Shown here one piece after another: positions 1 to 43,505 of a stretch of DNA of 43,505 nt. How positions within the stretch are numbered: the stretch's first letter is position 1; each line of letters starts with the position of its first letter. The DNA lies in assembly GCA_946612115.1 (NCBI GenBank), contig CAMOEI010000008.1, positions 1 to 43,505 of the forward strand, in the 5' to 3' direction. The position numbers and the translations under genes were made by a program. This DNA is from an uncultured Caryophanales bacterium (lineage in GTDB: Bacteria > Bacillota_I > Bacilli_A > RFN20 > CAG-826). The notes under the pieces were generated by a model. It saw only the letters and a program-made list of their open reading frames with translations. It made no database searches and was not told where the DNA came from.

Positions 1-148
1 TAATATCTGCCCGTCTATGAAAAACCACCGGATTGTCCGGTGGATATTTATTTGTGTTTTTTAACTTCTTTTTGATAGATTTGATTATCCAGAAGATTCC
101 TGAACAGACAAAAATGCTCATCATTATTAGTGCTTGTAAGATTCGCAT
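1..148 (-). CDS. Possible small membrane protein, partial at window edge
   Basis: An open frame begins with ATG at 148 and runs off the left edge without a stop (49 codons seen). Residues 3-23 are hydrophobic (LQALIMMSIFVCSGIFWII) and are followed by a lysine-rich stretch, as in a single-pass membrane peptide. No convincing ribosome binding site precedes the ATG, and the hairpin at 25-43 lies inside the frame, which argues against it. A second minus-strand frame ends with TAA just before that hairpin but has no ATG. The family is not recognised. Confidence 0.2.
   Translation of the reverse strand, partial: MRILQALIMMSIFVCSGIFWIIKSIKKKLKNTNKYPPDNPVVFHRRADI
25..43. terminator. Hairpin, probable terminator
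   Basis: CCACCGGA-TTG-TCCGGTGG is a perfect 8-bp stem. On the minus strand it is followed directly by TTTTT, on the plus strand by a looser T-rich tract, so it may end transcripts from either side. The gene it serves lies outside the window. Confidence 0.45.
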
Positions 149-263
149 AGCATACCGGTAGGTAAATAACTTAGTTTGGAATCGATAATCAATGAGAAAT
201 AATCCTTGTTATGTGTCATAGAAAAATAGTTAATGCTTTGCATTAATGAAACTAAATTGTTAA

Positions 264-292
264 TAGACATAATTAGTCCTATATAGTACAAT
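264..292 (+). promoter_or_regulatory. Promoter of the radical-SAM/MarR operon
   Basis: TAGACA (264-269) and TACAAT (287-292) are separated by 17 bp, close to the sigma70 consensus. A Shine-Dalgarno-like AGGGTGA lies about 4-5 bases before the ATG at 309. Confidence 0.55.
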
Positions 293-308
293 ATATTAGG
301 GTGATTTA

Positions 309-974
309 ATGGTTATTTGCATCAAGGATAAAATTAAAAACGTCAATGCGGTTATTGGCTGTAATATTGGGTGTAGATATTGCTATGCCAAAGTGGTGGC
401 GAAAAGATTCCATTTGACAGATGATTTTACTAATCCAATCGCGGATTTACATAAATTAGAAAGATTAAGGAAGCCAGGAGTATATTTTCTAACAGGAATG
501 TCTGATTTGTATCTATGGAAAAAGGAGTGGATTGATAAATCGTTTGAATTATTAAGGGAATCTCCAAGAACTGTGGGGATATATTTGACCAAAGCTCCAA
601 ATAAAATAAAACTTGATGATGTTCCTGATAACGCTTGGATGGGAGTTACCATCACATCAAAATCAGATTTATGGAGACTAAAAGCTTTAAAGGAAAGTAT
701 TAAATGTAAAAACTATCATATCACGTTTGAACCGTTATTCGAGGATTTAGGTGATATCGATTTATCAGGAATCAAGTGGATAGTCATCGGAACAGAAACT
801 GGGAACTGCAAAGGTAAGATAGACGCAAAAAAAGAATGGGTCGATCATTTAGTAAACATCGCTAGAAGATATGGTTGTAAGATTTTTTTCAAAGAAGAGC
901 TCGTTTATAAAATCATGGGTGAGGAAAAGGCAATCCAAGAGCTCACTTTAGAAATGGAGGAAGCATTGAAATGA
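309..974 (+). CDS. DUF5131-like (Gp37/Gp68) radical-SAM protein
   Basis: This 221-aa protein has Cys18-x3-Cys22-x2-Cys25 followed by YCYA, the radical-SAM iron-sulfur motif. The C-terminal half reads WIVIGTETGN ... WVDHLVNIARRYGCKIFFKEEL. That matches the layout of the DUF5131/phage Gp37-Gp68 family, in which an 'xGGESG' strand and a final 'FFFKQWG'-type strand are conserved. It is shorter than many members. The substrate is unknown. The stop overlaps the next start by ATGA (971-974), so it is translationally coupled to a MarR regulator, and a second radical-SAM gene follows. Start chosen at ATG 309, which has a promoter and ribosome binding site. The family call is by motif; the function is not known. 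Confidence 0.75.
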   Translation: MVICIKDKIKNVNAVIGCNIGCRYCYAKVVAKRFHLTDDFTNPIADLHKLERLRKPGVYFLTGMSDLYLWKKEWIDKSFELLRESPRTVGIYLTKAPNKIKLDDVPDNAWMGVTITSKSDLWRLKALKESIKCKNYHITFEPLFEDLGDIDLSGIKWIVIGTETGNCKGKIDAKKEWVDHLVNIARRYGCKIFFKEELVYKIMGEEKAIQELTLEMEEALK

Positions 975-1402
975 AGAAACATTATGGAGGAACCCTAATT
1001 TCTCAAATCAAGCAACTTCAAGATAGGATTTTTAACAAGATTCTAAAAGAAGAAGGGATATACGAATTCAATGGACAACAGGGGAGAATCTTATTTTCTT
1101 TATGGAAGGATGAAAAACTCTCTTTAATCGAATTATCAAAAAGAACCTCTTTAGCTAAAACAACATTGTCTTCAATGGTGGAGAGAATGAAAAACGACGG
1201 CCTTTTAATTGTTGAGGAATCTAAAGAAGATAAGAGGAGCTTAATTATTTATTTAAGCGATAAGACATTGTCGCTTGAAAAGAAGATAAATAGAGCCACA
1301 AAAAGAATAGCCGATATTTTCTATAAAGGCCTGAGCGAAGAAGAGGCAAGCGAGTTAGATAGATTGTTAAGCAAAATAAAGGAGAACCTGAAAGATGAAT
1401 AA
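971..1402 (+). CDS. MarR-family transcriptional regulator
   Basis: This 143-aa protein has a MarR-type winged helix. A helical N terminus (LISQIKQLQDRIFNKIL) is followed by the HTH at about residues 48-75 (LSLIELSKRTSLAKTTLSSM), the wing with the family-typical EDKRS at about 85-92, and a helical dimerisation tail. It is embedded between two radical-SAM genes, overlapping both (4 bp upstream, 8 bp downstream), so it is cotranscribed with them and may autoregulate the operon in response to the same substrate or stress. The ligand is unknown. The start is fixed by the ATGA overlap. Confidence 0.85.
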   Translation: MKKHYGGTLISQIKQLQDRIFNKILKEEGIYEFNGQQGRILFSLWKDEKLSLIELSKRTSLAKTTLSSMVERMKNDGLLIVEESKEDKRSLIIYLSDKTLSLEKKINRATKRIADIFYKGLSEEEASELDRLLSKIKENLKDE

Positions 1403-2297
1403 GAATGTAGTCATCAAGCAAATCCAAGTTAAAGACATCATGACCAAATCTAATGCCCCGATAGGAGGGTATTGTGTTAACCCCTATGTAGGGTGTACAC
1501 ATGGCTGTAAATACTGTTATGCGTCATTCATGAAAAGATTCACAGGTCACACAGAAGAATGGGGCACATTTTTAGATGTCAAGAACTGGGAACCAATCAA
1601 GAATCTAGATAAATATAAAGGCGAGCATATTATCATTGGGACTGTGACCGATGGGTATCTCCCACAAGAAGCTGAATATAAAAACACCAGAAAATTATTA
1701 GAACAATTAGTGGGTGTTGACGCAGAACTTTTAATATGCACGAAATCCGATTTAGTAGTTAGAGATTTAGATCTATTAAAGAAATTTGATAAAGTTACCG
1801 TCTCTTGGTCAATAAACACCTTAAATGAAGATTTCAGAAGCGATATGGATGATTCTGTGTCAATAGAAAGAAAATTAAAAGCGATGAAAGAGGTGTATGA
1901 TGCGGGCATCAGGACAGTATGTTTTATCTCACCGGTGTTCCCTGGCATCACTGATTTCAAGAAGATATTTGAATTAGTGAAAGATCAATGTGATTTGATA
2001 TGGCTTGAAAACCTTAACCTTAGAGGCGGATTTAAAGGGAAAATAATGGATTATATTAAAGAAAAGCATCCTAATTTATATCCCCTATATGAACAAATAT
2101 ATAGTAAAAAGAATAGAAGTTATTTTGAAAACTTAGAAAAAGAAGCCCTTCAATTAGCTAAAGATAATGACTGCCCATTTGTGGATAACGAGACTCCATA
2201 TGGCAGAGCCAAAAAAGGGCATCCAGTCATCGTTGATTATTTCTATCATGAAGAGATTAGAGGCTCGAATAACACTGGAAAAAGAAATAAGAAATAA
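1395..2297 (+). CDS. SPL-family radical-SAM protein (COG1533-like)
   Basis: This 300-aa protein has CVNPYVGCTHGCKYCYA, with Cys34-x3-Cys38-x2-Cys41 as the radical-SAM cluster ligands. This version of the motif is typical of the spore-photoproduct-lyase-related family (COG1533). Further family marks are the VTDGYLPQEAEYKNTR and LICTKSDLVVRDLDLL segments. The family contains SplB-like DNA repair enzymes and many uncharacterised members; an actual photoproduct lyase role is not claimed. It overlaps the MarR gene by 8 bp and is the last gene of the operon. There is no strong terminator directly after it; a candidate is at 2451. Confidence 0.8.
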   Translation: MNKNVVIKQIQVKDIMTKSNAPIGGYCVNPYVGCTHGCKYCYASFMKRFTGHTEEWGTFLDVKNWEPIKNLDKYKGEHIIIGTVTDGYLPQEAEYKNTRKLLEQLVGVDAELLICTKSDLVVRDLDLLKKFDKVTVSWSINTLNEDFRSDMDDSVSIERKLKAMKEVYDAGIRTVCFISPVFPGITDFKKIFELVKDQCDLIWLENLNLRGGFKGKIMDYIKEKHPNLYPLYEQIYSKKNRSYFENLEKEALQLAKDNDCPFVDNETPYGRAKKGHPVIVDYFYHEEIRGSNNTGKRNKK

Positions 2298-2355
2298 ATC
2301 TACTCGAATGCGAAACAATTCTCGTTATTTCATTTTTTTGTAAAAAACTGTACTT

Positions 2356-2449
2356 TTCCGGCAAAAACAACGTATAATTTCACATATAGTTTTAATTTTT
2401 GAAGTTATTTGACGTATAATTTCACAAATTGATTTCCGGATGAAAACAA
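2356..2449. repeat. Nested short repeats in non-coding DNA
   Basis: A 14-bp sequence CGTATAATTTCACA occurs twice, at 2371-2384 and 2413-2426, exactly 42 bp apart. Outside them lie related blocks, TTTTCCGGCAAAAACAA (2354-2370) and TTTCCGGATGAAAACAA (2433-2449). Each 14-mer contains a perfect TATAAT. The arrangement could be paired promoter/operator sites or the decayed end of an insertion sequence. Confidence 0.5.
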
Positions 2450-2450
2450 T

Positions 2451-2472
2451 AGACCCTCATGGGTCTTTTTTT
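2451..2472 (+). terminator. Rho-independent terminator
   Basis: AGACCC-TCAT-GGGTCT stem-loop followed by a run of T (to about 2472). It is 154 bases after the SPL radical-SAM stop and is the first good terminator after that operon. Confidence 0.65.
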
Positions 2473-2590
2473 CATGGTTGGGAGAGTGGATAACATCGAC
2501 GAACAGGTTATTAACTTCAAATCCTTTTTTCCACAGCCATATGATAATTACAGTATCAATATAAATCGGAACTGTTTTTTTATTAGATTT

Positions 2591-2636
2591 CTTGAGTGGG
2601 AAGCCCCCATCTTCTATAAGTGGGGGAGGTTGTCAC
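2591..2636 (+). mobile_element. Orphan IS200/IS605 right end (omegaRNA 3'-end-like)
   Basis: CTTGAGTGGGAAGCCCCCA leads into a 9-bp stem (CCCCCA, bulged T, CTT / AAG, TGGGGG; 2604-2626) and then AGGTTGTCAC. This layout is what I recognise from the right ends of IS200/IS605-type elements in Firmicutes, where the 3' end of tnpB carries its guide (omega) RNA scaffold. No TnpB or TnpA frame is present, so it is a fossil or a free-standing scaffold. The upstream stretch 2470-2590 has further weak stems and a spurious 64-codon frame. Recognition is from memory of the family, not a search. Confidence 0.5.
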
Positions 2637-2652
2637 ATAACAAAATAGAATG

Positions 2653-2675
2653 AAGTACACATGTGTACTTTTTTC
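2653..2675 (+). terminator. Palindromic hairpin with T-run
   Basis: AAGTACACATGTGTACTT is a perfect 18-bp palindrome (2653-2670) followed by TTTTCTT. It can fold as a 7-bp stem with a CATG loop and probably insulates htpG from upstream transcription. A protein-binding operator is the alternative. Confidence 0.5.
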
Positions 2676-2702
2676 TTAATAATCCCGTAAAAAGGAGAAA
2701 AA

Positions 2703-2729
2703 TTAGCAATCTAGTTGACAGAGTGCTAA
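2703..2729 (+). promoter_or_regulatory. CIRCE element 1 (HrcA operator)
   Basis: TTAGCAATC, 9-bp spacer, GAGTGCTAA. The right half is identical to the CIRCE consensus and the left half differs at two positions (consensus TTAGCACTC). The -35 box TTGACA (2715-2720) lies inside the 9-bp spacer, so HrcA bound here would block RNA polymerase. Confidence 0.8.
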
Positions 2730-2742
2730 AAGTTAGTAAAAT
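2715..2742 (+). promoter_or_regulatory. htpG promoter
   Basis: Consensus TTGACA (2715-2720), 16-bp spacer, TAAAAT (2737-2742). The predicted start is near 2750, at the left edge of the second CIRCE element. Confidence 0.65.
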
Positions 2743-2750
2743 CATATATG

Positions 2751-2777
2751 TTAGCAGTTAAAGAGTTCAAGTGCTAA
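2751..2777 (+). promoter_or_regulatory. CIRCE-like element 2
   Basis: TTAGCAGTT, 9-bp spacer, AAGTGCTAA. It has the exact 9-9-9 geometry of CIRCE, with compensating changes in both arms (TT...AA instead of TC...GA). It abuts the ribosome binding site AAAAGGAGG (2776-2784) and would lie at the 5' end of the mRNA. Confidence 0.7.
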
Positions 2778-2791
2778 AAGGAGGCTAGTTT

Positions 2792-4708
2792 ATGAAAGAA
2801 ACAAAGCAATTTGAAACAGAAAGCAAAGAATTACTTAACTTGATGATCAATTCGATATATTCCAATTCCGAGATCTTTTTAAGAGAGCTCATTTCTAATG
2901 CATCTGATGCGATTGATAAAAGAAAATATCTCGCTTTAACAAGTAATGGCAAGGTAGCTTTAGAAGAATATAAAATTGACTTATCATATGATAAAAAAGA
3001 TAGAACCATCACTATTAGTGATAATGGTATTGGCATGAATAAAAGCGAGATGATTAAAAATCTCGGCACAATTGCCAGAAGCGGCAGTAAAGAATTCGCT
3101 AAAAAGATGAAGAATAAAGACGAAGAAGATGTCGATATAATCGGTCAATTTGGCGTTGGCTTTTATAGTGCCTTTATGGTTGCGGAAGAAGTAGAAGTAA
3201 CTAGTAAAAAAGAAAATGAAAAAGCCCATAGATTTATTTCTGATGGCAAAGAAAATTACACAATTGAAGAATGTGATAAAGAAGATGTTGGCACAACCAT
3301 CACCCTTCATTTAAAGAAGAACACAAAAGAAAATAACTATGATGATTATTTATCTGATTACCGCATTAAAGAATTGGTGAAGAAATATAGTGATTATATT
3401 CGTTATCCAATTATGATGAATGTCACTAAATCTAAACCAAAATTAGATAAAGATGGTAAAGAAATTGAAGGCCAATATGAAGAATATAAAGAATTAGAAA
3501 CGCTAAATTCAATGGTCCCGCTTTGGAAAAAGAATAAATCTGAAGTTAAACAAGAAGAATTAAATGAATTCTATAAGAGTAAATTCTCCGATTATGAAGA
3601 TCCATTATTATCTATTCAATTAAACATTGAAGGTAAAGTTGATTATAGCGCTTTATTATTCATTCCTTCTCATCAACCATATAATTTATATAGTGAAAAT
3701 TTCGAAAAAGGTTTGCAATTATATTCCAAAGGAATATTCATTAAAGATAAATGCCCTGAATTAATCCCAGATTATTTAAAGTTTGTTAAAGGTTTAGTGG
3801 ATTCAGACGCTTTTAATTTGAATATTTCCCGTGAAATCTTACAAACTTCACCAGTTTTAAAAACTATCGCAGATAACGTCGAAAAGAAGATTGTTGATAA
3901 ATTAAAAGAATTAAAGAATAGCGACTTTGATAAATACCTCAAATTCTGGTCATCGTTTGGTGAGCATATCAAATATGGTATTTATTCTTCCTATGGCTTT
4001 AAAAAAGATTTATTAAATGATTTACTCATCTTCCATTCCTTAAAACAAGAAGATAAATATATCTCCTTAAAACAATACGTGGAAGAAATGGGAAAAGATC
4101 AAAAATACATCTATTATGCTTCTGGTAGTAACCTCGACAGCATTAAGCTATTACCGCAGATAGAGAAATATAAAAAGCAAGGAATCGATGTCTTATTATT
4201 TGATAACAAGATTGATGAATTCGCTATCATGATGGTGCGTGAATACGATAAGAAAGAATTCAAATCTATCGCTAGTGAAGGTAGTGATGAATTAACTAAT
4301 GAAGAAAAAGAAAAAGTGGAATCCGTCACCGCAGAACATAAGAGATTATTAGATAATCTAAAAGATTCTCTAAAAGAGAATGTTGATGATGTCATCATCT
4401 CTTCTAAACTCGTTGATTCTCCTGTTTGTATCTCCACAAAAGAAGGATTATCCATGGAAATGGAAAAGACAATCAATGAAGAAAAAGGTGAGGGAGAAGA
4501 TGTTAAATCCATCAAAGTTCTCGAACTCAACCCAGAACATGAATTATTTAAAATTTTCGCTAGTATTGAACAAGATGATGAGATGGTTAAGAATTATGCT
4601 TCTGTCTTATATGATGAAGCCTTGCTATTAGAGGGATATGATGTTTCTAATAAGCAAGAATTTGTCAAAAAGCTCAATTCTTTAATCGTTAAAGCTTTTG
4701 AAAAATAA
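2792..4708 (+). CDS. htpG: HtpG, bacterial Hsp90 chaperone
   Basis: This 638-aa protein is full length for HtpG. The N-terminal GHKL ATPase domain shows the helix with LRELISNASDA, then DNGIGM, GQFGVGFYS and GTTITLHL, which bind ATP. The middle domain carries the conserved NLNISREILQ catalytic-loop region, and the C-terminal dimerisation domain ends without an MEEVD tail, as expected for bacteria. It is an ATP-dependent cytosolic dimer that remodels client proteins with DnaK. It is monocistronic, with AAAAGGAGG 7 bases before ATG 2792. Two CIRCE sites upstream predict repression by HrcA, which is unlike Bacillus subtilis htpG (not HrcA-controlled). Confidence 0.97.
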   Translation: MKETKQFETESKELLNLMINSIYSNSEIFLRELISNASDAIDKRKYLALTSNGKVALEEYKIDLSYDKKDRTITISDNGIGMNKSEMIKNLGTIARSGSKEFAKKMKNKDEEDVDIIGQFGVGFYSAFMVAEEVEVTSKKENEKAHRFISDGKENYTIEECDKEDVGTTITLHLKKNTKENNYDDYLSDYRIKELVKKYSDYIRYPIMMNVTKSKPKLDKDGKEIEGQYEEYKELETLNSMVPLWKKNKSEVKQEELNEFYKSKFSDYEDPLLSIQLNIEGKVDYSALLFIPSHQPYNLYSENFEKGLQLYSKGIFIKDKCPELIPDYLKFVKGLVDSDAFNLNISREILQTSPVLKTIADNVEKKIVDKLKELKNSDFDKYLKFWSSFGEHIKYGIYSSYGFKKDLLNDLLIFHSLKQEDKYISLKQYVEEMGKDQKYIYYASGSNLDSIKLLPQIEKYKKQGIDVLLFDNKIDEFAIMMVREYDKKEFKSIASEGSDELTNEEKEKVESVTAEHKRLLDNLKDSLKENVDDVIISSKLVDSPVCISTKEGLSMEMEKTINEEKGEGEDVKSIKVLELNPEHELFKIFASIEQDDEMVKNYASVLYDEALLLEGYDVSNKQEFVKKLNSLIVKAFEK

Positions 4709-4729
4709 AAAATAATCCAATTAACCTTA

Positions 4730-4752
4730 ATACCGGACCGATAGGTTCGTAT
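4730..4752 (+). terminator. Weak hairpin after htpG
   Basis: ATACcGGACC-GATA-GGTTCGTAT forms a 9-bp stem with one bulge and one G-U pair, 22 bases after the htpG stop. It lacks a proper T-run, so terminator function is uncertain. Confidence 0.25.
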
Positions 4753-4885
4753 CACCTTAGTATTCTGCTCTCAGATGTAAACTACAGTATTGATTTTATC
4801 TAAATTAACTAAAATATCTATTAAAAAACAAAATTGTTTTTGTTGCTATATAGATTATGCTACATTGATTGTAGGAATTTTAAGT

Positions 4886-7801
4886 ATGAAAAAATCATTA
4901 AAAAGTATTGGACTAATAAGTATTTTTTTACTTTCTTTAGTCTCTTGTTCTTCTGGCTCGAAAAATAGTGGATCCTCTCAACCATGTGTGGAACATAATT
5001 TCGAAATTAAGCGCGATTCTTCTGGCCACTGGCAAAGATGCGTTATTTGCGGCTATGAAACCGAAAAAGTTAATCATGACTTTTCTACAGGAAGAGTATA
5101 TATGGCAAGGGATCCTCAAACTACTGACCATCCTTATCATATCGTTGAATATCATTGTGATTTTTGTGATATAAATCATGAAGAACACGAAGATTGTGTA
5201 TATGATGTCAATAATGCTTATACATATCGAGAACCTTCTTATGAAAGAGAAGGAATAATTGCGGTTGATTGTGAGCTATGCCATAGCCACATCTATTTAG
5301 ATACGCTTCCTCAATTAGAACATACTTATTATGAGAGTTATGAACATAACGATACTTATCACTGGCATATGTGTAAAGATCCTGGATATGAAACTCTTCA
5401 CTCTCCATATGAACTTCACGCCTATGGAGAATGGGTTATTGATCTTGAACCAACCTGGTATATAGAAGGAAAAAAACACCGCTCATGCGTATGCGGAGTG
5501 ACTGAATACGCCGATATAGATAGCGGAGCGATAGATTACGCTTATCGAGTACTTAAATTATCTTCTAACTCTTATGGAGGATATTCCGTTATTGGAACTA
5601 ATGAAAAAATAGTGGGAGAACTAGTTATTCCAGAGACATATGGTAGATATCCTATTAACGTCATTGCGAGTAGTTCATTAGAAAATCAAACCGAAATGAC
5701 TAGTGTCCATATACCTAGTTCAATAATTAAAATTGAAGATGAAGCCTTTGAAGGCTGTAGTGGAATTAGTGAAGTAACTATCCCTAATAGCGTTAGTGAA
5801 ATAGGCACGAGAATTTTTGATGAATGTACAGCGCTAGAAACAGTTACTCTATCAAATAAATTAAGCGCTCTTCCTTATGCTACATTCCGAGAATGTTCTT
5901 CTTTAAAGAGTATTGGCATTCCAGATTCCATTAACACTATTGGTAGAGAAGCATTTTCTTATAGCGGATTAGAAAGAATTATTATTTCAAACAATGTCAG
6001 AACCATTGAAGATGAAGCCTTTGAAGAATGTCGTAATTTAAAATTGGTTACCCTAGGAAAAGGAATCACCTCATTTGGAAATAACGTTTTTAATAACGCT
6101 AATAGTAATGCCTATATAAATATCTATGACAATTTACGTGAAAAAATAGGAACTATTGGTTCAGTAAACATCAATTATCATGGAACCTTATCAAATTATT
6201 TGAGTTTGACTATCGATCAAAACTCTTTTAGCCCTAAGAGTGTTCATCTATATTTAGATGAAGAACATGAAGATGTTGAAACAACTGATTTAGTTATACC
6301 TAGTTCATTTAGCGTTATTAAAAGATTTGCTTTTTATCGATGTGGTGGACTTAAATCGATTACGTTTGAAGATAGTGATTACCAATTAGGAATGTATGTT
6401 TTCTATTGTTGTTCTTCTTTACAGACAATTAATTTTGGAAATGGAAAAAAGACTTGTGAAAATGGACTAATATTAATGTGTGATTCCTTATGTCAAATTA
6501 ATCTTACCGGATCTTTTGATATTCAAATAGTTTCTGGTGATGAATTTATTAGTAACTGTCTACATTTAGTGGAAATCATTAACACTTGTAATATCAATTT
6601 TAGCTCACTTCCTTATGGAGGAGGGATAACAAACACCGATATTAGAGTGATTAGTGATGAATCTTCATCTTTACTTAAAACCTCTGCTGATGAATTTGTT
6701 TATTTAGATGAAGGAAGTAAGAAAACCTTAGTGAACTATATCGGAAGCGAAAAAGAAATCACTGTTCCTAGTTATATTACTGATATTAGAGGCGAAGCCT
6801 TCTATGAGCTTGGCTTAACTGAAGTGAACATTGATTATCCTTTAAATAGTGTTGGAAAGAATATTTTCCACAACAACAATCAACTAGTGTCTGTTAACTT
6901 TAATAGCACAATCAATAGCTTTGCTAATGAGGGTTATGTCTTCTACACCACATCAGTGGAGCATGTCAAACTCCCTGACAATTTAACTGTTTTAAAAGGG
7001 TTCTTCTATAATTGCGACAATCTTAAAAATATAGATTTACCTGAAACCTTATTAGAAGTTGGTTCTAGCGCTTTTTCTAATTGTTCTTCTTTAGAGTCAC
7101 TTACTTTCCCTGATTCAGTTACGATAATTGCTAATAATGCGATATATGAGTGTGAAAATTTGAAAAGTGTTACCTTTGGAAAAGGCGTGAGCAGTAATAT
7201 CGACGCTCTTTTGCTTAAACTATCTTACTTAGAAGAAGTGAATTTCAGTGTAGAGAATGTCACATATAAATCTATAGGTGGAGTCATCTATTCTTATAAT
7301 GGAGAAAATCTTATTAGCTCTTGTAAGTCTGTTAGTGAGAATTACACTGTTTTAGATGGCACTGTCACGATTAGAAATTCCGCTTTCAAGAATAACAAAG
7401 TTATTAAAAGTGTTGTTGTTAGCGGAGGAGTAACTAAAATTGAACAAGACGCATTCTATGGATGCTCTAATTTAGTACAGATTAATCTTCCTAATACAGT
7501 AACCGAAATTGGAAAATATGCTTTCCATATGGCAAATTTATCCTCTATTTCATTCCCTAATGGATTAGAAGTAATTGAAGAATATGTCGTTGCCACAAAT
7601 CGATATTTAACGAGAGTCGAAATTCCCGCCAGTGTTACCACAATTAAAGATTATGCTTTCTATTATTGTTATTCGATTGAAGAATTTGTTTATCTAGGCA
7701 CAATCGCTCAGTGGAATGCGATTAATAAACAATCTAGATGGAACGATCACACTAGCTTTACCGTCGTTCACTGTAGTGATGGAGATATCTTTTTAAATTA
7801 A
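4886..7801 (+). CDS. BspA-type leucine-rich repeat lipoprotein
   Basis: This protein has 971 aa from ATG 4886. A TTG 96 bases upstream would bury the signal peptide, so the internal ATG with TAGGAA before it is preferred. It starts with a lipoprotein signal ending LSLVSC (lipid-modified Cys21). Residues of about 35-220 hold repeated His/Cys modules (HWQRCVICGYE, HCDFCDINHEEH, HWHMCKDPG) that resemble small zinc-binding or disulfide modules. From about 260 to the end there are many LRR_5 (BspA-like) repeats of the type IPxSVxxIGxxAFxxCSSLxxVTI, closing with the usual WNxxxxFTVVHCSDGDI cap. Such proteins are displayed on the outer face and often bind host or bacterial ligands. It is monocistronic. 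Confidence 0.85.
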   Translation: MKKSLKSIGLISIFLLSLVSCSSGSKNSGSSQPCVEHNFEIKRDSSGHWQRCVICGYETEKVNHDFSTGRVYMARDPQTTDHPYHIVEYHCDFCDINHEEHEDCVYDVNNAYTYREPSYEREGIIAVDCELCHSHIYLDTLPQLEHTYYESYEHNDTYHWHMCKDPGYETLHSPYELHAYGEWVIDLEPTWYIEGKKHRSCVCGVTEYADIDSGAIDYAYRVLKLSSNSYGGYSVIGTNEKIVGELVIPETYGRYPINVIASSSLENQTEMTSVHIPSSIIKIEDEAFEGCSGISEVTIPNSVSEIGTRIFDECTALETVTLSNKLSALPYATFRECSSLKSIGIPDSINTIGREAFSYSGLERIIISNNVRTIEDEAFEECRNLKLVTLGKGITSFGNNVFNNANSNAYINIYDNLREKIGTIGSVNINYHGTLSNYLSLTIDQNSFSPKSVHLYLDEEHEDVETTDLVIPSSFSVIKRFAFYRCGGLKSITFEDSDYQLGMYVFYCCSSLQTINFGNGKKTCENGLILMCDSLCQINLTGSFDIQIVSGDEFISNCLHLVEIINTCNINFSSLPYGGGITNTDIRVISDESSSLLKTSADEFVYLDEGSKKTLVNYIGSEKEITVPSYITDIRGEAFYELGLTEVNIDYPLNSVGKNIFHNNNQLVSVNFNSTINSFANEGYVFYTTSVEHVKLPDNLTVLKGFFYNCDNLKNIDLPETLLEVGSSAFSNCSSLESLTFPDSVTIIANNAIYECENLKSVTFGKGVSSNIDALLLKLSYLEEVNFSVENVTYKSIGGVIYSYNGENLISSCKSVSENYTVLDGTVTIRNSAFKNNKVIKSVVVSGGVTKIEQDAFYGCSNLVQINLPNTVTEIGKYAFHMANLSSISFPNGLEVIEEYVVATNRYLTRVEIPASVTTIKDYAFYYCYSIEEFVYLGTIAQWNAINKQSRWNDHTSFTVVHCSDGDIFLN

Positions 7802-7827
7802 TCATTATCATCGTATAATCTAAACTC

Positions 7828-7856
7828 TAAACAATTAGAAATAATTGTTATACAAT
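7828..7856 (+). promoter_or_regulatory. Promoter of BMP importer operon (leaderless-type)
   Basis: TAAACA (7828-7833), 17-bp spacer, TACAAT (7851-7856). The expected start point is about 7863, only 2-4 bases before the ATG at 7866, and there is no Shine-Dalgarno sequence. The mRNA is predicted to be leaderless or nearly so. Confidence 0.5.
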
Positions 7857-7865
7857 ATAGGCAAT

Positions 7866-8981
7866 ATGAAGAAAATTCTTCTCGCTTTATTAGCGACTGT
7901 GACTGTCTTTTTCACCTTGGTTTTTTCTTTAGGCACTCTTTCTATTAATAAAGTTGATGAATTTAAAGTGGCGATGGTCACAGACTTTTCTGATGTTAAC
8001 GACGCTTCATTTAACCAAGCCTGCTATGAAGGAGGCAAGGAGTGGAGTAAAAGAAACAATATTAAATTTAACTACTATAAACCTACTGGTCTCTCTTTAG
8101 CGGAACGCGTTAAATCGATGAAACTCGCAATAGACCGTGGATATGATGTTATTTTATGCCCTGGATTTGCTTTAGGCGAAGCTATTGCGGAAGTTGCTCC
8201 TAAACATAAAGATGTGAAATTTATCGGCTTAGATATTACTCAAGAAGATTTCCCTCAAGGTTTTACCTTGACTGATAATATTACTGTATATAATTATCAC
8301 GAAGAAATCGCCGGTTATCTAGCAGGATATGCAGTAGTGAAAGAAGGATTTAGACGCTTAGGTTATTTAGGCGGAATGGCTTCCGCTCCTGTTATTAAAT
8401 TTGGATATGGTTATGTTCAAGGAGTGGACGCAGCCGCGAAAGAATTAGAAGAAAATATTTATCTCGACTATGTCTATGGAGGACAATTCTACGGAGATAG
8501 CGAGATTAATATGTATATCGATAACTGGTATAAAATCAATAAGACTGAAATCGTTTTTGCTTGTGGAGGAAGTATTTATACTTCTGTCGCTTTAGCGGCA
8601 AAAAATAATAATGGTTATATGATTGGAGTTGATAGCGATCAAGCTCCGATTATTGATAAAGATTATAAACCTGGTATTTGTGTTACCAGTGCGATGAAAG
8701 GGATTAAACAAACCGTCATCGATAAACTAGAAGCGTATTATCGGGAGGGGAAATGGGATCAAGGTATACAAAAGCTCGGATTAGAGTCTAGCGAATATCC
8801 TGAACATAACTATGTTCAACTTCCTTTAGAAACTTGGAGAATGGAAAACTTCACCATCGATGACTATAAGTCCTTGATTGAAGATTTTTTGCAAGGGCAT
8901 AGACACGCTAGTGAAGAGATTGATACTGAACCTGAGGTTAGTAGTTATTCTCACGTCACCTATCATAAACCGATTAAGTAA
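7866..8981 (+). CDS. BMP-family (nucleoside-type) ABC substrate-binding protein
   Basis: This 371-aa protein has the BMP/PnrA fold signature: VAMVTDFSDVNDASFNQACYEG near the N terminus, then VILCPGFALGEAI, VKFIGLDIT, and GYLGGMASAPVIKFGYGYVQG. It binds a solute outside the membrane for the ABC importer encoded by the next three genes. Related BmpA/NupN proteins carry nucleosides, which is inferred here from family only. The N terminus is a hydrophobic helix without a lipobox Cys (FTLVFSLGTLSINK), so it is probably anchored by an uncleaved helix. ATG 7866 is preferred over an ATG at 7845, which lies in the promoter. Confidence 0.85.
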   Translation: MKKILLALLATVTVFFTLVFSLGTLSINKVDEFKVAMVTDFSDVNDASFNQACYEGGKEWSKRNNIKFNYYKPTGLSLAERVKSMKLAIDRGYDVILCPGFALGEAIAEVAPKHKDVKFIGLDITQEDFPQGFTLTDNITVYNYHEEIAGYLAGYAVVKEGFRRLGYLGGMASAPVIKFGYGYVQGVDAAAKELEENIYLDYVYGGQFYGDSEINMYIDNWYKINKTEIVFACGGSIYTSVALAAKNNNGYMIGVDSDQAPIIDKDYKPGICVTSAMKGIKQTVIDKLEAYYREGKWDQGIQKLGLESSEYPEHNYVQLPLETWRMENFTIDDYKSLIEDFLQGHRHASEEIDTEPEVSSYSHVTYHKPIK

Positions 8982-8982
8982 T

Positions 8983-10599
8983 ATGAAAGAGAATTATGTC
9001 ATTGAGATGCTAGATATTACCAAGAGATTTGGGAATATTTTGGCTAACGATCATATTAATATCCGTTTACAAAAAGGACATATTTTAGCCTTGTGTGGAG
9101 AAAATGGTGCAGGCAAATCCACAATCATGTCAATTTTATTTGGTTTATATGAACCAGATGAAGGAGTCATTAAAAAAGATGGAGAAATAGTGAAAATCTC
9201 TAATCCAAATGATGCGACTAGATTAAATATTGGAATGGTCCATCAACATTTTAAACTCGTAGATACTTTTACCGTTTTACAAAATATCATTTTAGGAGAA
9301 GAAACTCTTAAGGAATATAAAGGCAATTTAAATATATTTAAAAAGGCGTTTAATTTCTTAAATAAACGCATCTTTAAGTTGATTGATTATAAGACTGCCA
9401 GAGAAGAAGTAGAGAAGATTATTAATCAATATGATTTAAATGTTGATTTAGATAAAAAAATCAAAGATATCTCTGTGGAGATGCAGCAAAAAGTTGAAAT
9501 CATTAAAATGCTATATCGCCATAACGATATTTTGATTTTTGATGAACCAACTGCAGTGTTAACCGAACAAGAAATCCATGATTTTTTAAATATTCTTAGA
9601 AATCTTAAAAAAGAAGGAAAATCAATTATCTTCATTTCTCATAAATTAAATGAAGTCTTTGAAGTTAGTGATGAAATCACTGTTATTAGAAAAGGTAAAT
9701 ATATCGATACGTTATCCGCTAAAGATACTTCTAAAGAAGAGATTTCTGCATTAATGGTGGGAAGAGAAGTTGATGTTTTCAAAAAGAAAACTAAAAAGGT
9801 TCCTTTAGGCGAAGTTTTAAGAGTGGAACACCTAATAGTAGTGGACCCTAATAGCAAAAAGAAAATTGTTAATGATGTCTCTTTTAATGTCAGAAAAGGA
9901 GAAATCGTCACTCTTGCGGGAATTGATGGTAACGGCCAACAAGAAGTTGTTTACGGCATTACCGGAATGAAAAAAGTTCATAACGGAGCAATAACTTTAA
10001 ATAATAAAGATATTTCTAATTTCTCTATTAGAGAAAGAATCAAAGCAGGTATCTCTCATATCCCAGAAGATCGACATAAACACGGTCTAGTTTTAGATTA
10101 CTCCATTTACGAAAACTCAGTCCTTGATCGATATTATGAAAGACAGTTTTCTAAACATTTATTCTTAAAAGATAAAGCGATAAAAGAATATGGAGATAAT
10201 CTCATAAATAAATATGACATCCGTTCTAGTGGAGATGGGAACACGATTGTGAGAAGTATGTCTGGAGGAAATCAACAAAAAATCATTGTCGGTAGAGAAA
10301 TCGAAAGAAACCAAGATTTACTTATCGCTGTTCAACCAACTAGAGGTTTAGATATTGGAGCGATCGAAGTAATTCACGAACTTTTGCTTAAGCAAAGAGA
10401 AGAAAATAAAGCGATTTTACTCGTTTCACTTGAACTTGATCAGGTATTAAGTTTATCCGACCGTATTTTAGTGATGTATGAAGGAGAAATCGTTGGAGAA
10501 TTTGATCCGAATAAAGTTAATAAAGAAACTTTAGGTTTATATATGTCTGGTGCGAAAAAAGACCAAGTTAACGCGATAAAGGAGAACGAACATGAATAA
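8983..10599 (+). CDS. BMP/nucleoside-type ABC importer ATPase, duplicated domains
   Basis: This 538-aa protein has two ABC domains, as in the NupA/YufO/RbsA class. Domain 1 has Walker A GENGAGKS, Q-loop VHQHFKL, a degenerate signature (ISVEMQQKVEI) and Walker B ILIFDEPTAVL. Domain 2 has a degenerate Walker A (GIDGNGQQE), signature SGGNQQK and Walker B LLIAVQPTRGLD with Gln in place of the catalytic Glu, so only one site is expected to hydrolyse ATP fully. The start at ATG 8983 is one base after the previous stop. An upstream in-frame ATG at 8878 lies inside the preceding gene and is rejected. It overlaps the first permease by 8 bp. Confidence 0.92.
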   Translation: MKENYVIEMLDITKRFGNILANDHINIRLQKGHILALCGENGAGKSTIMSILFGLYEPDEGVIKKDGEIVKISNPNDATRLNIGMVHQHFKLVDTFTVLQNIILGEETLKEYKGNLNIFKKAFNFLNKRIFKLIDYKTAREEVEKIINQYDLNVDLDKKIKDISVEMQQKVEIIKMLYRHNDILIFDEPTAVLTEQEIHDFLNILRNLKKEGKSIIFISHKLNEVFEVSDEITVIRKGKYIDTLSAKDTSKEEISALMVGREVDVFKKKTKKVPLGEVLRVEHLIVVDPNSKKKIVNDVSFNVRKGEIVTLAGIDGNGQQEVVYGITGMKKVHNGAITLNNKDISNFSIRERIKAGISHIPEDRHKHGLVLDYSIYENSVLDRYYERQFSKHLFLKDKAIKEYGDNLINKYDIRSSGDGNTIVRSMSGGNQQKIIVGREIERNQDLLIAVQPTRGLDIGAIEVIHELLLKQREENKAILLVSLELDQVLSLSDRILVMYEGEIVGEFDPNKVNKETLGLYMSGAKKDQVNAIKENEHE

Positions 10600-11731
10600 A
10601 GTTAAAACGTTCCTCTCTAATCTACTTAAAAAAGATGCGACTAAGACTATAGTCACTTCTTTATGGTGCGCGTTATTAGGACTTGTATTAGGATTTTTAA
10701 TCCTACTACTTATTAACGCGAAAGATGCAGCGTACGGTATGACTTCTGTTTTAGGGAATTATTTAATCTTCTCTAACCCAAGCGACAGACTTAATTATTT
10801 TGGTCAAACATTAGCTAAAACCGCTCCATTACTTGCGATGAGCTTATCGATTTTATTCTCCTATAAGGTGGGATTATTTAATTTAGGTGGCTCAGGACAA
10901 TATTCAATCGCAGTTATTATTATCACCTTATTAGGTGTTGGATTAAATTTACCATGGTGGCTTGTAATGATTATCGCCATTATTGCTGCGAGTATTTGGT
11001 CGATGATTTCCGGAGCCTTAAAAGCATTTTTCAATGTTAATGAAGTTATTTCAGGCATCATGCTTAACTGGATTGCCTTATATCTCACTAATGGAATATT
11101 AACTAGCACTCCATCGGTTTGGGATTCTTCTCACTCAGAAGCCTTCTTTATTGATTCCTCATCTAAATCGTTTATTCCTTCTATTGGATTAGATAAGTTG
11201 TTTGCTGGAAATCAAATAGTGGGTTTAGGAATGATTCTTATTTTAGTTATTGTGGCCGTTATCTTTGTACTATTTAAAAAGACCACAATCGGATATGAAT
11301 TAAAGGCCACCGGGTTTAATGTAGAGGCCGCTAATTACGCTGGTATTAACAAAGTTAAAAATATTTTAATCGCCACTGCAGTTTCTGGTGCTTTAGCAGG
11401 ACTAGCAGCAGTTTTAAATTTACAAAACGGATTTACTTCTTGGAGATTATCAAGTGTCACTCCTGAAATTGGTTTCCAAGGTATTTCTGCGGCTTTCTTA
11501 GGTGGATTACATCCAATCGGAGTCATCTTCTCTTCTTATTTCATCGTTCACATCACTGAAGGTGGTTCGATGATCACTGATTTAGGATTTGCTCCTGAAG
11601 TCGCTTCAATTATAACTTCTGTCATTATTTATCTTTCTGGATTTGTCGCTTTCTTTAAAGAAGTGATGCGCAAAAACGAAATTAAAGAAGAATTTAACAA
11701 GATGTCTAGAAGAAAGGAGAGTCAATCATGA
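10592..11731 (+). CDS. BMP/nucleoside-type ABC importer permease 1
   Basis: This 379-aa integral membrane protein belongs to the BPD_transp_2 type (YufP/NupB-like). It has about 8-10 hydrophobic segments and the family's coupling/EAA-like region around KATGFNVEAANYAGI, followed by SGALAGLAAVLN. The ends are highly charged (MNKVKTF; EEFNKMSRRKESQS). It pairs with the shorter permease that follows to form the heterodimeric channel. It is translationally coupled on both sides, with an 8-bp overlap upstream and ATGA downstream. The ribosome binding site AAGGAGAA lies in the end of the ATPase gene. Confidence 0.9.
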   Translation: MNKVKTFLSNLLKKDATKTIVTSLWCALLGLVLGFLILLLINAKDAAYGMTSVLGNYLIFSNPSDRLNYFGQTLAKTAPLLAMSLSILFSYKVGLFNLGGSGQYSIAVIIITLLGVGLNLPWWLVMIIAIIAASIWSMISGALKAFFNVNEVISGIMLNWIALYLTNGILTSTPSVWDSSHSEAFFIDSSSKSFIPSIGLDKLFAGNQIVGLGMILILVIVAVIFVLFKKTTIGYELKATGFNVEAANYAGINKVKNILIATAVSGALAGLAAVLNLQNGFTSWRLSSVTPEIGFQGISAAFLGGLHPIGVIFSSYFIVHITEGGSMITDLGFAPEVASIITSVIIYLSGFVAFFKEVMRKNEIKEEFNKMSRRKESQS

Positions 11732-12684
11732 GCATTGTTTTAAAGATTATTTCATTTCTTTTAGCCTATATTTGTGTTTTAACCGTTACCGCTTTTGGGG
11801 GAATGTTCTCTGAAAAAAGTGGAACAGTGGCCTTGTCTTTAGAAGGCTCGATGACTGTTGGAGCTTTTACCGCTGGAATTGTGATGTATTTACTTCCTAG
11901 TAGTGTTCCTGACGGATTAAGCGCAGTAATTGTTATTTTAACGGCGATAATTAGTAGTGGATTATATTCGCTTTTATTAGCTTTAGCCTGTATTACTTTT
12001 AAAGCGAATCAAACTTTAGTAGGAACTGCGTTAAATATCTTAAGTACTGCTTTAGCAGTAGTGATCATTAAACAAGTGACGATGACCGAAGCTTTACCGG
12101 TTGGTAATTCTAGACTTAGTTTCATGAGATTTTATGAGATCTTCAATTTCGATTTATTCGGATTACAAGGGGTTAAATTTAACTGGTTAGTCTTTATTGT
12201 TTTAGCTCTTATCCCAATTTTATATGTTGTTATTTATAAAACTAGATTTGGGCTTAGATTATCTAGTTGCGGAGAAAACCCTGCTAGTGCAGATTCATTA
12301 GGAATCAATGTTAATAAAACTAGATATATTGGAGTTATCTTAGCAGGACTATTCGCTGGATTTGGTGGATTATTATTAATCACGATGAACGCAGAATGGG
12401 AATTCGCTAACGGGGCGAGTGGATTTGGTTATCTCGCTTTAGCGGTTTTAATCTTTGGACAGTGGAAACCTCTATATATCTTCCTTGGAGCGTTTATCTT
12501 CTCCTTATTTAAAACTTTAACAATTATTTATCAACAAATTGATTTCTTGGCGGTACTTGGAATATCTTCATATTTCTATTTAGCGTTACCATATGTTGTT
12601 TGTTTAATTGTTTTAATCTTTACGAGCAAAAAGAATGTTGGACCTAAAGCGTTAGGAGAACCTTATAATAAAGGTAAACGTTAA
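11728..12684 (+). CDS. BMP/nucleoside-type ABC importer permease 2
   Basis: This 318-aa BPD_transp_2 membrane protein is YufQ/NupC-like. The opening helix with GGMFSEKSGTVALSLEGSM is characteristic of the second permease in BMP importers, and the coupling-helix region reads LRLSSCGENPASADSLGINV. It completes the BMP-binding protein/ATPase/permease/permease set in the canonical gene order. It overlaps permease 1 by ATGA and has AAGGAGA just upstream. No terminator hairpin is obvious before the next gene, which has its own -10 box 39 bases later. Confidence 0.9.
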   Translation: MSIVLKIISFLLAYICVLTVTAFGGMFSEKSGTVALSLEGSMTVGAFTAGIVMYLLPSSVPDGLSAVIVILTAIISSGLYSLLLALACITFKANQTLVGTALNILSTALAVVIIKQVTMTEALPVGNSRLSFMRFYEIFNFDLFGLQGVKFNWLVFIVLALIPILYVVIYKTRFGLRLSSCGENPASADSLGINVNKTRYIGVILAGLFAGFGGLLLITMNAEWEFANGASGFGYLALAVLIFGQWKPLYIFLGAFIFSLFKTLTIIYQQIDFLAVLGISSYFYLALPYVVCLIVLIFTSKKNVGPKALGEPYNKGKR

Positions 12685-12709
12685 CTAGATATTTAACGTT
12701 AATAACTTA

Positions 12710-12715
12710 TATAAT
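12710..12715 (+). promoter_or_regulatory. -10 box of sensor-kinase gene
   Basis: A perfect TATAAT ends 8 bases before the ATG at 12724, placing the expected start point at or just before the start codon. No Shine-Dalgarno sequence is present and no clear -35 box is seen, so the transcript is predicted to be leaderless. Confidence 0.4.
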
Positions 12716-12723
12716 ATAAATCG

Positions 12724-13986
12724 ATGAATACAAAAAGTGTCTTTAATGCCGCGGTGTGTCTTATAGGATTTTTAATCCTATTTATTCACGCTTTGAATAT
12801 TATTTTGAAAAAAGATAGAAGAAAAGATGAAAAATCTCTTCTCGCCTTTATTGTTTTTACCGCAATTCACTTTTTAACTTATTATATCTTTACAGTTATA
12901 AAAGAAAGATATACGAGTGATGCTTTCATCATGAGCTTTTATACGGTGTTTTACATCATGAATAACATCGAACTACTCTTGTTTTATTTGTATTTAACGA
13001 GTTATTCAAATGTCGAATCTAAAACTAAGAAAATCACCGATATTATAAACTACAGTTTATTTGCGGTATTTGTCATCTCTGATATCGTTAATATCTTTAC
13101 TAGGATGTATTTCACCTCAATAGGTGGGGTGTATTTTAGACAAGACTTGATGATTGTGTCACAAGGCTATCAATTTGTCATGCTTGCGGTTTGCTTTATT
13201 TTGACGGTGATCAATAAATCGTTAAACTTTAGAGAAAAGCTCGCTTTTTACATCTACTGCGTTTTACCTGTCGCTAGTATTATTATTCAAAATAATTTAC
13301 CAGGTTATGCGATTGCCTATATGGTCTTACTTTTCGCGATTGAAATCTTATTTTTGTTCATCAATGTTGAGAAGAATATCAAATTAAGAGAAGATGAAAA
13401 GCAACTTAAAGAGGCTGACATGAAAATCATGGTCAGTCAAATTCAACCTCACTTCGTTTATAACACTTTATCTTCGATATCTACCTTAATTCCTCTAGAT
13501 CCAGATAAAGCTCAAAAAGCTTTGGATGATTTCTCTGACTATTTAAGAATGAATTTCTCAACTTTAACAAGCACTAAACTTGTTTCTTTTGAAGATGAAT
13601 TAAAACATATTCAAACTTATGTCTCTTTAGAGAAATTAAGATTCAATAATCGACTTAATTTCATTTATGAAATTGAGACCACTAATTTCTATTTACCACC
13701 TCTAAGTATTCAGCCGCTTGTGGAAAACGCCATTAAACATGGCATCTTAAAGAAAGTGGAAGGTGGAACAGTCACTTTAAAAACTAGAGAAGATGATTCT
13801 TCTTATATCGTTGAAATTATCGACGATGGAGTGGGATTTGATATGAATAATGTTGATTTTAAAAGTAACAAACATATCGGTTTAAACAACGTTAGACATC
13901 GTATCACTTCGATGACTAAGGGTGAGATCTCCTTTAATAGCAAAGTCGGGGAAGGGACTCACGTTATTGTGAAGTTTTATAAGTAA
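12724..13986 (+). CDS. LytS/YehU-type sensor histidine kinase
   Basis: This 420-aa protein has a membrane input domain of about 7 helices (residues 8-215), a short coiled linker (KLREDEKQLKEADMK), and a His_kinase (PF06580-type) domain with QIQPHFVYNTLSS, in which His243 is the likely phosphorylated residue. The GHKL ATPase follows with LVENAIKHG (N box), DDGVGF (G1) and GLNNVRHRI/GEGTHV (G2-like). It probably senses a membrane or small-molecule signal and phosphorylates a LytTR-type regulator, but no response regulator is in the window. It stands alone after the importer operon and is followed by a strong terminator. The ATG is placed right after the -10 box. Confidence 0.85.
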   Translation: MNTKSVFNAAVCLIGFLILFIHALNIILKKDRRKDEKSLLAFIVFTAIHFLTYYIFTVIKERYTSDAFIMSFYTVFYIMNNIELLLFYLYLTSYSNVESKTKKITDIINYSLFAVFVISDIVNIFTRMYFTSIGGVYFRQDLMIVSQGYQFVMLAVCFILTVINKSLNFREKLAFYIYCVLPVASIIIQNNLPGYAIAYMVLLFAIEILFLFINVEKNIKLREDEKQLKEADMKIMVSQIQPHFVYNTLSSISTLIPLDPDKAQKALDDFSDYLRMNFSTLTSTKLVSFEDELKHIQTYVSLEKLRFNNRLNFIYEIETTNFYLPPLSIQPLVENAIKHGILKKVEGGTVTLKTREDDSSYIVEIIDDGVGFDMNNVDFKSNKHIGLNNVRHRITSMTKGEISFNSKVGEGTHVIVKFYK

Positions 13987-14011
13987 AGATAATAGATATA
14001 ACTACATAAAT

Positions 14012-14045
14012 AACGCTTTTGGTTAGCTAATCGGAAGCGTTTTTT
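14012..14045 (+). terminator. Strong terminator
   Basis: AACGCTT ... AAGCGTT closes a long, almost loop-less stem whose inner part (TTGGTTAG/CTAATCGG) also pairs with G-U wobbles. It is followed by TTTTTT and ends the kinase gene. Confidence 0.85.
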
Positions 14046-14050
14046 ATGTA

Positions 14051-14079
14051 TTGAAACTAAAATACAACAACTCTATAAT
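14051..14079 (+). promoter_or_regulatory. Promoter of AbrB/ABC-2 operon
   Basis: TTGAAA (14051-14056), 17-bp spacer, perfect TATAAT (14074-14079). The TTG of the -35 box is the first codon of a longer frame and is not the translation start. Confidence 0.75.
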
Positions 14080-14107
14080 AAGTAAGAAAGGTAAGAAAAG
14101 TAAGAAT

Positions 14108-14302
14108 ATGAAAGATAAAGATAATAATCGATTTATCGTCTCAGTTAAAGTTGGACCTAAAGGTCAAATCACTATCCCTAAAGAAGCTAGAGAAATGTTT
14201 GATATTAAAGTCGGTGACACTTTAATGGTCATGGGAGATAAATCTCGAGGAATCGCTTTATTAAGAGCGGAGATGTTTTATTCTATGATGGAGGAGAAAT
14301 AA
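14108..14302 (+). CDS. AbrB/MazE/SpoVT-type DNA-binding protein
   Basis: This 64-aa protein is a single swapped-hairpin AbrB domain: FIVSVKVGPKGQITIPKEAREMF followed by DIKVGDTLMVMGD. It binds DNA as a dimer or tetramer. It is the first gene of an operon with an ABC exporter and most likely controls that operon. ATG 14108 is chosen because the longer TTG frame starts in the -35 box and the predicted transcript starts near 14086. The stop overlaps the ATPase start by one base (TAATG), so the two are translationally coupled. Confidence 0.85.
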   Translation: MKDKDNNRFIVSVKVGPKGQITIPKEAREMFDIKVGDTLMVMGDKSRGIALLRAEMFYSMMEEK

Positions 14303-15171
14303 TGGACAACATTCTTAAATTAGAAAAAGTTAATAAAAAGTATCCTTCTTTTGAATTAAAAGATGTTTCTTTTGAAGTGAAACCAGGAGAAATCATGGGT
14401 TTTATCGGAAGAAACGGTGCAGGTAAAACCACAACCTTAAAAGCGATTATGAATCTAATCCATTTTGAGGGTGGCTCTATTACCGCGTTTGGTAATGAGA
14501 TGAATTCTCATGAATTAGAAAACAAACAAAGAATTGGCTTTGCTTTAAGCGAACTTAATTACTACCCAAATAAGACTATTAGACAATTGATGAATGTCAC
14601 AAAAAGATTTTATAAGAACTTTGATGAGAAGAAATTTGATGAAGTCTGTAAGCTCTTCAATTTAAATCTAGATAAGAAATTAGAAGAATTATCTAGTGGA
14701 ATGAAAGTGAAATACTCTGTAGCGATTGCCTTATCTCATCATGCGGAACTATTAATTTTAGATGAACCAACCTCAGGATTAGATCCAGTTAGTAGAGATG
14801 AAATCTTAGATATCTTTAGAGAAATCGTTAGAAGTGGAGAAAGAGCGATTTTATTCTCCACACATATCACTAGTGATTTAGATAAATGTGCGACCAATAT
14901 TACTTATATTCATAACGGAGAAATCGAATTCACCGGAAAGAAAAATGATTTTGTGAATTCATATTTATTTGTCAAAGACAAATCTAAAAATAAAGAACTA
15001 GAAAAAGAATATTTGTCCTATAAAGAACTTGATGACCACATCGAAGGATTAATCGATGTGAAGAATAAAGATGTCTTTATTAAAAACAATATTCAGCCAG
15101 TAGAACCTGATTTAGAACAAATCATGGTCTATTTAGAAAGGAGATATAATCATGAAAGCTTTACTTTATAA
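14302..15171 (+). CDS. ABC exporter ATP-binding protein (BcrA/YtrB-like)
   Basis: This 289-aa ATPase has Walker A GRNGAGKTT, signature LSSGMKVKYSVA, Walker B LLILDEPTSGLD and an H-loop FSTH. The variant signature LSSGMK and the long C-terminal tail are usual in EcrA/YtrB-like exporters. It pairs with the ABC-2 permease that begins 20 bp before its stop. Adjacent AbrB-like or GntR regulators are common in such transporters, whose roles include export of peptides and response to cell-wall stress; the substrate here is unknown. GGAGGAG lies just upstream of the ATG. Confidence 0.9.
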   Translation: MDNILKLEKVNKKYPSFELKDVSFEVKPGEIMGFIGRNGAGKTTTLKAIMNLIHFEGGSITAFGNEMNSHELENKQRIGFALSELNYYPNKTIRQLMNVTKRFYKNFDEKKFDEVCKLFNLNLDKKLEELSSGMKVKYSVAIALSHHAELLILDEPTSGLDPVSRDEILDIFREIVRSGERAILFSTHITSDLDKCATNITYIHNGEIEFTGKKNDFVNSYLFVKDKSKNKELEKEYLSYKELDDHIEGLIDVKNKDVFIKNNIQPVEPDLEQIMVYLERRYNHESFTL

Positions 15172-15814
15172 AGAATTCAAATTAGCGATGCACCCGATGT
15201 GCTACGTCTTTGTTTTCGCTTTTCCAATTATGATTTTAATTCCTTCTTTTCCGATTTCGGTTGGATTCATCTATATATTATCTTGTTATCCTGTTTTGTT
15301 CTTAGGGGCGAACAAAGGACAACAAAGTAATGATTTACTTTATTCAACCTTACTTCCTATTAGAAAAAAAGACATCGTCTTAGCGAGAATGTTTACTGTT
15401 GCATTTATGCAGTTAGCCTTTATCTTAACGATGTCCGCTTTATTCCCTTTAGCGATTTGGTCTCATTCCTTTGCTCCAAGTGCAGGAATTCCATTAACTG
15501 GATATGTTTCCACTTTAGCGATAGCGATTATCGGATATGCGATCGCGGATTTAATCTTCTTTCCAATTTACTATAAACAGGGTAAATCTATCGTTGCTTC
15601 AACCTTATTAACCATTCTCGGATTTGCGTTATATTTAATGACTTTCACTGTCGTATTAATCTATATTCCAGGATTAGAAGGATATAAAAACTTCTTAACT
15701 GGAAATCTATTAATTCAATTCGGATTATTATTAGGTTCATTAATCATTTATTTCTTAATCCATATCGCGGTTTATAAGATTTCCGCGAGAAGATTAGAAA
15801 AAGTAGATTTCTAA
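15152..15814 (+). CDS. ABC-2 type permease (ABC2_membrane_5-like)
   Basis: This 220-aa membrane protein has six hydrophobic segments and begins MKALLYKEFKLAMHP. The cytosolic loop LLYSTLLPIRKKDIVLARM is the coupling region typical of the ABC2_membrane_5 family. It forms the exporter with the preceding ATPase, which it overlaps by 20 bp; the ribosome binding site AAAGGAGA is inside the ATPase gene. A terminator follows directly. Confidence 0.85.
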   Translation: MKALLYKEFKLAMHPMCYVFVFAFPIMILIPSFPISVGFIYILSCYPVLFLGANKGQQSNDLLYSTLLPIRKKDIVLARMFTVAFMQLAFILTMSALFPLAIWSHSFAPSAGIPLTGYVSTLAIAIIGYAIADLIFFPIYYKQGKSIVASTLLTILGFALYLMTFTVVLIYIPGLEGYKNFLTGNLLIQFGLLLGSLIIYFLIHIAVYKISARRLEKVDF

Positions 15815-15817
15815 AAG

Positions 15818-15867
15818 AAAAAAGATGGTGAGTGACTTTATATAAGATTGACACGCCATCTTTTTCT
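15818..15867 (+). terminator. Terminator containing the next promoter
   Basis: AAAAAGATGG ... CCATCTTTTT forms a long stem with T-run and ends the ABC-2 operon. Its loop and 3' arm contain TTGACA (15848-15853), the -35 box of RNA copy A. Confidence 0.75.
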
Positions 15868-15877
15868 TTGCTTAAAT
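15848..15877 (+). promoter_or_regulatory. Promoter of structured RNA copy A
   Basis: TTGACA (15848-15853), 18-bp spacer, TTAAAT (15872-15877), then 6 bases before the conserved AGCTAG. The same arrangement precedes all copies. Confidence 0.65.
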
Positions 15878-15882
15878 ATAGG

Positions 15883-16037
15883 TAGCTAGATAGTGGCACC
15901 TCTGTTGCCCAACTAGTCTAGGCGTTTCAAAAATGAATGTCGGAGATATGGCCAGGCCCATAAAAAGGTACACCATTGAACGGTAGGGAGTACAGCCGAG
16001 GGGATTGGCCCTAAGGAAGTGGCTCTCATTTTATTTT
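15883..16037 (+). ncRNA. Structured RNA family, copy A
   Basis: About 155 nt, one of five related copies (A-E). It opens with a hairpin CTAGA...TCTAG directly before GGCGTTTC, then has AATGTCGG, a stem ATGG/CCAT flanking GGCCCATAAAAAGGTAC, CGGTAGGGAGTA, and a closing helix GGGAGT/GCTCTC that runs into ATTTTATTTT. Compared with copy B the stems covary: ATGG/CCAT becomes ATGA/TCAT, and GGGAGT/GCTCTC becomes GAGAAT/GTTCTC. Paired substitutions like these indicate selection on RNA structure. All plus-strand frames are interrupted by stops. I do not recognise it as a known Rfam family. Confidence 0.75.
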
Positions 16038-16048
16038 ATCCAAATATA

Positions 16049-16077
16049 TTGAACACATCACACTTAAGTGTTTTAAT
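16049..16077 (+). promoter_or_regulatory. Promoter of structured RNA copy B
   Basis: TTGAAC (16049-16054), 17-bp spacer containing the palindrome CACTTAAGTG, TTTAAT (16072-16077), then 6 bases to AGCTAG. Confidence 0.6.
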
Positions 16078-16082
16078 ATAAG

Positions 16083-16237
16083 TAGCTAGGCTGAGGCACC
16101 TCTGTTGCCCAACAGTCCTAGGCGTTTAATAAAAGAATGTCGAAGAGATGACGGGGCCCATAAAAAGGTACATCATTGAACGGTAGAGAATACGGCCAAG
16201 GGAATTGGACCCACGGTATCGGTTCTCATTTTATTTT
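16083..16237 (+). ncRNA. Structured RNA family, copy B
   Basis: It lies exactly 200 bp after copy A over its whole length. The first hairpin is CTAGG...CCTAG, the middle stem ATGA/TCAT encloses GGGGCCCATAAAAAGGTAC, and the closing helix is GAGAAT/GTTCTC followed by ATTTTATTTT. It has its own promoter. Its last 12 bases overlap the 3' end of the minus-strand gene 16226-16747, so the two transcripts are convergent with complementary 3' ends. Confidence 0.75.
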
Positions 16238-16747
16238 GTCCAATTCAACTTGATTTAAATAAACAATTTGTTCGATGCTGAACGATTTTAAATATTTATG
16301 AACTTTTTCCTTTGGAAAGATTGTCACCAATTTGTTAATTCCTGCATTCTCATCTTCGTTCAATCCACATTTAGTTTGAATCACAACAAGTAGTGGATTT
16401 CCATTTTCGTCTTGAGTAGGAATAATACATGCATATTTATAGTTATTTTCGCTAAGAATACATAATGGATCGTTAACATTTTTTGTTGCTTCGAGAACAA
16501 TTTCAGGAGTAAGTCCATGATAATTGTGTTTTCCTTTGCCACCAACTGGTTGCATTAATTCGTGCAGAGTAGTGGCATCAGCATATAGATCATTCTTGTG
16601 AAAAATTATTTTTTTAATTAGTTTGTTAATTCTACACAGATTTGTATTCCCGAATCTAACAACTAGGTTCTGATAATGCTTTGTTTGGATGGAATATAAC
16701 AAATTTAGTGTCGCTCTTCTTTTTTGAATGTTTGTGTATTTAATCAT
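16226..16747 (-). CDS. 173-aa protein, possible MuF-C/BECR-like domain (copy 1)
   Basis: The protein resembles, by eye, the phage MuF C-terminal and BECR-nuclease-like (PBECR) domains. It has HELMQPVGGKGKHNYHGLTP, then NDPLCILSE, IIPTQDENGNPLLVVI, INKLVTIFPKE and a terminal IVYLN. Those families are predicted toxins or RNases, but no catalytic residue can be assigned with confidence. It is free-standing, not fused to a phage head protein. A close paralogue (about half of residues identical) is at 18413-18931. The start has GGAG about 10 bases upstream and overlaps an upstream frame by ATGA. Two structured RNAs (A, B) lie convergently downstream. Confidence 0.6.
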   Translation of the reverse strand: MIKYTNIQKRRATLNLLYSIQTKHYQNLVVRFGNTNLCRINKLIKKIIFHKNDLYADATTLHELMQPVGGKGKHNYHGLTPEIVLEATKNVNDPLCILSENNYKYACIIPTQDENGNPLLVVIQTKCGLNEDENAGINKLVTIFPKEKVHKYLKSFSIEQIVYLNQVELDKIK

Positions 16748-16794
16748 GTTGATAGTTCTCCATTCTGAGGAGTGATAAATAAAAAATTCCTCAT
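16744..16794 (-). CDS. Possible 16-codon upstream ORF (copy 1)
   Basis: The frame begins at the conserved ATGAGG of the leader and encodes MRNFLFITPQNGELST. Its TGA overlaps the ATG of the 173-aa gene as ATGA, the usual geometry of translational coupling. There is no Shine-Dalgarno sequence before it. The similar frame in copy 2 may only reflect duplication. Confidence 0.3.
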   Translation of the reverse strand: MRNFLFITPQNGELST

Positions 16795-16808
16795 TTATTA
16801 ATAGGGGG
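16764..16808 (-). promoter_or_regulatory. Conserved leader element, copy 1
   Basis: On the plus strand the core CCTCATTTATTAATAGGG (16789-16806) recurs at 18969-18986 and 31894-31911. Read on the minus strand it precedes the gene and forms TGAGGA ... TCCTCA and AAATAA-type pairings around the upstream ORF start, so it is likely part of the 5' untranslated region. Confidence 0.5.
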
Positions 16809-16849
16809 ATTTTTCGGATTTTTTTAAAAAATTCTTTTAGTTATTTTCA

Positions 16850-16874
16850 ATGCTTCTACGAAGCATATTTTTTT
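16850..16874 (+). terminator. Hairpin with T-run upstream of copy-1 gene
   Basis: ATGCTTC-TAC-GAAGCAT followed by ATTTTTTT. As a plus-strand terminator it would end an RNA antisense to the leader of the 173-aa gene; no plus-strand gene ends here. Confidence 0.5.
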
Positions 16875-16901
16875 AATACTTTCGAATTAAATACAATTTG
16901 T

Positions 16902-16923
16902 CCTTGTTAGAAACAAGGCGTTT
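16902..16923 (+). promoter_or_regulatory. Hairpin in leader of DUF2974-like gene
   Basis: CCTTGTT-AGA-AACAAGG followed by CGTTTCTTTT, between a TACAAT -10 box (16892-16897) and the ATG at 16943. It could be a weak attenuator. Confidence 0.3.
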
Positions 16924-16942
16924 CTTTTATCATTAAAGAGAG

Positions 16943-18013
16943 ATGAATATCAACTCATACGTTAGAAAATTTGGAAAGTATTCTTTTAAAGAAAGACCTT
17001 TTAACGAGGTCGATGGTTTAATCTTGTCCGCTTTAGCGTATGTCAATTTAGATATGTACACTCCTAATGAGGGATCAATAAGAATTAGAGACATTAATGT
17101 TGATAATCCAACTGCCTTTTATGATGGAAGCGTGGACGCTAAACAAAACAAGATGCTTTTTAATTTGATGAAGACATCTAAAAGATTTAAAAACGTTGAA
17201 ACTAGCAATGTTAAAAAATCTATTTCTGAAAATAAAGATAAACAGTTTTACGCTTTAACATATTTACTTCCAAATAATGAAGCTTATGTCGCTTATCGAG
17301 GAACGGATACTTCTTTACTCGGTTGGAGAGAAGACATGTATTTTACTTTCTCTGATGAGATTCCTTCTCATCCTGATGCGGTAGGCTATTTAAATCACAT
17401 CATGACTAAACTTCAAAGAAGGTTTTATGTTGGGGGTCACTCTAAAGGTGGGAATTTGGCCATCTATAGTGTCCTATATATGAATAAATCTTTATCTAAT
17501 CGACTGATCAAAGCCTATTCCTTTGATGGACCAGGAAGTAGAAGAATAATCTTGAAAGATTCTAATTATGAGATCATCAAAGATCGATTAGAGAAATATC
17601 TCACTTATAACGATATGGTGGGAGTGATTAATAATACGATTGAAAATGTGAAAATTGTTCACTCTAATGGATTACTTTTAGGGGGACACGATCCTTTCTA
17701 TTGGTTTGTTAATTTAAATGGAGAATGTTTCTCTTATTCAAAAAATAGAAGTATCGGTAGTAGAGTCTTTGAAGCTGGAATGCTTAAATGGTCAAAAGAG
17801 ATTAATGACGAAGATAAACAACTTGTCGTGAGAGTCTTATTTGAACTCATGGGGGAATCATCTAAGACTATCTATGATGTTCCTAAAAACGCAGTGCAGT
17901 TATTTAAGACTAGAAAAGAAAGATTAAATGAAAAATTCTCCGAAGAGGAGATTATTAAAGCAAAAGATATTTTCACTCTTTGGCTTAAATACGTTACAGG
18001 AATGAAAAAATAG
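16943..18013 (+). CDS. DUF2974-type alpha/beta-hydrolase (Mbeg1-like)
   Basis: This 356-aa protein begins NSYVRKFGKYSFKERPFNEVDGLILSALAYVNL, a hallmark of DUF2974. It carries a lipase-like core: VAYRGTD (oxyanion strand), then the nucleophile elbow GGHSKGGNLAIY with a catalytic-type Ser, followed by SFDGPGS. The acid and His of a triad are probably in the C-terminal half (for example HDPFYWF). It is predicted to be cytosolic, as there is no signal peptide. Substrate unknown. It sits alone between two copies of the RNA/173-aa-protein cassette and may be the original resident gene. Spacing to the ribosome binding site AAAGAGAG is short. Confidence 0.8.
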   Translation: MNINSYVRKFGKYSFKERPFNEVDGLILSALAYVNLDMYTPNEGSIRIRDINVDNPTAFYDGSVDAKQNKMLFNLMKTSKRFKNVETSNVKKSISENKDKQFYALTYLLPNNEAYVAYRGTDTSLLGWREDMYFTFSDEIPSHPDAVGYLNHIMTKLQRRFYVGGHSKGGNLAIYSVLYMNKSLSNRLIKAYSFDGPGSRRIILKDSNYEIIKDRLEKYLTYNDMVGVINNTIENVKIVHSNGLLLGGHDPFYWFVNLNGECFSYSKNRSIGSRVFEAGMLKWSKEINDEDKQLVVRVLFELMGESSKTIYDVPKNAVQLFKTRKERLNEKFSEEEIIKAKDIFTLWLKYVTGMKK

Positions 18014-18031
18014 AATAAACACCTAATAGTG

Positions 18032-18060
18032 TTGATTGCACCTCACTAAAGTGTTTAAAT
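18032..18060 (+). promoter_or_regulatory. Promoter of structured RNA copy C
   Basis: TTGATT (18032-18037), 17-bp spacer with CACTAAAGTG, TTAAAT (18055-18060), then 6 bases to AGCTAG. It closely parallels the promoter of copy B. Confidence 0.65.
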
Positions 18061-18065
18061 ATTAA

Positions 18066-18216
18066 TAGCTAGGTAGCGGTGCTAGCCATCCAACTATCCT
18101 AGGCGTTTCGTAAAAGAATGTCGAAGAGATGACAGGGCCCATGAAAAGGTACATCATCAAACGTTAGAGAATACGGCTGCAGGGATTGCCCAAGGTAACG
18201 GTTCTCATTTTATTTT
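18066..18216 (+). ncRNA. Structured RNA family, copy C
   Basis: It starts TAGCTAGGTAG and folds its 5' hairpin with CTATCCTAG. GGCGTTTC and AATGTCGAAGAGATGA follow, then stem ATGA/TCAT around GGGCCCATGAAAAGGTAC, GTTAGAGAATACGG, and the GAGAAT/GTTCTC closing helix ending in ATTTTATTTT. The first hairpin sequence differs from copies A and B while keeping its pairing. Confidence 0.75.
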
Positions 18217-18236
18217 GGATAAATCTAACAACTATG

Positions 18237-18265
18237 TTGAAAATCAACAAACTATTTGATTAAAT
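18237..18265 (+). promoter_or_regulatory. Promoter of structured RNA copy D
   Basis: TTGAAA (18237-18242), 17-bp spacer, TTAAAT (18260-18265), then 6 bases to AGCTAG. Confidence 0.65.
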
Positions 18266-18270
18266 AAAGA

Positions 18271-18424
18271 TAGCTAGGTAGCGGTGCTAGCCATCCAACT
18301 ATCCTAGGCGTTTCATAAATAAATGTCAGAGAGGTTGACTAGGCCCATAAAAAGGTACATCGCCGAATGGTAGGGAGTGCAGCCGAGGAAATTGGATCCA
18401 AGGTGATGACTCTCATTTTATTTT
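18271..18424 (+). ncRNA. Structured RNA family, copy D
   Basis: It is 205-208 bp after copy C. It has the same 5' hairpin as C but diverges in the middle (GGTTGACTAGGCCC, ACATCGCCGAA). The closing helix is GGGAGT/ACTCTC, a third base-paired version of this stem. The last 12 bases overlap the 3' end of the minus-strand gene 18413-18931, the same 12-base overlap as in copy B. Confidence 0.75.
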
Positions 18425-18931
18425 GTTTAATTCTATTTTGTTCAAATAAATAATCTTATTAGGTTTGACTCTACTTAAATAGTTGTTAATTTTTTCTTTT
18501 GGATACATGGTTACTAGTTTGTTTATATTCGCATCTAAATCATTATCTAATCTACAACCAGTTTCGATTACAGATAGAAGTGGGTCTCTGTTTTCGTATT
18601 TTGTCATCAAAACAATTGCATATTTATCATGTCCATCATCCAAAACACAGATAGGTTTTGCCAAATCGTTTATCGCGCTTAAAAATAACTTTGGGCTGAT
18701 GTTATGGTAATTATGTTTTCCTCTTCCTCCTTTTGGCTGCATCAAATCAAATAAAGTATCTGAATCAACATACAAGTCATTTTTCCTAAATAATGTGAAT
18801 TCAATAATCTCATTAATTCGCTTTAAATTTACATTTTTCAATTTAACGATGGTGGAATAACGTTTAGATCTAAATTCCTCTAAATCTTTTAATGCATTTT
18901 TTGTGTCTTTGATATTAATGAACTTTTTCAT
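18413..18931 (-). CDS. 172-aa protein, possible MuF-C/BECR-like domain (copy 2)
   Basis: This is the paralogue of 16226-16747. Conserved blocks are LFDLMQPKGGRGKHNYHNISP, KPICVLDDGHDKYAIVLMT, NRDPLLSVIETGC, ANINKLVTMYPKEKI and IIYLNKIELNKIK. The N-terminal 50 residues diverge more than the rest. GGAG lies about 9 bases before the ATG. The leader, the upstream hairpin and the pair of structured RNAs are duplicated with it, so the unit of duplication is the whole roughly 1-kb cassette. As for copy 1, the resemblance to MuF-C/PBECR phage domains is by eye and the function is unproven. Charge and size fit a small soluble enzyme or toxin. Confidence 0.6.
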   Translation of the reverse strand: MKKFINIKDTKNALKDLEEFRSKRYSTIVKLKNVNLKRINEIIEFTLFRKNDLYVDSDTLFDLMQPKGGRGKHNYHNISPKLFLSAINDLAKPICVLDDGHDKYAIVLMTKYENRDPLLSVIETGCRLDNDLDANINKLVTMYPKEKINNYLSRVKPNKIIYLNKIELNKIK

Positions 18932-18974
18932 ATTGTTCTCCGTTCTGAGGAGTGATAAATAAAAGGTTCCTCAT
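18915..18974 (-). CDS. Possible 19-codon upstream ORF (copy 2)
   Basis: It begins at the conserved ATGAGG of the leader, encodes MRNLLFITPQNGEQYEKVH, and overlaps the start of the 172-aa gene by 17 bases in another frame. No Shine-Dalgarno sequence. See the matching frames at 16744-16794 and 31756-31899. Confidence 0.3.
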   Translation of the reverse strand: MRNLLFITPQNGEQYEKVH

Positions 18975-18988
18975 TTATTAATAGGGAG
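18944..18988 (-). promoter_or_regulatory. Conserved leader element, copy 2
   Basis: Core CCTCATTTATTAATAGGG at 18969-18986 (plus-strand reading), with the same flanking TCTGAGGAGTGATAAATAAA and TTTTTCGGATTTTTTT as copy 1. Confidence 0.5.
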
Positions 18989-19029
18989 ATTTTTCGGATT
19001 TTTTTAAAAATTTCTTTTGTGAATTATAA

Positions 19030-19053
19030 ATGCTTCTATGAAGCATATTTTTT
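19030..19053 (+). terminator. Hairpin with T-run upstream of copy-2 gene
   Basis: ATGCTTC-TAT-GAAGCAT followed by ATTTTTTT. It is the duplicate of the hairpin at 16850. Confidence 0.5.
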
Positions 19054-19119
19054 TACTTTTCTATTAGTTCTTTTTAACGACATTTCCTTAGTAGTGGAGT
19101 TATTTTACGTATATTTGCA

Positions 19120-19320
19120 TTTCTTTTTAGTGCACGCACTTGCATATGGGGGGTGCATTAAGTAATATATTTATATAAGAGCTTCTAAGATGGAAATTGG
19201 TCAGGCTATCTTCTGAATCTCTTATAAAACGTTTCTAATAGAAAAACAGTTTTTTCATTAGAGTATGAATGCATGATACTCTCTTAATAATGTTTTCCTT
19301 ATAGAAACGAAGTGAAAATG
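19120..19320 (+). other. Multi-hairpin leader region before a surface-protein gene
   Basis: Three successive stem-loops lie in a gene-free stretch: TGCA ... TGCA (about 19132-19158), TATAAGAG ... CTCTTATA (19174-19226, with an inner AAGAT/ATCTT stem), and CGTTTCT ... AGAAACG (19230-19309, with inner AGAGTAT/ATACTCT). No frame of useful length is present. It may be a structured 5' leader, a small RNA, or inverted-repeat debris of a mobile element. Confidence 0.4.
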
Positions 19321-19402
19321 TTTTTACTTTTATCTATCTTTTCTAACTGGCCAAATTAGAAAATTAGGTAATTTTAATCGTTTTCACAAATCTGTTCATA
19401 TG

Positions 19403-19425
19403 CCCACCGCCAGAGAGGGCGGGGG
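19403..19425 (+). promoter_or_regulatory. GC-rich hairpin just before the ribosome binding site
   Basis: CCC(A)CCGCC-AGAGAG-GGCGGGGG is very stable for this AT-rich genome and lies 10 bases before AAAAGGAG. It has no T-run, so mRNA stabilisation or translation control is more likely than termination. Confidence 0.45.
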
Positions 19426-19450
19426 ATAAAAGAAAAGGAGAATATTATAT

Positions 19451-22216
19451 ATGAACAAATTATTTACAAAGATTGCTACTGCAATGGTTGGAATTGCAAT
19501 GGCAGTCGGAGTAGGTGTCGCAATTGGAAGCAAGTCTGATAGTGGTGCTAGAGAAGCTAGGGCTGCTGCTCCAGGGGACGAGATATATTCAACAGGTACT
19601 CCGTCTTGGGGAACAACATATACATATGGTGTTCGAGAGTTAGATAGTGTTCATTGGTATGTAACCAACTATGGTAACAATAGTTCTCTTGGATGGAATA
19701 AAGCATCTGGTGATAAATCATCAGAGGCTGATTTTGGTCCATTAACGTATACAGCTACTGTATCAAAATATGGGATGTACCAAACAGATGACGATTTTAG
19801 CAACGCTCAAAAAGTGACTTTTTCAGTCACAAATTATGATGCTCAACCTGGATATTACTATATTTATTATTCTACTAATGGCGGAACAACTTGGACGACA
19901 GCAGTAAATAAAGAGGCCACCACCTCAACCAAAAACTCATCGTGGTCAATAACATACGACCACGGGTCAAAAATCGGAGACAATGTAAGATTTGCTTTTG
20001 GCATCGATAATAGTGCGAACTCTACTGGAACTAGACTTACTTTGGACGGAATAAAAGTGTGGGAGGCTGCATCTTCTGTAACCAATCCAATGTATATTAA
20101 ATGTGGTGATACCACTGCTGATTCCTATGATGTTGTAAAAGGACAGAGTATTACTTTGAAAGCAAATGATGGAACCAGCGATATAACATCTGATGTAACT
20201 TGGAATGTTAATCCAAATGACGGTTCTGTTGTTACAGCTGCTGCTGGTTCAAACAACACCTATGTCATTACAGGAGTGCTTGCTGGAGGAACTGCGACGG
20301 TAACCGCTCAAAAAGAAGGATATACAAACAAAAGTGTCACGATTAATGTCATACACGGTTCTATAACAGGGTTGACATTAAACGTCTCATCTGCACAAAA
20401 AACTTATGCAACAGAAGAGAATTGGAATCACTCCGGAATAACTGTTAGCGCATCATATAGTGATGGTGATACTGGTGTTGATGTTACATCTGAAGTTGAA
20501 GAATGGAAATATTATTATGATGGCAGTGCTTCTTCATCAACAAAAGCACCTAATAGTGCTGCAAAAAACAAAAGCCTTGAGATTACCGCTATAATTGGTT
20601 CTATTACGAGTGCAAAAACATCTGTGACGATTGATGTTATAGAAATCGCTGATGATGAATTAACTAGAGCCACCACGGGCATTTCAGATGGCGGTGGATA
20701 TGGCACTTGGACTGGCAAAACAGTTAGTTCTGATGCTGTATATGCTGGACAATCAGCAGGAGGAAACAATTGCATACAATTAAGAAGCAACAATAGTAAT
20801 AGTGGTATAGTTACCACTTCTTCAGGTGGCAATGTTAAGAAAGTTGTAGTTGTTTGGTATGATGTTGGCGGTGCTACACAAACAGGAAGAACATTAAATG
20901 TTTATGGAAAAGGTACCGCATACACCGAAGCAACAAATTTATACAACAACTCATTATGCGGTGATTTGCTTGGAACAATTGTTGCAGGTACATCAACTGA
21001 ACTAACTATAGCAGGTAATTATTCCTATATTGGAGTTAGATCAAACAGTGGCGCGATGTATTTATCATCTATCACATTCTCATGGACTCCTGCAGAAAGA
21101 ACTGTTGGTTCAATCACTGTTTCATCCCCATCAATTGCCAATGGATGGTATGTTGGAGATACTGTTTCCTTTGTAAAAGCTGGCGTTACTGTTACAGCAA
21201 ATTACAACGATGGAAAACAACCAGCAAGTGAAGATGTTACCGCAAAAGCAACTATCACTAATGCTTCAACTACTTTATCGAATGTCGGAGCTACAGTCTT
21301 CAATGTTTCATACGCCGGACAATCTGGTTCATTCACAATTACAGCAAGTGCTGCAACAACATATACAAAGATTGATTCTGTTACTGATTTGGTTGCTGGA
21401 TCTAGTGTTTATATCTCTGGATATAAAATAGAGGATACATCATACTACTTCTTAGGCGAACAAAACGGCACTTATAGAAATGCAAATAAATTGACGGTTA
21501 CAGATGATACTGTATCCGGAACAATTTCTGCCAATAAATTGACTGTTGGAGCAAACCAATATGGCTATTACTTCCAAGATGCAGCAAATAAATATTTGTC
21601 ATTTAACAACGCAAATGCCACGTTGCTTCAATCAGATTCTTTAGATGACGCTAACTTTACTACTTATTGGACTGTTAGTTTTGCTGATAGTGGCTTGGCT
21701 AGAGCAACTATTAAAAATGTTAAGTACGATACTTATATGATTGGATTTAGTGGATCAGATAGAATTGCTTGTTATACAACCAACAAAACTGTTGCTATTT
21801 TCACAGCAAACAAATCATCTATCACTTCCGATCAAAGAATTGATACATTTGGAAAATTGTATTTGCACAAACTTGATATTTTAGACAACGAAACAACTAG
21901 AGGATCTGACACAGAGACTTGTTACGATTATTATGATACTGCTAAAGCAGCACTATCTGATCAATGGTCTGCTATTCAAGAAGACTTCAGTAATGATACA
22001 ACAGGAATGTGGGAGAGATACTGCAAATGGGCTTGGGCTTCTCACAGAGAAACCCCAACATTTGATGATGGCTCAATTACCTATGAACGTGCTTCGATAA
22101 TTGGGTTGATTGAAAATGATTCAACAGGAACTATCTCTGCAATTGTAATTATTTCTGTAGTATCTATTGCGTCCATAGGTGGTTACTTCTTCCTAAGAAG
22201 ACGCAAAGAACAATAA
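19451..22216 (+). CDS. Large secreted, C-terminally anchored Ig-like surface protein
   Basis: This 921-aa protein has an N-terminal signal (residues 1-39, ending REARAA). A jelly-roll-like N-terminal module follows, then a BIG_2-type Ig domain (about 212-300, ADGxxTITATKEGY-like), further Ig-like domains (ITGLTLNVSS...VDVTSEV and VGSITVSSPS...DGKQPASEDVTAKA), and a beta-rich module at about 640-780 (LVAGSSVYISGYK ... NKYLSFNN) also found in the lipoprotein at 25102. The end is a single membrane helix followed by RRRKEQ; there is no LPxTG motif, so anchoring is by the helix rather than a standard sortase. It is predicted to be displayed on the cell surface. AAAAGGAG 8-10 bases before the ATG. 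Confidence 0.8.
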   Translation: MNKLFTKIATAMVGIAMAVGVGVAIGSKSDSGAREARAAAPGDEIYSTGTPSWGTTYTYGVRELDSVHWYVTNYGNNSSLGWNKASGDKSSEADFGPLTYTATVSKYGMYQTDDDFSNAQKVTFSVTNYDAQPGYYYIYYSTNGGTTWTTAVNKEATTSTKNSSWSITYDHGSKIGDNVRFAFGIDNSANSTGTRLTLDGIKVWEAASSVTNPMYIKCGDTTADSYDVVKGQSITLKANDGTSDITSDVTWNVNPNDGSVVTAAAGSNNTYVITGVLAGGTATVTAQKEGYTNKSVTINVIHGSITGLTLNVSSAQKTYATEENWNHSGITVSASYSDGDTGVDVTSEVEEWKYYYDGSASSSTKAPNSAAKNKSLEITAIIGSITSAKTSVTIDVIEIADDELTRATTGISDGGGYGTWTGKTVSSDAVYAGQSAGGNNCIQLRSNNSNSGIVTTSSGGNVKKVVVVWYDVGGATQTGRTLNVYGKGTAYTEATNLYNNSLCGDLLGTIVAGTSTELTIAGNYSYIGVRSNSGAMYLSSITFSWTPAERTVGSITVSSPSIANGWYVGDTVSFVKAGVTVTANYNDGKQPASEDVTAKATITNASTTLSNVGATVFNVSYAGQSGSFTITASAATTYTKIDSVTDLVAGSSVYISGYKIEDTSYYFLGEQNGTYRNANKLTVTDDTVSGTISANKLTVGANQYGYYFQDAANKYLSFNNANATLLQSDSLDDANFTTYWTVSFADSGLARATIKNVKYDTYMIGFSGSDRIACYTTNKTVAIFTANKSSITSDQRIDTFGKLYLHKLDILDNETTRGSDTETCYDYYDTAKAALSDQWSAIQEDFSNDTTGMWERYCKWAWASHRETPTFDDGSITYERASIIGLIENDSTGTISAIVIISVVSIASIGGYFFLRRRKEQ

Positions 22217-22281
22217 TCTAAATAATTTTTAATCGCATATAGGCTGACCTCGATTAAGATTACTTAATTATTAATAAAGAT

Positions 22282-22316
22282 GAATGGGTGAGTTGACCAC
22301 TTGCCCATTCTTTTTT
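22282..22316 (+). terminator. Strong terminator
   Basis: GAATGGGTGAGT-TGACC-ACTTGCCCATTC followed by TTTTTT. It ends the 921-aa surface-protein gene. Confidence 0.9.
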
Positions 22317-22324
22317 AAAATAGG

Positions 22325-22370
22325 GCCTATAAATAAAAAGGTGGATTTAAGTGGACAAGCTTAAAAAACC
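22325..22370 (+). mobile_element. Degenerate copy of the IS right end
   Basis: CCTATAAATAAAAAGGTGGA and AAAAAACC in this stretch match, in the same orientation, the right-end sequence CCTATAAACAAAAAAGTGGA ... AAAGAACC at 23770-23826, with the middle deleted. It looks like the remnant of an earlier insertion of the same element. Confidence 0.35.
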
Positions 22371-22397
22371 TGCTTAGGCTTTAAACAAAAAGGTGGA

Positions 22398-22424
22398 GAC
22401 CTCTTACGCGTTGCGTGAGGGGTC
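22398..22424. terminator. Bidirectional hairpin at the transposase stop
   Basis: GACCTCttACGC-GTT-GCGTgaGGGGTC followed by TTTTC on the plus strand. It overlaps the transposase stop codon and probably shields the IS from outside transcription. Confidence 0.55.
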
Positions 22425-23696
22425 TTTTCTGTATCTTAAAATTAACAAAGCTCTCTTTCTAAATCTTTCAAAGTTCCGATACCCGTTAGCATCTTTTATG
22501 ATAGTTTTGATGGCATTATTTAATCCTTCTGCGGGACCATTTGAGTATCTTCTTCCATCATAATTTTTAACGGTTATTGCATTAGCGATTTCGTTTTTCC
22601 ATTTGTCGTATGTTTTTGCAGCTCTTACCAGGTTTTCGTTTTCAGTCCTTTTAAGCTGCCTAATAACTTTTTCAATCCATAGTATTGCTTGCTCAAAAGA
22701 TCGACATCTCCAATATTCGTAGAAATCTTGTAAGCAAGAATAAGCATCCCAGAAATCCATATTTAATTTCAAACATCTTTCCATCATGTGCCAGGTAGTG
22801 TATTCAAAGTTTTCTTTTCTACAAAAGTATGGCTTATCGGCGAGTTCTTTATTCAAATATCTTTCAAAATAATCCCAATGTTGTTTCATAAAAAACCTTT
22901 CGACATCTTCTTCGTCTGTGAACTGTTTATATGTGATGACTCTTAATCTTGAGATTTCAATTCTTAACAACCTTATTACATGAAACATATCAGCGATGTG
23001 GATTGCGTTAGGGAAGAATTCCTCTTTAATTGCAGCGTATCCTTTATATAAGTCAGAGATGAAGTATTTAACATTACTTCTTTCTTTGAAAGAGCATCTT
23101 ATAAAATAATCTCTTAAATAATCACATTGCCTGTTTCTTATGATGTCGATGACAACCTTTTTATCGTGATCATAAAGAATTGCAGCGTAACTTCCATCAA
23201 ATGTTTTGAAACCAATTTCGTCAATGCATAAAGCGGATGGAAGAGTACCCCTTGGAATAAATGGAAAAGCTTTGTCAAACATCTTCATTACCTGCATTGT
23301 TGATAGATGATAATCTTTAGCAATTATTGAAAATGATTTTTGCTTATAAAACTCATTTATGACAAATGTCTCGATTTGTTTGCTGATTTTAGAATATCGT
23401 TCAACCCCTTTAATTTTTGGAGTGAATGTTTTGCCGCATTCTCGGCATTTGAATCTTGTCTTTTTAATTCTGATAACTACCGGATTTCCTTCGTTAGTAG
23501 TGAAGTTAGTTTCGGTCCAATAATAATTATTAATCTCAGCGTTCAAGCATCCACATTCTGGGCATATTCTTTCATCAATTCTTTGCCTTAAATTATAGAT
23601 GATGAATCCGTCGTCTGATTCAAATGGTTCAACCAGCTCATTCTCAAAATTGTCTGGGTCTAACCCAAACTGGTATAAAAATGTGTTAAGATACAT
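22404..23696 (-). CDS. ISL3-family transposase
   Basis: This 430-aa transposase is full length for the family. An N-terminal zinc finger (CPECGCLN ... FKCRECGKTF) and helix-turn-helix (SFSIIAKDYHLSTMQVMKMFD) precede the DDE_Tnp_ISL3 core. Likely catalytic residues are Asp in LCIDEIGFK, Asp in FISDLYKGY and Glu in GPAEGLNNAIKTI. The frame is unbroken, so the element may be active. The start at 23696 has AAGGAGG 6-7 bases upstream on the minus strand. Confidence 0.93.
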   Translation of the reverse strand: MYLNTFLYQFGLDPDNFENELVEPFESDDGFIIYNLRQRIDERICPECGCLNAEINNYYWTETNFTTNEGNPVVIRIKKTRFKCRECGKTFTPKIKGVERYSKISKQIETFVINEFYKQKSFSIIAKDYHLSTMQVMKMFDKAFPFIPRGTLPSALCIDEIGFKTFDGSYAAILYDHDKKVVIDIIRNRQCDYLRDYFIRCSFKERSNVKYFISDLYKGYAAIKEEFFPNAIHIADMFHVIRLLRIEISRLRVITYKQFTDEEDVERFFMKQHWDYFERYLNKELADKPYFCRKENFEYTTWHMMERCLKLNMDFWDAYSCLQDFYEYWRCRSFEQAILWIEKVIRQLKRTENENLVRAAKTYDKWKNEIANAITVKNYDGRRYSNGPAEGLNNAIKTIIKDANGYRNFERFRKRALLILRYRKDPSRNA

Positions 23697-23880
23697 AATG
23701 TCCTCCTTATTTTGGTATCTAACACATCAATTATAACGAGGACTTTTCTTGTGCCTAAAACAATGAAATCCTATAAACAAAAAAGTGGACTTCAATATTT
23801 TTGTCCACCTTTAAGTTTAAAGAACCTTAAAATACTCTTAAAGTATTGATTTATTGTAGTCAAACAAGGAGAAAGGATAT

Positions 23881-25026
23881 ATGAGCAAGAAAACATTACT
23901 CGTTCTAGGAAATGGTTTCGATTTGAATTGTAATTTAGCGTCATCGTTTGCTGATTTTTTCAATAAAATAAAGCATGATGTTGCCAAACAACTTTTAGAC
24001 AACCAATACAACTGCAATATTTGGTATCTTTTATTTTATTATGCTTATGAAATGAAAGAAGAACCTAATTCCAATATTGTCAAATCGAAAGATTATGAAG
24101 GAATAGCTTATCAAGGAAGGCCTTTTATTACTCCTTTTCAAAGGAATGACCCACTATGGATGGAAATAGAAACTTTTATCAAGAGAATGTTGTTTGGGAG
24201 CCCTGCCCCATCAGAGTGCTTATATCTTAACAATCAGACATATTATAATTTCTTTATTCACCTTGATTCATACAAAGTAGAAGAATTTGAACGGATTAGA
24301 GGAAATAGTGAGCAAAATTGTATTATGAAAACATTTTATGTCAGAAACTCTCACCCGAGATTGTATTCAATTGATTATTTCCTTAAAGAATTACAAGAAT
24401 TTGAGAATGATTTTGCGAAATATTTATCTTCTATTGCAAACTACGACTATCCGTATGAATGTGAAAGACTATTTGATGCCATTGTTGGTGCCGAATGCAA
24501 TCCTGAGGACGTGTTCATTTTATCTTTTAATTACACTAAAGCAGATTTGCGTGATTATAAAAAGAATGCAAAAATACAAAGAATAAACATTCATGGAAGA
24601 ATAGCTGATGAAAATATAATTATCGGATACGATTCTAGCGATAAAACATTGAAGAGTACTGATAAAAGGATATTATTTTCCAAATCTGGGCAAAAAATAT
24701 TTAGAAAGTCAAATGTTATTCCGCTTCCTAAAAAGGATAATGTTTCTAAAATTGTTTTTTATGGTCATTCTTTAGGCCAACAAGACTATGCGTATTTTCA
24801 TGCAATGTTTGATAAATATGACATATACAACAGCGATATAGTTCTTGAATTTTGCTATAGCGAGCATGGAAAAAACCCTGAAAAAATGAAAGTGGAATAT
24901 TTCTCTGGTGTCTATGCTCTGCTGAATGACTATGCGCAAAGAAGTGGTAAAGAAAATGAATTTAAAACCATTTTAACTCGGTTACAAATCGAGAATAGAT
25001 TATTGATAACAGAAGTAAATAAATAA
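23881..25026 (+). CDS. AbiH-family abortive-infection protein
   Basis: This 381-aa protein starts KTLLVLGNGFDLNCNLASSFADF, the conserved opening of AbiH (PF14253). It ends its core with FILSFNYTKADL, NIHGRI and IIIGYDSS, then FYGHSLGQQDYAYFHAMFDKY, the family's GHSLGxxD motif. AbiH was described as a lactococcal plasmid-borne phage-exclusion protein; the mechanism is not established. It follows directly after an ISL3 element and has its own ribosome binding site (AGGAGAAAGG), consistent with acquisition as a single-gene defence module. Length is typical. Confidence 0.85.
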   Translation: MSKKTLLVLGNGFDLNCNLASSFADFFNKIKHDVAKQLLDNQYNCNIWYLLFYYAYEMKEEPNSNIVKSKDYEGIAYQGRPFITPFQRNDPLWMEIETFIKRMLFGSPAPSECLYLNNQTYYNFFIHLDSYKVEEFERIRGNSEQNCIMKTFYVRNSHPRLYSIDYFLKELQEFENDFAKYLSSIANYDYPYECERLFDAIVGAECNPEDVFILSFNYTKADLRDYKKNAKIQRINIHGRIADENIIIGYDSSDKTLKSTDKRILFSKSGQKIFRKSNVIPLPKKDNVSKIVFYGHSLGQQDYAYFHAMFDKYDIYNSDIVLEFCYSEHGKNPEKMKVEYFSGVYALLNDYAQRSGKENEFKTILTRLQIENRLLITEVNK

Positions 25027-25101
25027 TTTTTTCAAATGCAGGTTCTTGAGATATATTTATATATCGGTTAAAATTAAGTGCCTATTTCTAAGGACTTAAT
25101 T

Positions 25102-25995
25102 ATGAAACTTAAATTATTAACATTCTTATTTATTCCTTTTTTACTTGCGGGTTGTGTTTCTTCCCCAAAAGGAAGTCAAAGTGGTGGACATTCCTCCCAT
25201 TCTGGTTCTCAAGAAGATCCAGAAGATGTTTACACTCCAGTCACAAATATTTCATTTAATAAAAGTGAAGATGATTTAATCATTGGTCAAAGAGAGAATT
25301 ATCTCATTAATTTTAATGATGAAGCAATGGGAGACGATAATTTAAATTATCGAGAAGGTGAATTTACAAGTAGTGATTCCTCAATCGCTAGTGTAGATCA
25401 ATATGGAAGAATTACTGGCAATAAAGTTGGTAATGCGATTATTTATTTCACCACGAATATCGGACATAAAAAAGCAAGGATCTATATCTATGTTTGGGAA
25501 AGTAAAGGAAGCATCACTAAGGAGTGGAGAAAAGTAAATTCTAGAAGTGAATTAAACCCAAATGATGTTGTAGTTATTGCTTGTCCAGAAAAAGAGTTAA
25601 CCGCGACTAGTGAAAATACTGGAATGTATTTTCATCCAGTAGAAAGTACATTTAGTAGTGATAAATCTAAAATTACTGAATTAGGAGAAACTAGTGAGAA
25701 ATTTATCTTAGGAACAGACACTAAAGCTCCATATGAAAGTGCGTTAACTTTTGAAAGCGAAGATGGTAGATACTTAGTGTGCACTAATGAGAAGAAAGTA
25801 ACCTTTACAAATAACAAAGGAAATAAGTATTGGATGTTTACCTTTGAAGACGAAGGATTATATGTTGAATCTACTTCAAATATCTATGGACAGTTGATGT
25901 ACGATGAAAGAAAAGGTGGATTCTCCCTATACGATTCATCTCCTCAAGTTGATATGTTTCTAATTAGTTTATATAAACTTACAATAGTGAGATAA
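25102..25995 (+). CDS. Lipoprotein with BIG_2-like domain and beta-rich module
   Basis: This protein has 297 aa from ATG 25102. The GTG at 25078 would add residues before the signal peptide, so it is rejected. The lipoprotein signal MKLKLLTFLFIPFLLAGC gives Cys18. Residues of about 50-140 form a BIG_2-like Ig domain (FTSSDSSIASVDQYGRITGNKVGNAIIYFTT). The rest is a beta-rich module (DVVVIACPEKELTA ... GRYLVCTNEKKVTFT ... WMFTFEDEGLYVES) similar to residues of about 640-780 of the 921-aa surface protein. It is predicted to sit on the outer face of the membrane, perhaps binding glycans or matrix. It is monocistronic, with a terminator at its end. Confidence 0.75.
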   Translation: MKLKLLTFLFIPFLLAGCVSSPKGSQSGGHSSHSGSQEDPEDVYTPVTNISFNKSEDDLIIGQRENYLINFNDEAMGDDNLNYREGEFTSSDSSIASVDQYGRITGNKVGNAIIYFTTNIGHKKARIYIYVWESKGSITKEWRKVNSRSELNPNDVVVIACPEKELTATSENTGMYFHPVESTFSSDKSKITELGETSEKFILGTDTKAPYESALTFESEDGRYLVCTNEKKVTFTNNKGNKYWMFTFEDEGLYVESTSNIYGQLMYDERKGGFSLYDSSPQVDMFLISLYKLTIVR

Positions 25996-26015
25996 GAACC
26001 TAAAAGGTTCTTTTC
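25994..26015 (+). terminator. Terminator after lipoprotein gene
   Basis: AAGAACC-TAAAA-GGTTCTT followed by TTC; the stem overlaps the stop codon. Confidence 0.75.
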
Positions 26016-26096
26016 TCTTATTTTTGAAGGTTAAAAATTAATAAAATTTACTAATAAAGTAAAAAATGCTTGTTTTATGCAGTTAAGTTTTAATAA

Positions 26097-26102
26097 TATA
26101 AT
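26097..26102 (+). promoter_or_regulatory. -10 box of Ig-like protein operon
   Basis: Perfect TATAAT; a TTGTTT at 26070-26075 is too far away (21 bp) to be a good -35. The roughly 100-nt leader contains TCAGGT ... ACCTGA (about 26167-26193) just before the ribosome binding site TTGGAGGG. Confidence 0.4.
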
Positions 26103-26209
26103 AGCATTCTTATGAATATGAGACGGTTTTAGTTAATTCTTGTTGGTGAATAATGTGAGGCTCTCTCAGGTATTTATAAGAAATCAACCTGATATTGGAG
26201 GGCTGAAAT

Positions 26210-27652
26210 ATGAACAAGAAACTTAAAACTAGAATTATCGCTGTCACGTCAGCTTTAGCGTTATCCGCTTCTTTATTTGCTGCGTTTGGCAGTTCTTTTA
26301 ATTTAGAAAATATAATGAGGGCCAAATCAAGCAGCTCAACAATTGAAAATGGAACCATAACATTCAACGGATCCAATACAACTAGATCGTCCTATACTTA
26401 TACAACGGTGAGTGAAACTGCCGGTGGGAATTATATTAAAAGTGTCGGAACAAATAATGGTTTAAATACAAATGGTGTTGTTGCTTACTTTGCTTACAGT
26501 GATTCAGATTTGAATTTCAGAGATAATAGTAATAATCCATTCAATTTTTCTGGTTCGATTTTGAAGAGTGTTGCCTTAACAAAGACAGAATGGGGCACAT
26601 TTTCTATTAAATATGCTTACAAATGCAGTGGCGACTCTGATTATACATATTCTTCTGCTATTGATGTTATTCAACAGAAAGAACATGTCATCGATTTAGG
26701 AGAATTAAGTGATGTCGTTGAATTTAAGTTGGTTAATGCGTCTTCCAATACAGGAAAATTCTCTAAAGTTATTATTACTTATGATTGTGGTCCTGGCATC
26801 AGCAGAACATTAACTGATTTAAATATCACAAAAGCCCCAAACAAGATTGTTTATAATGATGGTGAATCATTTGATTCTACAGGAATGGTAATTACTGCTT
26901 CATATAGTAATGGTGATACAGATAATGTTACATCTTCCTGTGTGTTTGACAAAACAACCCTTTCTTACTCCGATAATTACGTTAGAGCAACCTATACATA
27001 TAAGGGTGTTTCGTTGTACGTTGACCAGTCCGTTACTGTCAATACTGTACTGGTTACTGGAGTTAGTTTGAGCTCAAAATCAGAGACAATTAACGTCGGT
27101 AGTACTACAACATTGACCGCTAATATTGCTCCTTCGAACGCATCAGATAAATCTGTCACATGGTCATCAAGTGATGATACCATTGCAACTGTATCCAATG
27201 GTGTTGTTACTGGTGTTGCAGCAGGCAGCGCAATTATTACTGTGACAACCAATGATGGTGGATTTACTGACACATGTGAAGTTACAGTCGAAGGGATTTC
27301 GAGATTAGGCGAATATAAATACACAAGTGGAACATCTTATACAATGCAAATTTTCCTTGTGGATAGTTCTAATGGGTATTATAGATTTGTTAATAGTACT
27401 TATGATTGCACAATGCATTTTACTTATGTGATTGATGGTTACAACATTGTCTTCACTAAGAATCAACAACCAGGAGATTCGTCTGTTTCTTCTGGATCAT
27501 GGTATGATTTATTTACAGGAGCTAGTGGAGAGGCTCCAACTGTGAACAATAAATGCAGTTTCTATACTGATACTGGAAACATGAAAGTTTATACTTGTAG
27601 TAATAGTACATATAGCGGGTCTTCGAAATCATTTAAAAAACAAGCAGCATAG
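26210..27652 (+). CDS. Secreted protein with Ig-like and BIG_2 domains
   Basis: This 480-aa protein has a Sec-type signal in residues 1-26. Residues of about 45-190 form a beta-rich module, about 195-275 a bacterial Ig-like domain (DLNITKAPNKIVYNDGESFDSTG ... DNVTSSCVF), and about 278-362 a BIG_2 domain (VTWSSSDDTIATVSNGVVTGVAAGSAIITVTT). The last 110 residues are a module also seen at the end of the 1005-aa lipoprotein that follows 18 bases later. No anchor is evident, so it is probably released or held by its partner. The two genes are likely cotranscribed. TTGGAGGGC precedes the ATG. Confidence 0.78.
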   Translation: MNKKLKTRIIAVTSALALSASLFAAFGSSFNLENIMRAKSSSSTIENGTITFNGSNTTRSSYTYTTVSETAGGNYIKSVGTNNGLNTNGVVAYFAYSDSDLNFRDNSNNPFNFSGSILKSVALTKTEWGTFSIKYAYKCSGDSDYTYSSAIDVIQQKEHVIDLGELSDVVEFKLVNASSNTGKFSKVIITYDCGPGISRTLTDLNITKAPNKIVYNDGESFDSTGMVITASYSNGDTDNVTSSCVFDKTTLSYSDNYVRATYTYKGVSLYVDQSVTVNTVLVTGVSLSSKSETINVGSTTTLTANIAPSNASDKSVTWSSSDDTIATVSNGVVTGVAAGSAIITVTTNDGGFTDTCEVTVEGISRLGEYKYTSGTSYTMQIFLVDSSNGYYRFVNSTYDCTMHFTYVIDGYNIVFTKNQQPGDSSVSSGSWYDLFTGASGEAPTVNNKCSFYTDTGNMKVYTCSNSTYSGSSKSFKKQAA

Positions 27653-27670
27653 GCCAAGGAAGGATTCATT

Positions 27671-30600
27671 ATGCAAAAATCAAAACTATTTTTACCACTT
27701 ATTGCTACTGCATTAACAGCAGGAATGTTATCAGGATGTACTAACAACAATAAACCTAGTCCATCACCATCGGTTACTACTTACATCGTTTCTTTTAACG
27801 GTAATGGTGGAACTGGTTCGATGGCGTTAGTGCAAAATGTTTCTGGAGAATACACTTTACCAGAATGTAGTTTTACCGCTCCTAGTGGAAAAGAATTCGC
27901 TGGATGGAAAGTTAACGGAGAAGGCGAAACTTTACCAGCAGGAAGTAAAGTTACTGTTAGTTCAAATATTGAATTAGTGGCCCAATGGAAAAATATCGGA
28001 GAAGATAACTTTACTTATTTAAAGAGTCAAGTCCTCTCATTACATAATTACACATTAAAAGTTCACTCTTATTTAGTGGGATATGAAGATGATCCTGAAA
28101 CTATTTATGATGATACATTTGTCATGATTAATGACAAAGCATTCTACAATAACTTCTATAGTGGTTATAGTGGAGTGATTTATCAAAAAAATCAAGGTTA
28201 TGTCAATTTCATCATGGCGGGAACAGGAGAGATTGTTCCTACAACATTCTACTCAACTAACCCAAGCGTTGGAGTTTCTGATGTCTATGATTTAGTTGCA
28301 GAAAACTTCTTCTTAGGAACTTGGGAAAAAGATGCAACTAATCCAAATAAATATGCATGTAGCAACGTAGATGTTGTTACGGTTGGATGTAACTTTACTG
28401 GTTATATTGAATCATCTTGGTTTAATCCTCCAGCAAGTATCACTGCAGAAGCTAGCGCTGATAAGATTACTTTCACCGTTACCTTTGAAACATATTTTAT
28501 CGAAGATGGTGACACTAAAATCGCTAATGGTGTTTGTACTATCTCTTTAGAGAAGATTGGTTCAACCACAAATCAAAATGTTGAAGCGTATATTGCTAAT
28601 CCAACAAAGACCTACACCAATCCAACATCTTGGAGTGCGGATGATGTTGTCTTATTTAATTCTTATTTTGCAGAATATATTCCTCCATTTTTAAATGGAC
28701 TTACTTATTCAATGCATTTTGATACTGAAGAAACATATAACGGTACTGATTTCTACTTAACTGATTATGGATGTGGAAACGTTATTCAATCTTATAAAAC
28801 TATTTTAGGAACAGTAGGATTTAATCCAACCTCCTCTAACCCAAATAAATTAGTGAAAGTTTTTGAAGATGAAACCAGTAATAAGAAGACCACTTGGGAA
28901 ATCGAATTTGGATATAAAGGACCAAGTGAAACTTATTATGGACACACTGTTGGATTTTATTATCCAGCTGGCTTATTCCAAATGAAGTTCCACTGTAGAA
29001 CTACTAATATGTCCATTTCAACTTTACGTGAGTTAAATGAATATATTGTTTCTAACAATATGACTTATGCTGTTCCATTACTTCCATTTGGTGACGAAGT
29101 TACTCAAATTAAAGATTTCGATGATCGCACCGCGAACATGAATCAACTTTATGGAGAACATTATCTCCTATATACCTCAACAACTCCATACATCAAACTT
29201 TATGTTAATAGCTACGCTACCGCTAAAGCGGACATAGAAGCTTATATCGATGCATGTGTTGCTAAAGGTTATAGTGTTGTCACTAAACAAGACGGCATGG
29301 TTTATTGCACTAATACCACTTGGAATGATAATTATGAATCCTACATCACAATTGCTGATCCAGATTTAATCACATCTACAAATTATCAAGGATACTTTAT
29401 TTTGAGATTTAATGTTTATATCCCAGAGAAGAATGTTCCTGCTCCAGGATATCCAACCATTTCATTACAAACTAACGCAAATATCTCTAGTAGCAGATTT
29501 GAAGACATCAATGGAAATATCATCACTGCTTATGATTACACTAAAGATGATGGCTATTTCTATGCGAAATTCACCTGTGTAAGCGGTTACGCCATCACAG
29601 GTGTCTCTGTTAAAAATGATTCTTCTGCTTATGTTGATTATGATAGCACTTTAGGAAGATGGACCATTAAACCAAGTGATATCACCTTAACTTCAATTGT
29701 TTTAATTGCAGAAACTGCTGAAAGTAGTTCCTATACATTGGCTAAGAGCACTAATGTTATTAATGGTTCGATTATGATTATCTCTCCAGCTGCTGGAGAA
29801 ATCCCAGCAGTGGACGCGGATAGCACAGTTGTTCAATTCAACGCCAAACCTGATGATGGATATGAAGTAAAAAGAGTGTATCTCTTAGAAGATGAGAGCT
29901 ATCCAATTACTAAAGATCCAAGCCCAATGAAACCAAATGGCTATTATTTCACAATGCCTCATCATAATGCGACTATCTGCGCAGAATTCCAAGTTGAAGG
30001 AAGTGAACCACCAGCACCAACATATGTGCTTGATTCCATCTCCTTAACTGGAACAAGTGGAATTAGTTTCAATGTTAATGATGCTTTTAATCACGATACA
30101 GTTGTGGTTACCGCTCATTACACTAATGGTGGAACAGATAGAGATGTTACAAGTAGTGCCTCTTTCTCTACTCCAGATATGACCACTCCAGGTAATAAAA
30201 ACGTTACCGTTAGTTATACTGAAGGAACAGTTACTAGAACTGCTCAATATACGATTAATGTTACTGGTACAGTTCCAGATCCAGATGAACCAGATTTAGA
30301 TGCTTTTGAAGGCAGCTACACTGCAAACTATAATGAAAGTGGAACAATTAAATATATTCTCACCTTTAACGATGATGGAACAGGTACCTACCAAAGAACA
30401 GGCGCCTCCGCTGCGTCTTTATCGTTTACTTATACAAGAAACGGCAATAATATTTCAATCACCCTTAATAAATATGAGTCAAGCGCTGTTTCTCCATCAA
30501 ATCCAGGACCATCTGATTACCATGGCTCTAAAACCGCTATGTGGAGACTCTTTCCTGAAAGAGAATATGAAGAACAAGTATTTACAAACAATAGTGGTGT

Positions 30601-30688
30601 TTATGACCCAGATAATCATTTGATCTCCATTAATTTACATGGATCAGATAAGACATGGGGAACCACAAACAGAACTTTCTCTAAATAA
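27671..30688 (+). CDS. Large lipoprotein with InlB B-repeat and Ig-like domain
   Basis: This 1005-aa protein has a lipoprotein signal with the lipobox LSGC (Cys23). A Listeria-Bacteroides (InlB B/Flg_new) repeat follows at about 38-94 (YIVSFNGNGGTGSM ... FAGWKVNGEG ... LVAQWKN). The long central part (about 100-640) is unrecognised and rich in aromatic and Thr residues. Next come two beta modules, a bacterial Ig-like domain at about 785-870 (VTAHYTNGGTDRDVTSSASF), and a C-terminal module (FEGSYTANYNESGTIKYIL ... ) that matches the end of the preceding protein. It is surface-exposed. AAGGAAGG is before the ATG, and a terminator follows. Confidence 0.78.
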   Translation: MQKSKLFLPLIATALTAGMLSGCTNNNKPSPSPSVTTYIVSFNGNGGTGSMALVQNVSGEYTLPECSFTAPSGKEFAGWKVNGEGETLPAGSKVTVSSNIELVAQWKNIGEDNFTYLKSQVLSLHNYTLKVHSYLVGYEDDPETIYDDTFVMINDKAFYNNFYSGYSGVIYQKNQGYVNFIMAGTGEIVPTTFYSTNPSVGVSDVYDLVAENFFLGTWEKDATNPNKYACSNVDVVTVGCNFTGYIESSWFNPPASITAEASADKITFTVTFETYFIEDGDTKIANGVCTISLEKIGSTTNQNVEAYIANPTKTYTNPTSWSADDVVLFNSYFAEYIPPFLNGLTYSMHFDTEETYNGTDFYLTDYGCGNVIQSYKTILGTVGFNPTSSNPNKLVKVFEDETSNKKTTWEIEFGYKGPSETYYGHTVGFYYPAGLFQMKFHCRTTNMSISTLRELNEYIVSNNMTYAVPLLPFGDEVTQIKDFDDRTANMNQLYGEHYLLYTSTTPYIKLYVNSYATAKADIEAYIDACVAKGYSVVTKQDGMVYCTNTTWNDNYESYITIADPDLITSTNYQGYFILRFNVYIPEKNVPAPGYPTISLQTNANISSSRFEDINGNIITAYDYTKDDGYFYAKFTCVSGYAITGVSVKNDSSAYVDYDSTLGRWTIKPSDITLTSIVLIAETAESSSYTLAKSTNVINGSIMIISPAAGEIPAVDADSTVVQFNAKPDDGYEVKRVYLLEDESYPITKDPSPMKPNGYYFTMPHHNATICAEFQVEGSEPPAPTYVLDSISLTGTSGISFNVNDAFNHDTVVVTAHYTNGGTDRDVTSSASFSTPDMTTPGNKNVTVSYTEGTVTRTAQYTINVTGTVPDPDEPDLDAFEGSYTANYNESGTIKYILTFNDDGTGTYQRTGASAASLSFTYTRNGNNISITLNKYESSAVSPSNPGPSDYHGSKTAMWRLFPEREYEEQVFTNNSGVYDPDNHLISINLHGSDKTWGTTNRTFSK

Positions 30689-30693
30689 CAATT

Positions 30694-30716
30694 AGGAGCC
30701 TTTGGCTCCTTTTTTA
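30694..30716. terminator. Terminator between convergent genes
   Basis: AGGAGCC-TTT-GGCTCCT followed by TTTTTT on the plus strand. It abuts the stop of the minus-strand HEPN gene. Confidence 0.85.
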
Positions 30717-31064
30717 TAGCAAACTCGATATTTTATCTCTTAATTTAATAATATCTATCGTAATAGCGGAATAGACGTAATGTAAATCAACATCCCCATA
30801 ATCATGGACTAGTCGATTTCTAAAGCCTTTAATTTGTCTCCATTCAATATCGTTATGAATTAATTTAAAAGTATCAGAAATCTTATCAGCGTGTTCTGAT
30901 ATTTGAATAAATCTTAATATAACTGCGTCAACTGTTTTGCTATCTAGATATAAGTCATATAGACTCACACCTTTTGAATATTGAACAATTAAATCAATCT
31001 CATCGATTATCTTTTTAAGATAATAGTTATCGTCTTTAACTTTTGGTGTAGATTTTAATTCCAT
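30714..31064 (-). CDS. hepT: HEPN-domain ribonuclease toxin (HepT-like, DUF86)
   Basis: This 116-aa all-helical protein has the HEPN catalytic motif R-x4-H-x-Y as Arg82 ... His87-Asp-Tyr89 (FRNRLVHDYGD). Related HepT proteins are toxins neutralised by a MntA nucleotidyltransferase that modifies a Tyr of this motif (type VII toxin-antitoxin). Its start overlaps the 3' end of the mntA-like gene by 29 bp, giving the usual antitoxin-then-toxin order with translational coupling. A chromosomal stability or phage-defence role is inferred from the family. Confidence 0.85.
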   Translation of the reverse strand: MELKSTPKVKDDNYYLKKIIDEIDLIVQYSKGVSLYDLYLDSKTVDAVILRFIQISEHADKISDTFKLIHNDIEWRQIKGFRNRLVHDYGDVDLHYVYSAITIDIIKLRDKISSLL

Positions 31065-31521
31065 CTTTTAAAATTTCGTTTAAAAGAGTTGGATTGTTAT
31101 TAAGTTGCTCTAAATTAAGTAGATCAACACGCTTTCTTAATTCTTCTCTTAAGTGTTCTGCTAGGCCATAGAATTCCATTCCGGTGATAGAAGTGGATAT
31201 TAATAAATCAATATCGCTGTTATCTTTTGCCTTGTGTCTGGCATAACTACCAAATAGATAACAGTAATCAACGTCATATTGAGATAAAATATCATTAATA
31301 GTAATTTTAATATCTTCTAAAGAAAGAACTCCGTGTTCTTCATCGATAAAACCATATTTCTCCAATTCTTGGATGAAATATTTGTATTTAACTGTATTAG
31401 TTTTATTTTGATTGTTCTCATAATCCTTATAGGATCTCAAAGACACTCCGAGTAATTTACTAGCAGCTATTTGTGTTAATCCTTTTTTAATTCTTAATTG
31501 TTTTAGTGACATATTATTCAT
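31036..31521 (-). CDS. mntA: XRE-HTH fused to MNT nucleotidyltransferase antitoxin
   Basis: This 161-aa protein has two domains. Residues 4-55 are an XRE-type helix-turn-helix (LKQLRIKKGLTQIAASKLLGVSLRSYKDYE). Residues of about 75-161 are a minimal nucleotidyltransferase with Gly91-Ser92-x10-Asp103-x-Asp105 (GSYARHKAKDNSDIDLL). MNT proteins antagonise HEPN toxins by AMP or polyphosphate-type transfer to the toxin. The HTH should let the antitoxin repress its own operon, and repeated TTGCACYTT sites surround the promoter. The -10 box lies so close that the ATG at 31521 is at the predicted transcript start (leaderless); an internal ATG at 31512 is the alternative. Confidence 0.85.
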   Translation of the reverse strand: MNNMSLKQLRIKKGLTQIAASKLLGVSLRSYKDYENNQNKTNTVKYKYFIQELEKYGFIDEEHGVLSLEDIKITINDILSQYDVDYCYLFGSYARHKAKDNSDIDLLISTSITGMEFYGLAEHLREELRKRVDLLNLEQLNNNPTLLNEILKDGIKIYTKS

Positions 31522-31527
31522 AAAATA

Positions 31528-31602
31528 ATCATATCACTTTTGCACCTTAATTCAAATATGAAAGTGCAAATCTTGCACCTTAGAAAGAATAATAAAGTGC
31601 AA
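31528..31602 (-). promoter_or_regulatory. Promoter and repeated operator of the HTH-MNT/HEPN operon
   Basis: On the minus strand TTGAAT (31550-31555) and TATGAT (31528-31533) are 16 bp apart. Four copies of the half site TTGCACYTT/AAAGTGCAA lie at about 31539-31547 (between -35 and -10), 31561-31569, 31572-31580 and 31594-31602; the middle two form an inverted repeat. They are the likely binding sites of the fused HTH. Confidence 0.65.
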
Positions 31603-31650
31603 TCCCTCTTTTAAACTTTGTTTACCTCACTTTCTTAGATTTGAGGGCAG

Positions 31651-31679
31651 TTGACAAATATGGACCACCATGGTTTACT
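31651..31679 (+). promoter_or_regulatory. Plus-strand promoter facing the peptide gene
   Basis: Consensus TTGACA (31651-31656), 17-bp spacer, TTTACT (31674-31679). It would make a short RNA ending at 31718, antisense to the 3' end of the 23-aa peptide gene, or a longer one if the terminator is read through. Confidence 0.5.
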
Positions 31680-31692
31680 ATAAGTGTGTTGT

Positions 31693-31718
31693 GATCACCT
31701 TAGTGGTGGTCTTTTTTT
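31693..31718 (+). terminator. Terminator overlapping the peptide gene 3' end
   Basis: GATCACC-TTAGT-GGTGGTC followed by seven T. The loop contains the reverse complement of the peptide gene's TAA stop. Confidence 0.75.
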
Positions 31719-31771
31719 ATTTCGAGAATAATCGCTAGGATTATGACGAGAACAATCAAAGATATGTCCAT
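31700..31771 (-). CDS. 23-aa hydrophobic peptide, type I toxin-like
   Basis: The peptide is MDISLIVLVIILAIILE followed by a charged tail IKKDHH: one membrane helix plus a basic end, the usual design of Fst/TxpA/Ldr-type membrane toxins. AAGGAG lies 7 bases before the ATG. The mRNA leader on the minus strand is strongly structured: CCTGGCTA pairs with TAGCCAGG (31860-31867 with 31791-31798), with inner CGCCA/TGGCG. A plus-strand promoter and terminator overlap the 3' end, as in antisense-controlled systems. A longer frame (31756-31899) overlaps its start, reminiscent of mok/hok. Too short for ordinary gene finders. Confidence 0.6.
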   Translation of the reverse strand: MDISLIVLVIILAIILEIKKDHH

Positions 31772-31899
31772 AGGCAATCTCCTTTCCACCCCTGGCTATC
31801 ACGGTAGTGACCGCCAAGATAAGAAACCATGGAAAGAACTAATGGCGAATCACAAGGATTAGCCAGGAATAAGTAGGCAATAAATATCACTGCCCTCAT
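31756..31899 (-). CDS. Possible 47-codon upstream overlapping ORF
   Basis: It begins at the conserved leader ATGAGG (MRAVIFIAYLFLANPC...) and ends with TGA 16 bases inside the 23-aa peptide gene, in another frame. No Shine-Dalgarno sequence. It could be a leader frame that controls peptide translation, or only an open stretch of a structured RNA. Confidence 0.3.
   Translation of the reverse strand: MRAVIFIAYLFLANPCDSPLVLSMVSYLGGHYRDSQGWKGDCLWTYL
31791..31867 (-). promoter_or_regulatory. Structured leader of the peptide mRNA
   Basis: The 8-bp arms CCTGGCTA and TAGCCAGG close a branched fold containing CGGT-CACT-ACCG and CGCCA/TGGCG stems. It ends about 9 bases before the AAGGAG of the peptide gene and could mask or expose it. 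Confidence 0.5.
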
Positions 31900-31911
31900 T
31901 TATTAATAGGG
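31894..31911 (-). promoter_or_regulatory. Conserved leader element, copy 3
   Basis: CCTCATTTATTAATAGGG (plus-strand reading), identical to the cores at 16789-16806 and 18969-18986, here upstream of the peptide gene instead of the 172-173-aa gene. A separate perfect inverted repeat TATATTCA-TAT-TGAATATA lies upstream at 31955-31973. Confidence 0.5.
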
Positions 31912-32052
31912 AGAAAAATGGCATTCGTTTTAATGAAAGGTGAAAGAATATTTTTATATTCATATTGAATATAGATTTTCCTAGACAGTGTAACCATTCA
32001 TTTCTTTCTTGGTTGAAAAATTTTCATCAGTATTTATAATATATAATCATTG

Positions 32053-32200
32053 CAAAAAATAAAAAAATGAGAACGAGAGGATGGCTCCAATTGCCAACTC
32101 CAATTCTCTACCATTAGTTTTAGATCTATAAAAGATTGAAGACTAACGTCATTCTTTTTTTGGAACGTCTTACTGGAGGCCTTACCCTTACCAGCAGCTA
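32053..32200 (-). ncRNA. Structured RNA family, diverged copy E
   Basis: On the minus strand the order of conserved blocks matches copies A-D: ATAGCT, a hairpin closed by CTGG/CCAG, ACGTTCC, AAAAAGAATGACG, a stem GTTAGT/ACTAAT, GGTAGAGAAT, CAATTGGAGCCA, and the closing GAGAAT/GTTCTC helix running into ATTTTTTTATTTTTT. Overall sequence identity is low but every stem is kept by compensating changes. It has its own promoter with the same spacing to AGCT. It stands 140 bases upstream of the peptide-gene leader. Confidence 0.6.
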
Positions 32201-32205
32201 TCAAT

Positions 32206-32233
32206 ATAATAAATATTTTTATAAAAAAATCAA
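32206..32233 (-). promoter_or_regulatory. Promoter of structured RNA copy E
   Basis: Minus strand: TTGATT (32228-32233), 16-bp spacer, TATTAT (32206-32211), then 6 bases to AGCT, the same geometry as copies A-D. It is divergent from the gene at 32251. Confidence 0.55.
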
Positions 32234-32250
32234 CGCTAGGAGAATAAAAA

Positions 32251-33186
32251 ATGAAAGAAGAAGGAATTGGCAAAAAAATTAAAAAGATTAGAGAAAACAA
32301 CAAATTAAGTCAGGATGAATTTGCAAAATCTTTAGGATATAAAGATAAATCGATGGTTTCTCATATTGAAAAAGGTGATTCTGATATGACCTATGAGAAA
32401 ATCCAATTGTTGCTCAAAGTCTACAATATAGACGCGAATGAATTGTTCGATTACGGTGAGCAAAACATAGATAACTCTAACCAACACTCTAGAACAGAGA
32501 TGCTAATTGGAAAAGAAGGATTAAAGAAACTACAGAGCACTAAAGTTCTACTATTTGGAATTGGTGGAGTTGGAGGAAGTGTTTTTGAAGCGTTGGTGAG
32601 ATCTGGAGTAGGAGAAATCACAGTAGTGGATAATGATGTCTTTGACATCACTAACCTCAACCGCCAAACTTTAGCGACATATTCTAATATTGGTAAACCA
32701 AAAGTCTATGAAGCAGTTAAAAGAGCAAACGAGATTAATAAAGATGTAAAAGTAATTCCTATTAAGCTTTTTTATCTTCCTGAAACCAAAGAACAATTTG
32801 ATTTCTCTAAATATGACTATGTCATTGACTGTGTTGACACAGTAAGCGCGAAACTTTCAATCGTTGAAGAAGCAAAGAAATGTAATGTAAAAGTTATTTC
32901 TGCGATGGGAGCGGGAAATAAACTTCATCCAGAACTACTTGAGATTAGTGATATTTCTAAAACCGAAGTTGATCCACTTGCGAAAGTCATTCGTAGAGAA
33001 TTGAGAAAATTAGGTATTAATCATCTAAAAGTTGTATTTTCTAAGGAATCTCCTATACAAAATAGCCCTTCTAAGGGGCGAAATGAGAAAGGAAGAGCAA
33101 TTCCTGGGAGTATGATGTTAATCCCTTCTAGCATGGGTTTATTGCTCGCTAGTGAGGTTATTAATGACTTGTTAGTTAATAATTAA
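32251..33186 (+). CDS. tcdA: XRE-HTH fused to TcdA-type E1-like enzyme
   Basis: This 311-aa protein has two domains. Residues 1-65 are an XRE helix-turn-helix (IKKIRENNKLSQDEFAKSLGYKDKSMVSHIEKG). Residues of about 78-311 are a TcdA/CsdL-type ThiF fold: HSRTEMLIGKEGL, nucleotide-binding GIGGVGG (103-109), NLNRQ, KPKV, DCVDT, GAGNK, DISKTEVDPLAKVIRRELRK, and the terminal GSMMLIPSSMGLLLASEVI. TcdA uses ATP to dehydrate and cyclise the tRNA modification t6A37 to ct6A. The N-terminal HTH is an unusual addition for this family. The ribosome binding site is TAGGAG. It ends at a terminator shared with the convergent GH2 gene. Confidence 0.88.
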   Translation: MKEEGIGKKIKKIRENNKLSQDEFAKSLGYKDKSMVSHIEKGDSDMTYEKIQLLLKVYNIDANELFDYGEQNIDNSNQHSRTEMLIGKEGLKKLQSTKVLLFGIGGVGGSVFEALVRSGVGEITVVDNDVFDITNLNRQTLATYSNIGKPKVYEAVKRANEINKDVKVIPIKLFYLPETKEQFDFSKYDYVIDCVDTVSAKLSIVEEAKKCNVKVISAMGAGNKLHPELLEISDISKTEVDPLAKVIRRELRKLGINHLKVVFSKESPIQNSPSKGRNEKGRAIPGSMMLIPSSMGLLLASEVINDLLVNN

Positions 33187-33245
33187 ATATTTCAAATGTC
33201 GCAGATGCTACAATTGAAATTTAATAAAATCCATTTATAAGAAAA

Positions 33246-33263
33246 AAAGACCATAAGGTCTTT
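33246..33263. terminator. Bidirectional terminator
   Basis: AAAGACC-ATAA-GGTCTTT with A-rich left and T-rich right flanks, between convergent genes. Confidence 0.75.
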
Positions 33264-35562
33264 ATTTCACTTCAATTTGTAGCGTCTTTTCAAATTCATC
33301 CATCTGGATAGTGACTTTTCCTACTCCAGGTTTTCCAGTGGAGTTTATATAAATAGATAATTGTCCACCTAATAGACACTGAGAAGATGGACCCACTAAA
33401 GAGATTGGCCCTTCGGTTTTAATATTGATAATTCTATTAGAGTACTGCATGAGACTTCCGTGAGAATCGATATGTCTCACTCTGATTCTTAAAGAATCAT
33501 ATGTTTCTTCATTAACTAAAGTAGTCTTATTAGTGGTGACTTCTAAATCAAAGCTATTGCTTGGTCCTAATTCAACTTCTTTCACTAATTGATTATCTTT
33601 ATAGCCTTTAATCTTATAGGTTTTGGCTTTGCCACCCCAGGCTCCAACATATTCGTTCCAATATCCCACTAAGTCAGTGTAGCTAATTTTATAGCGCATC
33701 ATCATATAGCCAAGATATGCCATATTTTTTAGTGGTAAATGATTAAATCCATGCATTGCCGCATAAGAGAACATCTTAGCGATCTTTGGCCAAGATTTCT
33801 TTGGGAATTTATCTTCTTTAAATGTTTCTCCAACAATATCATCAATTAGGATTGGTGGATGCTTTAATGATTTAAATAAATCATTTTTAGGATAGAATTT
33901 TGAAACAAATTCATCATTTTTATATAGTTCGATATAATCGCAGTTAGTGGCGACATAAATATCATTAAAGATGGCTTCAGGAACATCTCCTGGCTTCATA
34001 TTTGATAAGACTTCTAATACTGGGAAATTATCCTGCTGAGAAGAATAGATATATGAAGAATATTTTGGATTACGATATAAATCAAACACTCCATGTGGGC
34101 AGATTTTATCTCCTGAACCAAAATCGGTATGACTATGATAATCAAGGAAACACCAACCGATGGCTCCACAGGCATCACTATGTTCCATATTGTCATTAAT
34201 GACTTTCGCATGTCTTAAAGCAACTTCAATTCGTTTTTGCTCATCACTAGTGGCTTTTAAAGGATCCATATGCCCCATATATTCAGTCACTAAAAGTGGC
34301 TTATCATTCTTTTTGACTTTTTTAGGTTTTTCTAATCCGACTTTTAAAGAATCACAAATGAAATCGTTATAGCCATAGATGTCCTCTAATTGCTCACTAT
34401 TTTTGAAATTACGAACTCCAATAGTAGGGCGATATTTGTCTAGAGTATGAGCGATACGGTTAGTTTCACTATATAGTTCGTGGTCATCTACTGATTCATC
34501 AATTCTGACTCCATGGGCGATTAGACATGGATGATTTCTTTCTGTTAAGACCATCATCTCAGTGTTTCTTAAACACTGTTTTCTCCATGTTTCACTTTGT
34601 CCAATATGTTGCCAGCCTGGAATTTCATTAACCACTAATAAACCGATTTCGTCACATCGATTTAAGAAGTGTTCGCTTTGTGGGTAGTGAGAAGTTCTAA
34701 CAACATTAACACCGACTTCATATTTTAATAAGTTCGCATCATCCTCTTGTAAAGCCTTGCTAGCCGCATAGCCCATATATGGATAGCCTTGATGTCTATT
34801 TAAGCCGATGAGTTTAACTAGTTTATTGTTCAAATAAAAACCATGATTAGTGAATTCGATATCTCTAAAGCCAAATCTAGTTTCATAGACTCTATCTTTG
34901 ATGATTGTTTTTAAGGTATATAGAGTTGGATGATCTAAATCCCATAATTCAACATCATCAATTTTTAAGTGATCTTCTTTAAAGGATTTCACTAGAGTGT
35001 CACCCTTATAAAGGTTATAGGAGATATCTAATTCTTCTTCTCCATTTTTGTCATAGGAAATATCTAGATTGCCTTGACTATCTCCATGGACATAAATATT
35101 TCTTAAATATGTCTTTGTCTCTTCAATTAAGTGCGCGTCACGATAGATTCCAGAAAAAGTCATATAATCAAGAGCGAACCCAAATGGAGGATAGTCTTTA
35201 TCTTCTTTAGAATCTAAAACGATAACTAAACGGTTATGTTCTTTAACAAATTTAGTAATTTCAATTTCTACTGGAATATAAGCGGAAACATATTCTCCTA
35301 AATCTTGATTATTGAGATAGATTCTAGCTTTAAGCATGAATCCATCAAATTTGAGGAAATATCTTTTATCTTTATTAACTTCTAAATCAAATTCCTTTTC
35401 ATAAGTAGAGACTATTTGATACATCTCTTCTTTAAAGTAGTTATAAGGAACTTCTTTTGCATTATGTGGTAAATTCACTATTTCTGCATTATTAGGAAAC
35501 TTAGATAAATATTCATCTTTAAAATTAGGAACAAACTTCCAACCGTAATTAAATTTTTCCAT
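33262..35562 (-). CDS. Glycoside hydrolase family 2, beta-galactosidase-like
   Basis: This 766-aa cytosolic enzyme has an N-terminal sugar-binding jelly roll (about 1-160), an immunoglobulin-like domain (about 160-225), and a TIM barrel (about 226-520) with LIGLNRHQGYPYMG, VVRTSHYPQSEHFLNRCDEIGLLVVNEIPGW, the acid/base Glu in GVRIDES (family usually GVRINES), and the nucleophile Glu in LVTEYMGH. C-terminal beta domains follow. It most likely hydrolyses beta-galactosides such as lactose or galacto-oligosaccharides; beta-glucuronidase activity cannot be excluded from sequence alone. Divergent from the GH36 gene, sharing a 58-bp promoter region. TTTGGAGAAA precedes the ATG. Confidence 0.85.
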   Translation of the reverse strand: MEKFNYGWKFVPNFKDEYLSKFPNNAEIVNLPHNAKEVPYNYFKEEMYQIVSTYEKEFDLEVNKDKRYFLKFDGFMLKARIYLNNQDLGEYVSAYIPVEIEITKFVKEHNRLVIVLDSKEDKDYPPFGFALDYMTFSGIYRDAHLIEETKTYLRNIYVHGDSQGNLDISYDKNGEEELDISYNLYKGDTLVKSFKEDHLKIDDVELWDLDHPTLYTLKTIIKDRVYETRFGFRDIEFTNHGFYLNNKLVKLIGLNRHQGYPYMGYAASKALQEDDANLLKYEVGVNVVRTSHYPQSEHFLNRCDEIGLLVVNEIPGWQHIGQSETWRKQCLRNTEMMVLTERNHPCLIAHGVRIDESVDDHELYSETNRIAHTLDKYRPTIGVRNFKNSEQLEDIYGYNDFICDSLKVGLEKPKKVKKNDKPLLVTEYMGHMDPLKATSDEQKRIEVALRHAKVINDNMEHSDACGAIGWCFLDYHSHTDFGSGDKICPHGVFDLYRNPKYSSYIYSSQQDNFPVLEVLSNMKPGDVPEAIFNDIYVATNCDYIELYKNDEFVSKFYPKNDLFKSLKHPPILIDDIVGETFKEDKFPKKSWPKIAKMFSYAAMHGFNHLPLKNMAYLGYMMMRYKISYTDLVGYWNEYVGAWGGKAKTYKIKGYKDNQLVKEVELGPSNSFDLEVTTNKTTLVNEETYDSLRIRVRHIDSHGSLMQYSNRIINIKTEGPISLVGPSSQCLLGGQLSIYINSTGKPGVGKVTIQMDEFEKTLQIEVK

Positions 35563-35594
35563 TTTAATATTTCTCCAAATACATATATTTCATA

Positions 35595-35600
35595 TATAAT
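35595..35600 (+). promoter_or_regulatory. -10 box in the GH2/GH36 divergent promoter
   Basis: TATAAT for the GH36 direction within an AT-rich stretch (CATATATTTCATATATAATG) that can also serve the opposite GH2 gene. No catabolite (cre) operator is obvious. Confidence 0.45.
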
Positions 35601-35620
35601 GATAAACGAGGAATGTTAAT

Positions 35621-37960
35621 ATGACAATTTCAAATGGAAAAGTGTTTATTTTAAACACAAAGAATTTATCTTATGTCTTTCACGTCGATGAAAGCGGTTT
35701 ACTCTTAAGAGATTATTTCGGAAATAAAATCGAGATCAAAGATTATGATATCTCGGCGATTAAACAGAAGATCTCTTGTCAAAAAGGAACGAGTGTTATC
35801 TACGATAAAAATACCAGTCCAGATTTATCAATGGACTACGCTTTGTTGGAGTTCTCGTTCCCTAATAAAGGAGATTATCGAACCACTCCAATATTGTTGA
35901 AAGATGAAGACAACGGTTATGTCTTTGATTTTGTTTATGATAGCTATGAACTTAAAAGCGCCCCCAAAGAAAGTGAAGAAGCTTTGCCAACTCCACATGA
36001 TGGAGATCAAGAATTAGTTATCTATTTAAAAGATCGTTCTAATAAAGTTAAATTAGAACTTCATTATTTAATCTTTGAAGAATGCGATGTGATTGCTAGA
36101 AATATTGTTATAAACAATATTGGAGAAAAAGATCTCCACATCTTAAAAGCTTTATCGTTTAACTTAGATATGATTAATCGTCATTTTGAGCTAGTAAGCT
36201 TTACTGGAGGATGGGCTAGTGAGATGCAAGAAGGTAAACAACCTCTAGTGCCAGGAATTTATCAACATCAATCGATGACTGGCTTCTCCTCTCATAAAGT
36301 TAATCCTTTATTCTTATTAAAAGAAAAAGATGCTTCTTTAGATAATGGTGATGTTTATATCTTCAATCTCGTTTATAGCGGTAACCACTTAGAAGAAGTG
36401 GAACTCACACCTTATGGATATGTTCGTGTTCAAGCTGGAATTAATCCTTTCTGTTTTGATCACTTATTAAATAAAGACCAAAGTTTTAAAGCACCTTATG
36501 CGGTATTTACTTTCTCCTCAAAAGGAATTAATGGGGCAAGAAGTAACATGCATCATTTTGTTAATGATCACATTATCGCAAGTAGGTGGAAGGAGGAACT
36601 TCGGCCTGTAATCATTAATAACTGGGAAGGAACTTATTTTAAGTTCAAAGAATCCAAGGTATTAAAAATCGCTAAATCAGCACATAAATTTGGAGCGGAA
36701 TTATTCGTCCTAGATGACGGTTGGTTTTCTAATCGAGATAACGACCACGCTGGACTTGGTGATTATGATGTCAATAAAAAGAAACTTCCTCACGGCCTAG
36801 ATGGACTTGCAAAAAAAGTTAATAAGATGGGAATGAAATTTGGATTATGGTTTGAACCAGAATCGATTAATGAAGATTCCAAATTATTTAAACTCCATCC
36901 AGAATGGGCCATCAAAAATAGTGGCTCTCCAGCAAGTGAATGCCGTAATCAATTCTTACTAGATTTAACTAATAAAGAAGTTAGAGACTACATTGTTGAT
37001 AATGTTCATAATGTCCTTACTAGTGCGAATATTGAATATGTAAAATGGGATATGAATCGACATATGTCTGATATTCCTGGTGGGTTAAGAGCAGGAGAGT
37101 TCTATCATAACTATATTTTAGGATTATACGATATCCTAAATCGTTTAACAGGGCTTCATCCTAAAGTTTTATTTGAAGGCTGCGCGAGTGGAGGAAACCG
37201 TTTTGATTTAGGCATTTTATATTATTGCCCTCAAATCTGGGCAAGTGATGATACAGATGCTTATGAAAGACTTAAGATTCAACATGGCTATTTATACGGG
37301 TATCCTTTAAGCGTCTTATCTAATCACATCTCAGAAAGCCCATCTCAACAGGCTCTTAGAAGTAACACAATCGATACGAGATTTAACACTGCAGCGTTTG
37401 GGGTACTTGGTTATGAACTCATCTTCCATGAGCTAACAAAATTCGAGAAGAAGAGAATGAAAGAACTCATCAAAATTTATAAAAATAACCGCAAATTACT
37501 GCAATTTGGCGAGTTTAGAGAATTAGAAAGCAATAATTCACATTGGAAATATCAAGTGATGAATACTGAAAGAACTAATGCGATAGTCGCTGAATATTCT
37601 GTTAATCAAAGTATCACGCCCGAAGAGTCAATTTTACACACAGTGGGATTAATCGACGAACTTGAATATAAAGTCGATAATGTTCCGGTTCCACATAATA
37701 TTCATGAATTTGGTGGACTAGTTAATCAAGTCTTACCGATCCATTTAAATCCGAATGGAAAGCTTGTGGATTTTGTTGGTAAACACATGAGCATGCCTAG
37801 CGAGAAAGATAACTATATCGTTAAAGGTAGCGTATTAAATAACAAAGGAGTCATCTTAACTCCTGAATGGTCTGCAAGTGGCTTTAACGAATATGTTAGA
37901 GTTTTAAGAGATTACGGCAGTAGGTTATATGTTATCTCGGAGATTGTCGATGGAAAATAA
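35621..37960 (+). CDS. Glycoside hydrolase family 36 alpha-galactosidase
   Basis: This 779-aa enzyme has the full GH36 layout: an N-terminal beta-sandwich (about 1-330), a TIM barrel (about 330-680) with LFVLDDGWF, GLWFEPESI, the nucleophile Asp in YVKWDMNRHMS, LFEGCASGGNRFD and the acid/base Asp in IWASDDTDA, and a C-terminal sheet. It removes alpha-1,6-galactose from raffinose, stachyose or melibiose in the cytosol. No signal peptide. ATG 35621 follows GAGGAA. The GH13 gene starts 11 bp before its stop, so the products of raffinose-family sugars can be processed by coupled enzymes. No sugar transporter is adjacent. Confidence 0.93.
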   Translation: MTISNGKVFILNTKNLSYVFHVDESGLLLRDYFGNKIEIKDYDISAIKQKISCQKGTSVIYDKNTSPDLSMDYALLEFSFPNKGDYRTTPILLKDEDNGYVFDFVYDSYELKSAPKESEEALPTPHDGDQELVIYLKDRSNKVKLELHYLIFEECDVIARNIVINNIGEKDLHILKALSFNLDMINRHFELVSFTGGWASEMQEGKQPLVPGIYQHQSMTGFSSHKVNPLFLLKEKDASLDNGDVYIFNLVYSGNHLEEVELTPYGYVRVQAGINPFCFDHLLNKDQSFKAPYAVFTFSSKGINGARSNMHHFVNDHIIASRWKEELRPVIINNWEGTYFKFKESKVLKIAKSAHKFGAELFVLDDGWFSNRDNDHAGLGDYDVNKKKLPHGLDGLAKKVNKMGMKFGLWFEPESINEDSKLFKLHPEWAIKNSGSPASECRNQFLLDLTNKEVRDYIVDNVHNVLTSANIEYVKWDMNRHMSDIPGGLRAGEFYHNYILGLYDILNRLTGLHPKVLFEGCASGGNRFDLGILYYCPQIWASDDTDAYERLKIQHGYLYGYPLSVLSNHISESPSQQALRSNTIDTRFNTAAFGVLGYELIFHELTKFEKKRMKELIKIYKNNRKLLQFGEFRELESNNSHWKYQVMNTERTNAIVAEYSVNQSITPEESILHTVGLIDELEYKVDNVPVPHNIHEFGGLVNQVLPIHLNPNGKLVDFVGKHMSMPSEKDNYIVKGSVLNNKGVILTPEWSASGFNEYVRVLRDYGSRLYVISEIVDGK

Positions 37961-39614
37961 GCACACCTATTGGTGGAAATCAGCGTGTATATATCAAATT
38001 TATCCCCGTTCTTTTTGCGATGGGAATAATGATGGACTAGGTGATATACCTGGAATCATTTCTAAATTAGATTATTTAAAAGATCTTGGAGTTAACTGTG
38101 TTTGGTTATCCCCGGTTTATAATTCTCCTCAAGAAGATAATGGATATGATATTTCTGATTATTACAATATCTATCCTCCTTTTGGCAATCTTGATGATTT
38201 TAAAAAGATGCTTAAGGGGATGCATGAAAGAGGAATTAGATTAATCATGGACTTAGTGGTTAATCACACTTCTAGTGAACATCCTTGGTTTAAAAGTGTC
38301 TTAGAAGATCCTGAAAATTCTCCATATAAAGACTATTACATTGTTAGAAAAGGCAAATCTAACGGCAAGAAACCTCCAAATAACTGGTCTGGATTTTTTG
38401 GGGAAAAAGCCTGGGAAAGAATAAAAGATAGTGAATATTACTATTTACACTTGTTTGCTAAAGGGCAACCTGATTTAAACTGGGAAAACCCTAAATTAAG
38501 AGAAGAAGTTAAAAAGGTTCTTCGCTATTGGCTTGATATGGGAGTGGATGGATTTAGATGTGATGTCATTACTTTGATAAGTAAAAAACAAGATTTTAAA
38601 TCTAGATTCCCAAATATTGCCTTAACAGGAAGAGATGCTTATATCATGGGGCCTAGATTACATGAATATCTCCATGAATTATATAAGGATGTCTATTCTC
38701 ATTACGATTCAATGACTGTTGGAGAAACAGTCCTTTCATCTTTAAAAGATGGAAGAGATCTAACTTTGTTAGATAGAGAAGAATTAGATATGGTCTTCAA
38801 TTTTGATCACACTGATGTAGATAATTATTTCGGAGTGAAATATTTTGCTCGTCCATTTTCTCTAGTGAGATTTAAGAAAAGATTAAATAAATGGCAGATT
38901 GGTTTAAAAGACGGCTGGAATTCATTATTTATTGAAAATCACGACCAAAGAAGAAGCGTTGGGAGATTTGGCACTAGCGAGGAAGATATTAATTCTTCTA
39001 AGTCTCTCGCTGCCGCGTATTTCTTACTTAGAGGAACTCCATTTATTTATCAAGGTCAAGAAATTGGAATGACTAACGCTCATTTTAAATCTTTAGACGA
39101 AACAAAAGATGTTGAAATAAAAAACATTTCAAAGATTTTAAATAAATTACCGTTAAATAAGAAAAAGTTAATGAAAGTAGCGTTAGATGTTTCTAGAGAT
39201 AATGCGAGAACCCCAATGCTTTGGGATGATAGTGAATTTGCTGGATTCTCTCAAAGTGAACCTTGGATTAGAGTTAACTCTAATAAAGATAAAATTAATG
39301 TTAAACGCTCTATAGAAGATAAAGATTCTTTATATTATTTCTATAAAGATTTAATAGAGTTTAGGAAATCTCATGATGTTGTCATTAACGGAGATAACAA
39401 AATGATTGATATCAATAACCCTAATTTATTTGTTTATGAAAGAAATACTGAAAAACAAAAATTAGTGGTTGTTTCCAGTTTTGCAAATAAAGAAATTGAA
39501 TACAAATATTTAGAAAAATTACCGATAGAGTCGATAGTTATTTCTAATTTTAAAGATCACGATTTAACTAGACTTAAGCCATTTGAAACTAGAGCCTACT
39601 TACTAGATAAATAA
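37950..39614 (+). CDS. GH13 oligo-1,6-glucosidase/alpha-glucosidase
   Basis: This protein has 554 aa from ATG 37950, which overlaps the GH36 stop by 11 bp and has CGGAGA before it; the ATG at 37929 is farther inside the GH36 gene and is disfavoured. GH13 marks are YQIYPRSFCDGNNDGLGDIPGI (subfamily 31-like), DLVVNHTS, GFRCDVITL (nucleophile Asp), MTVGETV (acid/base Glu) and IENHDQRR (transition-state Asp). It probably cleaves isomaltose, isomaltulose or sucrose-type alpha-glucosides in the cytosol; the LVVNHTS context favours alpha-1,6-glucosidase. It is the last gene of the sugar operon. Confidence 0.9.
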   Translation: MENKHTYWWKSACIYQIYPRSFCDGNNDGLGDIPGIISKLDYLKDLGVNCVWLSPVYNSPQEDNGYDISDYYNIYPPFGNLDDFKKMLKGMHERGIRLIMDLVVNHTSSEHPWFKSVLEDPENSPYKDYYIVRKGKSNGKKPPNNWSGFFGEKAWERIKDSEYYYLHLFAKGQPDLNWENPKLREEVKKVLRYWLDMGVDGFRCDVITLISKKQDFKSRFPNIALTGRDAYIMGPRLHEYLHELYKDVYSHYDSMTVGETVLSSLKDGRDLTLLDREELDMVFNFDHTDVDNYFGVKYFARPFSLVRFKKRLNKWQIGLKDGWNSLFIENHDQRRSVGRFGTSEEDINSSKSLAAAYFLLRGTPFIYQGQEIGMTNAHFKSLDETKDVEIKNISKILNKLPLNKKKLMKVALDVSRDNARTPMLWDDSEFAGFSQSEPWIRVNSNKDKINVKRSIEDKDSLYYFYKDLIEFRKSHDVVINGDNKMIDINNPNLFVYERNTEKQKLVVVSSFANKEIEYKYLEKLPIESIVISNFKDHDLTRLKPFETRAYLLDK

Positions 39615-39621
39615 TTATTAT

Positions 39622-39649
39622 TTGACACGAAGATAAATATATTTATAAT
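39622..39649 (+). promoter_or_regulatory. feo operon promoter
   Basis: Perfect TTGACA (39622-39627), 16-bp spacer, perfect TATAAT (39644-39649). Such a strong promoter suggests control by a repressor, and two operators follow directly. Confidence 0.8.
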
Positions 39650-39656
39650 AGTTATA

Positions 39657-39672
39657 GTTAGTCATGTCTAAC
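39657..39672 (+). promoter_or_regulatory. Predicted DtxR-type operator 1
   Basis: GTTAGTCATGTCTAAC, an imperfect 16-bp palindrome that overlaps the expected transcription start. It resembles the TTAGGnnnnnCTAA pattern bound by DtxR/IdeR/MntR-type metal-dependent repressors. Confidence 0.6.
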
Positions 39673-39700
39673 TAGATATGGCTATTTGTTTAACAGAGTA

Positions 39701-39716
39701 GTTAGTCTATTCTAAC
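39701..39716 (+). promoter_or_regulatory. Predicted DtxR-type operator 2
   Basis: GTTAGTCTATTCTAAC, 13 of 16 positions identical to operator 1 and 44 bp downstream, ending just before the ribosome binding site CTGGAGAG. Confidence 0.6.
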
Positions 39717-39727
39717 TGGAGAGTATT

Positions 39728-39940
39728 ATGCCAATTATCTTAGCACCAACAAATCAAGAAGTAACAATCTTAAAAGTTCTCGCAGATGAGAAAACCAAAA
39801 AACACTTAGAAAGTTTAGGTATTTTAGCTAACGCCAAAATCACTGTTTTATCTAGTGTTAATGGCGGAGTTGTTGTGGCTATTAAAGATGGTAGACTCGC
39901 GTTAGATAGATCGATTGCCTCTAAAATCCTTGTAGCGTAG
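39728..39940 (+). CDS. feoA: FeoA-domain protein 1
   Basis: This 70-aa SH3-like FeoA domain has the hallmark KTKKHLESLGILANAKITVLSS...GGVVVAIKDGRLALDRSIASKI. It is the first gene of the ferrous-iron uptake operon and probably modulates the FeoB transporter. It is followed 13 bases later by a second FeoA, a common arrangement in Firmicutes. GGAGAG lies 6-9 bases before the ATG. Confidence 0.88.
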   Translation: MPIILAPTNQEVTILKVLADEKTKKHLESLGILANAKITVLSSVNGGVVVAIKDGRLALDRSIASKILVA

Positions 39941-39953
39941 AAAGGTAGGAATT

Positions 39954-40196
39954 ATGCTTAAAAACTTGGATCAATTTGAAGTAGGCGAGACTGGCCTAAT
40001 TAAAAAAGTAGAAGGAGAAGGAAGATTAAGAAGAAGACTCTTCGATATGGGTGTGACCCCTGGAGCAACAGTCTATCTTCGTAAAAAAGCTCCTTTAGGC
40101 GATCCTCTTGAAGTCACAATCAGAGGATATGAGCTCACTTTAAGAAAAAGTGAAGCTCAATTAGTGGTTCTAGAAGTGGAGGACGCTAAAAGATGA
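39954..40196 (+). CDS. feoA: FeoA-domain protein 2
   Basis: This 80-aa FeoA reads GETGLIKKVEGEGRLRRRLFDMGVTPGATVYLRKKAPLGDPLEVTIRGYELTLRKSEA, closer to canonical FeoA than the first copy. It overlaps feoB by ATGA (40193-40196), consistent with a stoichiometric partner of FeoB. The ribosome binding site is AAAGGTAGG. Confidence 0.92.
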   Translation: MLKNLDQFEVGETGLIKKVEGEGRLRRRLFDMGVTPGATVYLRKKAPLGDPLEVTIRGYELTLRKSEAQLVVLEVEDAKR

Positions 40197-42517
40197 AAAG
40201 ATTTGCTTTAGCGGGAAATCCTAATTCTGGAAAGACCACATTATTTAATTCCTTAACAGGAAGTACTGCTCACGTTGGCAACTGGCCAGGAGTGACGGTG
40301 GAGAAAAAGGATGGATACTATAAGAAATTAAAGGAACAAGTCGCGATTATCGACCTCCCTGGAATTTATTCTTTATCTCCATATACTAATGAAGAAGTAA
40401 TTTCTAGAAATTACGTCTTAGATGAAAAACCAGATTGTGTTATTAACATTGTTGATGCCACTAACTTAGAAAGAAACCTCTATTTAACCACTCAATTGTT
40501 AGAGATTGATGTTCCTTTAGTGGTCGCAGTTAATATGATGGACGTCCTAGAAAAGGACAATAAAGAACTCAATGTTGATGAATTATCAAAAACATTAGGA
40601 GTTCCAGTTGTTAAGGTTTCGGCTTTAAAAGAAGAGAACCTCGACGAATTAATGAAAGTCGCTTACGAAGAATCTTTAAAAGAGAGAAAAGGTAAGAGCG
40701 TACTTTCAAATAAAAATCTCATCCACTTAGTGGGAGATTTAGCAATTGCCTTTAAAGGCAAAAAAGTTGACAATCCATTATTCCACGCTATCAAATTAGC
40801 GGAAAATGATGAGATTGAAGTCAAAGACCACGAAGATTTATTAGAGATGGTCTCAGAATTTAAAAAGACCTTAAATGATGAAACCTTTGGAGATGATATC
40901 GAAGCGATTATCGCTGATGATCGATATAATTACATATCGAAAAACTTCTCTAATGTCATCACTTCTAAATCAGGAGAAGAAGTCGTTAAAACTGTCAAAG
41001 AGAATAAGAGTGACCGTATTGATAAAGTCTTAACACATAAAGTGTTTGGTTTAATCATTTTCGCCGCCATCATGTTCCTTGTATTCCATTTCACCTTCTC
41101 AGAGAATTTCTTCTTTGTCGGGAAAGCTTTTGAAGCAAATGGAGTGGCTCCTTCTTTAGAAGGTAGTATCTATGAAGGATTATTCTGGACTGATGCGGGT
41201 ATCAATTCCCCTGGTGTTATCTTATTTAATTTCTTCGATATGTCTTTCTCAGCGATTATTGATGCAGTCGCTGGAGCCATGGAAGGCGCGTTAGGTGCAG
41301 GACACTGGTTAACTGGATTCATTTGTGATGGAGTCCTTTCTGGATTATTCGCCATTTTAGGATTCTTACCACAAATCTTAGTACTCTTCTTATTCTTCGC
41401 GATTATGGAAGACACTGGTTATATGGCTCGTGTAGCCTTTATTCTAGATAGAATATTCCGTAAATTTGGTCTATCAGGTAGAGCCTTTATTCCAATGATT
41501 ATGGGATTTGGTTGTTCAGTACCTGCGATGATTAATACCAGAACCTTAGCGGATGATAAAGAAAGAACCGCGACCATTAGAGTTATTCCATTTTTCTCTT
41601 GTGGAGCGAAATTACCAATTTTAGTCGCTATTGCGGGTGGTATTGCTCAAGTATTTGGATTCCAGAATGTTGATGTAATCACTTATTCGATGTACGCGGT
41701 TGGTATTATTTCCGCTATCGTTTGTGTCTTATTAATGAGAAATACAACGATGAGAGGAGAAGCTGCTCCATTTATAATGGAGTTACCTGCCTATCACTGG
41801 CCACAATTTAAAGCTTTAATGATTCACTTATGGGATAAAGCAAAGCATTTCGTTAAGAAAGCTTTCACCATCATTTTAGCTTCCACAATTGTCATTTGGT
41901 TCTTATCTAACTTTGGATGGAACTGGCAAATGGCCGATATCCAAGACTCAATTCTTGGTAGTTTAGGTCAACTCTTCCAGCCATTATTCACTCCATTAGG
42001 ATTTGGTTCTCAATTAAGTAGTATTGGTTGGGTCTTCACTGTTGCGGCAGTCACTGGACTTATTGCAAAAGAAAATGTTATTGCTACATTTATCACTTTA
42101 GGTGCTGTGGCGGTTGCTGCCTTAAATAGCGGAGCCTTACCTCCAGAAATTATCGAAGCCATCGAAGCGGATGAAGAAGGTATTGAAGCCACTGCAGCGA
42201 TGATTCAAGCCACTGGTATTACCTGGCAAGGTTGTATCTCATTTATCGCTTTCAACATGCTTACTATCCCTTGCTTTGCCGCGGTTGCTACCGCTAAAGC
42301 AGAATTACCAAAAGGACAATTTAAATGGACCTTATTATTCTGGATTTGCGCTAGCTATGTTGGATCAGCCTTTATCTATAGCTTCTTATCGATGTTTGCT
42401 AAAGAAACTCTTGCCTGGGCCATTCCAACCACAATCGGAATTTTAGCTTTAGGTGTTGGAGCGTTCTTCTTAACTCGATATCTATTAGATAAAAAAGCAA
42501 ATAAAGCCGCTATTTAG
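40193..42517 (+). CDS. feoB: FeoB ferrous iron transporter
   Basis: This 774-aa protein has an N-terminal G domain with GNPNSGKTT (G1), GNWPGVTVE (switch I), DLPGIYSL (G3) and VNMMD (G4), a helical spacer domain (about 165-270), and a membrane part with two Gate motifs containing the conserved Cys (GFGCSVPAMINTRTL and MLTIPCFAAVATAKAE). FSCGAKLPI is also present. It imports Fe2+ driven or gated by GTP, suiting an anaerobic habitat. Coupled to feoA by ATGA. The FeoC-like/Cys-rich gene follows after 11 bases. Confidence 0.97.
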   Translation: MKRFALAGNPNSGKTTLFNSLTGSTAHVGNWPGVTVEKKDGYYKKLKEQVAIIDLPGIYSLSPYTNEEVISRNYVLDEKPDCVINIVDATNLERNLYLTTQLLEIDVPLVVAVNMMDVLEKDNKELNVDELSKTLGVPVVKVSALKEENLDELMKVAYEESLKERKGKSVLSNKNLIHLVGDLAIAFKGKKVDNPLFHAIKLAENDEIEVKDHEDLLEMVSEFKKTLNDETFGDDIEAIIADDRYNYISKNFSNVITSKSGEEVVKTVKENKSDRIDKVLTHKVFGLIIFAAIMFLVFHFTFSENFFFVGKAFEANGVAPSLEGSIYEGLFWTDAGINSPGVILFNFFDMSFSAIIDAVAGAMEGALGAGHWLTGFICDGVLSGLFAILGFLPQILVLFLFFAIMEDTGYMARVAFILDRIFRKFGLSGRAFIPMIMGFGCSVPAMINTRTLADDKERTATIRVIPFFSCGAKLPILVAIAGGIAQVFGFQNVDVITYSMYAVGIISAIVCVLLMRNTTMRGEAAPFIMELPAYHWPQFKALMIHLWDKAKHFVKKAFTIILASTIVIWFLSNFGWNWQMADIQDSILGSLGQLFQPLFTPLGFGSQLSSIGWVFTVAAVTGLIAKENVIATFITLGAVAVAALNSGALPPEIIEAIEADEEGIEATAAMIQATGITWQGCISFIAFNMLTIPCFAAVATAKAELPKGQFKWTLLFWICASYVGSAFIYSFLSMFAKETLAWAIPTTIGILALGVGAFFLTRYLLDKKANKAAI

Positions 42518-42528
42518 GAGAATAGTAG

Positions 42529-42726
42529 ATGTTTACTAACCCAAGTACATTATGGATTGAAATTATCGTTATTATCGCGGTAGTTATTTTCCTTGGTGTT
42601 CTGCTTGGAATATACATCTACCGTAGAAGTAAAAATCTTCCTACTGGAGACTGTGCTTATTGTCATAAAAATAAGAACAAGCTTCTAAAGGAATATCATA
42701 AAAAATACGGCTGTAACTGTAAATAA
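42529..42726 (+). CDS. FeoB-associated Cys-rich membrane protein
   Basis: This 65-aa protein has one N-terminal membrane helix (WIEIIVIIAVVIFLGVLLGIYIYRR) followed by a cytosolic Cys-rich tail (DCAYCHKNKNK ... YGCNCK). This matches the FeoB-associated Cys-rich family that replaces FeoC in many Firmicutes. The Cys residues could bind iron or sense redox state. Last gene of the operon before the terminator. Confidence 0.85.
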   Translation: MFTNPSTLWIEIIVIIAVVIFLGVLLGIYIYRRSKNLPTGDCAYCHKNKNKLLKEYHKKYGCNCK

Positions 42727-42731
42727 GGAGA

Positions 42732-42753
42732 AGGGGGCATAACGCCCCCTTTT
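42732..42753 (+). terminator. Terminator/attenuator between feo operon and HMA gene
   Basis: AGGGGGC-ATAAC-GCCCCCT followed by TTTT. The next ATG is only 9 bases beyond the T-run, with no promoter or Shine-Dalgarno sequence of its own. Confidence 0.85.
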
Positions 42754-42761
42754 AAGTCATT

Positions 42762-42992
42762 ATGAAAAAATATAAATATACTTTAACAATCGATGGAATG
42801 ATGTGTGGAGCCTGTGAGGCTCACGTCAATGATTTCATCAGAAGAAATTTTGAAATAAAAAAAGTGAAAAGTTCGAGTAGAAAAAATCAAACGATAATCA
42901 TTTCTTTAAAAGAACTTAATGAAGAAGAGCTAAGAAATAAAATCAACTCTACTGGTTATCTATTATCGACGATTAAAAAAGAAGAACTATAG
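42762..42992 (+). CDS. Heavy-metal-associated (HMA/CopZ-like) domain protein
   Basis: This 76-aa protein has the ferredoxin-like HMA pattern: YTLTIDGMMCGACEAHVNDFI with Cys15-x2-Cys18, and the usual second half (ELRNKINSTGYLLSTI). It could bind Cu+ or another soft metal as a cytosolic chaperone. The GMMCGACE motif is intact. It starts right after a strong terminator, so expression should come from read-through of the feo operon or an internal promoter. No cognate P-type ATPase is in the window. Confidence 0.82.
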   Translation: MKKYKYTLTIDGMMCGACEAHVNDFIRRNFEIKKVKSSSRKNQTIIISLKELNEEELRNKINSTGYLLSTIKKEEL

Positions 42993-43051
42993 GTAATATA
43001 TTTATATATTATTGAAGATTTTTCCTCGTAAAGATATTTTTAATAATTTAC

Positions 43052-43080
43052 TTGATTTAATATCTATCTTATAGAATAAT
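43052..43080 (+). promoter_or_regulatory. tRNA operon promoter
   Basis: TTGATT (43052-43057), 17-bp spacer, AATAAT (43075-43080) with an alternative TAGAAT at 43072, upstream of tRNA-Asp. Confidence 0.4.
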
Positions 43081-43091
43081 ATAAAAGCGTT

Positions 43092-43167
43092 GGACCAGTG
43101 GTGTAGCGGTTAACATGTCTCCCTGTCACGGAGAAGATCGCGGGTTCGATTCCCGTCTGGTCCGCCA
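43092..43167 (+). tRNA. tRNA-Asp (GUC)
   Basis: 76 nt including encoded CCA. Acceptor GGACCAG/CTGGTCC, anticodon loop CTGTCAC with GTC, T-loop GGTTCGATTCC. Confidence 0.97.
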
Positions 43168-43181
43168 TTTAAAGATTTGAA

Positions 43182-43257
43182 GGCCCGGTAGCTCAGTTGG
43201 TAGAGCAAGGGACTGAAAATCCCTGTGTCGCCGGTTCGATTCCGGCCTGGGCCACCA
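43182..43257 (+). tRNA. tRNA-Phe (GAA)
   Basis: 76 nt including CCA. Acceptor GGCCCGG/CTGGGCC, D-arm GCTCAGTTGGTAGAGC, anticodon GAA in CTGAAAA. Confidence 0.97.
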
Positions 43258-43272
43258 TCAAAGCTTAAAACT

Positions 43273-43297
43273 CGGTACGAAAGTATCGTTTTATTTT
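43273..43297 (+). terminator. Terminator after tRNA-Phe
   Basis: CGGTAC-GAAA-GTATCG (GNRA tetraloop) followed by TTTTATTTT, between tRNA-Phe and tRNA-Gly. Confidence 0.65.
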
Positions 43298-43305
43298 AGA
43301 AAAAT

Positions 43306-43379
43306 GCATATGTAGTTCAATGGTAGAACGTTAGCTTCCCAAGCTGAATACGCGGGTTCGATTCCCGTCATGTGCTCCA
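43306..43379 (+). tRNA. tRNA-Gly (CCC)
   Basis: 74 nt including CCA. Acceptor GCATATG/CATGTGC, D-arm GTTCAATGGTAGAAC, anticodon loop TTCCCAA with CCC. Confidence 0.93.
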
Positions 43380-43390
43380 TTCTGAATTGC

Positions 43391-43436
43391 ACCCTTTATC
43401 TGAACAAAATTCTGTCTAGGAAAGGGTTTTTTATTA
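43391..43436 (+). terminator. Terminator after tRNA-Gly
   Basis: ACCCTTT ... AAAGGGT stem followed by TTTTTATTA. Confidence 0.75.
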
Positions 43437-43454
43437 TTTTTGTTCAAATCTAAC

Positions 43455-43493
43455 TGCATACTTTTACGAAAAAATATGCAATTAAAATTGACA
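43455..43493 (+). promoter_or_regulatory. Start of a promoter region at the right edge
   Basis: Inverted repeat TGCATA ... TATGCA (43455-43460, 43475-43480) followed by TTGACA at 43488-43493. The -10 box and gene would lie beyond the window. Confidence 0.35.
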
Positions 43494-43505
43494 CACATTT
43501 ATCGC

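Follow-up and report, generated by a model that had tools for sequence, protein, structure and literature searches.

Does the short hydrophobic reading frame near position 31,700 of this contig, faced by a promoter on the other strand, form a type I toxin-antitoxin locus, and does it belong to a known type? The initial annotation, made from the letters of the window (the whole stretch of 43,505 nucleotides from an uncultured Caryophanales bacterium that was analysed), had proposed such a locus and placed it with the Fst/par systems. We find that the gene of the 23-residue peptide and the opposing RNA promoter are genuine, and are part of a large, until now unnamed family in uncultured gut bacteria. 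The unit is probably a copy of a chromosomal type I toxin-antitoxin-like family that is under a competence promoter in a genus of uncultured rumen and gut Bacilli; of the original proposal, the convergent-RNA unit with its conserved frame stands as the best reading, and the Fst/par type does not. This reading follows from the conjunction of a short coding-constrained peptide, a predicted short convergent antisense RNA, a start site predicted to be hidden and the presence of multiple copies. Judged by comparison of sequences, the family itself, the coding constraint, the antisense promoter and the competence-type promoter appear well supported; the toxin function and the regulatory chain are what we infer from them.

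The unit combines a competence-type promoter, a strongly folded RNA of ~260-290 nt, and a convergent antisense promoter with its terminator (Table 1). The reading frame with its AAGGAG, the folded leader stem, the plus-strand promoter TTGACA-17-TTTACT, and a plus-strand hairpin that carries a T-run and overlaps the peptide gene at its 3' end had all been described initially and are present in the sequence. To these we add the GAGGGCAGT/ACTGCCCTC end pairing, the competence-type promoter and the further copies of the unit. A 47-residue ORF overlapping the leader (31899-31756, minus strand) was rejected as a conserved gene because early stops interrupt its frame in the divergent copies.

Table 1. 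Features of the peptide-antisense unit, in positions of the window
Feature	Position	Strand	Basis and remarks
Whole unit	31643..31898	minus	Predicted sense RNA ~256 nt, its limits deduced from promoter and end pairing
Competence-type promoter core CCCTATTAATAAATGAG	31895..31911	minus	Motif matches in own genome and weight matrix of relatives
Upstream promoter region, TATATTC..GAATATA dyad and ATTAAAACGAATGCC	31912..31990	minus	Common to C3 copy; partly common to pilus-operon promoter on C7
5' hairpin GGCAGTG..ATTGCC	31875..31896	minus	Sequence and prediction only; competes with 5'/3' end pairing
5' arm GAGGGCAGT of 5'/3' end pairing	31889..31897	minus	Partner co-changes in other units
3' arm ACTGCCCTC of end pairing	31643..31651	minus	Complementarity to 5' arm
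Leader stem CCTGGCTA (31867-31860) / TAGCCAGG (31798-31791)	31791..31867	minus	Counterparts in divergent copies
Leader core TTCTTTCC	31838-31831 (block 31824..31838)	minus	Complement of Shine-Dalgarno region
Leader segment CCATGGTTT	31832-31824	minus	Complementary to 3'UTR
Shine-Dalgarno AAGGAG	31779..31784	minus	Read from sequence
23-aa hydrophobic peptide ORF, MDISLIVLVIILAIILEIKKDHH	31700..31771	minus	Coding selection and profile relatives
3'UTR segment AAACCATGG	31668..31676	minus	Pairs with leader; also within antisense promoter
Antisense promoter TTGACA-17-TTTACT (or -19-TACTAT)	31651..31681	plus	TTGACA 31651-31656, TTTACT 31674-31679, TACTAT 31676-31681
Predicted antisense RNA, ~30-45 nt, start inferred	31686..31718	plus	Ends at hairpin and U-run 31693-31718

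A DNA search of the same assembly (1.23 Mb, 30 contigs) retrieved a full copy, 99% identical, on contig C3; contigs C18, C21 and C1 end within near-identical fragments, the assembly having broken on repeats. Divergent copies were found on C4 (two) and C5 (one), together with an ORF-less remnant at rplM on C2 that has no counterpart in 15 relatives. The total for the genome is eight units, seven with the ORF and one remnant, and the 3' boundary of the unit is sharp, at CCTC. The peptide is MDISLIVLVIILAIILEIKKDHH both in the window and on C3, MNNELILLLLLLLAVLTKIKGPKD on C5, and MNNELILLLLLLFAVLSKIKDPKD and MVDLIVVLLITLAIICKIKD, respectively, in the first and second C4 units. Complementary segments change together across these copies, both at the ends (GAGGGCAGT/ACTGCCCTC, GAGGACACTC/GAGTGTCCTC and GAGGGGACTTT/AAAGGACCCTC, the last with two central mismatches) and in the leader stem (CCTGGCTA/TAGCCAGG, CTCTAGCG/CGCTGGAG and CCCTAGTAA/TTACTAGGG).

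Peptide profiles were built from 12 peptides and then from 22 (alignment A3). At E <= 1e-3, the 22-peptide profile detected members in 15 of the 19 same-genus genomes, four being without any unit, and in 3 of the 177 other genomes of the family. The same-genus assemblies are from rumen and gut and are labelled Erysipelotrichaceae, Bacillales or Bacilli bacterium. The loci outside the genus were read by eye: L289 has the promoter, leader core and peptide, its contig ending before the antisense side; L290 has the leader/3'UTR repeat and the peptide; and L292 has another upstream promoter, with a leader segment repeated inverted in the 3'UTR, as in the family. All the ORFs encode 20-29 residues, hydrophobic with a basic tail. 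A second subfamily of hydrophobic peptides (VETLIVFAVILFIVLVAVKRN, MEVGGELACLILFVIALVVITIIFKR, MELLVLLIVLLVVVGLLLKR) occurs in units near pilus and rpsF operons (L329, L339, L134, L135).

Conservation of the peptide frame among relatives had been named as a check on the proposal, and the frame is indeed kept under coding selection. Across 19 pairs of nearest neighbours with ORFs of equal length, differences at codon positions 1, 2 and 3 number 47, 44 and 92, with 86 synonymous and 97 nonsynonymous; the synonymous fraction of 0.470 compares with 0.271 +- 0.030 (maximum 0.383) expected when the same substitutions are placed at random. The two alternative frames hold stops in 43/43 and 40/43 units. 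The ORF evolves as a coding sequence, with the amino-acid sequence constrained beyond a mere open frame. No known Pfam or NCBIfam toxin family and no PDB entry matches the peptides, and no Fst/Ldr, hok or aapA model is among the Pfam/NCBIfam matches at E <= 10; one family member weakly matches the putative bacteriocin model YxzE (E 0.41). Tryptophan is absent from the 22 family peptides, and P-x-x-x-G is found only in the tail of some of them, in none within the membrane helix.

By itself, the antisense promoter is weak and unconvincing evidence, and the case for it rests on comparison. The site scan gave two terminator-like sites in the region, against 0.6 expected; TTGACA-17-TTTACT was unlisted by the promoter scan because its rule requires A at position 2 of the -10 element. 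The core of this promoter (24 fixed bases) occurs eight times in the genome with no mismatch and in none of the 195 other genomes of the family with up to three mismatches allowed. Since the units that share the core differ by ~30% or more elsewhere, its unchanged recurrence goes beyond chance. Under a strict rule, a convergent promoter was found in 33 of the 39 distinct peptide-selected hits (E <= 1e-5) with enough downstream sequence, compared with 7% of shuffles, a count that is not fully independent because the rows of alignment A3 were partly assembled by a rule demanding a convergent promoter. Two of the misses are units of the own genome whose -10 spacing fails the strict rule. At E <= 1e-3, the figures are 37 of 54 hits and 6% of shuffles; in 35 of these 37, the -35 element has its far end 43-59 nt from the stop codon, the commonest distance being 46.

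A strict antisense terminator is present in 25 of the 43 units and in 2.3% of shuffles, and the complement of its poly-U run encodes the conserved IK(K/G/D) tail of the peptide. A terminator region shared by the two RNAs had been named as a trait of Fst/par-type systems; here the hairpin at 31693-31718 has a U-run solely on the antisense side, so it is not bidirectional, and no sense terminator was seen at the 3' end of the unit. The predicted antisense RNA, of ~30-45 nt, would cover the 3' end of the peptide gene.

The leaders hold a segment complementary to the 3'UTR at the antisense promoter (CCATGGTTT here, TGTGACTT in G134, CGTGGTCT in G164). Leaders pair with their own 3'UTR at -21.3 kcal/mol, compared with -19.1 for swapped partners (p 0.0024, 15 non-redundant units). 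This test started from 39 of the 43 units, four without landmarks having been dropped; among the 15, G022C59, whose upstream sequence is another unit, pairs poorly and was retained. For the 5' and 3' ends (30 units, then 13 non-redundant), the values are -12.6 for own and -8.4 for swapped pairs, with 0 of 20,000 permutations; strong end pairing is present in just 6 of the 30 units, four from the own genome and two from G116, and these mainly drive the effect. Pairing of the leader with the Shine-Dalgarno sequence is weak (p 0.04). Between the antisense RNA and the start region, own pairs did not exceed swapped ones (-20.60 vs -20.69 kcal/mol, p 0.53, 15 units), and the longest exact direct repeat in these units is 5-8 nt. 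The convergent antisense promoter and the leader/3'UTR and 5'/3' complementarities appear to be conserved although the sequences themselves change.

In predicted folds of 31 units, the full RNA is more stable than its shuffles (mean z -2.65, range -1.0 to -5.3). The mean unpaired fraction of the Shine-Dalgarno sequence is predicted to be 0.20 in the full RNA, consistent with a ribosome site hidden in the primary mRNA, 0.15 in an RNA cut after the ORF, and 0.21 in the leader alone. Since it is mostly paired also in the leader alone, the start site is likely to be hidden by the leader itself. A hok-like opening by 3' trimming is unsupported, because removing the 3' end frees no Shine-Dalgarno sequence in these predictions.

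The 17-base motif CCCTATTAATAAATGAG occurs at 12 sites in the genome at <= 2 mismatches. Six of these are units; the other six head recA, a 60-aa peptide followed by radC, three MuF_C-like genes (two confirmed by Pfam, the third, on C2, by sequence resemblance only) and a T2SSE pilus-ATPase operon. In the same genus, recA, dprA and comEA are preceded by a drifted form of this promoter; in streptococci, recA, dprA, comEA, ssb and radC are among the core late competence genes. A simple motif rule proved too loose, and a position weight matrix was used instead, learned from 47 regions upstream of recA, dprA and comEA of the relatives. The G140 recA locus (L060, where a contig end shifted the start), the G146 comEA (L097) and two G110 dprA fragments were left out. 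The full 30-column matrix includes ribosome-site columns and scores the units lower, hence only the first 20 columns were used. The best motif window ends <= 11 bases from the gene start in 46 of the 47 regions, the exception being L062, with a poor score.

At a level reached by at most 1 in 100 shuffles, this matrix recognises 29 of the 43 units, 120-153 nt before the start codon. The remaining 14, without a clear competence promoter, are mostly second tandem units, contig-end or fused units, along with two borderline cases and the C4 unit that has a hairpin inserted in its promoter. Such a hairpin (GGAAATAC..GTATTTCC and similar) lies within the promoter region of some units: that C4 unit (L014), L111 and L115. 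Upstream of the pilus ATPase, at 2.2-3.1 kb from its matched stretch, the matrix locates the promoter in 11 of 13 relatives, taking as calls the scores above the highest opposite-strand score, 15.9 (L327 and L332 fall below). Thus, the units appear to be headed by a promoter common to DNA-uptake and recombination genes. An SOS reading, which the sharing of the promoter with recA might suggest, was rejected because LexA is absent from 19/19 genus genomes (the same search matched in 9 of 14 control genomes) and because comEA, dprA and the pilus operon share the promoter.

Several other genes of this genome carry the same type of promoter. At L028 1501-1820 (G000:C1:157074), it heads the 60-aa peptide, which is bacteriocin-like (MKYTLMNEQELAN...), and radC. 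At L326 163-4605 (G000:C7:32362 onward), it heads a pilus-type operon with the T2SSE ATPase and two membrane proteins, which we take to be Tad-like in look rather than a classical comG operon. The MuF_C (phage MuF C-terminal) genes, each under such a promoter, lie at 16226-16747 and 18413-18931 of the window (both minus strand) and at G000:C2:49548, and could encode competence-induced nucleases or effectors.

The insertion sites can be compared with empty ones. Among the relatives, greA is followed by comEA in 15 of 16 loci, with a gap of 65-159 nt (the sixteenth comEA locus begins at a contig end), and dprA follows a gene with a uniformly alike end, presumably rnhB, in 17 of 17, with a gap of 44-105 nt; the relatives have no insert at comEA or dprA. 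In the own genome, the promoter and the 5' part of a unit lie 96 nt beyond greA (C18), and the 3' end of a unit lies 15 nt upstream of comEA (C1; comEC next) and 42 nt upstream of dprA (C21; topA next), where the names greA, comEC and topA are assigned from sequence. We infer the greA-unit-comEA link across the contig break.

Another unit of the own genome precedes rpsF-ssb, presumably in the operon order rpsF-ssb-rpsR. Across 15 genomes, the own one included, 10 have a unit at the rpsF site by rule; the rest show a peptide with a GTG start (G152), a decayed or different unit (G146), a remnant (G158), or the promoter only (G095 and G103). In G116, the frame at this site is open and without ATG. 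The unit upstream of rpsF thus appears to be ancestral or recurrent. Three genomes (G046, G022 and G067) carry two different units in tandem, and in G146 and G152 a second-subfamily unit separates the pilus operon from the promoter. Among the 30 units outside rpsF, 21 are followed by a gene on the opposite strand and seven by one on the same strand; for two, no next gene was found.

Plasmids yielded no match to the unit, phages only 33-nt matches at chance level (E 0.1), viral contigs no match for two exact core patterns, and a collection of genome contigs no occurrence of the antisense-promoter core. At the gathering level, Rfam matched nothing in the whole window except three tRNAs, and over the unit its matches are at chance level, the best being RyhB with 20.3 bits against a cut-off of 55.

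On the type I toxin-antitoxin reading, a steady antisense RNA, made outside competence too, would pair with the 3' portion of the peptide mRNA, marking it for decay. The leader would hide the ribosome site, and the full-length mRNA would be held closed by pairing of the leader with the 3'UTR and, in some subfamilies, of the 5' end with the 3' end. Given that the antisense RNA covers the 3' end and shows no start-region pairing, repression would have to act via decay or a block elsewhere. When the competence promoter fires, the mRNA would outrun the antisense RNA, and some molecules would open or be trimmed; the peptide would then insert into the membrane, and the cell would be slowed or killed, or competence ended. 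A more specific version, which we put forward only tentatively and judge unlikely, is that the unit is a selfish, spreading RNA-toxin element that captures competence promoters and kills or arrests recombinants from which it has been lost (post-transformation killing). Such an element would insert between the promoter and DNA-uptake genes and be transcribed just when incoming DNA could replace the locus, so that the cell could not be cured of it by transformation. The multicopy spread, the units in tandem, the turnover of sequences at rpsF-ssb within the genus, and the units gained at comEA and dprA would then be accounted for.

The same arrangement could be a cis-acting leader, in which a structured RNA and a leader peptide tune the downstream competence gene by attenuation or timing and the peptide is no toxin. 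Here, units do stand directly upstream of comEA and dprA (15 and 42 nt) and also precede rpsF-ssb; most relatives have one upstream of rpsF, two have one between promoter and pilus operon, and no sense terminator is seen at the 3' end of the unit. We nevertheless regard a leader as unlikely: a unit followed by a gene of the opposite strand, as are 21 of the 30 outside rpsF, has nothing to lead, and this stand-alone placement speaks against a mere leader for competence genes; attenuation needs no convergent promoter with its own terminator, and the amino-acid sequence is constrained beyond the frame alone. Quite unlikely, too, is a competence-induced secreted or membrane peptide (a bacteriocin, fratricide factor or signal) with an antisense RNA merely fine-tuning it. 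The competence promoter, the short hydrophobic peptide with a basic tail, the many diverging paralogues per genome, as in bacteriocin repertoires, and the weak YxzE match would suit it; the peptides are without a leader or processing site, no recognised immunity or export gene lies beside the units in the loci read, and layered RNA control is typical of toxins harmful to their producer.

Near-identical dispersed copies, inverted ends with a sharp boundary on the 3' side, one copy with an internal deletion, and insertions at comEA and dprA where relatives have empty sites are what a non-coding, MITE-like mobile repeat would leave, its ORF being accidental and its ends transposon inverted repeats. 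This explanation seems very improbable to us, given that the ends differ between subfamilies yet stay complementary, unlike ends recognised by a transposase, and that coding selection acts on the ORF, with neither of the other two frames kept open; the unit may be mobile in addition to its coding function. We consider true membership in the Fst/par family extremely improbable. Passages of PMC7472228 give as hallmarks convergent promoters, a shared terminator, direct repeats and a Trp/PXXXG signature. The units resemble par/Fst (Fst/Ldr superfamily), as it is described there, in the predicted convergent sense and ~40-nt antisense RNAs, an mRNA of ~230-260 nt, the small charged-tail membrane peptide and the hidden Shine-Dalgarno sequence (PMC7472228). 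Among the Fst/par features, the fit seems limited to the promoters, the sizes and the hidden start site: unlike par/Fst, the family described here has no shared bidirectional terminator, no direct repeats of the DRa/DRb kind, no Trp or helix PXXXG and no match to an Fst model, and it has a competence-type promoter and a leader that pairs with its own 3'UTR.

Other type I systems offer partial parallels. Ibs/Sib (QUAD) and Ldr/Rdl of E. coli are short hydrophobic peptides encoded in chromosomal repeats with antisense RNAs, in a different antisense layout; unlike them, the peptides here match no Pfam/NCBIfam toxin model and have another promoter. In hok/Sok and aapA/IsoA, the antisense RNA lies on the leader. 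No antisense RNA against the leader or start region was found here, the promoter and terminator being at the 3' end of the ORF and start-region pairing lacking; the family further differs from both systems in its unrelated peptide and in having strong end pairing in only 6 of 30 units. Shared with aapA/IsoA (Helicobacter) and hok/Sok (E. coli), as treated in passages of PMC6733600, are the multicopy chromosomal units, a predicted folded mRNA, 5'/3' pairing predicted in part of the family and, possibly, a short-lived 5' hairpin. Three type I toxins of E. coli, tisB, dinQ and symE, are under LexA according to a section of PMC4147584, and the units are like them in setting a putative type I toxin under the promoter of a DNA-related regulon; unlike those SOS toxins, the regulon here is competence-like and LexA is absent. 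Competence control of a toxin-antitoxin system is described for toxTA in portions of PMC6957337, which present, unlike the units here, a two-gene protein system with type II homology and not an antisense-RNA insert before competence genes. A literature search, with most subscription papers and preprints outside its scope, retrieved no description of a competence-controlled type I system.

If the type I reading is true, the DNA-uptake programme of uncultured gut bacteria includes peptide toxins under RNA control, present as several diverging copies in each genome, and the units directly before comEA, dprA, ssb and pilus genes would link type I toxin-antitoxin systems to natural transformation. 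They might then serve as a competence brake, as a guard against replacement by transforming DNA, or be selfish passengers. The analysis also yields a competence-regulon promoter motif for the group and a peptide profile (alignment A3) for finding relatives.

An XRE-MNT/HEPN pair next to the unit had been pointed out as a second, adjoining toxin system. The pair is genuine (30714-31521, minus strand): an XRE-MNT nucleotidyltransferase and a HepT-like HEPN protein, type VII toxin-antitoxin-like, which score below the NCBIfam equivalog cut-offs and above those of Pfam. Its adjacency looks incidental because the next same-strand genes listed for other units differ. On the other side, a gene for an HTH-ThiF (E1-like adenylyltransferase) fusion adjoins the unit divergently (32251-33186, plus strand). 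Elsewhere in the window, between two MuF_C-type genes, a block of ~205 nt occurs twice in tandem (18052-18435, plus strand), with core identities of 88% over 77 nt, 71% over 59 nt and 82% over 38 nt; it matches no Rfam family even at E 5 and is possibly an undescribed structured RNA.

Follow-up and report, generated by a model that had tools for sequence, protein, structure and literature searches.

RNA antitoxins that act on a protein are known from few families, and the RNA is normally encoded in the operon of its toxin. In the definition of the ToxIN class, the antitoxin RNA lies upstream of the toxin in one operon, with a terminator between the two, and consists of tandem repeats (PMC5086642); the repeats of type III systems are from 34-36 to about 50 nt long (PMC12373285). 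A structured non-coding RNA is also the antitoxin of a non-ToxN protein, AbiF (an Abi_2 protein), and this RNA precedes the toxin gene and is held in Rfam as RF03085 (PMC12373285). On the protein side, Iyer and colleagues assigned MuF-C, a domain of phage polyvalent and MuF proteins, to the PBECR group of predicted RNases with an active-site His and Thr/Ser; in most of these proteins it occurs as a fusion with MuF, portal or other domains (PMC5512222).

The window analysed here, a 43.5-kb stretch of DNA, encodes two solo MuF_C proteins, four RNAs (A-D) adjoining their genes on the opposite strand, and a fifth RNA, E, that stands apart. Like the type III systems (ToxIN, CptIN, TenpIN, AbiQ), the module links an endoribonuclease-like toxin, in this case a predicted one, to a structured RNA, and its smallest RNA unit, at about 45 nt, falls within the length range of the type III repeats. 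In contrast to ToxIN, RNA and toxin lie on opposite strands at all 34 testable loci and the RNA has its own promoter; each RNA is a single unit, the short variants consist of one hairpin, and repeated copies are separate genes; the toxin is of the BECR/MuF_C kind, and there is no match in Rfam or PADLOC. Because both the common operon and the tandem repeats are missing, we do not file the module under ToxIN-type systems; by analogy, it may well work like a type III system. The use of a structured RNA as antitoxin of a non-ToxN protein, which we propose here, would be shared with AbiF, but the protein family and the RNA are different, and searches of Rfam gave no match to the RNAs of the MuF_C loci. 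With the PBECR/MuF-C domain of phage proteins the module has in common PF18819 and the His + Thr active-site layout, except that here the domain forms a solo protein of about 170 aa with an RNA partner. We found no description of the MuF_C-RNA pair in the open-access literature. The reading that we consider probable is a type-III-like toxin-antitoxin system with free-standing RNA antitoxin genes, of which E is an orphan subtype II antitoxin.

RNA E and its family

An earlier note on this DNA described E as a strongly diverged fifth copy of the RNA, placed on the opposite strand. Three features delimit it:

32206..32233, minus strand: promoter of E, TTGATT-16-TATTAT (hexamers; the -10 spacing is shared by 38 of 40 long copies)
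32060..32200, minus strand: RNA E, subtype II, with the H1 hairpin, H2 (CGUUC:GAAUG), H3 (UUAGU:ACUAA), the GGUAGAG linker and the 3' hairpin with T-run
32064..32108, minus strand: 3' hairpin of E with apical GGCAAUUGGAGCC, the sole part common to all variants, the ~45-nt short RNAs included

A covariance model built from A-D only (R1) recovered E at 32200-32060 on the minus strand (35.1 bits, E=4.8e-8) and produced nothing further than A-D and E in the 43.5-kb window up to E=10. The recovery by the model, together with the paired helices, identifies E as a structurally conserved relative of A-D. The block order given in the note, UAGCU..., hairpin, ACGUUCC, AAAAAAAGAAUGACG, stem, GGUAGAGAAU, CAAUUGGAGCCA and GUUCUC followed by a T-run, is present on the minus strand, as is the promoter, TTGATT-16-TATTAT, at 32233-32206; the extent of E is about 32200-32060, with the promoter reaching 32233. 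In a whole-genome search with a second model, R2, which has E among its training rows, E scored 73.6 bits. Promoter sites resembling TTGATT-16-TATTAT are equally common in shuffled sequence; of the 40 long copies, drawn from this genome and others, 38 (E included) have a best -10 hexamer whose end lies precisely 5 nt ahead of the UAGC/CAGC start. Thus, E has both the stand-alone promoter at the fixed distance and the 3' hairpin with the GGnAAUUGGAnCC tip that characterize the A-D family.

Examination of the helices bore out the claim that they are paired by different bases in different copies, and supports the suggestion that selection acts on the RNA. Pairing is maintained with changed bases in H3 (GAUGA:UCAUC in C, GGCAG:CUGCC in copy G, GAAGA:UCUUC in genome G015, UUAGU:ACUAA in E) and in the apical stem of the 3' hairpin (GGG:CCC in B, GGC:GCC in E). 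Among 11 aligned copies, 93% of the helix cells are paired, compared with 77% in shuffles (0/500) and 36-44% with slid partners, and two-sided changes occur in 24 of the 38 pairs; among 59 distinct copies, 88% of the cells are paired, compared with 35-44% with slid partners, and two-sided changes occur in 37 of the 38 pairs, both alignments being fitted to the covariance model and hence biased towards it. When the E-like copies were aligned independently with MAFFT, two-sided changes were found in 8 of the 22 predicted pairs. The folding energy of E alone beats that of dinucleotide shuffles (z -2.9, 4/500); A-D taken as single sequences are unremarkable by the same comparison. A pseudoknot between the UUGG loop and CCAA (H1), judged by eye, was rejected, given that it is not kept outside A-D. 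Searches of Rfam at the gathering and permissive thresholds gave no credible match to these RNAs; the family is unrecorded.

One element of the original description has to be revised, namely, that E diverged independently from A-D. Judging by its sequence, E is no worn A-D copy but a member of a second RNA subtype, one that has conserved blocks of its own. This subtype comprises 12 copies, in the genome of E, in another species of the genus (G010:C8) and in two other genera (G202, G223/G224), and is marked by the blocks UAGCU.C, AAGACGUU, AAUGACG..AGUCUUC and UAAAACUA..GGUAGAG. Subtype I, to which A-D and most other copies belong, has GGGCCCAUAAAAAGGUAC in H3 instead of the subtype II block; the layout, H1, H2, H3, GGUAG and 3' hairpin, is common to both. 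Elsewhere in the genome of A-E, R1 also detected two copies on contig C2 and a single one on C3; the genomes G015, G013 and G010 yielded copies as well. In a third form, the 3' hairpin stands alone, about 45 nt long, directly behind a TTGACA/TATAAT promoter. This is the smallest RNA that accompanies a toxin, and its GGCAAUUGGAGCC tip is also that of E, the apical GGCAAUUGGAGCC recurring unchanged in a number of short and subtype I RNAs. In the copies that lie on C3 of this genome (locus L042, 3360-3760, minus strand), the GGGCCCAUAAAAAGG loop is lost and a separate terminator comes behind the 3' hairpin, which suggests that the hairpin is kept for more than termination.

Linkage of the RNA to solo MuF_C proteins

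The loci to the left of E in the window consist of the following:

15883..16036, plus strand: RNA A, subtype I (R1 match)
16083..16236, plus strand: RNA B, subtype I (R1 match), terminator meeting the 3' end of the MuF_C gene
16226..16747, minus strand: MuF_C (PF18819) solo protein, 173 aa, predicted BECR-fold RNase toxin, partner of RNA A/B (Pfam)
16789..16805, minus strand: leader CCTATTAATAAATGAGG upstream of the start of this MuF_C gene; also precedes recA
18066..18215, plus strand: RNA C, subtype I (R1 match)
18271..18423, plus strand: RNA D, subtype I (R1 match), terminator meeting the 3' end of the MuF_C gene
18413..18931, minus strand: MuF_C solo protein, 172 aa, partner of RNA C/D (Pfam, AlphaFold2, VIA-align)
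18969..18985, minus strand: the same leader, upstream of the second MuF_C gene

The products of the two genes match PF18819 with 33.8 and 35.9 bits, above the cut-off of 27.6, and Q65, H73, N74, H76, K138 and T141 are invariant in the family analysed here, so that the conserved His and Thr of a BECR-fold RNase are in place. The AlphaFold2 model is confident (pLDDT 88.5). Among the 15 best rows of a VIA-align comparison, nearly all are toxins of the BrnT, RelE, HigB, YoeB and CdiA types, with modest Z values (6.0 down to 3.1), and Foldseek gave nothing significant with this model (E 0.3). With a fold match of this modest quality, the assignment of RNase activity draws on the Pfam/BECR classification and the catalytic residues; with this basis, solo MuF_C is predicted to be an RNase with a RelE/BECR fold. 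Searches of PHROGs, NCBIfam, PADLOC and PDB sequences produced no match for the protein, and a protein search of viral contigs, phages and plasmids detected no relative of solo MuF_C. Nor do Pfam, PADLOC or NCBIfam match it to ToxN, CptN, TenpN or AbiQ; the RelE/BrnT-type fold list is compatible with ToxN too.

A MuF_C profile search of 279 genomes of the order yielded 39 loci, of which 34 were testable once three loci cut by contig ends, one 63-codon fragment and one remote homologue were left out (G118:C27, where the contig ends inside the RNA, is counted among the 34). In all 34, the RNA adjoins the gene on the opposite strand, 28 loci being convergent and 6 divergent. Within the genus, 19 genomes carry nine PF18819 genes, each with a convergent RNA. 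An independent GTDB scan, most of the loci of which duplicate genomes already seen via the other tool, showed the hairpin within 3-49 nt of the end of the match at 10 of 10 loci. Conversely, R2, run over the 279 genomes with no protein information, matched in 17 genomes from seven genera, all in one family; 12 of the 19 RNA loci read outside the first-studied ones have a MuF_C ORF within 700 nt, these being spread over several other genera, and several of the remainder end at contig edges. Among 395 genomes of the class, R2 had no match outside this one bacterial family. The remote MuF_C of G407, from another family, and that of G227:C52 are not accompanied by the RNA. The hosts of the RNA family are gut bacteria of ruminants; in them an RNA with no neighbouring MuF_C gene is the exception, and E belongs to the small number that lack one. 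The RNA form tracks the toxin tree, with 4 changes compared with 11.5 in shuffles (0/200), a clustering inflated by near-copies in the data; subtype II is itself paired with MuF_C in G224 and G202.

The position of the RNA on the strand opposite to the toxin gene at all loci, and the overlap of about 10-25 nt, mainly T-run, between the RNA and the 3' end of the toxin gene at convergent loci, could also be taken to indicate a type I-like or regulatory antisense RNA that pairs with the toxin mRNA and blocks its translation. This seems very unlikely: the six divergent loci do not overlap, complementarity between the RNA and the toxin leader is inconsistent (z between -2.8 and +0.8 and for the most part close to 0, with one near-copy group as the main source of low values), and the mean pairing energy is about the same for cognate and non-cognate combinations (-40.3 vs -38.1 kcal/mol). 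Moreover, a deeply covarying multi-hairpin fold is unexpected for an antisense RNA.

Genome G000 contains eight exact copies of the 17-nt leader CCTATTAATAAATGAGG that lies upstream of both MuF_C genes, and a GGAAATTTTTTAAAAATTCC palindrome often comes before it. Downstream of the leader are recA, both MuF_C genes, several modules of small hydrophobic peptides and additional small ORFs. Its occurrence in front of MuF_C, recA and the peptide modules alike suggests a common signal to which toxin synthesis responds; the genes led by CCTATTAATAAATGAGG are candidates for a stress or competence regulon.

Neighbours of E, toxin decay and orphan RNAs

The surroundings of E differ from those of A-D and comprise:

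30714-31521, minus strand: HepT-like ribonuclease and HTH-nucleotidyltransferase pair beyond the peptide frame, a likely HepT/MntA toxin-antitoxin
31700-31771, minus strand: 23-aa hydrophobic peptide frame left of E, with a promoter-like site on the opposite strand
31894-31910, minus strand: third window copy of leader CCTATTAATAAATGAGG, exact
32251-33186, plus strand: HTH-ThiF (TcdA-like) gene right of E; a TcdA/ThiF-like gene is present in 17 of the 19 genus genomes

The HTH-ThiF gene was rejected as the partner of E, being present in 17 of 19 genus genomes; as the loci of this gene examined in the other genomes carry no RNA, the site of E is lineage-specific. In G000 and G012 (L153), an N-terminal HTH is fused to the TcdA/ThiF-like gene, and in the other genus members the matching part begins after the HTH. 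G015 has a comparable HTH joined to an alpha/beta hydrolase, and this gene, too, is divergent from an RNA copy.

The earlier note had drawn attention to the peptide gene next to E, and the adjacency and common strand of the two would fit a module formed by E and the hydrophobic peptide (31771-31700, minus strand). This is highly improbable: near-identical or related peptide modules are found elsewhere in the genome, on C3 and C18, with relatives on C4 and C5, and none has an E-like RNA; the peptide module comes with a separate promoter-like site, located on the opposite strand; and no such peptide is seen beside the closest relative of E, G010:C8. The partner of the RNA family is MuF_C, as found at 34 of 34 testable loci. 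Peptide frames of 23-24 aa (MDISLIVLVIILAIILEIKKDHH and relatives) with a structured leader occur in the window as well as at L164 and L171 and, in related form, at L165 and L166; from their sequences, they are candidates for a repeated type-I-like toxin-antitoxin family separate from E. A second, unrelated candidate RNA family, CAAAGGUGGAAA...GCGACCACGGCGCA...UUGACAAAUAA, with its own terminator, was observed at L017, L019, L043, L045 and L051-L056, where it adjoins short-RNA MuF_C loci near another small protein with a MuF_C-like motif; it has no match in Rfam.

Another line of evidence comes from loci where the toxin is damaged or missing. Toxin genes are frameshifted or split beside an intact RNA in G001, G005, G195 and G122; in G014, only a C-terminal toxin remnant adjoins an intact short RNA; in G010:C8, a frame of 34 codons, possibly left over from a toxin, comes after an E-like RNA; and five orphan RNAs, E and those of G003, G107, G202:C52 and G224:C18:27083, have no detected remnant. 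The reverse, a testable toxin without an RNA, was found at none of the 34 loci. Toxins decay while RNAs persist, the asymmetry expected of a harmful protein and a protective RNA. The RNA could, alternatively, serve MuF_C as a substrate, scaffold or guide that directs or activates the nuclease and does not inhibit it, given that the close linkage, and an RNA subtype that varies along with the protein clade, are compatible with every kind of obligate RNA-protein partnership. We regard this as unlikely, because the RNAs outlive the proteins (E, G010:C8, G014, G003, G107, G202:C52, G224:C18), no testable protein lacks the RNA, and no variable, spacer-like segment is seen in the RNA.

At E itself, neither blast nor a profile search detected a MuF_C gene or remnant; the adjoining opposite-strand MuF_C gene is absent, in contrast to its subtype relatives in G202 and G224. 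Because no toxin remnant is detectable, the origin of E as a toxin-less module is deduced from these relatives. All four toxins of its genome are accompanied by subtype I RNAs, and E is therefore left with no visible cognate toxin in an assembly that is 96.5% complete. Arguably, E might be a neutral decaying relic with no present function, in line with the lack of an adjoining toxin or remnant and of conservation of the site in the genus. We consider this rather doubtful, since the promoter, the main helices and the GGCAAUUGGAGCC tip are all intact, the fold stands out from shuffles (z -2.9), and E shares 80% identity with an orphan of another species, the differences including compensatory ones.

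The suggestion in the earlier note that E is a mobile or trans-acting RNA holds in part. Mobility applies to the whole module: toxins nearly identical across different genera, with the short RNA alongside (L106-L109, L111), indicate horizontal transfer, recent in these cases, and the site of E is not conserved; the evidence does not extend to movement of E by itself. Action in trans is plausible, given that E has no adjoining toxin and that the members of the family are all separate transcription units.

Proposed mode of action and significance

Under the type-III-like reading, a structured RNA, transcribed from the opposite strand with its own ordinary sigma-70-type promoter and terminator, would bind and restrain MuF_C, with the 3' hairpin (GGnAAUUGGAnCC tip) as the putative core recognition element. 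Transcription of the toxin would be driven from the separate leader shared with recA, such that stress could tip the balance between the two. The cognate toxin of E would be absent from the assembled genome, and any activity of E would be in trans, with incoming toxins of its own subtype as possible targets. More tentatively, and with somewhat less than even confidence, we propose that the module can be considered an architecture of its own: an RNase toxin held via a 45-nt hairpin by independently transcribed, duplicable and separable opposite-strand RNA genes, with a recA-type stress leader on the toxin and with orphans, E among them, retained to protect in trans against related toxins.

The three or more RNA forms (subtype I, subtype II, hairpin only), along with the many natural orphans, make a comparative system that would address the inhibition of a BECR RNase by RNA, the evolution of specificity and a possible role of orphans as anti-addiction genes. 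Solo MuF_C proteins would thereby gain a biological role.
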